Source: Chloroflexota bacterium
GTDB taxonomy: Bacteria; Chloroflexota; Anaerolineae; Anaerolineales; VGOW01
Direction: 5' to 3'
Assembly: GCA_016197225.1 (NCBI GenBank)
Contig: JACPWC010000123.1
Location: 1-46,119 of the forward strand
Length of the DNA stretch: 46,119 nucleotides
The notes below the pieces were generated by a model. The model was given only the letters and a program-made list of their open reading frames with translations. It ran no database searches and was not told the origin of the DNA. This document shows, piece by piece, positions 1-46,119 of this stretch (its first letter is position 1; each line of letters starts with the position of its first letter). Both the position numbers and the translations under genes were made by a program.

Positions 1-13
1 AAGCCACCCGGCG

Positions 14-50
14 GGGCGCAAAGGACATGGACGACTTTGCGCCCTTTTTT
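14..50 (+). terminator. Intrinsic terminator of a gene upstream of the window
   Basis: A perfect 10-bp stem (gggcgcaaag at 14-23 pairing with ctttgcgccc at 35-44) is closed by an 11-nt loop and followed by six T (45-50). This is a classic rho-independent terminator reading rightwards. The gene it ends lies outside the window. Confidence 0.8.
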
Positions 51-141
51 ATTTCGCAATATCATTCCAGGAAAGACCGGGCGCGGGCGACTTGCCTGAA
101 ATGCAACACGCGCCGACTTTATAGAAAAGGAGAACGGGACT

Positions 142-666
142 GTGGTTAACGTGCTGCTGCTCAACGTCAGCAATGAGCCGCTGGCGGTGGTGAGCCTGAA
201 ACGGGCTGTGGGGCTGATGCTGGCCGACAAGGCCGACCTCGTCCGCCCGGTGGATGGCCGGGCGGTGCGCTCGGCCTACAAGCAAATGCCCATGCCGAGC
301 GTCATCCGCTTGCGCTACTATGTGAACGCGCCTCGCCGCAACGTGGCCTGGTCGCGTCTCAATGTGCTCAAGCGCGATCACTACATCTGCCAGTATTGCG
401 GCCACAAACTGCCGACGCACGAAGCGACGATTGACCACGTGATTCCCGTTTCGCAGTGCAAGAAGCTGGAGGTGAATCCCAACACCTGGACGAACACCGT
501 AGCCTGTTGCCGCAAATGCCAGCAACGCAAAGGCAACAAAACCATGCAGACGGTTGGCCTGAAGTTCTACGACTCGAACTTCACCCCCAAACGCCCGCGC
601 GTCAACTACATCGTCTTCACTCTGGGCAACGCGCCCGACGAGTGGAAGAAATACATTCAAGTGTAA
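142..666 (+). CDS. HNH endonuclease family protein
   Basis: This 174-residue protein is a small HNH nuclease of the type common as a stand-alone chromosomal gene. The C-terminal half holds the treble-clef zinc site, with C83-x-x-C86 and C123-x-x-C126 around the catalytic core D98-H99 and N118. The N-terminal 70 residues (LLLNVSNEPLAVVSLKRA) form the beta-rich segment usual in this subfamily. The start is GTG at 142, chosen because an AGGAGA ribosome-binding site lies about 9 nt upstream and no ATG fits. It stands alone between two intrinsic terminators, so it is a single-gene transcript. Its biological substrate is unknown; members can be restriction-like or repair nucleases, and nothing nearby decides between these. 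Confidence 0.88.
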   Translation: MVNVLLLNVSNEPLAVVSLKRAVGLMLADKADLVRPVDGRAVRSAYKQMPMPSVIRLRYYVNAPRRNVAWSRLNVLKRDHYICQYCGHKLPTHEATIDHVIPVSQCKKLEVNPNTWTNTVACCRKCQQRKGNKTMQTVGLKFYDSNFTPKRPRVNYIVFTLGNAPDEWKKYIQV

Positions 667-690
667 GCGGCCCAAAGCTGAAGAACAACA

Positions 691-729
691 AACAGGCCTC
701 CCGCCAAGTTTGGCGGGAGGTCTGTTTTT
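691..729 (+). terminator. Intrinsic terminator after the HNH gene
   Basis: An almost perfect long stem is formed by 691-707 and 711-726, with an 11-bp GC-rich core of cctcccgccaa pairing with ttggcgggagg. A T-rich run (725-729) follows. It ends transcription of the HNH gene 24 nt after its stop codon. The stem is nearly symmetric, so it may also act on leftward transcripts. Confidence 0.88.
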
Positions 730-789
730 AGTGGCAGGCACAAACACGCTTCCAAAAATCTGCGGCTATCTGCGTAATCTGTGGATAAC

Positions 790-811
790 CAAACTGCGGA
801 GTTATTCTTTT
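790..811. repeat. 22-bp direct repeat, copy 1
   Basis: The 22 bases at 790-811 are identical to 40010-40031, 39 kb away. Both copies sit at the 3' end of a minus-strand gene: here the repeat overlaps the stop codon of the ferric-reductase-like gene (802-804), and the second copy is 8 bp past the stop of the Thr/Pro-rich gene. It looks like one end of a dispersed intergenic repeat. The preceding bases (750-789, tctgcggctatctgcg-like) also have the look of a degenerate repeat. Confidence 0.75.
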
Positions 812-1530
812 GCGGCTTCTTGCGCGCGAACGGGTTTAAATTTCATCGTCACCAGCACCCGCTGAAGGGTCAGGAAAACGACACTGCCGCCAGTGATCCA
901 GTACATGAGCTTGACCGGATCGGCGGCGCTGTCGGTGCCGCTCATCATCCCGTGCGCGAGGGCCAGCAAGAACATGCCAAAGCTTAGAAAATGGATCAAG
1001 CGCCAGAGACGGTTGCCCATTGCCTTGCGGGCGTAAAAACTCAGCCCCACGAGTCCCATCAGATAAAACCCCACTTGCCCCAGGCCCACCCAGATCGGGC
1101 GGTAGCCGGCGCTGGAGAATGGGACCAAAACCTGTGCCAGCGAGTAGTTGATGTAGTGATCGCCCATCAGGATGAGGCCATGAAAGAGGGCGAAAGCCAG
1201 CCCCAGCAAACTGGCGTGTTGATGCAGATCAAACATGGTCGGGCCGCCCGGCCAGACCCGCGCCATCTTGTTGGTGAGAGTCAGCCCGAAGATCATTGAC
1301 AGCCAGAGCAGGCCGTAAGCCACCACTCCGCTGGCGCGCGAAAGATACCAGTAAGCTTTGGGCGACGGGCCAAGAAGGGAGTCGCTCAGGCCGGGCAACC
1401 ACTGCGGCAAGACAACTACTCCGGCAAACGCGCCAATAACAACCGCCAGCAACATCAGCAATAAACTCTGAAACGTCATCGCCGGAGGCAGAGAATCGAG
1501 ATCGTCAACAGAAGATGAGTTCGTAGCCAT
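802..1530 (-). CDS. Ferric-reductase-like transmembrane haem protein
   Basis: A 242-residue integral membrane protein with about six hydrophobic segments and paired histidines in the pattern of the ferric-reductase/MsrQ (YedZ) superfamily, which holds two b-type haems across the membrane. Candidate ligands lie in DLHQHASLLGLAFALFH and in LIHFLSFGMFLLALAH. It has no flavin or NAD domain, so it would act as a membrane electron conduit working with separate partners. The ATG at 1530 is preferred over the TTG at 1536 because GGAG lies 6 nt upstream; the gap to the apbE stop is only 2 nt, so translation is probably coupled. It is the last gene of a six-gene redox cluster. Quinone or flavin as electron donor is inference. 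Confidence 0.82.
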   Translation of the reverse strand: MATNSSSVDDLDSLPPAMTFQSLLLMLLAVVIGAFAGVVVLPQWLPGLSDSLLGPSPKAYWYLSRASGVVAYGLLWLSMIFGLTLTNKMARVWPGGPTMFDLHQHASLLGLAFALFHGLILMGDHYINYSLAQVLVPFSSAGYRPIWVGLGQVGFYLMGLVGLSFYARKAMGNRLWRLIHFLSFGMFLLALAHGMMSGTDSAADPVKLMYWITGGSVVFLTLQRVLVTMKFKPVRAQEAAKE

Positions 1531-1532
1531 AT

Positions 1533-2450
1533 TCAACTCCAGATAAAATTTTTCGACGAGCGGGTGCGAAGCACCCGGCCATCTTCGCCCACCATTAACC
1601 CGGCCAGCGAGGGGCGGGCTTCGAGCCAGGCCAGCCCGGCCACACTGCCCAGAATGAGCGCCGCTTTCGCCGCCACTTCAGCTTCAAACGTCGTCGCCGC
1701 GACGACGGTGACGGTGAGCACGTCGGTTTGGGCCGGCAGGCCGGTGCGCGGGTCCATGAGGTGATGTTGCTCAACGCCATTCTTCTGCCAGCGCCGGTAG
1801 TCGCGGCCCGAAGTGGCGACACCGCCTTTGCCGACGATCAACATTTCAACATAGGCTCCCGGCTTCAAGGGATCGGCAACGGCAACAGGCCAGCCTCGCT
1901 CGCCACGCGGCGGTTTGTGAATTGCCACGTCGCCGCCGGCATCCACCAGCGCCGGGGCGCGAACGCTCAAAAACTTCACGGCCTTGTCGGCGGCCCAACC
2001 TTTGGCCACGCCGCCCAAATCCAGGCGCGCGCCTTCGGGCAATCGGATCGATCTTGAACGAGGCTCGAGTTCAATCGCGCGCCAGTTGCCAGTGGGCTGA
2101 GATGATGTTGCTGGCGAGACGGCGTTGGGAGGCAACGAGTCGAAACTCCGATCATAGCCCGCCGACTCCAGCGCCGATAACACAGTTGGCGTCACCAGGC
2201 CGCCGCTGCGCCGGGCGGCCTCCAGGGCAACATTCACCACTTCCCACAAGGTCGGGCTGACTAGCACGGCACAGCCTAGTCGCCGGTTGAGTTGTGTCAA
2301 CTCGCTGTCGTCACGAAAGCGGCTCAAGGCGTTTTCCCATTCGGCAAAACGGTCGGGGACTTCGGCCAAACGCTGTGCGCCTTGGGCCGAATCTGAGTCG
2401 ATCATGGCTCGCATCTGGCATCCCATCGCCCGAAATTCGATCTGTTGCAT
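1533..2450 (-). CDS. apbE: FAD:protein FMN transferase
   Basis: A 305-residue ApbE family protein. The enzyme moves FMN from FAD to a Thr/Ser of a target protein, giving a covalent flavoprotein outside the membrane. The family motifs are visible in order: the N-terminal MGCQM segment, LDLGGVAKGWAAD, VDAGGDVAI, GGVATSGRDYR and HHLMDPRTGLPA. The start ATG at 2450 has AAAGG about 6 nt upstream. No clear lipoprotein signal is seen, which is unusual for an exported ApbE. The neighbours are redox membrane proteins, but none of the cluster proteins shows the usual flavinylation motif (D-x-x-T/S-G-A-T), so its target is probably encoded elsewhere or uses a divergent site. Confidence 0.93.
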   Translation of the reverse strand: MQQIEFRAMGCQMRAMIDSDSAQGAQRLAEVPDRFAEWENALSRFRDDSELTQLNRRLGCAVLVSPTLWEVVNVALEAARRSGGLVTPTVLSALESAGYDRSFDSLPPNAVSPATSSQPTGNWRAIELEPRSRSIRLPEGARLDLGGVAKGWAADKAVKFLSVRAPALVDAGGDVAIHKPPRGERGWPVAVADPLKPGAYVEMLIVGKGGVATSGRDYRRWQKNGVEQHHLMDPRTGLPAQTDVLTVTVVAATTFEAEVAAKAALILGSVAGLAWLEARPSLAGLMVGEDGRVLRTRSSKNFIWS

Positions 2451-2458
2451 GTTCGCCT

Positions 2459-2791
2459 TTAACGGGATGACTGGGTGATGGTCACCGGCATACTCACCGA
2501 GCGCAACGGTGGAGCCGATTGCGCCACGCTGAGGTTCGGTTGTGGGTTGGCGATCACGGGCGCGGATTGAGCAGGCGGCGGCACGAGGGTGGGAATGGGC
2601 GGCAGGTCGAGCGCAAGTGAAGGCGGGGGCACAGAGACGGCGACTCCTGCGAGCGGCGGCGGCACCGCCGCCACCCGTTCTTTGGAAGTCAACACCGCCC
2701 AGCCGAACATCGTCACCGCCAGCGCCCCGGCAGTGATCAACATCTTCACTCCCGGCGCGCTTGTCGCAGGCCGTTTTCTGGACTGAGTCAT
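2459..2791 (-). CDS. Small membrane-anchored Pro-rich protein
   Basis: A 110-residue protein starting at ATG 2791, just 1 nt after the stop of the upstream gene. A basic N-terminus (MTQSRKRP) is followed by one transmembrane helix at about residues 18-35 (LITAGALAVTMFGWAVL), then a Pro/Val-rich extracytoplasmic tail (PPPSLALDLPPIPTLVPPP) with no recognised domain. A longer in-frame extension exists but runs antisense-style through the neighbouring gene and is rejected. The tight spacing to the PepSY-like gene and to apbE indicates one operon. Its function is unknown; a periplasm-facing tether or spacer for the redox complex is a guess. The tail's low complexity makes homology hard to judge. 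Confidence 0.7.
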   Translation of the reverse strand: MTQSRKRPATSAPGVKMLITAGALAVTMFGWAVLTSKERVAAVPPPLAGVAVSVPPPSLALDLPPIPTLVPPPAQSAPVIANPQPNLSVAQSAPPLRSVSMPVTITQSSR

Positions 2792-2792
2792 T

Positions 2793-3353
2793 TTAGTCGT
2801 CTCCGCCTTCGTGGTCGTTGTCATGCCCATCATCGTCATGGCCCCCCTGCCCGCTGTTGGTTGCAGGCGCGGCGCCGTTGTGCAACACGTTGCCGTTGTT
2901 CGCGTCCACGTAAACCTTGCCGCGATCCAATGTGACTTCGTAAGCCACTGCGCCCTGAAAGTTGACCAGTTCGGGCATCCGAATGACGGTCGTGCCGGGC
3001 GTGGCGTTGAGGGCGATTGAGGCGGCCATATCGGGCCACACGGCGTAAGTCGGTGTTTGCGGCTGGGCCTGTTGTTGCGCCAACTGCGCGGCCAGTTCTT
3101 GTTGTTGCTGATAAGCTTGTTGCAGCTGCGCGTTCGCGTCTTGCAGAGCCTGTTGATACTGCGCCTCACGTTGGGTGATCAGGGCTTGCACGTCCGGGGC
3201 CAGGGTCGCCGCCGCCTGGGTGGAAACGGTGGTGGTCGGGGCGGCCTCGGCGGCGGCCCCGGCCTGAGTCACCCGGGCCACCACCCCGCCGATCAGCACC
3301 AGCATAAAAGAGGTGAGCAGAGCGGCGATGAGAATTGAATTTCGTTGAGTCAT
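2793..3353 (-). CDS. Membrane-anchored PepSY-like protein with coiled coil
   Basis: A 186-residue protein with an N-terminal transmembrane anchor (about residues 8-27), a Gln-rich coiled-coil stalk at about 55-97, and a PepSY-like domain at about 115-160 (VAYEVTLDRGKVYVDANNG is the typical strand-turn-strand). It ends in a His/Asp/Gly-rich tail (GGHDDDGHDNDHEGGDD) that could bind metal. PepSY domains often sit outside the membrane next to two-component systems and haem or metal membrane proteins, as here. The start ATG at 3353 has GGAG 7 nt upstream. It is followed after 1 nt by the Pro-rich membrane protein. The PepSY assignment is from pattern only; metal binding is inference. Confidence 0.72.
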   Translation of the reverse strand: MTQRNSILIAALLTSFMLVLIGGVVARVTQAGAAAEAAPTTTVSTQAAATLAPDVQALITQREAQYQQALQDANAQLQQAYQQQQELAAQLAQQQAQPQTPTYAVWPDMAASIALNATPGTTVIRMPELVNFQGAVAYEVTLDRGKVYVDANNGNVLHNGAAPATNSGQGGHDDDGHDNDHEGGDD

Positions 3354-3394
3354 GGGAAATCTCCTTTTCCAAAACTAATATTTTCGCGGAATGC

Positions 3395-4018
3395 CTAACC
3401 CCCGCCTTCACCACTGAAGGCGTGGCACTGTTGGCAGACGGCAGTGGTTGTCACTCTTTCCAGAAAGACCAGTTGCGCCTGACCGGTTGTGGTATGAGCC
3501 TGATGGCAACTGACACAGGTGGCGGCCTGAGGATCAAGAGCCTGCCAGCGCGGCAGGAAAGCATGAAAGTGCCGATTGAAGTCCCGGGTCTGGGTGACAT
3601 CGGCATGGCACTTAATACAGTTGGCGTCGCTAATGGGCACTGTGACGATAGCCGGCTTGTGATATTGGCCGGAGGTAAAGGCCGCCAGATCGCCCGCGCC
3701 AACCATCATCCCGTTCAATCGCCCAGTCACCCCGGCCCCGCTGTGGCACTGAATGCAGGTCACGTCTTTGGCGGCGTGAGCCGAGGCCAAATCCATCGCC
3801 GCCGACTGAGAGCGTTGGTAAAAGGTGCTCTCCGGCTGGGTGTGGCAGGAGGCGCAAAATGCGTCATTGTCCTCGAGGTGGGCGGCATAGAGCAGGCCGC
3901 TACCGCTGAGGGAAAAGAGAGCAATGCCAACCAAAGCAACCGCCCACAGACCTTTGTATTTGAACAAGTTGGTTTTTTGACGGCGATTGGCTCGCCTGAT
4001 GTTTTTAGAAGTAGCCAT
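3395..4018 (-). CDS. Membrane-anchored pentahaem cytochrome c
   Basis: A 207-residue protein with a basic N-terminus, one transmembrane helix at about residues 24-46, and five CxxCH haem c sites at residues 55-59, 88-92, 134-138, 168-172 and 195-199. The topology (N-terminal anchor, haems outside) matches NapC/NirT-like or tetrahaem quinol dehydrogenase proteins, though the fifth haem and the spacing do not match a named family that I can fix. Additional His residues (YHKP, RHFHAF) could be distal ligands. It lies between the haem-binding protein and the PepSY-like gene, and probably passes electrons between a membrane carrier and an external acceptor. No strong ribosome-binding site is seen before ATG 4018. 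Confidence 0.88.
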   Translation of the reverse strand: MATSKNIRRANRRQKTNLFKYKGLWAVALVGIALFSLSGSGLLYAAHLEDNDAFCASCHTQPESTFYQRSQSAAMDLASAHAAKDVTCIQCHSGAGVTGRLNGMMVGAGDLAAFTSGQYHKPAIVTVPISDANCIKCHADVTQTRDFNRHFHAFLPRWQALDPQAATCVSCHQAHTTTGQAQLVFLERVTTTAVCQQCHAFSGEGGG

Positions 4019-4050
4019 AAGACAGCTCGATTGACCAAAGATGCTTCAGG

Positions 4051-4518
4051 TTATTTGAGTGATGCTTCCAATCCGGCAATCAGTTGTTGCTTCTCGGCGT
4101 CGGTCAGGTTGGCTTGCGGGTGTAACGCCACATAACTGGCGGGCGGCATCTGGCCGTTACTGATCACTTCGCCAATCTCGCCACCTCCTTCACCGCCTTC
4201 TCCACTTTCACCCCCTTCGCCGCCCGTGGCCAAACCCCATTCCGAGAAATTCAAGCGGCGACGGCCACGCACCGTATCCAATGTTGCCAGCCAGGAGACG
4301 GGGGCCACCCGCGAATACCAGGGCCAAACAGTTTCGTTGCTATGACAATCGAAGCACGCGCGCTGGGCCAGCTCTCGCGTTTGCGGGCTGTCCCACTTCG
4401 GCTCGGCCAACACCGGCGGGTTGTTTTGCAGAAGCCAGGCCGGGATAAGTTGAATTCCCAGGAATAACACCACGGGAATGGCGATGATGACACCTATAAT
4501 TTTGAATTGCTTAGACAC
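4051..4518 (-). CDS. Haem-binding domain protein (Haem_bd type)
   Basis: A 155-residue protein with an N-terminal membrane anchor (about residues 6-28) and the signature of the Haem_bd family: CFDCH at 55-59, NETVWPWYSRVAPVSW, the GR-x-x-LNFSEW motif, then GQMPPASYVALHP near the C-terminus. One c-type haem is expected. A Gly/Glu-rich insertion (about residues 99-117, GGEGGESGEGGEGGG) splits the domain and looks like slippage-derived low complexity. The start is GTG at 4518 with AGGAGG 6 nt upstream. It is the first gene of the minus-strand redox cluster and faces the two-component system across a 126-bp divergent control region. Confidence 0.85.
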   Translation of the reverse strand: MSKQFKIIGVIIAIPVVLFLGIQLIPAWLLQNNPPVLAEPKWDSPQTRELAQRACFDCHSNETVWPWYSRVAPVSWLATLDTVRGRRRLNFSEWGLATGGEGGESGEGGEGGGEIGEVISNGQMPPASYVALHPQANLTDAEKQQLIAGLEASLK

Positions 4519-4568
4519 AAAAGCCTCCTGTTGTTGAGATTGTCAGCAGGATACTTGACCGGCCTTGA

Positions 4569-4612
4569 AAAAAGATTGGAAAGCCAAACGTTTTTTCCAA
4601 TCTTTTTCCAAT
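4569..4612. promoter_or_regulatory. Candidate response-regulator operator in divergent promoter
   Basis: The divergent region 4519-4644 contains a direct repeat tttttccaat at 4592-4601 and 4603-4612, an exact 11-bp spacing, plus an inverted copy (aaaaagattggaaa at 4569-4582 pairs perfectly with 4594-4607). Direct half-sites one helical turn apart are the standard binding pattern of OmpR/PhoB-type regulators, and such a regulator is encoded 33 bp downstream. A possible -10 hexamer tacact lies at 4618-4623. Control of both the redox genes and the two-component genes is inference. Confidence 0.5.
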
Positions 4613-4644
4613 GAAGGTACACTACCCTTTATTATGGAGGCTCG

Positions 4645-5328
4645 ATGCGCGTTCTATTGGTTGAAGATGATCAACGCCTGGCGCGGCTGATCAAACGAGT
4701 GCTTGAAGACGAGCATTTCTCGGTGGATGTGGCCCACGACGGCGAGACCGGGTTGGAGTTTGCCTTAAGCGGCGTCCACGACGTGGTCATCGCCGACTGG
4801 ATGTTGCCCGGTCGTGACGGCCCGGCCATTTGCCGGGCCATCCGCGCCGCCCACCTGCCGCTGGCGATCCTCATGCTCACCGCCCGCGGCCAACTGGAAG
4901 ATCGCGTCACCGGACTCGACAGCGGCGCCGACGATTACCTGGTGAAGCCGTTTGCCTTCGAGGAGCTTCTGGCCCGCGTCCGGGCGTTGGGCCGCCGCTT
5001 TTCGGTCGCCTCGGGCGACGCCTGGGAATTGCGTTGCGGCGACCTGGTGCTGGACTTGCGCGCCCACTCGGCCCGCCGCGGCGACCAGGCTCTTGACTTG
5101 ACGACGACCGAATGGAACTTGCTTGAATGCTTGATGCGCCATCCCGGCCAGAGCCTGAGCCGCCAGCAATTGCTCGACTACGTGTGGTCGTACGAACGCG
5201 ACGTGCAGGCGACGATGGTGGACGTGTACATCTCCTACTTGCGCCGCAAGCTCAACGTGCCGGGCCGATCCGATCCGATTCAAACGGTTCGCGGGGTGGG
5301 CTACAAGCTGGAGATAGAAAATGTTTAG
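4645..5328 (+). CDS. OmpR-family response regulator
   Basis: A 227-residue two-domain response regulator. The receiver domain (1-120) has the acidic pair E7/D8-D9, phospho-acceptor D51, T79 and K101. The C-terminal winged helix (about 130-225) carries the typical LTTTEWNLLECLMRHPGQ and YISYLRRKL segments. It binds DNA as a dimer after phosphorylation by its partner kinase, whose gene overlaps it by 8 bp. The start ATG at 4645 has GGAGG 4 nt upstream. Being divergent from the haem and flavin gene set, with tandem half-sites between, it probably controls that set and itself. The stimulus is unknown; redox state, metal or haem stress are plausible. Confidence 0.95.
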   Translation: MRVLLVEDDQRLARLIKRVLEDEHFSVDVAHDGETGLEFALSGVHDVVIADWMLPGRDGPAICRAIRAAHLPLAILMLTARGQLEDRVTGLDSGADDYLVKPFAFEELLARVRALGRRFSVASGDAWELRCGDLVLDLRAHSARRGDQALDLTTTEWNLLECLMRHPGQSLSRQQLLDYVWSYERDVQATMVDVYISYLRRKLNVPGRSDPIQTVRGVGYKLEIENV

Positions 5329-6697
5329 GGGGTTACGCTGGCGGCTCACCCTGTTGTATTTGCTGGTCGCCACGATGCTGGTGGCTCTGATCGGCGGCGG
5401 CGCGTATCAACTGCTCACCTATTATTTTCAAAGCTCCACCGATCTCGCCCTGCAGCATGTGATGTCATACGAGTTCCGTTTGTTGAGCCTGCCTCTGCCA
5501 TCGGAGTTAGCCGCCGCCGACGCGTCCTGGTATGCCAGCCGCGAGCGAATCACGCCCACCCCTCGTCAATCAGGCAGTGAAGATGAGGTCGGCGAGAGCG
5601 AACACATTTCCAGCGACGACTTTGCCACCGAGCAAGCCTTCGACGGACAGTTGGCGTCGGTCTTCGTAATGCCGCTGACGGCGGATGGCGAATTGCTGTT
5701 TCGCACCGGGCCGCAACTGCCCATCGAGCCGGACGCCGAGGCCATGAAAGCCGCGTTGACTCAGGGGCGCGATTGGCGAATTGTGCGCGCCGACGATGGC
5801 TCGCGCGTGCGCTTGCTCACCTATCGCTTGGAGGTCGAGGGCGGCCCGGCGGTTTTGCAGTTGGGGCGCAAGTTGACGGATCAGGATCGCGTGCTCAGTC
5901 AGTTATTGTTTGCGCTGTTGGGCCTGAGTGCGTTCAGCGTGGTGCTGTTGGGCGCGGGCAGTTGGTGGCTGGCGGGCCGATCTCTGGCTCCGGCGCAAAG
6001 GGCCTGGGAGCGACAGCAGACATTTATCTCCAACGCCAGCCACGAGCTTCGCACACCGCTCACCTTGATGCGCGCCAGCGCCGAGGTCGCTTTGCGCGAA
6101 CTGCCCGCCGCCGACGAAGATGGGCGGGCGTTGCTGGGCGACGTTCTGCAAGAGACCGATCACATGAACCGGCTGGTGGAAGATTTGCTCCTGCTCTCGC
6201 GTCTGGACGCCGGCCGCCTGTCGCTGGAACACAAGGCGATTTCAATGCCCGACTTGTTGACGGACGTTGAGCGGCAAATGGGCCGGGTGGCCGAGGAGCG
6301 CGGGGTGAAGTTGATGGCCACGTTCGCGCCTGCCGCCGGAACCGTGCTGGGCGACTTCACGCGCTTGCGGCAAGTCCTGCTCATCCTGCTGGACAATGCT
6401 CTGCGCCACACGCCACGCGGCGGCGAAATTCACATTGAGTCGCATCAGCGCGGACGGCAATTGCAAATCGTAGTGGCCGACACTGGCCGGGGCATCCCGC
6501 CCGAACATTTGCCGCGCGTCTTCGAGCGCTTCTATCGCGCCGACAGCGCCCGGACTGCCGGCGCTGGAGACGGCGGCGCCGGGCTTGGCTTGTCTATTGC
6601 TCAGGCGCTCGTTCAGGCTCATCACGGCCAAATCTCAATTGAAAGCCGGCCCGGCAAAGGCACGCGGGTGAATCTGCTTCTGCCGCTGGCGGGCTAA
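5321..6697 (+). CDS. Sensor histidine kinase
   Basis: A 458-residue membrane kinase. One transmembrane helix (about 10-33) and a second (about 192-217) flank an extracytoplasmic sensor region of some 155 residues rich in acidic stretches. The cytoplasmic part follows directly with little or no recognisable HAMP domain. The H box has H241 in [11 protein letters not shown], the N box has N359 (LLDNALRHTP), G1 is DTGRGIP near 387, F is FERFYR near 401 and G2 is GLGLS at 421. It phosphorylates the regulator encoded just upstream; the reading frames overlap by 8 bp, giving coupled translation. The sensor domain has no family that I can name. Confidence 0.95.
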   Translation: MFRGLRWRLTLLYLLVATMLVALIGGGAYQLLTYYFQSSTDLALQHVMSYEFRLLSLPLPSELAAADASWYASRERITPTPRQSGSEDEVGESEHISSDDFATEQAFDGQLASVFVMPLTADGELLFRTGPQLPIEPDAEAMKAALTQGRDWRIVRADDGSRVRLLTYRLEVEGGPAVLQLGRKLTDQDRVLSQLLFALLGLSAFSVVLLGAGSWWLAGRSLAPAQRAWERQQTFISNASHELRTPLTLMRASAEVALRELPAADEDGRALLGDVLQETDHMNRLVEDLLLLSRLDAGRLSLEHKAISMPDLLTDVERQMGRVAEERGVKLMATFAPAAGTVLGDFTRLRQVLLILLDNALRHTPRGGEIHIESHQRGRQLQIVVADTGRGIPPEHLPRVFERFYRADSARTAGAGDGGAGLGLSIAQALVQAHHGQISIESRPGKGTRVNLLLPLAG

Positions 6698-6754
6698 TTC
6701 TAATCAACGCTCAAAACACCGCCTTTTTGCAACGTACCCGTACTCATCCCCTTC

Positions 6755-6783
6755 TTGTCGCGTCTCGCGCTTCAATCTATACT
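6755..6783 (+). promoter_or_regulatory. Promoter giving a leaderless transcript
   Basis: TTGTCG at 6755-6760 and TATACT at 6778-6783 are 17 bp apart, an ideal sigma-70-type spacing. The ATG at 6791 is 7 nt after the -10 hexamer, so transcription would start at or next to the A of the start codon, and no Shine-Dalgarno sequence is present. Confidence 0.55.
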
Positions 6784-6790
6784 CACCCTG

Positions 6791-7624
6791 ATGACAGACG
6801 TGGATCGCTCCAACTTTCGCGACGAGGTGCGCGGCCCGAATCCGCCCTCGCTGGCCCGCGCCGCTCTGCTTTTTGCGCGCGAGATCGCCTATCCTGATCT
6901 ACGACCCTCCATTTATCTCGAACAACTTGATGACTGGGCTGACGCTGTTCAACGCCGGTCTGCTCCCGCCGACTCGACCCTCACCCGCCTCAACACCCTC
7001 ACCGGCTTCCTGTTCAACGACGTTGGCTTGCGTGGCAACCGCGACCAGTACACCGACCCGCGCAACAGTTACCTCAACGAGGTGATCTCGCGCGGCCTGG
7101 GCCTGCCCATCTCGCTCTCGGTCATCTTCATTGAAGTTGCCGGGCGTCTCGGCCTGCAAGCTTACGGCATCGGCCTGCCCGGCCACTTCGTCGTCGGCGT
7201 TGGCCTTGAGAGTGAGCTGGTGATGCTAGACCCGTTCAACGGCGGCGTAAAGGTGACTCTGGAAGAGGCGGCTCAACTCGCGCAAACGACCAGCGGCTAC
7301 ACCGGCCCCTTCCAATCCGAATGGCTCAACCCCATGCCGTCGAGCGCCATCCTGGCCCGGATGTTGCTCAACCTGCGCGGTGTTTATATCCAGCGCGAAG
7401 ACTGGCCGGCCACGCTGGCCGTCGTCGGCCACCTGCGCATTCTCCAGCCGCACGCGGCCGAGCACGTGCGCGACGCCGGCCTGCTCCACTTTCGCAACGG
7501 CGAACTGCGCCAGGCCGCCCACCTGCTTGAGCAATATTTGATCCGCGAACCGGACGCGCCGGACAGCGCCGCCATTCGCCAAACGCTCGACGCCATTCTG
7601 AATCAATTTGCGATCTTGAACTGA
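6791..7624 (+). CDS. SirB1/transglutaminase-like family protein with TPR
   Basis: A 277-residue protein of the SirB1 family: a transglutaminase-like fold followed by a short tetratricopeptide tail. Conserved segments are NDVGLRGNRDQYTDPRNSYL, RGLGLPISLSVIFIEVAGRL and GLPGHFVVGV, with the family's DPFNGG. The Cys of true transglutaminases is absent (SLSVIF), as is normal for SirB1 proteins, so enzymatic activity is doubtful. A longer frame begins with TTG at 6755, but that triplet fits better as a -35 element, so ATG 6791 is used. The stop codon is 2 nt before the adenylyl-cyclase-like gene, so the two are probably cotranscribed. The cellular role of the family is not settled. Confidence 0.85.
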   Translation: MTDVDRSNFRDEVRGPNPPSLARAALLFAREIAYPDLRPSIYLEQLDDWADAVQRRSAPADSTLTRLNTLTGFLFNDVGLRGNRDQYTDPRNSYLNEVISRGLGLPISLSVIFIEVAGRLGLQAYGIGLPGHFVVGVGLESELVMLDPFNGGVKVTLEEAAQLAQTTSGYTGPFQSEWLNPMPSSAILARMLLNLRGVYIQREDWPATLAVVGHLRILQPHAAEHVRDAGLLHFRNGELRQAAHLLEQYLIREPDAPDSAAIRQTLDAILNQFAILN

Positions 7625-7626
7625 AC

Positions 7627-10600
7627 ATGGCCCCTTACTGGCTCTCGTTCGTCCCTCACAACTTTGCCGCCGACTTGTTGGCCGACCCCGCCGCCAGCCC
7701 GGTCGGGCGCGAGCAACGCTTTCAGGCCGTCGGCCTGTTCGTGGACATCTCCGGCTTCACGGCCATGAGCGAGGCCCTGAGCAAGATCGGGCGCGACGGT
7801 AGTGAAGAAATGACGACGGCCCTCAACGGCTACTTTGCGCCGATGATCGATCTCATCCAGTCGTACGGCGGCATCGTCGCCAAGTTCGGCGGCGACGCGC
7901 TCACGGTGCTCTTTCCTTTTGACAGCAAGTCGCGCCAGAGCGCCGCTCGCCAGGCCGTGCAGTGCGCGCTCGACATGCAGGCCGCCATGTCGCGCTACGC
8001 CGCCATTCCCACCAGCGCCGGAACCTTCCGGCTGGCCATGAAGGCCGGGCTGGCCTCCGGGCCGGTGTTTTGCGCCACCGTCGGCGACGCTTCGCTCCGG
8101 CTCGAATACGTGGTGGCCGGGCGGGTGCTGGATCGTTGCGCCGAAGCCCAACACTTTGCCGAGCCGGGCGACGTAGTGGCGCATAATGAAGTGCTGGCGT
8201 TGTTGGGTGAAGCCGACTCGGCGCCGACTCGCGACGAAAGTTTTAGCCGGGTGCTCAGGTTGGGCCGCCCCGAACCGGGGAAAGCTCTTCCCCCGCTGGC
8301 GGCGGCTTCACCGGAGTCGGTCCACCAGTTCGCGCCCTATCTTCATCCCGTCATCGCCCAGCGCCTCGAATTGGGCGAAGCCCAGTTTGTCAACGAGCAC
8401 CGCTCGGTCACGGTGCTGTTCATCGGCTTCGACGAATATGATTACGACACCGACCCGCTGGCCGGCATCCGCCTGGAGCGATACTTCGCCCAAGTGGTGC
8501 AGATCATTCACCGCTACGACGGTTCTTTGAACAAAATTGACATGGGCGATAAAGGGAGCAAGTTCATTGCCCTGTTTGGCGCGCCGGTGGCCCACGAAGA
8601 CGATGCCGAGCGCGCCCTGCGTTGCGCCCTCGACCTGATGGCAATCCCCGACGATGCGCCCGCTCTGCGAATTGGCGTTGCCACCGAGTTTGTATATTGC
8701 GGCCTGGTGGGCGGAAGCACCCGCCAGGAATATGCAGTGATGGGCGACGGCGTGAACCTGGCGGCGCGGCTGATGCAAAAAGCGCAACCCGGCCAAATGC
8801 TGGTGAGCGACTCGACCCGCCACGCAACGCCGCGCCACTCACTCACCTTCAAGTGGGAGCCGCTCGGCCCGATTATCGTCAAAGGCAAGGCCCAGCCGGT
8901 GGAAACGTATCAACTGGCCGGGCTGGGCGGCGGAGCCGCGCCGCGCCTGCCCGAGCCGCAATATGCTTTGCCGATGGTGGGCCGCGCCGCTGAGTTGGAC
9001 GTTGCCCAGTCGCGGCTGGCGATGGCCCTGGCCAATCGCGGGCAGATCATCGGCATCACCGCCGAGGCCGGCATGGGCAAGTCGCGGCTGGCGGCCGAGA
9101 TCATCAAAATCGCCTCAGACTACGGCATGTACGGTTACGGCGGCGCGTGCCTCTCTTACGGAACCAAGAGCAACTACCTGGTCTGGCGCGATGTTTTGCG
9201 CGGCCTGTTCGGGCTGGACTCGTCGTGGTCGCTCGATCAACAGACTCACCATCTTGAGTGTGAACTGGCGGCAGTGGATCGCCTGGCTCAAGCCGCGCCT
9301 CTCTTGCCCCGCCTCCCGCTGTTAGGCGTAGCCCTCAACCTCCCCATCCCCGACAACGATCTCACCCATCCCCTCGACGCCCGGACGCGCAAGACCCTGC
9401 TCGAATCGCTCATCGTCGAGTACGCGCGTTATCACACCTCACTCGCGCCTCTGCTGCTGGTGCTCGAAGACTGCCATTGGATCGATCCCCTCTCTTTGGA
9501 TTTGCTGGAAGCGATCAGCCGCCACCTGCAAAACCTGCCGGTTCTGCTGGTGATGCTGTACCGCCCGCCCGAACTGGACGACGGCGGTGGGGCCGCCGTG
9601 TTGACCCGCACCAGCCGGGTGATGAACCTGCCTCACGCTACCGAACTGCGCCTGAACGAGTTTACGCCGGGCGAGGCCGAGCGGCTCATCACTCTCAAGC
9701 TGGCCCAACTGTTCGGCGAAAACAAGGATGTTCCGCCGACCCTGCTCAACAAGATCACCGAACGCGCGCAAGGCAACCCTTTTTATATTGACGAACTCAT
9801 CAACCTGATTCACGATCAGAAGATTGACCCCGGCGACTCCAACGCCCTGAAGGCCCTCGAACTGCCCGACAGCCTGCACAGTTTAATTCTCAGCCGCCTC
9901 GACCAACTCGACGAGGGCGCCAAGACCACGATCAAGGTTGCCAGCGTCATGGGGCGGCTGTTCAAAGCCGACTGGCTGTGGCAGGTGTACCCGGAGCTTG
10001 GCACGCCGGAAGAAGTCCGATCCCACCTCACCCGCCTCAGCCGGCTCGATCTGACTCCGCTCGACAAACCCGATCCCGAACTTGAATATCTCTTCAAGCA
10101 CATCGTCACCCGCGACGTGGCTTACGAGAGTCTCTCAATTGCCACCCGCACCATGTTGCACGAGCAGGTAGGCCGCTTCCTCGAACGGCTCTACACCGGC
10201 GACTTCGGCCTGCCGGAAGTGGTGGCTCACCTCGACCTGCTGGCCTATCACTACGGCCTGAGCAAGAACGTGGACAAACAGCGCGAATACTTCCGCAAGG
10301 CCGGCGAGGCGGCCCAGGCGGCTTATGCCAACGACGCCGCCCTCCATCATTTTCGCGCCCTGCTCCCGCTTCTCAAAGACGGCGAAAAATTTCCGATCCT
10401 GCTCAAACAAGGGCAGGTGTTGGAACTGGTTGGCGAGTGGGTTGAGGCCGAAAGAACTTATCACCAGGCGTTGACGCTCGCAACCGGGCAGGGCGAACTC
10501 AAATCGCAAACGCTCAGCCAACAGGCCATTGGCAATTTGCTGGAACGGCAGGGCGATCACACCAACGCCCTGGACTGGCTCAAACAGGCGCGGGCCGGCT

Positions 10601-11649
10601 TCACCGAATTGAACGACCCGGCCGGCGTGAGCGACGTGCTCGAAGACATTGGCAGCGTGTACTGGCAACAGGGCGATTACGAAGCCGCCCGCGCCCTGAC
10701 TACCGAAAGCCTCAACCTCTGCCGCACCCTCGGCGACAAAAAGTGCATCGCTCATGCCCTGCAAAATCTTGGCAACGTAGCTTTTGATCAAGATGATTAC
10801 GATGCGGCGCAAGAGTTGTATCAGGAAAGCCTGGAACTGTGGCGCGAGCTGGGCAACCGCCTCGGCGCGGCCAACCTCCTCTCCAACCTGGGGCTGGTGG
10901 CCCGCAATCATGGCAGCTACGAAACGGCCCGCGAGCTTTTTGAAGAGAGCCTCAACATGCGCCGCGAACTGGGCGACCGCTGGGGCATCGCCGACTCGCT
11001 CAACTGTTTGGGAGACGTTGCCAAGAACCTCGGCGCGCTCGACCGGGCGCAGATTCTGCACGAGGAAAGCTGGCGGCTCTTTCAGGAGATGGGCGACAAG
11101 GGCCGCATTGCCGGCGCGCTCGACGACCTGGGCGTGGTGGCCTACCTTCAACACGACGACGACAAAGCCCGCGCCTTCTTTGAGGAAAGCGTCGCCATGT
11201 TCCGCGAACTGCAAGAGAAGCCGGATGTTGCCAACTCGCTCAACAACTTAGGGTTAGCCGTCGCCAAGCTGGGCAACCCGGCTCGCGCCGCCGACCTCTT
11301 TCGCGAAAGTTTGACGTTGTGCCACGAGTTGGGCGACAAATTGGGCGTGGCCGAAAACCTGGCCGGACTCGCCGGGGTGGCCGCCACCGGCAAAGACCTG
11401 TTAGGTCTTGGAGACCTAACAGGTCTTAAAAGTGCCGCCCGCCTGGCCGGCGCCGTCCACGCCTTGCTCGATCAGATCAACGCCGTGCTCGGCCCCGCTG
11501 ACCGGGCCGACTACGAGCAATTACTGGCCGACTTGCGCGAGAAGTTGGGCGAGGAGGTGTTTAATAAGGAATGGAATGAGGGGTTGAAAATGGGGCCGGA
11601 TGAAACGGTGGCGCACGCACTGGCCGGGCATCGCGAGCCAGACGCTTAG
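7627..11649 (+). CDS. Soluble-adenylyl-cyclase-like protein: two cyclase domains, ATPase, TPR
   Basis: A 1340-residue protein with the order C1 cyclase (about 30-200), C2 cyclase (about 255-430), STAND-type ATPase (Walker A AEAGMGKS at 479-486, Walker B-like LLLVLEDCHWID near 609) and about ten TPR units (about 950-1250). C1 has both metal Asp residues (D40 in VDISGF, D90 in KFGGDA) and K86, but lacks the transition-state Asn/Arg. C2 lacks the first metal Asp (FIGFDEY) yet has N377 and R381 in MGDGVNLAARL. One composite active site per chain, as in animal soluble adenylyl cyclase (ADCY10), is expected, making cAMP. There is no membrane segment. It follows the SirB1-like gene by 2 nt and overlaps the convergent glycosyltransferase gene by 4 bp. 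A palindromic element is inserted in frame at residues 1256-1268. Confidence 0.9.
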   Translation: MAPYWLSFVPHNFAADLLADPAASPVGREQRFQAVGLFVDISGFTAMSEALSKIGRDGSEEMTTALNGYFAPMIDLIQSYGGIVAKFGGDALTVLFPFDSKSRQSAARQAVQCALDMQAAMSRYAAIPTSAGTFRLAMKAGLASGPVFCATVGDASLRLEYVVAGRVLDRCAEAQHFAEPGDVVAHNEVLALLGEADSAPTRDESFSRVLRLGRPEPGKALPPLAAASPESVHQFAPYLHPVIAQRLELGEAQFVNEHRSVTVLFIGFDEYDYDTDPLAGIRLERYFAQVVQIIHRYDGSLNKIDMGDKGSKFIALFGAPVAHEDDAERALRCALDLMAIPDDAPALRIGVATEFVYCGLVGGSTRQEYAVMGDGVNLAARLMQKAQPGQMLVSDSTRHATPRHSLTFKWEPLGPIIVKGKAQPVETYQLAGLGGGAAPRLPEPQYALPMVGRAAELDVAQSRLAMALANRGQIIGITAEAGMGKSRLAAEIIKIASDYGMYGYGGACLSYGTKSNYLVWRDVLRGLFGLDSSWSLDQQTHHLECELAAVDRLAQAAPLLPRLPLLGVALNLPIPDNDLTHPLDARTRKTLLESLIVEYARYHTSLAPLLLVLEDCHWIDPLSLDLLEAISRHLQNLPVLLVMLYRPPELDDGGGAAVLTRTSRVMNLPHATELRLNEFTPGEAERLITLKLAQLFGENKDVPPTLLNKITERAQGNPFYIDELINLIHDQKIDPGDSNALKALELPDSLHSLILSRLDQLDEGAKTTIKVASVMGRLFKADWLWQVYPELGTPEEVRSHLTRLSRLDLTPLDKPDPELEYLFKHIVTRDVAYESLSIATRTMLHEQVGRFLERLYTGDFGLPEVVAHLDLLAYHYGLSKNVDKQREYFRKAGEAAQAAYANDAALHHFRALLPLLKDGEKFPILLKQGQVLELVGEWVEAERTYHQALTLATGQGELKSQTLSQQAIGNLLERQGDHTNALDWLKQARAGFTELNDPAGVSDVLEDIGSVYWQQGDYEAARALTTESLNLCRTLGDKKCIAHALQNLGNVAFDQDDYDAAQELYQESLELWRELGNRLGAANLLSNLGLVARNHGSYETARELFEESLNMRRELGDRWGIADSLNCLGDVAKNLGALDRAQILHEESWRLFQEMGDKGRIAGALDDLGVVAYLQHDDDKARAFFEESVAMFRELQEKPDVANSLNNLGLAVAKLGNPARAADLFRESLTLCHELGDKLGVAENLAGLAGVAATGKDLLGLGDLTGLKSAARLAGAVHALLDQINAVLGPADRADYEQLLADLREKLGEEVFNKEWNEGLKMGPDETVAHALAGHREPDA
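11394..11426. repeat. 15-3-15 palindromic element, copy 1 (inside cyclase gene)
   Basis: Two perfect 15-bp inverted arms (agacctgttaggtct at 11394-11408, agacctaacaggtct at 11412-11426) are separated by 3 bp. Each arm is itself nearly palindromic (agacct/aggtct). It lies in frame in the cyclase gene and encodes KDLLGLGDLTGLK after the last TPR unit. Copies with the same 15-3-15 layout are at 22712 and 39939. Confidence 0.9.
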
Positions 11650-12659
11650 TCTGGCGCAACTGAAGCCAGGTGGATTTTTTTCAAGAAGGCGGTAATGTTC
11701 GAGTTAACGGCTACGGGATCGAAATGGGCTTCAACATGACAGCGACCGGCCAAACCCATTTGGCGCGCCAGGCCCGGCTGCGTCCACAGCTTTTGAATGG
11801 CGCTTCTCATGGCCTCAACGTCGTAAGGCGGCACCAGAATGCCGGTCTCGCCATCTTTGACAAACGTTGACATGCCGCCCGTTTTTGTGGCAATGACGGC
11901 TTTGCCAAATGCGGCCGCTTCAAGCACCACGTTGATGCCTGCGCCGCGATGGGTCGTGCTTTCCAGAGGGACAATGACAAAGCGCGCGCGTTCGTAATGC
12001 TTCATAAGCTCGTCGTCGGGCATAAAATCCGTGAAGCATACCCATTCAGGGATATTGATCTTGATGTTGCTCTTCAACTTATCTCCAAACTTGCTTGAGA
12101 CAAGAAGCTCCGTCTCATATCCAGGTAGATCGGCGAGGGCCTTAATCAATGTTGCGTAATCCCGTTTAGCGACGCCGGCGCTGATGATAGGGCCATCGGA
12201 TGTTTTTTCCGTCGGCGTCACTTTGCTCAAATACTTTGCCGATTCAAATTGGAACAGTCGCCCGGCAGGTATCCCGATCTGGCGAACAAAGAAGTCTCTG
12301 CTTTCGTTCGAGATGTACCCGATCCCGGCCCAGCGTTTGGCGATACCGGTCATTCGGACAAGCTCTGCTTTCGCCGGCGACTCCAGATGATGAGCCACGA
12401 CCACCAAAGGTTTTCGCAAGCCGATGAAACTTAACGGAATGCCGACTTTCTCCGACCCGGCCCAGACGATGTCGTAGCGATGCTGTGCCGCTCTTGCCCG
12501 CAAAGCCAGGTAAATATCCAAATGCAAAAGCTCTTCCAATCTGCGCCACCAGCGAGGAACACAAGCGTACACTCGATAATCAAGCATATCGGACGAGGCC
12601 TCGTCGCTTTGTGAGGACATCAAACCCGTCTCAACTCGTAAGACTTTGGGGTATTTCAA
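11646..12659 (-). CDS. Family 4-type glycosyltransferase (GT-B fold)
   Basis: A 337-residue GT-B glycosyltransferase. The C-terminal nucleotide-sugar domain has PLESTTHRGAGINVVLEAAAFGK followed by TKTGGMSTFVKDGETGILVPP, the normal GT1/GT4 E-x7-E type signature (E at the start of EAAAFGK). The N-terminal acceptor domain is short. It transfers a sugar from a nucleotide donor in the cytoplasm to an unknown acceptor. The start is TTG at 12659 with AGGAG about 9 nt upstream. Just before that site lies a perfect 12-bp palindrome, gataatattatc (12674-12685), which may be an operator or the -10 region. Its TAA stop overlaps the cyclase's TAG by convergent transcription. The gene looks somewhat richer in A/T than its neighbours. 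Confidence 0.85.
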   Translation of the reverse strand: MKYPKVLRVETGLMSSQSDEASSDMLDYRVYACVPRWWRRLEELLHLDIYLALRARAAQHRYDIVWAGSEKVGIPLSFIGLRKPLVVVAHHLESPAKAELVRMTGIAKRWAGIGYISNESRDFFVRQIGIPAGRLFQFESAKYLSKVTPTEKTSDGPIISAGVAKRDYATLIKALADLPGYETELLVSSKFGDKLKSNIKINIPEWVCFTDFMPDDELMKHYERARFVIVPLESTTHRGAGINVVLEAAAFGKAVIATKTGGMSTFVKDGETGILVPPYDVEAMRSAIQKLWTQPGLARQMGLAGRCHVEAHFDPVAVNSNITAFLKKIHLASVAPD

Positions 12660-12810
12660 AGCTTCTATCTCCTGATAATATTATCGGGTGGTGTTTGAGA
12701 ACAAGAATAGCGAAATCGCACTCACATTATAGTGATTCGTCTGAGCAAGGAAATAGATGGACAGCTAAATTCCATAGACAAATGTCACATTCTTTCTTGG
12801 TACAGTACAA

Positions 12811-14118
12811 ATGGCTATGACAAAAAAACGTAAAACACCCTGGGCCTTCGCCATTCTCCTAATCTTGCAGTCGTGCAACACTGCCTCTAAAGCCACGCCC
12901 GCTCAACTTGCGCCGACGGAGGCCCTTGCCTCAACACTGCCGCTCGCAGCCACCGGCTCGTCCAACTCTATTCTGCCTGTTGACACTCTTGCCCCCAGCC
13001 CGCCACCCGCAACTGCCGGCTCATCCAATTCCATCCTGCCCACCAACGCGCCGACTCTGCTATCAACGCCCACTGCTAAATCAGCTTCAACCTCGGCGCC
13101 GCCGCCAACCGCCAGGCCGGCTCTTGCCAATAGCCCAACCGCCGGGTTTGCCGCCACCCAACCAACCCCTACCGCGCAACCTGCCGCCGCGAATACCCCG
13201 ACCGCCACCGCGCGTCCTGCTAACGCAGGCGGCCCGACTCTCGCCGGTTGCCCCGTCTTCCCCGCCAACAATATCTGGAACACCCGCGTGGACTCGCTCC
13301 CCGTTCACCCGCTCTCGGACGCTTACGTCAACAGCATCGGCCCTGACGTTGGCCTGCACCCCGACTTCGGCTCTGGCTTGTGGGATGGCGGGCCGATCGG
13401 CATTCCGTTCATCACTGTGCCGGGCAACCAACTGCCGGTCAACGTCACGTTTGACTATGACGACGAAAGCGACGCCGGGCCGTATCCCGTTCCGCCCGAC
13501 GCGCCCATTGAAGGCGGCCCGGCCAGCGACGGCGACCGCCACATCCTCGTTGTAGATCGCGACCACTGCAAGCTCTACGAACTTTACGCCGCTTATCCCG
13601 AAGATGACGAAAATTGGATCGCCGGGTCGGGCGCGATCTACGACCTAAACTCAAACAGCCTCCGCCCTGCCACCTGGACTTCAGCCGACGCCGCCGGTCT
13701 GCCGATCCTGCCCGGCCTGGTGCGTTACGACGAAGTGGCCGCCGGCGAGATCAAGCACGCCATCCGTTTCACCGCCGAGGAGACACAGCGCCTCTTCGTC
13801 TGGCCCGCCCGCCACTTTGCCTCCGACGTCACCAACTCCAAAGCGCCGCCGATGGGCCAACGGTTCCGGCTCAAGGCCTCGTTCGACATCTCATCTTACC
13901 CGCGTGACGCGCAAGTCATCCTCGTGGCCATGAAAACCTACGGCCTCATCCTGGCCGACAACGGCAGCAGTTGGTTCATCAGCGGCGCGCCCGACGAACG
14001 CTGGGACAATGACGTGCTGGTGTCAACATTGGGCGAGATCACCGGCTCGAACTTTGAGGCGGTGGACACGTCAAGCCTGATGATCAGCCCGGACTCTGGC
14101 GAGGCCCGGCAACCCTGA
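12811..14118 (+). CDS. Secreted lipoprotein with Thr/Pro-rich linker and unknown conserved domain
   Basis: A 435-residue protein with a basic N-terminus, hydrophobic helix and a lipobox (ILQSC, lipidated C22). Residues 25-140 form a low-complexity Ala/Thr/Pro/Ser linker in which GSSNSILP occurs twice (duplicated DNA). The rest (about 145-430) is a globular domain beginning CPVFPANNIWNTRVDSLPV, with many Asp-rich turns (TFDYDDESDAGPYPVP, DRDHCKLYELYAAYP) and MKTYGLILADNGSSWFISG. I recognise the pattern from unnamed secreted proteins but cannot give a function. The ATG at 12811 is preferred; a second ATG follows at 12817. The upstream intergenic 12660-12810 holds a 12-bp palindrome and no gene. 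Confidence 0.8.
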   Translation: MAMTKKRKTPWAFAILLILQSCNTASKATPAQLAPTEALASTLPLAATGSSNSILPVDTLAPSPPPATAGSSNSILPTNAPTLLSTPTAKSASTSAPPPTARPALANSPTAGFAATQPTPTAQPAAANTPTATARPANAGGPTLAGCPVFPANNIWNTRVDSLPVHPLSDAYVNSIGPDVGLHPDFGSGLWDGGPIGIPFITVPGNQLPVNVTFDYDDESDAGPYPVPPDAPIEGGPASDGDRHILVVDRDHCKLYELYAAYPEDDENWIAGSGAIYDLNSNSLRPATWTSADAAGLPILPGLVRYDEVAAGEIKHAIRFTAEETQRLFVWPARHFASDVTNSKAPPMGQRFRLKASFDISSYPRDAQVILVAMKTYGLILADNGSSWFISGAPDERWDNDVLVSTLGEITGSNFEAVDTSSLMISPDSGEARQP

Positions 14119-14207
14119 CGGACTGGCGGAAGTATAACTTCCGTCGGAACAAATATTTCTTTGCGCCTTTGTGTCTTGTGTCTATAACGCCGAACACCGA
14201 TCTAAAG

Positions 14208-14213
14208 TATCAT
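14208..14213 (+). promoter_or_regulatory. Possible -10 element for leaderless hybrid kinase mRNA
   Basis: TATCAT at 14208-14213 ends 7 nt before ATG 14221, and there is no Shine-Dalgarno sequence. No good -35 hexamer is seen at the expected distance. The region just upstream (14155-14190) is made of ctttgtg-type repeat sequence, and a 7-bp hairpin (cggaagt/acttccg, 14127-14143) follows the previous gene. Confidence 0.3.
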
Positions 14214-14220
14214 TGCACTC

Positions 14221-17200
14221 ATGGCTCTGGCTTCAACTCCTCACCGTAAATATTCCCGTCGCCAGATCGCGTTGACGTTCCTGCTCATCATTGCCGGGCT
14301 GGCCGCCGAGTATTTCATCCTCTCCAGCTACTTCGACCTGGCCCGCCGCTTCGAGTCCAGCTTTGCCCCTGCCACCGCCCTCCTGCCTCAGCTTTCGGCC
14401 CTGCGCAACGAAGTTCTGCGCTTGCACGTCCAAACCGAGGCCGCCTTGCGCAGTGACGCGCCAGATTACGAAGGCCTCAGCGCCCAACGCGCCGAAGTGA
14501 CCTCCCTGCTTGCCGACCTGCGCGCCGCTTCCAGCGGGGGCGAAACCTACCGGCCCGCTTTCAATTCGATTGACAATCTACTGACGACCTTCGACGCCGA
14601 TGTCGCCGCCATTCGAGAAGACCCGGCCAGCGTTCAAACGCCGGTGCTGATCTTTGAGCTGCAACGCGCCTTTCGCGGCGCCGAGGCCGAACTGGATCGG
14701 CTTTACGAAAGCGAGCAGAAGAATTTTTATCAGGCTACCGCCGACACTTTTACCGTCGTCCGCAACACCCAGGTTGTTTTGCTGTTGATGAGCGTTCTCG
14801 TCTTCGGCTTTGGCATTGCCCTGATCCTCACCATTCGCCGCTCACTGCAACGCGAGCTTGGCCGGGCTTCGGGCCGGCTGGAAGTGGCCGCCGAGGTCGG
14901 TCGGGCCGCCTCGTCGTCCCTCAGCCTGGATCATTTGTTTGGCACAACCCTCAACTTGATCCGTGAACGATTCGGCTATTCCTACGCCGCCATCTTTTTG
15001 CTGGACGAGAAAGGCGAGCTGGCTGTTCTGCGAGCGGCCACCGGCGAGAACGGACGGGGTTTGGCAGAACAAGGCCGCACCTTGAGAGTCGGCTCCAACT
15101 CCATCATCGGCTACGTCACCGCCAACAACGCGCCGCGCATCGTGGCCGACGTCAAGCGCGATCCGGCCCGTTTCAAAAACGAATTGCCGGCCCACATCCG
15201 CTCGGAACTGGCTGTGCCGCTCCGGCTGGCCGGGAGCGTCGTCGGCGCGCTCGACGTACAATCGGCGAAGCGCAGCGCGTTCATGAAGGAAGACGTGGCT
15301 GTTCTGCAAACCGTGGCCGATCAAGTGGCGATCGCCATTCAGAATGCGCGGCTGTACGGCAACGAGCAGATCGCCCGCGAGCAAGCCGAGCGTTTGCATG
15401 CCGCCACCCAGGCCCTCAGCGCCACCCTCGACTCGGACAAGGTGCTCGAAATTATTTTGAGTGAACTGCAACGAGTGGTGCCCTACGACAGCGCCTCGGT
15501 TCAACGCTTGCGCGGGGCGCAGTTGGAGATCATCGGCGGCTACGATTTACCCAACCTGCCGGACATCAAAGGCATTATGTTCGACGCCTCAAGCGACAAC
15601 AACCCCAATGGCCAGGTCATTCGCTCGCGCAAACCGCTGGTGGTGGACGATGTGTTGAGTTATAAAGGATTCAATCACGGGACGCTGGCCGAGGCCGGGG
15701 TGCGCTCGTGGCTGGGCGTGCCGCTGTTGTTTGGCGATCAGGTCGTGGGCATGATCACTCTCGACAAAAAAACGCCAGGGTTCTACACCGACGACCACGC
15801 CCGGCTGGCGATGGGGTTTGCGGCCCAGGCCGCCAGCGCCCTGGAGAACGCCCGCCTCTTTGAAGAAACACAGCAGGCCCGGCTGGCCGCCGAATCCGCC
15901 AACCGGGCCAAGAGCGTCTTCCTGGCCAACATGAGCCACGAGCTTCGCACGCCGCTCAACGCCATCATCGGCTACAGCGAAATTTTGCAGGAGGAGGCGC
16001 AGGAACTGGGGCAGGAGAGTCTGACTGCCGACCTCGGCAAGATTCGGATCTCGGGCAAGCACCTGCTCAGCCTGATCAACGATATTCTTGATCTCTCGAA
16101 GATCGAAGCCGGGAAGATGGAACTTTATCTTGAGACGTTCGACATCCCGACTCTGATCGCCAGCGTTGCCAACAACATCCAGCCGCTGGCAGTTAAGGCA
16201 GGCAACACCCTCAACCTCCACTGCCCCGACGAGGTCGGCCTGATGCACGCCGACCCGGGCAAAGTACGGCAGGTGTTGTTGAATCTGTTGAGCAATGCCA
16301 ATAAGTTTACCGAGCAGGGCACGGTGACTCTGGAGGTGACTCGCGAAGCGCCGGAAGGCGGCCCCAGCCCGGCCCGGGACTGGATCTTCTTCACTGTCAG
16401 CGACACCGGCATTGGCCTGACGACCAAGCAGATTGACCGGCTCTTCCAGGATTTCTCGCAAGCCGACACGTCCACCACGCGCAAGTATGGCGGCACCGGG
16501 CTGGGCCTTTCCATCAGCCGCCGCTTCTGCCGCATGATGGGCGGCGACATCGTCGTCTCCAGCGGCGGCGTTCCCGGCAAAGGCGCCACCTTCGTCGTCC
16601 GCCTTCCCGCTTACGTGGTCGATCCAAAATCGCCTACGGTTCAGATCGCGCCGTCCGAACCCGGCCCAACTTTTCCGGTAGACGGCGCTCACACCGTGCT
16701 GGTGATTGACGACGACCCGGCGGTGCGCGATTTGATTGACCGTTTTCTGAGCAAGGAGGGATTCCGCGTGGTGAGCGCCGCCAACGGCGCCGACGGTTTG
16801 CAGTTGGCCCGCCGTTTGCATCCCGAAGCGATCACCCTCGACGTGATGATGCCCGGCATGGATGGCTGGTCGGTGCTGGCCGCCCTCAAGGCCGACCCGG
16901 AGCTGGCGGCCATACCGGTCATCATCCTCACCATCATGGAGAACCAATCCATCGGCTACGCGCTGGGGGCCGCCGACTACATGGTGAAGCCGGTGGATCG
17001 CGAACGGCTGGTGAGCGTGTTGAAGAAGTACCAGTGCGCCACGCCCGCCGACAGCGTGTTGATTGTGGAGGATGACATTGCCACACGCGAGATGATGGAG
17101 CGCATGTTGACCCAGGAGGGCTGGCGGGTGAGCGTTGCCCCGAACGGGCGCATTGGCCTGGAGCGCCTGAGCCAGCAACTGCCGTGCCTGATTCTGCTCG

Positions 17201-17430
17201 ACCTGATGATGCCGGAGATGGATGGCTTCCAGTTCATCAGCGAACTGCGGCGGCGCGAGACCTGGCGATCTATTCCGGTAGTGGTGGTGACGGCCAAAGA
17301 CCTGACAACCGAAGACCGCCAACAACTCAACGGCTACGTGGAGACGGTTCTGCAAAAGGGCGCGTACAGCCGCGAAGAACTGCTGGCTCAGGTGCGCGAT
17401 CTGGTGGCGGCTCACACGAGGAAGACTTAA
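14221..17430 (+). CDS. Hybrid sensor histidine kinase with two GAF and two receiver domains
   Basis: A 1069-residue membrane hybrid kinase. Transmembrane helices at about 18-40 and 178-202 bracket an alpha-helical extracytoplasmic sensor. Two GAF domains follow (about 230-385 and 395-550). HisKA has H573 in [13 protein letters not shown]; the HATPase has [22 protein letters not shown] and [13 protein letters not shown]. Two receiver domains end the protein, with phospho-acceptors D874 ([11 protein letters not shown]) and D994 ([11 protein letters not shown]). Phosphate is probably passed on within the protein or to a separate phosphotransfer protein. There is no output domain, and no adjacent regulator. 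GAF ligands are not predictable. It is a single-gene unit; the reading frame is intact. Confidence 0.95.
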
Positions 17431-17598
17431 GTGCAGGCGGATTCGTCAACGGATTTATCGGATTGAGCGGATGTCCGTTTCAAAACTTACCACGGAAAAC
17501 GTGACCTACGGAAGCTCGCCACGGACAAAATCCGCGTTTATCAGCGTTCATCCGCGTCCTAATATCTTTTGATTACAGCGCACCTTGCGAGTCTCGCT
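17431..17598. other. Intergenic region with degenerate inverted repeat
   Basis: No gene is seen. The sequence holds diverged copies of a short motif around atccgcgtttatcagcg (near 17529-17546) and its near-reverse forms (ggattcgtcaacggatttatcgg, near 17449), so the interval looks like an old dispersed intergenic repeat with inverted ends. A minor frame extension of the next gene starts with TTG at 17569 and is not accepted. Confidence 0.45.
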
Positions 17599-17931
17599 AT
17601 GGACACTTTCGACAGCCTGAAGCAAGTTCTGGATGAGTGTGAGCGAAAAGAGAACGGCGTCTTCGCTTCCGACATCGCCGCCCTGCCGGAGAGCCTGCGC
17701 GCCGCCCTCAACAAGATCATGCGCCAGACTTCGATGACCTTGAGCGACTTGAAAGCCGAGCTTGGCCTGGAGCTTGAGCCGGCGCGCCTGCTTGCCAACC
17801 TGATGATCGAAAAAGGATTCCTGAAACTCTCCGCCCGCCAGCCCGAAAACGACACTGCTTACGAAGCGCATCTGGCCCGCAAACGCGGCAGCACCGCCCC
17901 GCTCAAAATCTGGCAGGCGATTGACGAGTGA
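17599..17931 (+). CDS. Small winged-helix-like protein
   Basis: A 110-residue soluble protein starting at ATG 17599. The middle (about residues 35-90) reads like a winged helix: SLRAALNKIMRQTSMTLSDLKAELGLELEPARLLANLMIEKGFLKL, which is helix, helix, recognition-like helix, then a strand. The C-terminus is basic (LARKRGSTAPLK). There is no strong ribosome-binding site. It may bind DNA or be a protein-interaction module; no family can be named. It is followed after 45 bp by the HD-domain hydrolase in the same direction, so the two may form one transcript. Confidence 0.65.
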   Translation: MDTFDSLKQVLDECERKENGVFASDIAALPESLRAALNKIMRQTSMTLSDLKAELGLELEPARLLANLMIEKGFLKLSARQPENDTAYEAHLARKRGSTAPLKIWQAIDE

Positions 17932-17976
17932 TGGCGGCCTGGGCGTTCTTGCCTGCTTTGAACGCGGATAATCAAC

Positions 17977-18543
17977 ATGACCCTCAGCAAACGATTTGAA
18001 GACGCGCTGGCCTTTGCCTTTCAACTGCACAACGGCCAGACGCGCAAGGCCACTGCGGTTCCCTATATCTCTCATTTGCTGGCCGTAACCAGCCTGGTGC
18101 TGGAGAATGGCGGCGACGAGGATGAAGCGATTGCGGCTTTGCTTCACGACGCCGTCGAAGATCAGGGCGGGGCCGCCGCCCGCGAACAAATTCGCCGGCG
18201 GTTTGGCGAGCGAGTGGCCGAGATTGTGGACGGTTGCACCGACACCGACTCTTCGCCCAAGCCGCCGTGGCGGGCGCGCAAGGAGGCCTACCTCGCCCAC
18301 CTGCCCAGCGCCCCTGAGTCGGTTCGGCTGGTGTCGGCCGCCGACAAAGTGCATAACGCGCGCTCGATTCTGAGCGACTATCGCCAGCAGGGTGAAGCCT
18401 TATGGAGCCGCTTTCAGGGCGGCAAAGCGGGGACGTTGTGGTATTACCGGACGCTGGCCGAAACGTTTCGTTCTCTTGGCCCGACCCGGCTAGCCGATGA
18501 ACTGACGAGGGTGGTGGGAGAGATTGAGGGGCTGGTGGAGTAG
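17977..18543 (+). CDS. HD-domain phosphohydrolase, MESH1/SpoT hydrolase-like
   Basis: A 188-residue stand-alone HD hydrolase. The metal ligands match those of MESH1 and of the hydrolase half of Rel/SpoT: H33 (PYISHLLAV), H57-D58 and E61-D62 (ALLHDAVED), and D123 (SAADKVHNARSIL). It has no synthetase domain. By family knowledge such small enzymes remove the 3'-pyrophosphate of (p)ppGpp or the 2'-phosphate of NADPH, both Mn-dependent; the substrate here is not settled by sequence. The ATG at 17977 is the only good start. It ends 6 bp before the converging dinB gene. Confidence 0.85.
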   Translation: MTLSKRFEDALAFAFQLHNGQTRKATAVPYISHLLAVTSLVLENGGDEDEAIAALLHDAVEDQGGAAAREQIRRRFGERVAEIVDGCTDTDSSPKPPWRARKEAYLAHLPSAPESVRLVSAADKVHNARSILSDYRQQGEALWSRFQGGKAGTLWYYRTLAETFRSLGPTRLADELTRVVGEIEGLVE

Positions 18544-18549
18544 GGGCGG

Positions 18550-19749
18550 TTACTGCCTGCTTTCACGCGAAGCGTCATCCTTTAATTGGCTCGCTCTTTG
18601 CACCGCTCGACTGCCGAAGCGCTCGCGCAGGTCGTCAATTGTGTTTTGCAGTCGCCGCTTCTTCTCCGAGCCATCGTCCAAAAGGCTCAACTGTTGAGCC
18701 GGGTTCCCCAAACCAGTGACGGCCACCCCCAGAAGTCGAACGGCCTTGCCCGGTCGCCATACCTCGTCAAAGAGTCGCAGGACGGCATTGTAAATCTCGT
18801 CGCCCTGATCAGTCGGCTGACTCAGAGTCGTCTGACGGCTGAGGGTGGTGAAGTCGGGCCAGCGCAATTTGAGTTTGACGGTTGTCCCGCTCAGTTCCGA
18901 CTGGCGCAAACGGCGGCCCACCTGATCCGAGAGATCGCGCAGGGTGTCGCGCAGAGCCTTGCCGCCCTTCACGTCGCGCACAAAGGTGGTCTCCTGGCTG
19001 ATGGACTTGGCTTCGTGGCCGGTGACGACGGGGCGGTCGTCGAGGCCGCGGGCGCGGGCGGCGATCTCAGCGCCCATCTTGCCGAAGCGGCGAGCCAGGT
19101 CGGCTTCCGGCCAGCGGGCGATGTCGCCGATGGTGTGCAGGCCGAGCCGGGCGAGGGCCTCGGCGGTTTTCGGCCCCACGCCCCACAGCGCCTGAACCGG
19201 GAGCGGGGCGAGGAAGGAGGCTTCCTGGCCCGGCGGCACGACCCTGATCGCGTTGGGGTAGCCGCCGGTTTTGTTGGCGGCCTTGCCCACGTCGGTGGCG
19301 ATCTTGGCGATGAGCTTGTTGGTCGCCACGCCGACCGAGCACGGCAGGCCGAGTTCGTCGCGGATGAGCGTTTGCAATTTCCGGGCCAATGTTTCGCCCG
19401 ATTGCGGCAGGTCGCTCATGTCGAGAAAGGCTTCGTCAATCGAGATTTGCTCGACGAGAGGCGTCAGCTTGCCCAGCCGCTCCATCACTTTCTGCGAGAT
19501 GGTTTGATAGACGCGGTGACGTGAGGGGACGATGAGCAGGCCGGGACAAAGTTTGACGGCGCGGCTCATGGGCATGGCCGAGCGCACGCCAAACTGCCGG
19601 GCGGCGTAGGAACACGAGGCTACCACGCCGCGCTCGCCGGGCTTGCCGCCAACGGCGAAAGCCTTGCCGCGCAGACCCGGGTCGCGCTCTTCTTCGACGG
19701 CGCAGAAGAAGGCGTCGAGATCGAGGTGGAGAATTTTGCGATGCTTCAC
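18550..19749 (-). CDS. dinB: DNA polymerase IV (Y-family)
   Basis: A 399-residue Y-family translesion polymerase. The catalytic metal ligands are D10 (HLDLDAFF) and D105-E106 (SIDEAFLD); the fingers motif YQTISQ follows SRHRVY, with ASCSYAARQFGV earlier. The thumb has WGVGPKTAEALARLG (helix-hairpin-helix type) and the little finger domain is complete. A beta-clamp-binding motif, QLSLLDD, is near residue 360. It copies damaged DNA without proofreading, probably on SOS-type induction, though no LexA box could be identified in the 65-bp upstream gap (19750-19814). The start is ATG at 19749. Confidence 0.95.
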   Translation of the reverse strand: MKHRKILHLDLDAFFCAVEEERDPGLRGKAFAVGGKPGERGVVASCSYAARQFGVRSAMPMSRAVKLCPGLLIVPSRHRVYQTISQKVMERLGKLTPLVEQISIDEAFLDMSDLPQSGETLARKLQTLIRDELGLPCSVGVATNKLIAKIATDVGKAANKTGGYPNAIRVVPPGQEASFLAPLPVQALWGVGPKTAEALARLGLHTIGDIARWPEADLARRFGKMGAEIAARARGLDDRPVVTGHEAKSISQETTFVRDVKGGKALRDTLRDLSDQVGRRLRQSELSGTTVKLKLRWPDFTTLSRQTTLSQPTDQGDEIYNAVLRLFDEVWRPGKAVRLLGVAVTGLGNPAQQLSLLDDGSEKKRRLQNTIDDLRERFGSRAVQRASQLKDDASRESRQ

Positions 19750-19814
19750 AGGAAGTATGTAACCGTTTCGATTATACTCGGCCCATCCAACCTCAATACC
19801 ACAAAGGTTCTTTC

Positions 19815-21533
19815 ATGTCCCGCCTTGCCTCTATTCAGCGCGCCGCCTCTTCCCCGGCCCGGATTCCCTTCATCATCATTGTAGTCGCCGTCGCGGCCCT
19901 GGCCGTCTGGTTCCTCTGGCCCTCACCCGTTGAATTTCCGATGGATGACACTTACATCCACTTCGTCTACGCCCAAAATCTGGTGGAGCATCGAACGCTC
20001 ATGTTCAACTCGCCGAGCGAAACGGGCGTGGGGACTACCAGCCTGTTATGGGTGTCGCTGATCGCGGGCGGCTGGGCGCTAGGCGTGCCGATGGCGCTCA
20101 CCACCAAAGCCCTGGGCCTGGCCTCGCTCGCCGTCGTCGGCGTTGCGGTGTATCTGTTGCTGTCCCCCGCCTGGAAATCGCTCCCGGCGCTAATCACGGC
20201 GTTGCTGATCGTCTTATCCGGGCACATGATCTGGTTTGCCCTGAGCGGCATGGAAACAGTGATGTTCCTGGCGCTGGCCCTGCTGGCCCTGCTGGCTTAT
20301 CGCTCTGAGCACTGGGTCTGGCTGGGCGTCCTGCTCGGGTTGTTGCCCCTCACCCGGCCCGAAGGGCTGGCGCTGGCGGCGGCCATCGGAGTCGTGGAGT
20401 TGTGGCGGCACAAACGACTCACGCGCGGCCTCCTCATCGCCGCCGGTTTATGCCTCATCCTCTGCGCTCCCTGGTTCGCTTATTTGTTGTGGCGCACCGG
20501 CCACATCTTGCCCACCAGCGGCCTGGGTCGGCAGGCCACCATCCAACTTGGCCTGAGCCTGGTTCTGGAAAGAAGCGGGGCGCTGGCCGTGCTGGGCCGC
20601 ATCCCTGGTTTGATTTACGTGAGCTTGTGGATCGTCTATTTGTTTGAGTTCGTGCTGGGCGGCATGGCCCTGCCGCCGCCGCACATTTCAATTGGCGGCC
20701 AGGTGGGCAACGCTAATTACACGGTGTCGGTCTGGGCCATCGTCGGGCTGGTGACAGTGATCGTTCCCTTGCTGTGGCGGGCCGGACGGAAAGTGGCGGC
20801 TCACCCGAAATGGCCGGGCTGGATTCAAGATGAGGCCCGTCGCCCGCTGATCGTTTTTTTGATCTGGCTGATCCTGCACAACCTGAGCTACATTTTCTTT
20901 CTGCCGATTCCGGGAACGGCCAGCCGTTATGGAGCGATCAATCACCTTGCCCTCTGGCTGGGATTGACGTGGGGGCTGTTGAGTTTTGTGGGAAGCCGCC
21001 GCTGGTTATGGCTGGCCGCCGGCCTGGCCCTCATCGCCACTGCCAACACCATGTACTGGAACGATGTCTACGACGCGAATCTCGATCACATGCAGCGCGT
21101 GCGGATTCGCTCGGCGGCTCTTCTGCGCGAGAGATTCCTGGCTGAGCAGTGCGCCGCTTTCGACATCGGGGCCTTGCGATATTACAGCCGGCGGCCTCTC
21201 GTTGACCTGGGTGGCCTGATTGACCCGGCCCTGGGTGAGTGGTTTCGAGCCGGTGAGTTGGATCGCTATCTGATGGAACGTGGCGTGACCTGCGTCTTCT
21301 TGCCGGGCCGCGCCGGGGCGGTCAGCGAGGGCTGGTTTGATTTTGCGGCCTACATGGGTTTGGGCACGTCGCCTTTGTTTTCAACCTGCCAACTGGAGGT
21401 AATCGAAATTGATTACGACCGCTGGTTGCTTGGCTACCTGCCCACCAACAACTATCAGGCCAGCGTCACGGTCTACCGCCTCACGCCGGGCGAGCCTGCC
21501 TCTGCCGGCGGAGCCATTCTGCCATGCCCGTGA
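19815..21533 (+). CDS. GT-C family membrane glycosyltransferase-like protein
   Basis: A 572-residue polytopic membrane protein. After the first helix (about 18-38) comes the acidic GT-C motif in PMDDTYIHFVYAQNL, the place of the catalytic Asp in arabinosyl-/mannosyl-type transferases that use polyprenyl-phosphate sugars. A long series of hydrophobic helices runs to about residue 430, and a soluble extracytoplasmic domain ends the protein (VDLGGLIDPALGEWF). The pattern DDTYI-x3-YA-x-NL is shared by a bacterial family related to actinobacterial arabinofuranosyltransferases. Donor and acceptor are unknown. ATG 19815 has AAGG about 8 nt upstream; a TATACT hexamer lies at 19773-19778. Confidence 0.82.
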   Translation: MSRLASIQRAASSPARIPFIIIVVAVAALAVWFLWPSPVEFPMDDTYIHFVYAQNLVEHRTLMFNSPSETGVGTTSLLWVSLIAGGWALGVPMALTTKALGLASLAVVGVAVYLLLSPAWKSLPALITALLIVLSGHMIWFALSGMETVMFLALALLALLAYRSEHWVWLGVLLGLLPLTRPEGLALAAAIGVVELWRHKRLTRGLLIAAGLCLILCAPWFAYLLWRTGHILPTSGLGRQATIQLGLSLVLERSGALAVLGRIPGLIYVSLWIVYLFEFVLGGMALPPPHISIGGQVGNANYTVSVWAIVGLVTVIVPLLWRAGRKVAAHPKWPGWIQDEARRPLIVFLIWLILHNLSYIFFLPIPGTASRYGAINHLALWLGLTWGLLSFVGSRRWLWLAAGLALIATANTMYWNDVYDANLDHMQRVRIRSAALLRERFLAEQCAAFDIGALRYYSRRPLVDLGGLIDPALGEWFRAGELDRYLMERGVTCVFLPGRAGAVSEGWFDFAAYMGLGTSPLFSTCQLEVIEIDYDRWLLGYLPTNNYQASVTVYRLTPGEPASAGGAILPCP

Positions 21534-21542
21534 TGTTTCATG

Positions 21543-22259
21543 CTACGGCTTTAGCCGATCATAAACACTTTGCGCCCAGTTGAGCATCGCCTGTTGGTCG
21601 GCCTCAGTCGGCTGGCCGCTCCCGTTGCCGCTGAAGGTCAGCACGATCGTCATGGCGTCGGCCACTGCCGGGTCTCGCATCTCAATCACCACCGAGCCAA
21701 ACGACTTGGCCCACTGCTTAAACTGCGTCAGCTCGTCATCGGTCAACGTGCCGAGCGGGTAGGCCGTGCTTGGGGCGCACGAACCGGCCTGCGCCTGACC
21801 GCTCACCACCACCACCAGATCGTCGCAAAACCCGGCGAAGCCGCCCTCGCGGTGCCAGGTCAGAGTCGCCGCCGCCGAGGCCACCGCGCTGCCGCTCTCG
21901 TTGGTGTGATATTCGTACTGCTCTCCGTTCGCTTCCAGAATGATTCTGAATCCGGGCGTGATGGCTTGCGCGCACCGGGCGTTAGGATACGAAATGCCCA
22001 GGCACGAATCCGGCCATTGAACCGCCTCGACGCTTACCACCTTGATCTCGTCCACCCGGATGCCAAATGCCTCAGCCAGGGCGTTGATCGCGGCCAGCTG
22101 CGCCGGGGGCAAATCCACCGGGATATGAGTCTCGGTGGGCGCGGGCGATGTTGAAGTCGGCGGCGGCTGGGTGGGCAGAGGCGTGGGCTGTAAAGCCGGG
22201 CCGCCGCAGGCGGCGGCCAAAACCGCAATCAAAACGAGACCAAACATTATTTTCTTCAT
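21543..22259 (-). CDS. Secreted lipoprotein of unknown function
   Basis: A 238-residue lipoprotein. The signal peptide is MKKIMFGLVLIAVLAAAC with lipidated C18, followed by a Pro/Thr linker (ALQPTPLPTQPPPTSTSPAP). The folded part holds paired segments (WPDSCLGISYPNARCAQAITPGFRIILEANG and LTWHREGGFAGFCDDLVVVVSG). The first of these, with 'WPDSCLG', is a recurrent secreted-domain pattern in this kind of genome, but no enzymatic role is known to me. ATG 22259 is chosen because GGAG lies 8 nt before it and the signal peptide starts there; the longer upstream frame runs through pyrD antisense. It is divergent from pyrD. Confidence 0.82.
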   Translation of the reverse strand: MKKIMFGLVLIAVLAAACGGPALQPTPLPTQPPPTSTSPAPTETHIPVDLPPAQLAAINALAEAFGIRVDEIKVVSVEAVQWPDSCLGISYPNARCAQAITPGFRIILEANGEQYEYHTNESGSAVASAAATLTWHREGGFAGFCDDLVVVVSGQAQAGSCAPSTAYPLGTLTDDELTQFKQWAKSFGSVVIEMRDPAVADAMTIVLTFSGNGSGQPTEADQQAMLNWAQSVYDRLKP

Positions 22260-22340
22260 GACAATATCTCCATTCCAACGACAAAGACGCGGACGCGCCG
22301 CGAAGAGTTCCTGGTGTCCGAGTCCCTGCTTGCCCAATGA

Positions 22341-22346
22341 TACAAT
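22341..22346 (+). promoter_or_regulatory. -10 element for leaderless pyrD mRNA
   Basis: TACAAT at 22341-22346 ends 6 nt before the pyrD ATG (22353), and there is no Shine-Dalgarno sequence in the 6-nt gap, so the mRNA would start at or beside the start codon. No clear -35 hexamer is seen. Confidence 0.45.
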
Positions 22347-22352
22347 CGCCGC

Positions 22353-23408
22353 ATGTACCGCCTCCTCCGGCCCGCCCTCTTCGCCCTCGACCCCGAACGC
22401 GCCCACCAACTGACACTCCGCCTGCTGGCCCTGCCGGTTGCGCCGCTCCTCGCTCGCCTGTTTGACTTTTCGGATCCGCGCCTGGCCGTCTCGGCCTTCG
22501 GGTTGACGTTTCGCAACCCGGTGGGGCTGGCCGCCGGTTACGACAAGAATGGCCTTGCGCTCCGCGGCCTGGCTATGCTCGGCTTCGGCCACATTGAAGC
22601 TGGAACCGTCACGCGCACGCCTCAACCCGGCAACCCGCGCCCGCGTCTCTTCCGCCTGCCCGCCGACGAAGCATTGATCAATCGCATGGGTTTCCCGAAC
22701 GATGGCGTCCGAGACCTGACAAGTCTTAGAGACCTGTCAGGTCTGCCGTGTCGGCTCGGCGTGAACATTGGCAAGAGCAAAGACACCCCGCTTGAACAGG
22801 CCGCCGACGATTATTGCGCCTTGCTCAAGCAGGTTGCGCCTTACGCCGATTACGTTGCCCTCAACCTCAGTTCCCCCAACACGCCCGGCCTGCGCCAACT
22901 GCAAACCAAGACTTACATCGCCGACCTGCTGGGGCAAGTGGCGGCGGCGCGAGATGAATTGACCAAGCGTAAGCCGGTGCTGATCAAGATCGCGCCCGAT
23001 CTCTCCTGGCCGGAACTGGATGACATTCTTGAAGCCGTTGTCGCCAACAAGCTGGACGGCATCATCGCCACGAACACGACCATCAGCCGCGAAGGCTTGC
23101 GCTCACCATTGAAAGCAGAGTCGGGCGGCCTGAGCGGTCAGCCCTTGCGAACGCGCTCCACCGAAATTATCCGCTACATTCACCAGCACACCGAAGGCAA
23201 ACTGCCCATCGTCGGCGTGGGCGGCATCAACAGCGCCGAGGCCGCGCTGGAAAAACTGCGCGCCGGGGCGACGCTGCTTCAAATATACACCGGCTTGATT
23301 TACGAAGGGCCGGGGTTGGTGGCGGCGATTAATCGCGGGATTACAATGAGCCAGATCGACTCATCAAACGTCAAGCGTCAAACGTCAAAAATCACTCGTC
23401 ACGATTGA
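22353..23408 (+). CDS. pyrD: Dihydroorotate dehydrogenase (quinone), class 2
   Basis: A 351-residue class 2 dihydroorotate dehydrogenase, the membrane-associated FMN enzyme that oxidises dihydroorotate to orotate in pyrimidine synthesis and reduces quinone. The N-terminal amphipathic helices (MYRLLRPALFALDPERAHQL) form the quinone tunnel. NPVGLAAGYDKNG, EAGTVTRTPQPGNPRPRLFR, INRMGF and LNLSSPNTPGLRQLQ (catalytic Ser at 173-174) are typical, as are GGLSGQPL and VGVGGINSAEAA. Two repeats are built into the protein: a palindromic element encodes residues 120-131 between INRMGF and GVNIGK, and a 7-bp array encodes the last 15 residues or so. The enzyme is otherwise complete, so these insertions are probably tolerated. 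Confidence 0.95.
   Translation: MYRLLRPALFALDPERAHQLTLRLLALPVAPLLARLFDFSDPRLAVSAFGLTFRNPVGLAAGYDKNGLALRGLAMLGFGHIEAGTVTRTPQPGNPRPRLFRLPADEALINRMGFPNDGVRDLTSLRDLSGLPCRLGVNIGKSKDTPLEQAADDYCALLKQVAPYADYVALNLSSPNTPGLRQLQTKTYIADLLGQVAAARDELTKRKPVLIKIAPDLSWPELDDILEAVVANKLDGIIATNTTISREGLRSPLKAESGGLSGQPLRTRSTEIIRYIHQHTEGKLPIVGVGGINSAEAALEKLRAGATLLQIYTGLIYEGPGLVAAINRGITMSQIDSSNVKRQTSKITRHD
22712..22744. repeat. 15-3-15 palindromic element, copy 2 (inside pyrD)
   Basis: Arms agacctgacaagtct (22712-22726) and agacctgtcaggtct (22730-22744) pair at 14 of 15 positions around a 3-bp spacer. It is read in the same frame as copy 1 and gives RDLTSLRDLSGL, nearly the same peptide pattern. The single mismatch leaves a G-T type pair in RNA. 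Confidence 0.9.
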
Positions 23409-23428
23409 CGTTTCACGTTTGGCGTTTT
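23366..23428. repeat. 7-bp repeat array over pyrD 3' end, possible terminator
   Basis: Nine heptamers in register: AAACGTC, AAGCGTC, AAACGTC, AAAAATC, ACTCGTC, ACGATTG, ACGTTTC, ACGTTTG, GCGTTTT. The first half is AAACGTC-like, the second half is its reverse complement, so the array can fold into an imperfect hairpin ending in a T run (23424-23430). It encodes the end of PyrD (NVKRQTSKITRHD), contains its TGA stop (23406-23408), and may terminate pyrD and the converging methyltransferase gene. Confidence 0.8.
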
Positions 23429-24306
23429 TACTTGACTGCCCACAAATACATCAACGCTGTGCGCTCAACCGACTGCCCCGCTTCAACTAACGGGCGCAGG
23501 TGCGCCGTGAACCGCTCGGCCTCTTCGGGCGTCAGGGCTTCGGCCATCGCTTCGGCGGTAGAGGGGATTTTCGGATTGCCCACGAACTGCAAAAACTTCT
23601 CCCAACTGTGGCTCTCGCCGCCAAACGCAATCTTGGCCTGCAGTTCTATTTCGATAGATTTGAAGCCCGCTTTCTCCGTAAACCTCAGCATGTCGCGCTC
23701 GTCGAAGTCCAGCATCGGGTCGCTGTCGGGCGGTTGTAGGCGGAGATTCACAGCCTGCACTTTGGCGGCGATGTCCGCCACCGGCGTCACGTCGTAACTG
23801 GAAAACCAGCCCGGCGGCGGCGGCCAGCCAAAGCGGTTGATCGGCTCGAAGATCGAGAGGCGGCCTCCCGGTTTAAGGGCGCGATAGAACTCATTGAAGG
23901 ATTGTTGCTTGGAGGCGACGTAGATCAACACCGAACGGGTGGTGACGGCGTCCACAGAGGAGTTGGGGATGGCCGAGAGGTCGTCGGCAGAGGCGCGAAG
24001 GAAGCGGCATCTATCCAGCACGCCCATCTCACGAGCCAGGGCTTCGATGTGATCCAGCAAGTCTTGTGAGATGTCGCTGAAGATGACTTGGCTATCTCTG
24101 ACTTTCTCCAGCGCGCCAAAGGCGATGAGGCCGTCGCCACTGCCCACGTCGAGCAAGGTTTCGCCGTCGTTCAGCTTGGCATTGCTTAACACCTTGTCGC
24201 GCACCGGGTACAAAAACTTCAGCACCTTCTTCATTCGTTCAGGATCGTCGTTGTGCCGGCGATGCAAAAGCCAGCGCGCCCAATGGTCTTGTGTGGATTC
24301 GGTCAT
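23428..24306 (-). CDS. Class I SAM-dependent methyltransferase
   Basis: A 292-residue Rossmann-type methyltransferase. SAM motif I is LLDVGSGDGLIAFGAL, followed by an acidic post-I end (IFSDIS), motif III region ASADDLSAIPNSSVDAVTTRSVLIYV, and LKPGGRLSIFEPINRFG. The C-terminal half is helical and not assigned. The substrate is unknown; small molecules or natural products are possible. ATG 24306 overlaps the stop of the MFS gene in an ATGA junction, so it is the last gene of a coupled operon with that transporter, the ChrB-like protein and the V4R protein. Its stop touches the pyrD repeat array. Confidence 0.88.
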   Translation of the reverse strand: MTESTQDHWARWLLHRRHNDDPERMKKVLKFLYPVRDKVLSNAKLNDGETLLDVGSGDGLIAFGALEKVRDSQVIFSDISQDLLDHIEALAREMGVLDRCRFLRASADDLSAIPNSSVDAVTTRSVLIYVASKQQSFNEFYRALKPGGRLSIFEPINRFGWPPPPGWFSSYDVTPVADIAAKVQAVNLRLQPPDSDPMLDFDERDMLRFTEKAGFKSIEIELQAKIAFGGESHSWEKFLQFVGNPKIPSTAEAMAEALTPEEAERFTAHLRPLVEAGQSVERTALMYLWAVK

Positions 24307-25547
24307 GTCTCCTCCGGCGGCTTGAGCGAGCGAAAACTTTGATAGAGCGAAAGATCGTAGACGATCTTGAGGCCGCCGGCCAGGAAGAATGGCGCACTGA
24401 GCAACGACGCGCCGAGAAGCGCGCCGGTGACGAGCGGCGCGGCGGCGCTACCCAGGGTGCGAACAATGGAGGTCACTCCAGCGGCGGCTGAACGTTCGTC
24501 GGGAGCGACGACGGCCATTGTATACGACTGGCGAGTCGGCACGTCCATTTGCGAGATGCTGAAGCGGGCGAGAAGGACAGCAATCGCCAGCGGCAAGTTG
24601 GGCATGAGCGGCACGAGCATAAGCAGAACGTTGGACGGGATGTGTGTCCAAACCATCGTGTTGATGAGGCCGAAGCGGGCCGCCATCCGCGCCGCCGCCA
24701 GCGCCGACAGCCCGGCAAAGATGTTGGCTCCAAAGAAGATGCCGCCCAACAGAGCCGGTTGAACGCCCCAGCGCGCGTTGAACCAGTAGGCAATCAAACT
24801 TTGCACCACCAGGCCGCCCCCAAACGCGTCGAGCGCAAACAGCGCCGAGAGTTTGAAGACGACGTGGCGCGAGCGGTGCAGGCCGAAACCTTTGTAGGGC
24901 AAATTGGCAATTTGCCCCACTTCAACGACAGAAGAGAGTCTGCTGAACAGGACTCCCAACACCAAGCCGAGCAGGGCGTAGCCGACGACGACGGCGCGAT
25001 AACTTTCCAGGGGTGAGCCGCCAGCCCGTTGGATGGCCCCGGCCAGCCCGCCGCCGCTCAACGCGCCGAGGGCGGTGAGGAATGAACCGGCGAGTTGATA
25101 CCAGGCGAATGTCTGCGTGCGTTGTTTGTCGGGGACGATGTGCGAGAGCGCGGCCTGCTCAATCGAAAGGAACGCGCCGACTTCGTTGCCGCTGGGGCTG
25201 AGGGTGCCGACGATGGCGGCCAGGGTGAGCAAAAGGAAGTTGCCCGTCAGGGCAAAGGCCGCCCCGGCAAAGACCATCAACCCTGCGCCCAGCATCAGCA
25301 CCCGCCGCCGCCCGAGGCGGTCGGCTACATTCGTGATCCACAACGAGACGGCGGTGTCCCCGACAAGAGTCCAAGTGAGCAGAACGCCAATTTGAGTCTC
25401 ATTCAGTCCAAGCTGGGCCAGGTAGAGCGCCAGCACGACCGAGAGGAAGCCGTAGGCGAACAGGCGCACCATGCGCGTGGCGAAGAGCAGGCGGCCATCG
25501 GGAGTGAGGGTGCGGAGAATTTGCAGTTCGGAGAGTTGGAGGGCCAC
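24303..25547 (-). CDS. Major facilitator superfamily transporter
   Basis: A 414-residue transporter with about twelve helices in two six-helix halves. The first half has the loop 2-3 signature in ITNVADRLGRRRVLML; the second has MDVPTRQSYTMAVVAPDERSAAAG, which is found in multidrug-efflux-like MFS proteins. The start is taken as GTG 25547, sharing its first base with the TAG stop of the ChrB-like gene (TAGTG); a longer frame exists to 25628 but overlaps that gene. A perfect palindrome at 24897-24917 is inserted in frame in the central loop and gives GQIANLPY. Its 3' end overlaps the methyltransferase start. The substrate is unknown; linkage to a chromate-resistance-type protein hints at an oxyanion or a toxic compound, without proof. 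Confidence 0.88.
   Translation of the reverse strand: MALQLSELQILRTLTPDGRLLFATRMVRLFAYGFLSVVLALYLAQLGLNETQIGVLLTWTLVGDTAVSLWITNVADRLGRRRVLMLGAGLMVFAGAAFALTGNFLLLTLAAIVGTLSPSGNEVGAFLSIEQAALSHIVPDKQRTQTFAWYQLAGSFLTALGALSGGGLAGAIQRAGGSPLESYRAVVVGYALLGLVLGVLFSRLSSVVEVGQIANLPYKGFGLHRSRHVVFKLSALFALDAFGGGLVVQSLIAYWFNARWGVQPALLGGIFFGANIFAGLSALAAARMAARFGLINTMVWTHIPSNVLLMLVPLMPNLPLAIAVLLARFSISQMDVPTRQSYTMAVVAPDERSAAAGVTSIVRTLGSAAAPLVTGALLGASLLSAPFFLAGGLKIVYDLSLYQSFRSLKPPEET
24897..24917. repeat. In-frame 21-bp palindrome inside MFS gene
   Basis: Arms gggcaaattg (24897-24906) and caatttgccc (24908-24917) are perfect inverted repeats around a single G. On the minus strand it encodes GQIANLPY within the hydrophilic loop between the two halves of the transporter. 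It is distinct in sequence from the 15-3-15 element. Confidence 0.8.
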
Positions 25548-26011
25548 TAATTCTTGAAATCGCCGTCTGGCTTGCCCTGGCGGATCATTTCCTGGCAGTA
25601 AGCATAGAGCGCATCGTAGACGATCCACTCGGCGGCATTGATCTCGTGATCGTCTTTGTAGCCCAGGTGGCGAAAACCTTCGGCGATGGCTTCGAGGCCG
25701 GGGCCTTCGGGCTGGTTCCAGAGCGTGTTGTCGGTGTCGGCCCCGTTGACGATCCTGCTCAACAGAACCAGAGCCGGGTTCCCCGTGAGGTTAAACTTCC
25801 TGAGAATAGCTTCAAAGGAACATTCCTGGCCGTGATGGCCGAGTTCGACGTTTGGCACATCGTAGGGAATCGCGCTCAGGCGTTCGGATTCGCTCATCAC
25901 TTTGTCCGCCGGAACAAAGAAGAACTCGGCCTCCCTGTCCAAGAACTTCCTGATCAGCCACGGGCAGGCGACGCGATCCACTTTGACCCGTTCGCGCGTT
26001 ATCCATTTCAT
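25547..26011 (-). CDS. ChrB C-terminal-like (chromate resistance) protein
   Basis: A 154-residue soluble protein matching the C-terminal domain of chromate-resistance regulator ChrB: WITRERVKVDRVACPWLIRK (with Cys in the ACPWLI motif), then DREAEFFFVPADKV, the HHGQECSFEAIL segment and a helical tail. The N-terminal DNA-binding half of full ChrB is missing, as in many stand-alone members. By family knowledge the domain is linked to chromate sensing, but single-domain members occur with no chromate transporter. No ChrA is in the window; an MFS gene overlaps its stop by 1 nt instead. Members of this family are also encoded near V4R proteins, as here. Confidence 0.87.
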   Translation of the reverse strand: MKWITRERVKVDRVACPWLIRKFLDREAEFFFVPADKVMSESERLSAIPYDVPNVELGHHGQECSFEAILRKFNLTGNPALVLLSRIVNGADTDNTLWNQPEGPGLEAIAEGFRHLGYKDDHEINAAEWIVYDALYAYCQEMIRQGKPDGDFKN

Positions 26012-26046
26012 GTCTTCACCCTTTCATCATTTGTTACGCAAAGCGG

Positions 26047-26715
26047 TCATTCCTTTGGCGTCTTGCTTACTTCCCACACGCACTCCGGCGCGCCCATCGC
26101 CCGGCTGGCCGTTTGCTGGATGATGGCCTCTTTGCCAGTTTGCCAGCGAATGCCCTCTTGCAAAACGCCAGTGTGAATCCAGCAGATAGGCTCGCTCGAC
26201 TGTTTTCCGGCGCACACCGGGCAATCGGATGTGATATAAGCAATTGTGTCCCCTCGGTCTTCAGCGCGGGCGCGATACTCCTGGCCGATGGTCTGGTAGA
26301 CTTTGCGGAAGCCGTCTTGCATGGCTTCTGCGCCGATCTTGATTTGGGCCGAAAACGGGAGCAGTTTGGAGGCGATGAGCGCCGCCAGGCCGAACATTGC
26401 GCCCTGCTGTTCGATGCCGTGCTTGGCCGAGATCCGCCCGATGCGCAGAACCATGCTCTTGCCTGCCCGCCCGAAGAAGTTGAGCAGGGCCGCGTTCAAA
26501 TTGGCGTAGTCGCCGTGAGTGAAACTGCCGGTCGGCTTCAACTCATTCGGCGGGTAGTTGCCGCTGAGCCGCTCCAACCCGGCCTCGCGCAAAACCACGG
26601 TCATGCCCTGCTTGCCCACCACCTCCTCGGCGGCCAACAGCGCCCAGCGCACGTAAGCATCCACCATCTTCCGATCGGCGACGGGATCGTGTTCGGTTTT
26701 GCTCTTGATATCCAT
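26047..26715 (-). CDS. V4R domain protein, possible small-molecule sensor
   Basis: A 222-residue protein with a C-terminal V4R (4-vinyl reductase / hydrocarbon-binding) domain, about residues 90-215. The typical cysteines are C165/C168 in DCPVCAG, then PICWIHTGVLQEGIRWQTG and a closing APECVWEV. The N-terminal 80 residues are helical. V4R domains bind hydrophobic or tetrapyrrole-type ligands and assist enzymes or regulators; no DNA-binding part is fused here. A GGGAGG ribosome-binding site lies upstream of ATG 26715. It is the first gene of the operon and is separated by 35 bp from the ChrB-like gene. The gap upstream (26716-26814) holds nothing that I can identify. Confidence 0.82.
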   Translation of the reverse strand: MDIKSKTEHDPVADRKMVDAYVRWALLAAEEVVGKQGMTVVLREAGLERLSGNYPPNELKPTGSFTHGDYANLNAALLNFFGRAGKSMVLRIGRISAKHGIEQQGAMFGLAALIASKLLPFSAQIKIGAEAMQDGFRKVYQTIGQEYRARAEDRGDTIAYITSDCPVCAGKQSSEPICWIHTGVLQEGIRWQTGKEAIIQQTASRAMGAPECVWEVSKTPKE

Positions 26716-26814
26716 GATGGCCTCCCTATGATTGATTTGACGGATACCATACCATTATTGCCGCCGCTTCGCAAACGTCAACCGCCGTTTGCCGGTTGAA
26801 CTTTGGTTGCCGCC

Positions 26815-28305
26815 CTAAGGCCCTTTCGGCGTGTAAATCACCGTTGGCCGGGCGAACATACCGGTGAGGGTGGGCGGCGACTCGCTCGCGGCCAGCGTTT
26901 CGGTTTGAACGTAATACGCCTCCAGCAGTTGACGAATGGCCGGGTCGGTTTCGAACAGCGTTTCGTCGGAGATGATGACGGCGTAATAATGAGTCCGCAG
27001 TCGTTCGACGAAATCTTCGGGCAGGGCGGCGTCTTCGCGCTCGTAAGCATACCAAAGCACGGCGGCTTGTGCCGAGGGCTTTTTACCAGCCAGCAGGCTG
27101 TAGTAAGGGTGCATCATCACCAGCACTTCGCCGTCGGTGGCGGCCAAGCGCGCCACCAGCCGGTCGCCGCTCTGGCGCATTTCGGCAGTCGGGATGTAGC
27201 GCAGAGGATTGTAAACGCCGAGGGCGAACTGAATAATGACGACGGCTGGAATTAACCGCGAAGGCACAAAGACCGCGAAGAAATTCTTTTGCTTGTTCTT
27301 AGCGTCCTTGGCATCTTCGCGGTTCATTTCTTTCCATAGCAATGCCGGGGCCAGGCAGAGGAAGGCATAGCCGATCATCAAATTGTTCAAGTTGCCGCCG
27401 ACCGAAGATCGGCCCACCCCGCTGACCAAAACGGCCACGGCCACGGCGGCCAGCCAGGGCTGACTCCGGATCGCGTTCCAACCCGTCCGGCGCAAAACCA
27501 GAAGCCCGGTCAGGGTCGCCATCACACTCAAACCGGCCATCCCCCCGAACAGTTCAGCAAAGATGTAGTGCGCCACTCGTTCCCATTCAATCGGGTTGCC
27601 GGAGGCAATGCCGAAAGCGTAAAAGCCAAACCAGCCGCCGGTGGCAACGTTGAGGAGAACAAGAGGGACGACGGCCAGCAAAACGTAAGCCGGAACGAAT
27701 CGCCACGCCTGTTTGCTTTGCGTGAAGAGCAGGTGAAGGAAGAACCAGACGGCAAAGGCCACGCCGGTTTGTTTGGTGAAGAGGGCCAGGGCCAGGGCAA
27801 TTGTTGCCCACCAAACCGACCGGGCGTAGACGCCCAGCGCCACGCTCGCCAGGGCCAGCGTTACGTACAACGAATCCACTCGAACCAACTCATACCAGAA
27901 TCCGCTGAGGCGATAACCGCCGAGGTACAAACCGGCGCAAACGACTCCCAGCCAAGCAAGGCCGCTCTCGCGCCGGGCGACGACGAAGAGAATCGCGGCG
28001 GTGGCGAGGGTAGCCGCCAGCGATAACAATCGAAGCGGCGCAAAACTTGGCCCGGTGATCTTGAACAGCAGGCCGCCCAGCCACGGGTAGAGCGGCGTGT
28101 AAGCGTGCGCGGCAAAGTCGGCGCTGGGCGCGGCGAAGACCGGGAGGCCCTGAGCAATGCGCAACGACTGCATGAGCATACTGTCTTCGATGAAGTCGAG
28201 ATCGTAAGGGTAGAGCACACGTGGAACGGCGGCAGCAAAGTACATCGCCGCGAACGTGAGCGCGGCGAGAATAGCCGCTGACTTGAAGGAAAGATAGCGA
28301 AACAC
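26815..28305 (-). CDS. GT-C / dolichyl-phosphate-mannosyltransferase-like protein
   Basis: A 496-residue polytopic membrane protein of the GT-C type. After the first helix, an acidic motif occurs in YPYDLDFIEDSMLM, and AHAYTPLYPWLGGLLF is the usual second-helix start. About ten helices follow. The start is GTG at 28305. A 71-bp repeat with perfect 10-bp terminal inverted repeats is inserted in frame and gives the hydrophilic stretch MNREDAKDAKNKQKNFFAVF beginning at residue 327, between two transmembrane helices. The sugar donor is probably a polyprenyl-phosphate sugar; the acceptor is unknown. It follows another GT-C gene in the same direction with an 86-bp repeat-filled gap. Confidence 0.82.
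   Translation of the reverse strand: MFRYLSFKSAAILAALTFAAMYFAAAVPRVLYPYDLDFIEDSMLMQSLRIAQGLPVFAAPSADFAAHAYTPLYPWLGGLLFKITGPSFAPLRLLSLAATLATAAILFVVARRESGLAWLGVVCAGLYLGGYRLSGFWYELVRVDSLYVTLALASVALGVYARSVWWATIALALALFTKQTGVAFAVWFFLHLLFTQSKQAWRFVPAYVLLAVVPLVLLNVATGGWFGFYAFGIASGNPIEWERVAHYIFAELFGGMAGLSVMATLTGLLVLRRTGWNAIRSQPWLAAVAVAVLVSGVGRSSVGGNLNNLMIGYAFLCLAPALLWKEMNREDAKDAKNKQKNFFAVFVPSRLIPAVVIIQFALGVYNPLRYIPTAEMRQSGDRLVARLAATDGEVLVMMHPYYSLLAGKKPSAQAAVLWYAYEREDAALPEDFVERLRTHYYAVIISDETLFETDPAIRQLLEAYYVQTETLAASESPPTLTGMFARPTVIYTPKGP
27254..27324. repeat. 71-bp element with perfect 10-bp terminal inverted repeats, in frame
   Basis: The ends are aaccgcgaag (27254-27263) and cttcgcggtt (27315-27324), exact reverse complements. 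The body reads, on the minus strand, as a Lys/Asp/Asn-rich then Phe-rich peptide (EDAKDAKNKQKNFFAVFVPS) inside a GT-C gene. Its sequence is made from small units of the kind aaggcacaaag, which also occur at 28312-28384 and 14160-14180. Confidence 0.8.
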
Positions 28306-28391
28306 GATTCAACACAAAGATGCCAGGGCGCAAAGGCACAAAGAAAAACCTGGCGTCTTCGAGTCTTTGTGCCCCGGTGTTTCAAAGACCA
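28306..28391. repeat. Intergenic dispersed repeat
   Basis: The whole 86-bp gap between two minus-strand GT-C genes is a repeat of the type aggcacaaag / ctttgtgcc, with imperfect inverted arms (aacacaaagatgccagg and cctggcgtcttcgagtctttgtg). It is related in sequence to the in-frame element at 27254-27324 and to the 14160-14180 intergenic stretch. No gene is seen in it. Confidence 0.6.
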
Positions 28392-30350
28392 TCATCGGAT
28401 GGTGATCGTCGTTAGATATACGTTGTCGGCGCCGGTTTGAATTTGCAGGCGCGCGCCGTCGTCTACGCCGTACAGGCCAGCGACGAGAGTGTAGTCGCCG
28501 GGCGGCAGATCGAGCGGAAGGTAGATGCCGTGATTGTCGGCGACGGTTTGGCCGACTCCCCAGGTGGTGGTGAGGGCCAGCCCGCCGCCGGGTTCACCGT
28601 CGTGCTGGGCGACGGGCGGGGAGGCCGGGTCGCCGATGAGGTGGGCGAAGACTTTGTAGCGAGTGACAATTTGAGATTGGGCGCGCCAGAAAAGCGTTAG
28701 TTGAAGAATGTCGCCGGGAGAAAAAGTGTTGGCGTTGAGCGAGTAACCTTCGAGGGCGATTTGATTGTTGAAAAGAGCATCCGTCCTTGTTTGCAGAGTG
28801 CTGGCCGTTCGCGGCACGGCGTAGGCCGCCAACCGCACGTCGCCGTACCACTGGTCGTAAGCCTTGAAGGTGTGTTCGTTCAGCCACGTCTCAATCACCC
28901 GCCCCGGATCGGACTGGGCGTCGCCCCAGTAGATCACAAATAGACGGTCGTGTGTGGCCGCGATGTTTTCAAGCTCGGCAACTTGGGCGGACACGTCGAG
29001 CGGGCGGGTTCGGGCGACCGGAAAAACGTTTGACGTGTCGGGATGGTAGTAGGTGAACACTTCCCATTGGTTGGGCGCGTTGAGCAGGATGGCATCGCCG
29101 GGTTTGGCAATTGAATTGATGTAGCGAGCGATGCCGCGATAGTCGGCGCGGGCGTAGGCGGAGTCATAGTATAAATTGCCAAGAGTACCTGCCGCTGACA
29201 ACGCAACCACCAAACCCAGAACTGATGGCAAGATTCTTATGGTATGCGCTCCAGAAATAGGAAAACGAGATTTGAATGGATAGGCGGGTAGCGGCGCTGA
29301 GATTATGCCCATTGCATGGCCCATTAGTAAACACAGAGCGGGCACAGCAACAATTAGGAATTTGGCGAAGGAGGGTGAGAATAGACCCAAGCCCAATGTA
29401 AGACTGGTAGGTACGAGAAGCCAGAGCCAAGATGGCAATCTGTGTCCGCGTCTCCAAAGAGCCAGTGGTAACAATCCGCTTGCACAGGCAATTGCAAACA
29501 CGGAGCCCTCATCAGCTGTTGGGCCGAGCGTAAGCCAGCGCATCACACCAATGGCAGCTTCGTTTATCGGGAGATACTCTCTGGCTGAGGGCCATGTCGT
29601 CAACTGCCGCAAAGCAGTAGGAAGCCAGGGGGCGAAGAGGAGGAGGGCGAGGAGTTGGGGGAGGAAGAGATTAGAGATTAGGGATTGGAGATTAGTTATT
29701 AGGAGTTGGTTATTGGTTATTGCAAGTTGGGCAATTCGAATGAGGAAAAGCAGGTTGAGCGCGATGATAATGAAAGCGAAAGAATAATGCGTATAAAGGC
29801 CAGCGGCGAGGATGAACGCAAACGCCAACCCGCGCCGAATCTTTACGCGAAGCGTCCAATCTCTAATCTCTAATCTCCAATTCTCCAACCTCCAACTATC
29901 AATAACCAAAAACGCCGCCGCCCCCCACATCGCCGCCAACTCATACATCCGCGCTTCCTGGCTGTAGTAGATCAGCGCCGGGTGGATGGCGGCGAAGAAG
30001 GCTGAGGCCAGAGCGGCAGGTTCGTCGAAGTATTGTTTGCCGAGGCGATAGATGATGGCAACTAGAATGATTCCGGCGAAGGCCGAGAGGCCGCGCAGGG
30101 CAAATTCACTTTGGCCCAATGCGGCCCGCCACGCGGCGAGGAGCAAATAGTAGCCCGGCGGGTGAATGTCGCCCGCCGCCCCGGCGAGGATCAAGTCAAC
30201 GCTCCGCTCGGCCAGCCGCGCACTGTTGCCCTCGTCGTTCCAGAACGATTGGGCGTCGAGGCGATAGAAGCGAAGAAATGTCGCGAGGAGGAGCGTGGCG
30301 AGAAGAAGACTCTTTTTCAAAAGTTTCAGCCGCGAATTGCGCGAATTCAC
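28392..30350 (-). CDS. GT39-type membrane glycosyltransferase with C-terminal beta domain
   Basis: A 652-residue GT-C enzyme related to the GT39/PMT_2 family. The catalytic acidic motif is in YRLDAQSFWNDEGNSARLAE, followed by DIHPPGYYLLLAAW and YYSQEARMYELAAM, as in lipid A/protein mannosyltransferase relatives. After the helices, a beta-rich extracytoplasmic domain (about 545-650) contains YKVFAHLIG and VAQHDGEP, which is also at the end of the 921-residue enzyme at 35798. Two 7-bp arrays are translated inside it (about residues 149-165 and 210-228). The GTG start at 30350 lies within a 67-bp inverted-repeat element, so the first residues (MNSRNSR) come from it; a TTG further in is an alternative start. 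Confidence 0.85.
   Translation of the reverse strand: MNSRNSRLKLLKKSLLLATLLLATFLRFYRLDAQSFWNDEGNSARLAERSVDLILAGAAGDIHPPGYYLLLAAWRAALGQSEFALRGLSAFAGIILVAIIYRLGKQYFDEPAALASAFFAAIHPALIYYSQEARMYELAAMWGAAAFLVIDSWRLENWRLEIRDWTLRVKIRRGLAFAFILAAGLYTHYSFAFIIIALNLLFLIRIAQLAITNNQLLITNLQSLISNLFLPQLLALLLFAPWLPTALRQLTTWPSAREYLPINEAAIGVMRWLTLGPTADEGSVFAIACASGLLPLALWRRGHRLPSWLWLLVPTSLTLGLGLFSPSFAKFLIVAVPALCLLMGHAMGIISAPLPAYPFKSRFPISGAHTIRILPSVLGLVVALSAAGTLGNLYYDSAYARADYRGIARYINSIAKPGDAILLNAPNQWEVFTYYHPDTSNVFPVARTRPLDVSAQVAELENIAATHDRLFVIYWGDAQSDPGRVIETWLNEHTFKAYDQWYGDVRLAAYAVPRTASTLQTRTDALFNNQIALEGYSLNANTFSPGDILQLTLFWRAQSQIVTRYKVFAHLIGDPASPPVAQHDGEPGGGLALTTTWGVGQTVADNHGIYLPLDLPPGDYTLVAGLYGVDDGARLQIQTGADNVYLTTITIR
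29667..29722. repeat. 7-bp repeat array (8 units) inside GT39-type gene
   Basis: Eight heptamers in perfect register: GAGATTA, GAGATTA, GGGATTG, GAGATTA, GTTATTA, GGAGTTG, GTTATTG, GTTATTG. In the minus-strand frame it encodes AITNNQLLITNLQSLISNL, with 21 bp giving a repeated 7-residue pattern. It sits between two transmembrane helices. Confidence 0.9.
29856..29904. repeat. 7-bp repeat array inside GT39-type gene, second site
   Basis: Units CCAATCT, CTAATCT, CTAATCT, CCAATTC, TCCAACC, TCCAACT, ATCAATA keep a period of 7 with one change of phase. The minus-strand reading is DSWRLENWRLEIRDWTLR. The array is preceded by tacgcgaagcg, which also sits next to the heptamer array at 37060, so this linker may belong to the repeat. 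Confidence 0.8.
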
Positions 30351-30395
30351 GCGAATTTATTTTTCTAATTCGCGATAATTAGCGAAATTCGCGGC
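30329..30395. repeat. 67-bp element with perfect 10-bp terminal inverted repeats
   Basis: Ends are gccgcgaatt (30329-30338) and aattcgcggc (30386-30395), exact reverse complements. The body is built of aattcgcg-like units in both directions. It fills most of the gap between the glycoside hydrolase and the GT39-type gene and supplies the start codon (GTG 30350) and first seven codons of the latter. Confidence 0.8.
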
Positions 30396-30403
30396 AAAGA
30401 ATT

Positions 30404-31654
30404 TTACGGCCTGGCTTGATATGGATGCTCGGCGATGTAGGCCTTCATTGAATCGTAAACGGGTAGGAGAGTGAAGTCCGGCTCGGCCATGCGGAAGTAA
30501 TACCAGGTCTGGCCCTTCTCCGAGTCATCGGCGCGTTTGAAGAACCAGAAGTTGACCACGCCGATCCACGGCCACTCGTTCTGCGCGCGCTCGTAAGCCA
30601 GCGGCGCCCAGCGGGCTTGCTGGTCGAGCGTCACCTGGCCGTAATTCGTCGGCAAGCCGGAGTCCGCTGGCACCGCGTTCCAGTTCATCTCGCTAATCCA
30701 GATCGCCTTGTGCGCGTCGCCGTTGCGTACCATGATGTCACGCAAGTATAAGTGACGGTTGTAGTTGACGGTGATCGGGTTGAGGCGGTGGTCGGTCGGG
30801 CCGCTATACAAACCGTAGCCCTGCGCCGACATGATGTCGAAGCACTTGCCCGCGCCCGCATCGTACATTCTTTGCAAATACACGAACTCGTTGAGGTTGT
30901 CGCCGGTCAGGTCGTTGGTGGGCGCAAGCGCCCCGGCCAGCACCACTGCCTCGGGGTCGGCTTTTTTGATCGCCGCATAAGCAACACACAACAGCTTCGT
31001 GTAATCTTCGGGATTCACAGCCTGCTCGCCCCATTCCGGGTAAATGTTCGGCTCGTTCCAAATTTGATAGAAGCGGATTCGGCCCTTGTAGCGGTCGGCG
31101 ACGGCGGCGGCGTAATCGGCGTAGTCGCCGAAGTTGTCGGGCGGGGCAAACGCGCCGCGCGCGTCGCCGTCGGCCCGCGTCCACGACGGCGGCGAGGAGA
31201 GACGGGCGATGATCTCCAGCCCGTGTTTCTCGGTCAAACTCACAATCTCATCGTACTTGTCCCAGGCTGGATGACACGGCGGAAAGCGGCAATCCTCAAA
31301 GTTGCCCTTGCCGCTAATTTCGATGTCGTACCAGGGAAACTCCTGCCGCAACCAGTGGAAGCCCGCCCCGGCGATCAACTGCACCTGCTTCTCGCGTTTG
31401 GCCGGTTCGACTTCCTGATGCAAAAAGGTGTTAATGCCGTAAGGGTTCACGTCGGCGTACTCAATCGGCGTGTCCGGGCGCAGGTCAAGCCCCGGCCTGA
31501 TGCTGTCGGCGGCCAGGTCGAGCAGGCCGCGAATTTGCGGCAACGCCTCCTCTTCGCCGGTGAGCGAGAAGGCCCACGAGGGGAAGGAGGGGAGCAGGAC
31601 GATGACGACGGCGACAGCGATGAACAAGACCAACAAAAAGAGGCGGCGAGACAT
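30404..31654 (-). CDS. Membrane-anchored glycoside hydrolase, clan GH-A
   Basis: A 416-residue protein with an N-terminal signal-anchor (MSRRLFLLVLFIAVAVVIVL) and a TIM-barrel hydrolase domain. The acid/base Glu is E201 in YQIWNEPN and the likely nucleophile is E322 in AIWISEMNWN, the pattern of clan GH-A (GH39/GH5-like). WLRQEFPWYDIE is the usual early strand. It would cut a surface or environmental polysaccharide; the substrate is not predictable. The start is ATG 31654 (TATAAT lies 6 nt upstream); a longer frame to 31705 is not needed. It is at the head of a minus-strand run with two GT-C genes and is divergent from the metallopeptidase-like lipoprotein. Confidence 0.85.
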   Translation of the reverse strand: MSRRLFLLVLFIAVAVVIVLLPSFPSWAFSLTGEEEALPQIRGLLDLAADSIRPGLDLRPDTPIEYADVNPYGINTFLHQEVEPAKREKQVQLIAGAGFHWLRQEFPWYDIEISGKGNFEDCRFPPCHPAWDKYDEIVSLTEKHGLEIIARLSSPPSWTRADGDARGAFAPPDNFGDYADYAAAVADRYKGRIRFYQIWNEPNIYPEWGEQAVNPEDYTKLLCVAYAAIKKADPEAVVLAGALAPTNDLTGDNLNEFVYLQRMYDAGAGKCFDIMSAQGYGLYSGPTDHRLNPITVNYNRHLYLRDIMVRNGDAHKAIWISEMNWNAVPADSGLPTNYGQVTLDQQARWAPLAYERAQNEWPWIGVVNFWFFKRADDSEKGQTWYYFRMAEPDFTLLPVYDSMKAYIAEHPYQARP

Positions 31655-31660
31655 GATGCT

Positions 31661-31666
31661 ATTATA
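31661..31666 (-). promoter_or_regulatory. -10 element for leaderless hydrolase mRNA
   Basis: On the minus strand, a perfect TATAAT (31666 down to 31661) ends 6 nt before ATG 31654, and there is no Shine-Dalgarno site. This predicts a transcript starting at the initiation codon. Confidence 0.5.
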
Positions 31667-31712
31667 AGCTGTTACCAAAGCCGCCTTCATCTGCCTTTCA
31701 TCCATCCTCTGC

Positions 31713-31718
31713 TAAAAT
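31713..31718 (+). promoter_or_regulatory. -10 element for leaderless lipoprotein mRNA
   Basis: TAAAAT at 31713-31718 ends 6 nt before ATG 31725 on the plus strand; no Shine-Dalgarno site is present. Together with the oppositely directed TATAAT at 31661-31666 it makes a compact divergent promoter region of 70 bp. Confidence 0.45.
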
Positions 31719-31724
31719 CCTCTC

Positions 31725-33416
31725 ATGCGCCGACTTGCCTTTATCGTTCTCATACTTGCAACGCTCGCCTGCAACGCCCTTACTCCGCAACCTACCCTTC
31801 CACCGCCGACGATTGTCCCAGCCGCAACACCTTCACCTCTGCCAACTCTGGCACCCACCGTTTCCCCAACCGAGACGGCTTCCCCGGAGCCAACCGATCT
31901 TTACATCGCGCCCGGCGACGTGATCTTTCATCCCGAACCTGTCTTGTATTCCGGCGACAGGGTCAGCCTGGAAGTGTTTGCTCACGACGGCGGCAATTTT
32001 GGGTTGAGCAGTTTTTCGGTGGCCGTTTACCTGAGCGGGCCGAGTGAGGAAACCCGGATCGCGACCACGCGAGCGATCCCTTACGGAATCGGCGAACGCC
32101 TGCAGGCGACGTTTGTGTGGGCCTGGGACACCGCCGGTTTGCAGGGGACGCAACTTCTCACGGTGGTGCTCGACCCCGACGACGAGATTCAAATCGGCGA
32201 CGAGAACCCGAACAACAACACCCTCATTGTCCCGGTTGACCTTTTGCCGTCGGCAGAGCTGTCGAAGACAATCTGGTTGAAGGCCGAAAGCGACTGTTGC
32301 CTCTTCAACTACATCTCCGGCTCGGCGGCAGAGCGCGACATTGAATTGATCAAAGCCACTGCCGACAAAGCCATGAATTACGTTGAAGACAAGCTGGGGC
32401 GACAGCAAGAATCAAAGATGGTGTTCAACCTGATTGATCGGCTGTTGGGTCACGGCGGTTTTGCCTCCGACACGATCACCATCACTTACATTGATCGCGA
32501 TTACGCCGCCGGCAGCCTGGAGAACGTCTTCCGCCACGAAGCCGCGCACTTGTTGGATCGGCAAAGCTTTGGCGATCATCCCACCCTGATCACCGAGGGG
32601 CTGGCGACCTACGTGGCCGGCGGCCACTTCAAAGAAGAGCCGTTCGAGCCGCGCCTGGTCGGGCTATTGGCGTTCGGTCGTTACATTCCGCTGACAGAGT
32701 TGGCCGACAATTTTTATCCATCGCAACACGAGATTGGCTACCTTGAAGGCGCGGCCTTCATTGATTATCTGGTGAATACTTATGGCTGGAAGCAGTTCGT
32801 CACCCTGCTCGGCGCATTTCAACCCACCAACACCCAAAGCGCCATGCTCGACGGCGGCCTGCGTTTGGTCTACAACAAATCGCTGGCCGAAATGGAAACC
32901 GAGTGGCTGGCGCACCTACGGGCCCAGACGGTAGACCCGCGCTGGCAGGCCGACATCGCCGACACCATCACTTTCTACGACACCGTGCGCCGCTATCAGC
33001 AGGTCTACGATCCCTCAGCCCACTTCCTCACCGCCTGGATTCCCGACATTCAGCGGGCCGTGCGCGAGAACATCACCGCCGACTACAGCCGCCACCCGTC
33101 TTCGCTTGAGAATATTGCGCTGGAGACAATGCTGATCGAAGCCGACCGCCAACTGGAAACAGGCAATTACGATCTGACCGAACACTACCTGGCCGCCGTC
33201 AACGCCGTGCTGGAATCTGGCGGCAACTTCGCCGCCGACTCGCTGGCAACCGACTACCTGGCCCTCACCGCCTCGGCCCTCGACGCCGGTTACGAGCCTC
33301 AACGCATCCGGCTCGACTCGGACAGCGCCGCCATCACCGCCTCCCGCCCCGGCCAGCCCTCGGCGCTGGTTGAGCTTACGCTCACTCGCGTAGATGGAAC
33401 GTGGCGGATGAATTGA
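31725..33416 (+). CDS. Metallopeptidase-like secreted lipoprotein (HExxH)
   Basis: A 563-residue lipoprotein: signal peptide with lipobox LATLAC (C16), a Thr/Pro linker (about 20-58), a CARDB-like beta domain (about 60-180, ending LDPDDEIQIGDENPNNNTLIV), and a gluzincin-type peptidase domain. The zinc site is H271-E-A-A-H275, with E291 in ITEGLATYVAGG as third ligand, the pattern of the peptidase-MA-like family. A helical C-terminal region completes it. It would be held on the outer face of the membrane and cut proteins or peptides; activity is inferred from the motif only. It lies 24 bp before a Uma2 gene. Confidence 0.87.
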   Translation: MRRLAFIVLILATLACNALTPQPTLPPPTIVPAATPSPLPTLAPTVSPTETASPEPTDLYIAPGDVIFHPEPVLYSGDRVSLEVFAHDGGNFGLSSFSVAVYLSGPSEETRIATTRAIPYGIGERLQATFVWAWDTAGLQGTQLLTVVLDPDDEIQIGDENPNNNTLIVPVDLLPSAELSKTIWLKAESDCCLFNYISGSAAERDIELIKATADKAMNYVEDKLGRQQESKMVFNLIDRLLGHGGFASDTITITYIDRDYAAGSLENVFRHEAAHLLDRQSFGDHPTLITEGLATYVAGGHFKEEPFEPRLVGLLAFGRYIPLTELADNFYPSQHEIGYLEGAAFIDYLVNTYGWKQFVTLLGAFQPTNTQSAMLDGGLRLVYNKSLAEMETEWLAHLRAQTVDPRWQADIADTITFYDTVRRYQQVYDPSAHFLTAWIPDIQRAVRENITADYSRHPSSLENIALETMLIEADRQLETGNYDLTEHYLAAVNAVLESGGNFAADSLATDYLALTASALDAGYEPQRIRLDSDSAAITASRPGQPSALVELTLTRVDGTWRMN

Positions 33417-33440
33417 CGTATAATCTTGGTGAGGCAACCT

Positions 33441-34031
33441 ATGACTATCCAAGAACCAACCATTGTTCCAACTATCCTGGATATTCTCCCGGCTCCGGGT
33501 GAGTGGACTGAGGCCTTCTACTACATTGTCTCAGAGCGAGGCCGCCTGGTTGAACTTTCCAGCGGCAATCTGGAAATTCTCCCCATGCCCACTGATTATC
33601 ATCAACTTATTTTAGGCCGGCTGTTTATTGCCTTATTTACCTTTGCTAACCAATACAAATTGGGTCAGGTGCGCTTTGCGCCTCTGCCAGTCCGGCTGTG
33701 GCCTGGCAAAATCCGCGAGCCTGATATTCTTTTCATGTCAGCCGCCCACGCGGATCGAATTGAAAAGTATTGGGGTGTTCCTGATCTCGTCGTGGAAATT
33801 ATTTCGGAAGGCGACGCCAAGCGCGACCGCACTGAGAAGCCCGAAGACTACGCCCAGGCCGAAATTCCTGAGTACTGGATTGTTGATCCTGAAACGAAAA
33901 CGCTGGATGTTCTGCGGCTCGAAGGCGAAAGCTACAAACTCCTGGCGCATCTGGCGGAGAACGACATGATCACCTCGCCGACCTTCCCCGGCTTTACTTA
34001 CGCCCTCAAGGATTTGTTCGCGCCCGCCTGA
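33441..34031 (+). CDS. Uma2 family (DUF820) restriction-like nuclease domain protein
   Basis: A 196-residue PD-(D/E)xK-fold protein of the Uma2 family, found in many copies in cyanobacteria and Chloroflexota. Active-site residues are visible in REPDILFM (Asp) and DLVVEIISEGD (the E-x-x core), with KREKPEDYAQAEIPEYW-like helix (here DRTEKPEDYAQAEIPEYWIVD). The starts at 33426 (TTG) and 33441 (ATG) are both possible; ATG with GAGG upstream is chosen. A TATAAT hexamer lies at 33419-33424. The 3' end overlaps the convergent murJ gene by 26 bp. The cellular job of the family is unknown; it is often linked to mobile DNA. Confidence 0.9.
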   Translation: MTIQEPTIVPTILDILPAPGEWTEAFYYIVSERGRLVELSSGNLEILPMPTDYHQLILGRLFIALFTFANQYKLGQVRFAPLPVRLWPGKIREPDILFMSAAHADRIEKYWGVPDLVVEIISEGDAKRDRTEKPEDYAQAEIPEYWIVDPETKTLDVLRLEGESYKLLAHLAENDMITSPTFPGFTYALKDLFAPA

Positions 34032-35538
34032 TCAGCCGCATCTCCGGGCTTCGTAGAATCAGCGCCAGTGCAAAGTAGACTCCTGCGCCAACTGCCGCCC
34101 CGCCCAGGCCGACAATCCACGGGGAGGCCGCCACCAGTTTCCCCAAACCGAACACTACAATTCCCATTCCGAGCGCGGCCACCGTCGCTCGCCACAGGCT
34201 GGCCGTCATTACTCGCGCATCCAGCTTCCCCAGCCGTTGGCTGAACACAACCAACAAGCCAATCATCTCAATGGCCGTTGCCAATGAGTTGGCCAACGCC
34301 AAACCGCCGTGAGGCGGTTGCCCCCACGAGTCGAACAGCTTGGTAAAAGTCAAGCTAAAGATCACGTTCAGGATCATCGCCCCGGTTCCGATCAACACCG
34401 GTGTGCGCGTGTCCTTGAGGGCATAGAAGGCGCGCGTCACCACTTCCACAACCGAGTGGCCGACGAGGCCGACGGCGTACCAGGCCAACGCCCAGGCGAC
34501 GAGTTGGGTGGAAGTAGCCGTGAACTCGCCTCCCTCGAACAACATGGCAATGATGGGCTGGCCGAGGAGGATCAAACCAACAGTGGCCGGCAAAGCCAGG
34601 AAGAGAGTCAGGTTGAGGGCCGAGGCCAGCGTGCTTCGCAAAGCGTCGCGCTCGCCGCGAGCCGCTTGCGCCGAGAAGGTGGGGAAGATGGCGATGGCAA
34701 TAGCCTGGGCAATGGCGGCTTGCGGGAAGGTGAAGATTTGGAAGGCGTAGGTGAGGGCAGAGAGACTGCCAATGGGCAAAGTTAGAGCGATGACCGTGTT
34801 GACCCAGAAGTTGATCTGCCACACCGCCAGCCCGAACATGCGCGGCAACATCAACTTACCAACTTGTCGCACAGCGGCGTCGCCTAAATCGAGAGCAAGA
34901 GTGTAGCCCGGTTGATGGCGAAATAGAGTTGGCAGTTGCACCAGCAAGTGCAGAGCCGCCCCAACCACCACGCCCCAGGCCGGGCCGTAAATGCCCGACC
35001 AGGGCGCAGTCAGCGCCCCGGCCATGATGCCGACGTTGTACAGAATGGGCGCCAGCGCCGGAGAGAGAAAGTGATGATGGGCGTTGTGGATGCCCATCAA
35101 GAGGCCGCTCACCCCGAAGATCACGGTTGAGAGCAACATGATCCGCATCAGGTCAACCGTCAGTCGCTGTTGATCCGGCGGCAACGTTCGGGCCAGCACC
35201 GCGCGCACCAGAAACGGGGCGGTGAGAGCGGCCAGCCCGGCGACGGCGCAAAGCACAATCAGCAAATTGTTGACGATGGCGCTTGCCAGCCGCCAGGCGC
35301 GGGGCGAGTCGCCCTCGGCCAAAAAGCCGGCGAACATGGGAATGAAGGCCGAGGCCAACGCCCCGCCCGCCAGCACGTTGAACAACAGGTCGGGCACGCG
35401 AAACGCGGCAAAGTATGTGTCAGGAGCGGCGGAGGTGCCAAACGTCCGGCTGATAATGATCTGCCTGAGCAGGCCGATGAGGTTGGCGGCCACCAACCCG
35501 GCCATGACCGTGAAAGTATTTCGGGCAAGACGGTTCAC
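34006..35538 (-). CDS. murJ: Lipid II flippase MurJ / MviN family
   Basis: A 510-residue polytopic protein of the MATE-like MurJ family with about fourteen helices. The N-terminal segment GLLRQIIISRTFGTSAAPDTYFAAFRVPDLLFNVLAGGAL carries the conserved charged residues (R, D, R) that line the lipid II cavity. It moves peptidoglycan precursors to the outer face of the membrane. The start is GTG at 35538, and a TATAAT is 8 nt upstream, so a nearly leaderless transcript is likely. It is convergent with the Uma2 gene and shares 26 bp. Its presence indicates a peptidoglycan-type wall or another lipid-linked precursor in this organism, whose envelope genes surround it. Confidence 0.92.
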   Translation of the reverse strand: MNRLARNTFTVMAGLVAANLIGLLRQIIISRTFGTSAAPDTYFAAFRVPDLLFNVLAGGALASAFIPMFAGFLAEGDSPRAWRLASAIVNNLLIVLCAVAGLAALTAPFLVRAVLARTLPPDQQRLTVDLMRIMLLSTVIFGVSGLLMGIHNAHHHFLSPALAPILYNVGIMAGALTAPWSGIYGPAWGVVVGAALHLLVQLPTLFRHQPGYTLALDLGDAAVRQVGKLMLPRMFGLAVWQINFWVNTVIALTLPIGSLSALTYAFQIFTFPQAAIAQAIAIAIFPTFSAQAARGERDALRSTLASALNLTLFLALPATVGLILLGQPIIAMLFEGGEFTATSTQLVAWALAWYAVGLVGHSVVEVVTRAFYALKDTRTPVLIGTGAMILNVIFSLTFTKLFDSWGQPPHGGLALANSLATAIEMIGLLVVFSQRLGKLDARVMTASLWRATVAALGMGIVVFGLGKLVAASPWIVGLGGAAVGAGVYFALALILRSPEMRLIRRARTNP

Positions 35539-35546
35539 GGCGGAGC

Positions 35547-35552
35547 ATTATA
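35547..35552 (-). promoter_or_regulatory. -10 element upstream of murJ
   Basis: On the minus strand, a perfect TATAAT (35552 to 35547) lies 8 nt before the GTG start at 35538. No Shine-Dalgarno site is in the gap, so a leader of 0-2 nt is expected. Confidence 0.5.
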
Positions 35553-35561
35553 CAAGCAAAA

Positions 35562-35604
35562 ACCTGACACGCTTCGCGTCTGCGAAGCGTGTCAGGTCTT
35601 TTTT
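35562..35604. terminator. Strong bidirectional hairpin terminator
   Basis: A perfect 16-bp stem (35562-35577 with 35582-35597) and a 4-nt loop, followed by six T (35599-35604). On the left side A-rich sequence precedes it, so it could work in both directions. It lies upstream of murJ (minus) with no plus-strand gene feeding it, so it may be a dispersed palindrome (core acacgcttcgcg) rather than a functional end signal. Confidence 0.65.
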
Positions 35605-35610
35605 AAGTGT

Positions 35611-35639
35611 GAGAGCCAGGGACGCCGACCCTGGCTCTC
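35611..35639. repeat. 11-bp hairpin
   Basis: gagagccaggg (35611-35621) and ccctggctctc (35629-35639) are perfect inverted repeats with a 7-nt loop. It immediately follows the terminator-like hairpin and precedes a strong ribosome-binding site. A similar small hairpin (gccagcacg/cgtgctggc) is at 38588-38609. Confidence 0.7.
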
Positions 35640-35659
35640 TCAAAGGAGGAGAAGAAGAG

Positions 35660-35719
35660 ATGTCATATTACCCTTCTGAGCTAAAGAATAGCATAGGCCG
35701 GACAAACCGCCTTGCCTGA
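35660..35719 (+). CDS. Possible 19-residue small protein
   Basis: A short frame, MSYYPSELKNSIGRTNRLA, starts at ATG 35660 after a near-perfect AAAGGAGG (35642-35649), the strongest Shine-Dalgarno sequence in the window. It has no known relatives that I can recognise. It lies in the 259-bp gap between murJ and the GT-C gene, after two hairpins. It could be a small protein, a leader peptide, or the remains of a deleted gene's start. Confidence 0.3.
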   Translation: MSYYPSELKNSIGRTNRLA

Positions 35720-35780
35720 CAGCCTACGCCAAACCTACGCCAACCCTACGCTAACAACCAGCCGGGGTAGCCGCCCCTGC

Positions 35781-35786
35781 TATAAT
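35781..35786 (+). promoter_or_regulatory. -10 element upstream of large GT-C gene
   Basis: A perfect TATAAT at 35781-35786 ends 11 nt before ATG 35798; the 5' leader would be about 5 nt, with no Shine-Dalgarno site. Confidence 0.5.
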
Positions 35787-35797
35787 CTCGTTCGCTC

Positions 35798-38563
35798 ATG
35801 GTTACGCGCTTTTCATTCATCTATCGCTCATCGTTCATCGTCCTCCTCGCCCTCCTCAGCGGCGCATTCCTGCGATTCCACGAGCTGGGCCGTGTGCCGC
35901 CCGGCCTGCACTACGACTTTGCCGCCAACGCTATCATTGCGGACGGCGTCGCTTTCGATGGCTGGCGTGAGGTCTTCATCACCGCCTACACTGGCAAAGA
36001 AGTGCTGTTCTTTTACACTGCCGGGCTGATCTTCAAGTTCGTCGGCTCGTCCATCTTTGCCCTGCAATTCACCGCCGCCGTCTATGGCGTGCTGGGCATC
36101 GCAACCTGCTACTTCGCCGCCCGCCAACTGTTGTGGGAAGACCCCGACTCAAAATGGATCGCCGCCCTCGCCGCCGCCATTCTCTCCTTTACCTTCATGC
36201 ACCTCGTCTGGTCGCGCTACGGCGAGCGCGCCGTCACCGAACCGTTTGTGCAAGGTCTGGCCGTCGGCTTTCTTTTCCGCGCTCTACGGTTTGGCGCTCC
36301 CGCATCCTTTCACCTTGTCATCCTGTCACCCCGCCAACGAATCGGATTGATGACAAACACGATTCTCGCCGGAGTCTTCACCGGGCTGGCCGCCTACACC
36401 TATCTCGCCGCCCGCCTCTTCCCGATCCCGATCGCTGTCACTCTCTTCTCTCTTCTCATCTATGAATTCCGCCACCTCAACCGCCTGAAAGCTCGTCTCG
36501 GTCAGTTCGCCATTTACTTCGCCGCCGCCGCCCTCGTCTTCGCTCCCCTCGGCTGGTTCTTCGTCACTCATCCCGAAACCTTCCTCGTTCGCGCCAATCA
36601 GCTTACGCCCAAGACCGGCGAGGGCAACTTGTTGCTTCAAGGTATCACCGGCGCGTTGGGCATGATCTTCCTCTCTGGCGAACTCTACGACCGCTTCAAC
36701 ATTCCGGGCCGCCCCATCTTCGGCCCTGTCCTCGGCTTCTTCTTTGTCCTCGGCTTCGTCCTCACCGTCATCAAATTCTTTCGACCTTCTACAGAACACG
36801 CAATACGCAATACGCAATATCCACGTTTGACGTTGGCACAGCCCCCTGCGGGTCACGCTTCACTCTTCCTCCTCGTCTACCTCTTCACCTTCCTCATTCC
36901 CACCGCCATCTCCATTCACGACATCTTCCCCTCCAACGTGCGCTCGATGGGGCTGTTGCCGGTGCTGACCATCTTTCCGGCGCTTGGGATTGTAAAGGCG
37001 AGTAATTGGTTAGTGGTTATTAGTTATTGGCGTTCAAAAACTCGCCCAATAACCAATAACTACGCGAAGCGGCTAATAACCGCTTTCACGCTTACCTTCG
37101 GCACCCTCACCACCTACTACTCCTACTTCAATCTCTGGGCCGCCGCCCCGGGCCTTCATTACGCCAACGACACCGACCTCGTCAACGCCGCCCGCTGGAT
37201 CAACACCCAGAACACACAAAACACCAGTGTCTATTTCTCCGCTATTCACTATCGTCATCCAACAGTTGCTTACCTCGCCCGCGACTTCCCTTCGTTCCGC
37301 TGGTTCATTGGCGGCCAGGCGCTCGCCATTCCTGAAGGCTCGGCCATTTATGTTTTCCCGCACTCAGCCCCGCCGCCCGAAGATTGGATCGCACAGTGGT
37401 CTCCAATTGACGCGCCGCTCGGCCCCGACGGCACGCCCGACTTCCGCGCTTATTATTTCGACTCGATGCCGCCCCTGCCCGATTTCATTTCGGCCTCGGC
37501 CAACTTTGGCAACCTCGTCGAGCTAACCGGTTATCGCCTCGTCGCGCCGGGCGTCGTGGACTTTCGCCTCCACGTCCTCAACCTGCCCGACCAGCCCGAC
37601 TACCGCCTCGTGGCCGACTTGGTGGATGTGGCCGGCTATCACTGGGCGCAAGGCTTCAACGACTCCTATTTTGCCGAGCAGTGGCAAGCCGGTGAAACCA
37701 TTTTGATGCGAGTCAAAATTCCGATTGAGATCGGCACCCCGCCCGGCAATTACCAATTACTAATAACAATTTACTCCGCCACTTCCAAAGTCAACCTCCC
37801 CACCGGTTCAGCCGCCTATGCAACCCTCGGCCCGATCTCACTCCCGCCCACCGGCCCGCAACCCCTCGCCGACCCGCTCGCCGTCATCAGCGGCCTCAAC
37901 CTGATTCAACTCGACCCGCCGCCCGCCCACGCCCGCCCCGGCGAACCATTGCCGTTTACCACTCACTGGCAGGCCTCATCTCCAATAACCAATAACCAAT
38001 TACTAATTACTAAGCTAAACGGCGTTGAGCTTGAGTCGGCTTCCCCGGCGCACAACACCCACCCCACCAGCCAATGGCGGCCCGGCGAGATCGTTATTGA
38101 TCGCCACGCCCCCCGACTCCCGCGCGACCTTCCGCCCGGCGTTTACAATGTCACCCTCAACGACTTTCTTATCGGCACAGTCAGCGTCGAAGCCATTGAG
38201 CGCCAGTTCAACCGGCCCACGCCGTTAGTTTCCATCACCGCCGGCTTTGGCGATCAATTCGAGCTTGTGGGCTACGACCTGACCGACTCGGCCATCACGT
38301 TATACTGGCAGGCTCTCAAGGAAACCGAAGTTGATTACACCGGGTTTGTTCACGTGCTCGACGCTAGCGGCCAGATCGTCGCCCAGCGCGACGCGCAACC
38401 GCAAAGCGGCGGCTACTCCACCTCGTTGTGGGTTGCGGGCGAGTACGTGGCTGATAGAATCGAGATACCAACAACGGGCGCTTCAATTGAAATTGGCTGG
38501 TACGTGGCCGAGACCGGGGAGCGGCTGAAGACTGACAAAGGCGACTCGTTGCGCTTGCCATGA
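35798..38563 (+). CDS. Large GT39-type membrane glycosyltransferase with repeat insertions
   Basis: A 921-residue protein. The N-terminal half is a GT-C domain with the acidic/aromatic start LGRVPPGLHYDFAANAIIADG and about a dozen helices to residue 450. The C-terminal half (about 470-921) is extracytoplasmic and beta-rich, ending with the same domain as the 28392 enzyme (YTGFVHVLDASGQIVAQRDAQP). Four short-repeat arrays are translated in it, near residues 333-341 (HAIRNTQY), 402-428 (NWLVVISYW, ITNNYAKRLIT), 650-659 (NYQLLITIY) and 729-740 (ITNNQLLITK). The frame stays open through all. Donor and acceptor sugars are unknown; its neighbour murJ and the beta-helix protein suggest an envelope role. 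Confidence 0.85.
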   Translation: MVTRFSFIYRSSFIVLLALLSGAFLRFHELGRVPPGLHYDFAANAIIADGVAFDGWREVFITAYTGKEVLFFYTAGLIFKFVGSSIFALQFTAAVYGVLGIATCYFAARQLLWEDPDSKWIAALAAAILSFTFMHLVWSRYGERAVTEPFVQGLAVGFLFRALRFGAPASFHLVILSPRQRIGLMTNTILAGVFTGLAAYTYLAARLFPIPIAVTLFSLLIYEFRHLNRLKARLGQFAIYFAAAALVFAPLGWFFVTHPETFLVRANQLTPKTGEGNLLLQGITGALGMIFLSGELYDRFNIPGRPIFGPVLGFFFVLGFVLTVIKFFRPSTEHAIRNTQYPRLTLAQPPAGHASLFLLVYLFTFLIPTAISIHDIFPSNVRSMGLLPVLTIFPALGIVKASNWLVVISYWRSKTRPITNNYAKRLITAFTLTFGTLTTYYSYFNLWAAAPGLHYANDTDLVNAARWINTQNTQNTSVYFSAIHYRHPTVAYLARDFPSFRWFIGGQALAIPEGSAIYVFPHSAPPPEDWIAQWSPIDAPLGPDGTPDFRAYYFDSMPPLPDFISASANFGNLVELTGYRLVAPGVVDFRLHVLNLPDQPDYRLVADLVDVAGYHWAQGFNDSYFAEQWQAGETILMRVKIPIEIGTPPGNYQLLITIYSATSKVNLPTGSAAYATLGPISLPPTGPQPLADPLAVISGLNLIQLDPPPAHARPGEPLPFTTHWQASSPITNNQLLITKLNGVELESASPAHNTHPTSQWRPGEIVIDRHAPRLPRDLPPGVYNVTLNDFLIGTVSVEAIERQFNRPTPLVSITAGFGDQFELVGYDLTDSAITLYWQALKETEVDYTGFVHVLDASGQIVAQRDAQPQSGGYSTSLWVAGEYVADRIEIPTTGASIEIGWYVAETGERLKTDKGDSLRLP
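36796..36820. repeat. 7-bp repeat array inside large GT-C gene, site 1
   Basis: ACACGCA, ATACGCA, ATACGCA then AT, a 7-bp period, encodes HAIRNTQY in the loop after FFRPSTE. It is followed by ccacgtttgacgttgg, two further heptamers resembling the pyrD array. Confidence 0.75.
37002..37082. repeat. Inverted pair of 7-bp arrays inside large GT-C gene, site 2
   Basis: Left array GTAATTG, GTTAGTG, GTTATTA, GTTATTG (37002-37029); right array CCAATAA, CCAATAA, C...CTAATAACC (37046-37082), with tacgcgaagcgg between units. The inner arms pair at 14 of 15 positions around a 15-nt loop, making a stable hairpin. Coding frame: NWLVVISYWRSKTRPITNNY. Confidence 0.85.
37747..37774. repeat. 7-bp repeat array inside large GT-C gene, site 3
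   Basis: Four units CAATTAC, CAATTAC, TAATAAC, AATTTAC encode NYQLLITIY, in the beta-rich C-terminal half of the protein. Confidence 0.75.
37982..38016. repeat. 7-bp repeat array inside large GT-C gene, site 4
   Basis: Five units CCAATAA, CCAATAA, CCAATTA, CTAATTA, CTAAGCT encode PITNNQLLITKL. The DNA and peptide (ITNNQLLIT) match the array at 29667-29722 in another glycosyltransferase, read there from the opposite DNA strand. Confidence 0.85.
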
Positions 38564-38587
38564 GACAACGCCTTTCAGTTAGCCGGG

Positions 38588-38609
38588 GCCAGCACGTGGG
38601 CGTGCTGGC
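38588..38609. repeat. 9-bp hairpin
   Basis: gccagcacg (38588-38596) and cgtgctggc (38601-38609) are perfect inverted repeats with a 4-nt loop. It lies 24 bp after the GT-C stop codon and 62 bp before the beta-helix gene; with no T run it is more like a REP-type repeat than a terminator. Confidence 0.6.
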
Positions 38610-38671
38610 TCCTCGCGTTATCTGGAAGGTATTGTGTCATGAGCCTACAACTCAACTCAGGAGGAGAGAAG

Positions 38672-39880
38672 ATGAACAAAACGTTGAAATGGATCGGCGG
38701 CATTCTGGGCGGGCTGGCTGGCTTGCTGTTGATTGCGATTTTGATTCTGGGGCTGCTGCCCATTCCAGAAGATGTGCCGCCCAAGCCCCTGCCCGGCCAC
38801 ACCGGGGCGCCGGACGGCGTGATCACAACCGCGCCCGTCGAAAGCAACCGAACCCTCACCGTCAATTCGGGCGAGTCAATTCAGGCGGCGATTGACCAGG
38901 CCAAACCGGGCGACGTGGTGGAAGTTCAGCCGGGCATCTATCACGAAGCGCTCACGGTGAGCATTCACAACCTCACCCTGCGCGGCGTGGCCGGCGCAAA
39001 CGGCCAGTGGCCGATTCTGGATGGCGAGAGCAAATTCGACAACGGCGTTTTTGTCACCGCCAGTTTCTTCACCCTCGAGCAATTCCAAATTCGCAACTAT
39101 CTTGAGAACGGGGCCATCAATCAGGGCGGCTACGGGCCTGTGTACCGCGATCTCATCATTGACAACCCGGGTGAGTACGCCGTGTTCCCCATCGCCAGCA
39201 CCAACGTCCTCATCGAGCGGGTGAAGGCCAGCGGCGCCACCGACTCGGCGCTCTACGTCGGCCAGTCGCGGGACATCGTCGTGCGTGACAGCGAAGCCTT
39301 CAACAACGTGACCGGGATCGAAATTGAGAACTCGGTGAACGCGCTGGTGGAGAACAACTACGTCCACGACAACACCGGCGGCATCCTGGTCTTTCTGCTT
39401 CCAAACCTGAACGCCAAAGACGGGCACGACACCGTGTTGAAGAACAACCGCGTCGAGAACAACAACACGCCCAACTTTGCCACAAACGGCGTGGTGCAGA
39501 AAGTTCCGGCGGGCACGGGCATTCTCATCATGGCCGCCGATGGCACTGAAGTGACGGGCAACACCATCACCGGCAACAACTCAGCTGGCATCGGCGTGGT
39601 AGCTTCCAACATCATCTTTGACGATGTCAGCGGCTTTGATATTCCACTTGTGCCGGAGCAAACCTGGGTTCACGACAACACCTACAGCAACAATGGCACT
39701 CAGCCCGCGCCTCTTCTGGCTGACCTCGGTCTTCCGGGCGTGGATGTGTTGTGGGACGCCAGTGGCTGGGACAACCGCTTTGACGACGGCGGCGTCAAAA
39801 CCTTCCCGATCCTGCCCTCCTCAGCCTGGCCAGAGGTGGCGAAGAAGGCGCTGTGGCAAGTGTTGCAGAAGTTGAAGTAG
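38672..39880 (+). CDS. Membrane-anchored right-handed parallel beta-helix protein
   Basis: A 402-residue protein with an N-terminal membrane helix (about residues 6-30) and a right-handed beta-helix (about 60-340). It opens with LTVNSGESIQAAIDQAKPGDVVEVQPGIYHE, the standard first turn of pectate-lyase/NosD-like proteins, followed by rungs such as TGIEIENSVNALVENNYVHDNTGGI. No lyase active-site set is obvious, so substrate binding or carbohydrate processing is only possible. The start ATG 38672 has AGGAGG 7 nt upstream; the earlier ATG at 38639 is rejected for lack of such a site. A 9-bp hairpin (39880-39898) overlaps the stop codon's last base and may help end transcription. Confidence 0.87.
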   Translation: MNKTLKWIGGILGGLAGLLLIAILILGLLPIPEDVPPKPLPGHTGAPDGVITTAPVESNRTLTVNSGESIQAAIDQAKPGDVVEVQPGIYHEALTVSIHNLTLRGVAGANGQWPILDGESKFDNGVFVTASFFTLEQFQIRNYLENGAINQGGYGPVYRDLIIDNPGEYAVFPIASTNVLIERVKASGATDSALYVGQSRDIVVRDSEAFNNVTGIEIENSVNALVENNYVHDNTGGILVFLLPNLNAKDGHDTVLKNNRVENNNTPNFATNGVVQKVPAGTGILIMAADGTEVTGNTITGNNSAGIGVVASNIIFDDVSGFDIPLVPEQTWVHDNTYSNNGTQPAPLLADLGLPGVDVLWDASGWDNRFDDGGVKTFPILPSSAWPEVAKKALWQVLQKLK

Positions 39881-39914
39881 GGCGACGTAACGTCGCCCTT
39901 AGAGCGGTTTCCAG

Positions 39915-39988
39915 GTTGGTTTACGGGATCGTCCGTCAAGACTTCCGAAGTCTTGAAGACTTCGGAAGTCTGGAACCCGTAAATCAAC
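39915..39988. repeat. Nested palindrome with 15-3-15 element, copy 3
   Basis: The core has perfect arms agacttccgaagtct (39939-39953) and agacttcggaagtct (39957-39971) with a 3-bp spacer, the same layout as the copies in the cyclase gene and pyrD. It is enclosed by a second inverted repeat, gttggtttacggg (39915-39927) with cccgtaaatcaac (39976-39988), 12 of 13 matching. This copy is intergenic. Confidence 0.88.
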
Positions 39989-40009
39989 TCGGAATTTGCT
40001 CTAGAATGA

Positions 40010-40031
40010 CAAACTGCGGAGTTATTCTTTT
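40010..40031. repeat. 22-bp direct repeat, copy 2
   Basis: Identical to 790-811. The preceding bases (ctagaatgac) suggest that this copy keeps more of the original dispersed repeat than copy 1. It ends 8 bp before the stop codon of the minus-strand Thr/Pro-rich gene. Confidence 0.75.
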
Positions 40032-40039
40032 ACAAGCCC

Positions 40040-41197
40040 TTACGGCGTCGCCGTCGGTGGGAGGGTGCTGGCGGTTTTGGTGGCGGCGATGGCAGTGCGG
40101 GCGTAATCGGTGGCCAGCACCGGACGGAGGGTGTTGGTCGGCGTGCGCGTGGGCGTAATAGACGGCGTGAAGGTTGGCGTGCGAGTCGCAGTGGCGGTGT
40201 AAGTTGACGACGGAGTAAAAGTCGAAGTTCGAGTGAAGGTCGGCGTGGGCGTAAAAGTGGATGTCCGCGTCAAGGTTGGCGTGCGTGTGGATGTATTAGT
40301 GCGAGTCGGGGTGGCCGTGGCGGTGTTGGTTGCCGTTGCGGTTGAAGTGGCGGTGAAGGTGTTGGTGATGGTGAAGGTCGCCGACGGCGTCGGGGTGCGA
40401 GTCGGCGGCGACCCCGTGATCACAAAGTCCGCAAATTGTTTGAGCGAGTCGCCAATGTAGATCGCCACCCGGTAATTCCCGGCTTCGTATAAACAAATCT
40501 CAAGCGGGCACGGCGAGGCGCCATAGCCGCCGGTTCCGCCCTCCCAGGCCGCCGTGTCAATGTAAAGCGGCTGTCCATCCTTGAACCAGATCGTCGAAAC
40601 CTGCATGCCGTTGCTCATGTTGTTGTAGGTGAAGATGGCGAACAGCGTAGTGAGGTTGCCCGCCTCAAAGTTGAGCGATGCGCCGGTGGGCACGAAATTG
40701 CTATTGTAGCCGATGGCAATGGTGATGGGGCCGATGGCGGCGTTGGGATCAGGGGTCACCGTCGCGTTTAAGATGGGCGTGATCTGCGCCGCCGGGTAGC
40801 CGGGCGTGGGCGTGTCGGTGGGCGGCAAAGTGGGCGAGGGTGTGAGGGTGTTGGTGGGCGGCAGGGTGAGAGACGGAGTCAGGGTGATGGTGGGCGAGAG
40901 GGTGACTGTGGGCGTGATGGTGGTCGTCGGGCTGACAGTGGGTGTGGTCGTCGGCGGAATGATCAACTCAATCGTCGGCTTGCCGGCCGTGATCACCACC
41001 AGCCCGAGCAGAAAAAAGAAAACGCCAAAGCCCAAATATCGCCAGCCGCGCTCAGTGGCCTGCCGGCGGAGCATGAAGAACGGCAGGCGGCGCGACTCGG
41101 AGAAGTTGGCTAACCCGGCCAACAGGCTGATGACCAGTCCGACGGCCAGGGATGCCGTCAACCACAAGAGGTACGTTTCGGTTGCTTGCTTAAACAT
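40040..41197 (-). CDS. Membrane protein with Thr/Pro-rich repeats and a beta domain
   Basis: A 385-residue protein taken to start at ATG 41197. Two transmembrane helices (about residues 10-28 and 52-70, [16 protein letters not shown]) come first, then a Thr/Pro-rich stretch (about 75-135), a globular beta domain (about 140-250: [22 protein letters not shown], ending with [21 protein letters not shown]), and a second long Thr/Pro/Arg repeat ([20 protein letters not shown]). The repeats are probably glycosylated extracellular spacers. A longer frame starting at 41254 or ATG 41230 exists, but TATAAT at 41229-41234 overlaps that start and would place the transcript start downstream of it. The function is unknown. 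Confidence 0.72.
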
Positions 41198-41334
41198 CGA
41201 AAAAGCGGTATTGATTGAGCTTGAAGGCATTATAGCATTGCGAGCGGGGCGCATTTCGCGAGCGCCGGAGCTAAGCCTGCCTCGCCTTTTTGTGCTACAA
41301 TCGCCCCAACGTTGGTAACCCGGAGATGTAAGCC

Positions 41335-41874
41335 ATGATAGAAGTGACCGTTGACAGCATCCGCGTGAGCTTGATGTCCACTCATCGTGTCGTGATTCTC
41401 AAAGATACAGAGAATGAGCGCTACCTGCCGATCTGGATCGGCCCCTGTGAGGCCGATGCGATTACGGTTGAATTGCAAGATGTGGAAGTAGCCCGGCCTC
41501 TCACTCACGACATCCTCAAAAACGTCATCAACGAACTGGGCGGCAAAGTGGTGCGGGTGGAAATCAGCGACCTGCGCAACGACATTTTCTACGCCACCCT
41601 CATCATTGACACCAAAGGCAAGACGGTTGAAATTGACTCGCGCTCGTCGGATGCCCTGGCCCTGGCCGTGCGCGCCCGGGTGCCTATCTTTGTCCACGAT
41701 GCGGTCATGAGCAAGGCCGCCATCGTGCCCGAGTCGGAAGTGGAGGCCGAGGCCGGCGAGGCGGCGGCCCCCGCCGCCGAAGGCAGTGAGCGCCTCTCCG
41801 CCTTCTCCGACTTTGTCGACTCGCTCGACTTTGAAGACCTGGACAAAGACAAGAAGGACGACGACGACGAGTAA
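41335..41874 (+). CDS. Bifunctional nuclease family protein (DUF151)
   Basis: A 179-residue member of the DUF151/bifunctional-nuclease family. The signature is the N-terminal half: [24 protein letters not shown] and the RP-x-THD motif in [14 protein letters not shown], followed by [17 protein letters not shown]. The C-terminus is a long acidic tail (about 140-179, ending KDKKDDDDE), which is a frequent addition here. By family knowledge it may have DNase/RNase activity. The ATG at 41335 has GGAG 9 nt upstream, and TACAAT lies at 41296-41301, so this gene has a normal leader. It lies upstream of dnaB in the same direction. Confidence 0.93.
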
Positions 41875-41920
41875 GCCGCCCATTAATTTTTTGCCCTCGA
41901 CCCTTTCCAGAATTTACACC

Positions 41921-41940
41921 GCCCCCCTGTTACGGGGGGC
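41921..41940 (+). promoter_or_regulatory. Hairpin before dnaB start
   Basis: gcccccc (41921-41927) and ggggggc (41934-41940) are perfect inverted repeats with a 6-nt loop, ending 9 nt before dnaB ATG 41950. The G run could act as a weak ribosome-binding site, in which case the hairpin would hide it. There is no T run, so a terminator role is unlikely. Confidence 0.45.
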
Positions 41941-41949
41941 GATTTGTCT

Positions 41950-43305
41950 ATGGCCGATCACCGCTCAACCGAAGGTCTTACCACTCCGCCCCATAATCTC
42001 GAAGCCGAAGAAGCCGTCCTCGGCTCGGTGCTGATCGATCCCGAATCGTTCTTCGACGTGGCCCAGTTCCTCAAGCCGGAAGACTTCTACTCGGTGAAGC
42101 ACGGCTGGGTCTGGGACGTATTCGTCTCGCTCCACGACAGCCGGACGCCGATTGACTTGTTGACGGTGCAGGACGAGTTGGAACGGCGTGGCCAGTTGGG
42201 CGAAGTGGGCGGCCCGGCCTACCTCACCCGCCTCGTCACCCTCACCCCCACCGCCTACAACGCCGCCGCTTACGGCCACCTCGTCGAAGAAGCCGGCATC
42301 CGCCGCCGCCTGATCCAGGCCGCCTCCAACATCGCCAAGCTGGCCTACGAAACCGGGGCCGACATCAACACCGTCGTCGGCGAATCTGAGAAGGCGCTGT
42401 TCGACGTAAGCGAGCGCCGCAACCTGCACGAACTCAAGCCGATCAAGAAAGTTGCCAGTGAGTATTACGACCGGGTCGAATATCTCTACAATCACCAGAA
42501 CGAAATTCTGGGCGTGCCCACCGGCTACAAAGATTTGGATAAACTGCTGGGCGGTTTCCAGCAGTCCGATCTGATCATCCTGGCCGGGCGGCCCGGTCGC
42601 GGCAAGACCAGCCTGCTCCTGTCCATTGCCCTCAACGCGGCCAAGATTTACAAGAAGCGCGTCGCCGTCTTCTCGCTCGAAATGTCGAACGAGCAACTTG
42701 TCCAGCGACTGGTCTCGCAGGAAACGGAGATCAACTCGCACCGGTTGAGAATGGGCAAGCTGGAGGAAGACGAATGGCCGAAGTTCATTCATGCCATCAG
42801 TATCCTCAGCGACACCGGCCTCTATCTCGACGACACGCCCGCCATCTCGGCCCTGGCCCTGCGCACCAAGTGCCGCCGCCTCAACAGCGAGATCAAGCTC
42901 GACATGATTGTGATAGATTACTTGCAGTTGATGACGGTGGACACGCGGGTGGAGAACCGGGTGCAGGAGGTGTCGCACATCTCGCGCAGTCTCAAGGCCC
43001 TGGCCCGCGAGTTGAACGTGCCGGTGCTCACTGCCGCCCAGCTCTCGCGCGCCGTCGAGCAACGCTCCGGGCAGAGGCCGATGCTGTCGGACTTACGCGA
43101 AAGTGGATCGATCGAACAAGATTCGGACGTGGTCATGTTCCTCCACCACCCCGACGACTGGGACGAAGACCCGCAACGCAAGAGCGTCACCGAGATCGTC
43201 GTCGCCAAGCACCGCAACGGTCCCACCGGCTCGGTCGAACTCGTCTTCCTCGAGCAGTTGACCAAGTTTGCCGATGCAGAGACGAGGCATTTGTCGTTTG
43301 AATGA
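41950..43305 (+). CDS. dnaB: Replicative DNA helicase
   Basis: A 451-residue hexameric replicative helicase. The N-terminal domain starts TPPHNLEAEEAVLGSVLIDPE as in all DnaB; the RecA-like motor domain has Walker A GRPGRGKTSL (near residue 213), Walker B VIDYLQLM, and FLHHPDDWDEDPQR with KHRNGPTGSVELVF at the C-terminus. It unwinds DNA at the fork and works with primase and polymerase III. ATG 41950 is preferred to the TTG at 41944. The next two genes encode a DnaD-like protein and a loader-like ATPase, so this is a helicase-loading operon. A 7-bp repeat array begins 2 bp after its stop. Confidence 0.96.
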   Translation: MADHRSTEGLTTPPHNLEAEEAVLGSVLIDPESFFDVAQFLKPEDFYSVKHGWVWDVFVSLHDSRTPIDLLTVQDELERRGQLGEVGGPAYLTRLVTLTPTAYNAAAYGHLVEEAGIRRRLIQAASNIAKLAYETGADINTVVGESEKALFDVSERRNLHELKPIKKVASEYYDRVEYLYNHQNEILGVPTGYKDLDKLLGGFQQSDLIILAGRPGRGKTSLLLSIALNAAKIYKKRVAVFSLEMSNEQLVQRLVSQETEINSHRLRMGKLEEDEWPKFIHAISILSDTGLYLDDTPAISALALRTKCRRLNSEIKLDMIVIDYLQLMTVDTRVENRVQEVSHISRSLKALARELNVPVLTAAQLSRAVEQRSGQRPMLSDLRESGSIEQDSDVVMFLHHPDDWDEDPQRKSVTEIVVAKHRNGPTGSVELVFLEQLTKFADAETRHLSFE

Positions 43306-43306
43306 T

Positions 43307-43362
43307 CGTAGTGCGTATTCCGTATTCCGTTACGCAATACGCACTACGCGATACGAGATACG
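43307..43362. repeat. 7-bp repeat array between dnaB and the DnaD-like gene
   Basis: Eight units: CGTAGTG, CGTATTC, CGTATTC, CGTTACG, CAATACG, CACTACG, CGATACG, AGATACG. Its two halves are inverted (43309-43323 with 43333-43347, 14 of 15 pairing), giving a hairpin. If the DnaD-like protein were read from an ATG overlapping the dnaB stop (43302), the array would add PYSVTQYALRDTRYAS to its N-terminus. Confidence 0.85.
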
Positions 43363-43370
43363 CGTCACCC

Positions 43371-44063
43371 ATGAAAGGTTTCTCCGGTTTCCCGCCCGGT
43401 AAGGTGCGCACCACCCCGGTGCCCGACCCGTTCTTCACCGAACTCCTGCCGCAGATCGATCATCTCGGCGAGATGAAGGTGACGCTGTATTGCTTCTGGC
43501 GGCTGTCGCTCAAAGAGGGCAATATTCGTTACGTGCGCCGCAAAGAACTGGAAGCCGACGAGATGTTGCTGGGCGGGCTTGCTCAACACAAGCGCGACGC
43601 TGTCCCGGCGCTGACCGATGCCCTGGAACGGGCCGTGGCGCGCGGCACGCTGCTCCACGTCGAGATCGAAAGCGCGTCCGGCGCAGAAGATTTATACTTT
43701 GTGAACACACCCAAAGGCCGGGCGGCGGTGGACGGCATCACCAAAGGCGAGTGGCGGCCTACCGCCGACGACAACACGCCGGTCGAAGTGCTGGTCAACC
43801 GCCCCAACGTATTCACGCTTTACGAGCAGAACATCGGCCCGCTCACGCCGCTCATCGCCGACGAATTGCGCGACATCGAATCCGAGTATTCGCCGGAGTG
43901 GATCGAAGAAGCCGTGCGCGAAGCGGTGGAGAACAACGCCCGCTCACTGCGCTACATTGTTCGCGTGCTGGAAAACTGGAAGACTCAAGGAAAAGCTGAT
44001 CGTGGAAAAAATCGGGGAAACACTGAAAAAGACCGCCGACGGTATCTCGACTACCTCGAGTAG
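43371..44063 (+). CDS. DnaD-domain replication protein
   Basis: A 230-residue protein with the N-terminal winged-helix part of DnaD-like proteins (MKGFSGFPPGKVRTTPVPDPFF, LGEMKVTLYCFWRL, LLGGLAQHKRDAVPALTDAL) and the C-terminal DnaD/phage domain (YEQNIGPLTPLIADELRDIESEYSPEWIEEAVREAVENNARS). In Firmicutes DnaD helps load the replicative helicase; that role is expected here since dnaB is just upstream and a loader-like ATPase just downstream. ATG 43371 is used; an ATG at 43302 is possible but would read through the repeat array. The stop at 44063 lies 62 bp inside the next gene. Confidence 0.88.
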   Translation: MKGFSGFPPGKVRTTPVPDPFFTELLPQIDHLGEMKVTLYCFWRLSLKEGNIRYVRRKELEADEMLLGGLAQHKRDAVPALTDALERAVARGTLLHVEIESASGAEDLYFVNTPKGRAAVDGITKGEWRPTADDNTPVEVLVNRPNVFTLYEQNIGPLTPLIADELRDIESEYSPEWIEEAVREAVENNARSLRYIVRVLENWKTQGKADRGKNRGNTEKDRRRYLDYLE

Positions 44064-45396
44064 CCCGGCGGGCAAGCGCGAGCCAACCGGCCCCGGCGAC
44101 CCAAACTGCCCGCACTGTCATGGCGTCGGCTACGTGCGCGAAGATGTTGAAGTGGGTCACTCCAACTTCGGCAAGCTCTTCCCGTGCTCGTGCCGCTTCG
44201 CCGAAATTGAAGCCGCGCAGAAGAGTCGCCAACTCGAAATTTCAAGCCTCGGGCCGCTGGCCGGCAAGACCTTCGACAACTTTCTGCCCGAAGGCCACAC
44301 CACCGATGCTGTCCAGCGCGCCAGCTTGCGCTTTGCGTTTGAAACCGCGCGCAAGTACGCCGACTCGCCGAAAGGCTGGCTGTTGATCACCGGCGGTTAC
44401 GGATGTGGCAAGACTCACCTTGCCGCCGCCGTCGCCAACGCCCGCCTGGCCGCCGGTCAACTCGTCATGTTCATCAACGCGCCCGACCTGCTCGATCATC
44501 TGCGTTCCACCTTCGGCCCCGGCTCCGACGTGTCTTACGACGATCTCTTCGAGCGCGTGCGCAACATTCCTCTGCTCATCATTGACGACCTCGGCGCGGA
44601 AAGCCCCACGCCCTGGGCGCAGGAAAAGCTCTACCAGATTTTCAACCATCGCTACAACTTAGCTTTGCCCACCGTCGTCACCTCCAACGTCGAACTCGAA
44701 CGCTTCGACCCGCGCCTGCGTAGCCGCCTGGTGGACATGGACCTCGCCCGCCGCATCAACATGGACGCGCCCGACTTCCGCCGCGCCGAACCCGACCAGA
44801 CTGACCTCTCCTCGCTCGAACATCACCGCCACCAGACCTTCGAGACCTTTGACAACCGCAAAGGTGAAATCCCGCCCGATCACTTCCGCCTGCTGCAAGC
44901 CGCCTTCGACGAAGCCAAGCGCTTCGCCGACGATCCCGGCGGCTGGCTCGTCCTCACCGGCCCGCACGGAAGCGGCAAGACCCACCTCGCCGCCGCCATC
45001 GCCAATCAGCGCGTGCGCCTCGGCCAGCCCGCCCTCTTCATCACCTTCGCCGACCTGCTGGATCATCTGCGCGCCACCTTCAGCCCCGACTCGTACGTGC
45101 GTTACGACAAACGCTTCGCCGAAGTCAAGGGCGCGCCGCTCCTCGTCCTCGACGACCTGGCCCTCGAAAGCGCCACGCCCTGGGCCAAAGAAAAACTCAT
45201 GCAGTTGATTGACTATCGCTACGTCGCCGCCCTGCCCACCGTCATCACCACCTCCGCCGATAAAGCCGAACTCGACGACCGCTTGCAAACCCGCCTGCTC
45301 GACCCGCGCCTCAGCGTCGTCTGCCCCATCACCGCCCCGATCTACAAAGGCGGCAAATCGGTCAAGCCGGCCAAACGCAAGACTCATGCTCGATAA
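44002..45396 (+). CDS. Tandem DnaC/DnaI-like helicase loader ATPase
   Basis: A 464-residue protein with two consecutive AAA+ modules of DnaC/IstB type. After a Cys-rich, zinc-finger-like segment (C36, C39, C62, C64 in CPHC and CSC), module 1 has Walker A GGYGCGKTH (131-139) and Walker B LLIIDDLG (191-198). Module 2 has GPHGSGKTH (320-328) and LLVLDD (380-385). Both end in Arg-finger-like stretches (RLRSRL and RLQTRLL). The halves are clearly alike in sequence (for instance FADLLDHLRATF and NAPDLLDHLRSTF). The start is GTG 44002 with AAGGAAA upstream; the TTG at 43957 is less likely. Overlap with the DnaD-like gene is 62 bp. It probably loads DnaB at origins. Confidence 0.85.
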   Translation: MEKIGETLKKTADGISTTSSSPAGKREPTGPGDPNCPHCHGVGYVREDVEVGHSNFGKLFPCSCRFAEIEAAQKSRQLEISSLGPLAGKTFDNFLPEGHTTDAVQRASLRFAFETARKYADSPKGWLLITGGYGCGKTHLAAAVANARLAAGQLVMFINAPDLLDHLRSTFGPGSDVSYDDLFERVRNIPLLIIDDLGAESPTPWAQEKLYQIFNHRYNLALPTVVTSNVELERFDPRLRSRLVDMDLARRINMDAPDFRRAEPDQTDLSSLEHHRHQTFETFDNRKGEIPPDHFRLLQAAFDEAKRFADDPGGWLVLTGPHGSGKTHLAAAIANQRVRLGQPALFITFADLLDHLRATFSPDSYVRYDKRFAEVKGAPLLVLDDLALESATPWAKEKLMQLIDYRYVAALPTVITTSADKAELDDRLQTRLLDPRLSVVCPITAPIYKGGKSVKPAKRKTHAR

Positions 45397-46119
45397 ATTC
45401 CGCCGACTCATCAGCGACGCCGAAAAAGAATCGAAGGCGACACCCAAGCCGCCGCCCTCAACGAAGGTTCAGCCGCCGACGGCTCCCCCGCCAGAGTCGG
45501 CCTCCCAACCCGAGTCGGCGTCCTCGGGCCGCCAGCAGGCCGAAGATCATCTGGTCAAATTACAGGAGAAGATCAACAAGCTCACCGACGACTTCGCCGA
45601 AGGCCACCTCAACCGCGAGCAGTTCAAGAAGTTGTACGAGCACTACCAGCGCGAGCGGCGTTCGATTGAAAGATTGCTGGCCGCCTCGGAGGTGAAAACC
45701 GGGGAACTGAAGGATGTTGTGGCCGATGGCAAGAGCATCCTCATCCGGCAGGAACACATGGCCCGGGCCGACGGTTACGCCGTGTACGAAAATGCTTCCG
45801 GCATGCCCATTACCACCCTCGGCCATTTTGAACTCGACCCGGCGCTGGTCATTCCCATGCTGTCTTCGTTCCGGGCCGCCACTCAGGAAATTTTTGGGGC
45901 GGGCATGCGCTCGACTTCCATTGAAGGCGATCGCTGGTTGTGCTTCGTGCCGGGCGAGTTCACCACCATGCTGGCGATCTTTACCAACGAGCCGGCCCAG
46001 AAGCAGTTGGCCTACATCGAAGACCTGCACCGTCTCTTCGAGCGGGCCAACCGCCACCGCCTGACTCAATCGCCTATCGAGCCGGAGGCGCTTTTGTTCC
46101 CGCACGAGTTTTACAAATG
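45386..46119 (+). CDS. Hypothetical coiled-coil protein, cut by the window end
   Basis: A frame open from ATG 45386 to the last base, with at least 244 residues seen. It overlaps the loader gene's end by 11 bp. A Pro/Lys-rich N-terminus (MLDKFRRLISDAEKESKATP) is followed by a coiled coil at about 60-105 (EDHLVKLQEKINKLTDDFAE) and then a mixed alpha/beta region (about 115-225: RADGYAVYENASGMPITTLG, RWLCFVPGEFTTMLAIFTNE), which resembles a roadblock/LC7-like fold by eye only. The C-terminus is not in the window. Its position suggests cotranscription with the replication genes; its function is unknown. Confidence 0.75.
   Translation, partial: MLDKFRRLISDAEKESKATPKPPPSTKVQPPTAPPPESASQPESASSGRQQAEDHLVKLQEKINKLTDDFAEGHLNREQFKKLYEHYQRERRSIERLLAASEVKTGELKDVVADGKSILIRQEHMARADGYAVYENASGMPITTLGHFELDPALVIPMLSSFRAATQEIFGAGMRSTSIEGDRWLCFVPGEFTTMLAIFTNEPAQKQLAYIEDLHRLFERANRHRLTQSPIEPEALLFPHEFYK

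Follow-up and report, generated by a model that had tools for sequence, protein, structure and literature searches.

A gene of a Chloroflexota bacterium encodes what we consider, with a probability of about 0.8, to be a bacterial member of the soluble adenylyl cyclase (sAC, ADCY10-like) family, that is, a protein in which two cyclase domains, C1 and C2, would form one cAMP-producing site, gated by a STAND ATPase and TPR repeats and lacking the bicarbonate switch of the mammalian enzyme. Sequence, phylogeny, predicted fold and a residue survey are the computed basis of this reading, from which we infer enzymatic activity, cAMP as the product, STAND gating and lack of a bicarbonate switch. The gene lies in a window (the whole stretch of DNA analysed) of 46,119 nucleotides, and its product is laid out as follows:

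7627..11649, + strand: sAC-like adenylyl cyclase, 1340 aa (ORF translation)
7708..8226, + strand: C1 cyclase domain, about aa 28-200, metal-binding half; best PDB match human C1, E 2.5e-21
8341..8928, + strand: C2 cyclase domain, about aa 239-434, transition-state half; best PDB match human C2, E 1.5e-22
8974..9552, + strand: AAA_16/STAND-type nucleotide-binding domain, aa 450-642
9874..10092, + strand: predicted helices and short strands, about aa 750-822 (predicted secondary structure)
10219..11385, + strand: TPR superhelix, about aa 865-1253 (Pfam, model)

The preliminary description had proposed the order C1-C2-ATPase-TPR, and Pfam indeed recovers two Guanylate_cyc stretches, AAA_16 at aa 450-642 and, after it, a long series of TPRs. 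Walker A (AEAGMGKS, aa 479-486) and Walker B (LLVLED, aa 610-615) are both present, and the region around aa 750-822 may represent the winged-helix part of the STAND module. Against NCBIfam, the protein gave only matches below the cut-off, for example TOMM_kin_cyc with 231 of 706 bits. Antisense to the TPR region runs an open frame of 359 aa (10135-11214, - strand), which is most likely a mere by-product of the repeat sequence.

The likeness to human sAC is apparent in both sequence and fold. The best PDB match of the whole protein is human ADCY10, covering both domains (E 6e-38), and each domain on its own finds the human enzyme well ahead of the next entry, Cya2 2w01 (E 1.5e-14 for C1 and 2.8e-11 for C2). 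An AF2 model of C1-C2 (aa 1-441, 59 sequences) reached a pLDDT of 94.6 and a pTM of 0.93, and Foldseek against the PDB ranked human sAC first. Superposition on 4clk by VIA-align gave Z 42.7 and 2.3 A over 416 residues, with residues 1..434 of the model covering 11..466 of the human structure, including the N-terminal leader and the linker; by the same measure, membrane AC9 scored Z 37.1 and single-domain cyclases about 22. Structure prediction, one of the checks initially suggested, thus returned one C1-C2 pair matching that of human sAC.

We then considered the active site. The residues concerned are:

7744..7746, + strand: D40 (human D47), metal Asp; kept in 121/121 relatives with a residue there
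7894..7896, + strand: D90 (human D99), metal Asp; 121/122 relatives
8533..8535, + strand: K303 (human K334, adenine recognition), inside LNKIDMGDKG
8755..8769, + strand: N377 and R381 (human N412 and R416); N in 121/122 and R in 115/122 relatives

The alignment that pairs these residues also equates human K95, K144, V167, K334 and M337 with K86, K139, V163, K303 and M306; the roles of V167, M337 and T405 are taken as background. The remaining roles in human sAC, among them D47 and D99 as metal Asp, K95 and R176 in bicarbonate binding, K334 in adenine recognition and N412 and R416 in the transition state, follow PMC12867704. A split active site had been claimed from the sequence, and both the alignment and a cross-table of residues place D40 and D90 only in C1 and N377 and R381 only in C2. 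At the positions of D47, D99, N412 and R416, C1 reads D, D, D, E and C2 reads G, S, N, R, so that Asp and Glu occupy the Asn/Arg positions of C1, and Gly and Ser the metal-Asp positions of C2; the human domains read D, D, D, L and N, C, N, R. Neither domain therefore combines both Asp with Asn and Arg as in homodimeric class III cyclases; in single-domain cyclases the Asp pair and the Arg occur within one domain in 21/21 cases and the Asn in 19/21. The same division runs through the bacterial family: C1 domains have the Asp pair in 35/35 cases, with mostly Asp/Glu or Glu/Ala at the N/R positions, and C2 domains have N and R in 35/35 and almost never a metal Asp. Because the complete split set is kept in 114 of 122 non-redundant bacterial two-domain relatives, chance does not explain the split, and with strongly supported domain clades we also rejected convergence.

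These clades emerge from a tree of 94 cyclase domains, in which the C1 domains, human C1 included, lie on one side of a branch with support 100/100, the C2 domains, human C2 included, form a separate clade (100/95), and homodimeric and single-cyclase-STAND proteins fall outside both. Phylogeny had been named as a further check, and both domains do group with their human counterparts, away from homodimeric cyclases. An independent duplication in animals, modelled by holding human C1 and C2 together, was rejected (AU p 0.003). The placement of the human domains and this rejection together imply that the split is older than the separation of bacterial and animal sACs. In a concatenated tree, human sAC joins a second bacterial subfamily (B) with support 98/98 and not the subfamily of the 1340-aa protein; the human branch is long and alternative placements survive AU tests (p 0.15 and 0.43), so that B is a tentative choice as the closest bacterial relative of animal sAC. 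Two further proteins of the same genome (L082, G000:C72, and L084, G000:C56) have a single cyclase domain followed by ATPase and TPR; in the tree both branch off on the side of C2 without belonging to its clade, and they may represent the form from before C1 was added.

The bicarbonate site of the mammalian enzyme corresponds to these positions:

7882..7884, + strand: K86 (human K95, bicarbonate-binding Lys)
8134..8136, + strand: R170, Arg two residues before A172; among 21 subfamily members R 10, Q 6, L 2, D 1, K 1, Y 1
8140..8142, + strand: A172, position of human R176; Arg in 0/122 relatives
8734..8736, + strand: A370, position of human T405; Thr in 20/21 subfamily members, the exception being the 1340-aa protein

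Of the two basic residues of the mammalian switch, the protein thus has the Lys and lacks the Arg, and alignment to human sAC upholds the initial observation that R176 is replaced with Ala172, preceded by an Arg two residues earlier. Among 122 non-redundant bacterial two-domain sACs, the R176 position holds no Arg at all; instead we found Ala (64), Gly (19), Ser (17), Cys (10), His (2) and others, with no gaps around the position in the aligned sequences inspected, and Lys at the K95 position in 66/122. A genus in the family of Ca. Oscillochloris fontis, probably Chloroflexus, has five two-domain types, with K/A, K/A, K/G, T/A and H/S at K95/R176. One subfamily of the probable Chloroflexus genus (L173-L179) shows a neutral residue and Ala at these positions (T/A, in one case N/A) and retains an Arg at the R416 equivalent of C1, the residue that directly follows the R176 position. 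The literature searched, with subscription papers mostly outside it, holds no earlier report of such a survey of the R176 residue in bacterial sACs.

Could the protein nevertheless be activated by bicarbonate as in mammals, with K86 and a second basic residue, for example Arg170, holding the anion? K86 and M306 are kept, and one Chloroflexus sAC was reported to be stimulated by bicarbonate (Kobayashi 2004, according to the citing passage of PMC11006738), an effect that would then be independent of R176, unless it arises via pH. Ala172 in place of R176 and Ala370 in place of the marker threonine speak against it. We judged Arg170 an unlikely stand-in for R176 because it varies within the subfamily, half of whose members have Q, L, D, K or Y instead, and, located two residues off on the helix, it should point elsewhere. 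We take human T405 to be the threonine that an earlier paper singled out. That paper (PMC3383692) reported that a threonine was thought to predict the bicarbonate response; Thr at this position, expected of class IIIb, is Ala370 in our protein. Moreover, sea urchin sAC, which lacks R176, and salmon sAC, which lacks K95, are pH-regulated and do not respond to bicarbonate (PMC12867704, 2026; a paper that makes no mention of bacteria or prokaryotes), and part of the earlier bicarbonate effects on mammalian sAC at high ATP was due to pH (PMC12250328). Taken together, we regard mammalian-like activation as unlikely. Since the Arg is absent here and in 122/122 bacterial relatives, the R176-D99 switch is probably not the control.

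The remaining alternatives concern what the cyclase pair does. It might be enzymatically dead and serve the STAND module as a regulatory platform that binds nucleotides, given that degenerate relatives exist and that A370 is unusual; however, the four catalytic residues as well as K139 and K303 are intact and clearly conserved, which makes this very improbable. One such relative, a two-domain sAC (L110, G426:C66:2846-4132:-), carries Asp99 to Glu, N412 to Ser and R416 to Asp and is probably catalytically dead. A main product other than cAMP, that is, cGMP or another cyclic nucleotide, is a very doubtful proposition as well. Ala370 replaces Thr405 at a base-recognition position, and because this Ala, found in 1/21 subfamily members, sits beside the adenine Lys, the preference for ATP is uncertain; guanylyl cyclases are expected to carry Glu at the adenine-Lys position (the Lys/Glu rule), but Lys (K303) and not Glu is present in 21/21 subfamily members. 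It is extremely improbable that the two domains fail to pair within the chain and act instead in a conventional homodimer or each with another cyclase: the 19 Guanylate_cyc domain matches in the 4.8 Mb draft genome would offer partners, but neither domain has more than half of the catalytic set by itself, and the very confident single-chain model matches the intramolecular human pair.

The C-terminal half was modelled separately (aa 428-1340, 30 sequences; pLDDT 89.1). Foldseek ranked the STAND-TPR protein 6mfv first for this model (E 4.6e-16) and Apaf-1 and MalT lower; the VIA-align list is dominated by TPR repeats, while the matches to 6mfv, MalT 8bob and Apaf-1 extend across the ATPase region. 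The half thus has the arrangement of a STAND ATPase with a TPR sensor, in which a Walker A/B ATPase is followed by a helical part and then a TPR superhelix. Directly upstream of the cyclase lies this gene:

6755..7624, + strand: Transglut_core2-TPR (SirB1-like) gene; its end is 2 nt upstream of the cyclase ATG

Co-translation of the two genes is possible. A conserved operon was considered, and no homologue of the SirB1-like gene was found beside the relatives fetched, most of which came with short flanks only. Elsewhere in the window, two long frames gave no Pfam match (12811-14118, + strand, 435 aa; 35798-38563, + strand, 921 aa).

Based on these results, we propose a working model in which C1 and C2 would fold as a pseudo-heterodimer with a single active site converting ATP to cAMP, C1 supplying the two metal Asp and C2 the adenine Lys and the transition-state Asn and Arg. 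The second, degenerate site would be the counterpart of the bicarbonate pocket of human sAC. The STAND ATPase switch and the TPR sensor would most likely control the cyclase upon binding of a ligand or partner, and control by pH or by STAND/TPR input appears likelier than an R176-D99 bicarbonate switch. Possible cAMP receptors are at hand, with 17 cNMP-binding domain matches in the genome.

Proteins of this kind are widespread. Of 400 genomes of the phylum, 132 contain a match with E no higher than 1e-20, single-domain proteins possibly among them. A subfamily B profile, applied with a more stringent cut-off that still lets in some other proteins such as the 1340-aa one, matched 35/400. Close relatives occur in Anaerolineales, Anaerolineae and Chloroflexales genomes, and further members in Acidobacteriota, Aminicenantes and Delongbacteria records. 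Of the 121 two-domain proteins whose sequence is long enough to tell, 120 have a Walker A after C2, so that the architecture with ATPase is kept. The genome of the 1340-aa protein also encodes a paralogue (L083, G000:C66:52210-53418:+) with two cyclase domains and no Walker A after C2, and with only 180 aa left in frame.

The protein is ordinary for its phylum, where relatives are common, and the novelty that the preliminary description implied does not stand: the kind was already known, because Kobayashi, Buck and Levin had reported sAC-like Chloroflexus cyclases with a pair of catalytic domains in 2004 (Dev Genes Evol 214:503, as the citing passage of PMC11006738 has it). What we add is the family-wide absence of R176 from the bacterial two-domain sACs surveyed. 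We see it as an even bet that bacterial two-domain sACs never had the R176 switch, that the ancestor shared with animals was of the K/neutral type and controlled by pH and/or STAND-TPR, and that R176-based sensing was gained within animals. If so, pH or some other mechanism lies behind the bicarbonate effect reported for Chloroflexus. It has been said that sAC senses bicarbonate in organisms from bacteria to man and is conserved in this role, a claim that is now directly testable because a large bacterial family keeps the split site and never the bicarbonate Arg. Bacterial sACs would also provide soluble models of the full-length enzyme, including the C-terminal half, which is difficult to investigate in mammals and for which our data suggest STAND/TPR control.

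Compared with known systems, the protein shares with human ADCY10 the C1-C2 pseudo-heterodimer, the identical catalytic split and the equivalents of Lys95 and Lys334, and differs from it by Ala172 for R176, Ala370 for T405 and Gly307 for F338; the identity is 26%, and the likeness is established over the C1-C2 halves. Sea urchin sAC likewise keeps K95 and has a neutral residue at 176, a pH-regulated, bicarbonate-insensitive genotype, although that residue is Asn and not Ala. The sAC-like cyclases of Chloroflexus aurantiacus belong to the same phylum, have two catalytic domains and reportedly possess a long C-terminal extension. A Chloroflexus enzyme is the one reported as bicarbonate-stimulated, whereas ours is known from its sequence, with K/A at K95/R176 and Ala for T405. 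Finally, the C-terminal half resembles 6mfv, MalT and Apaf-1 in its ATPase and helical part, and the first two also in the TPR superhelix; unlike in these proteins, the output is the N-terminal cyclase pair rather than DNA binding or a caspase platform.
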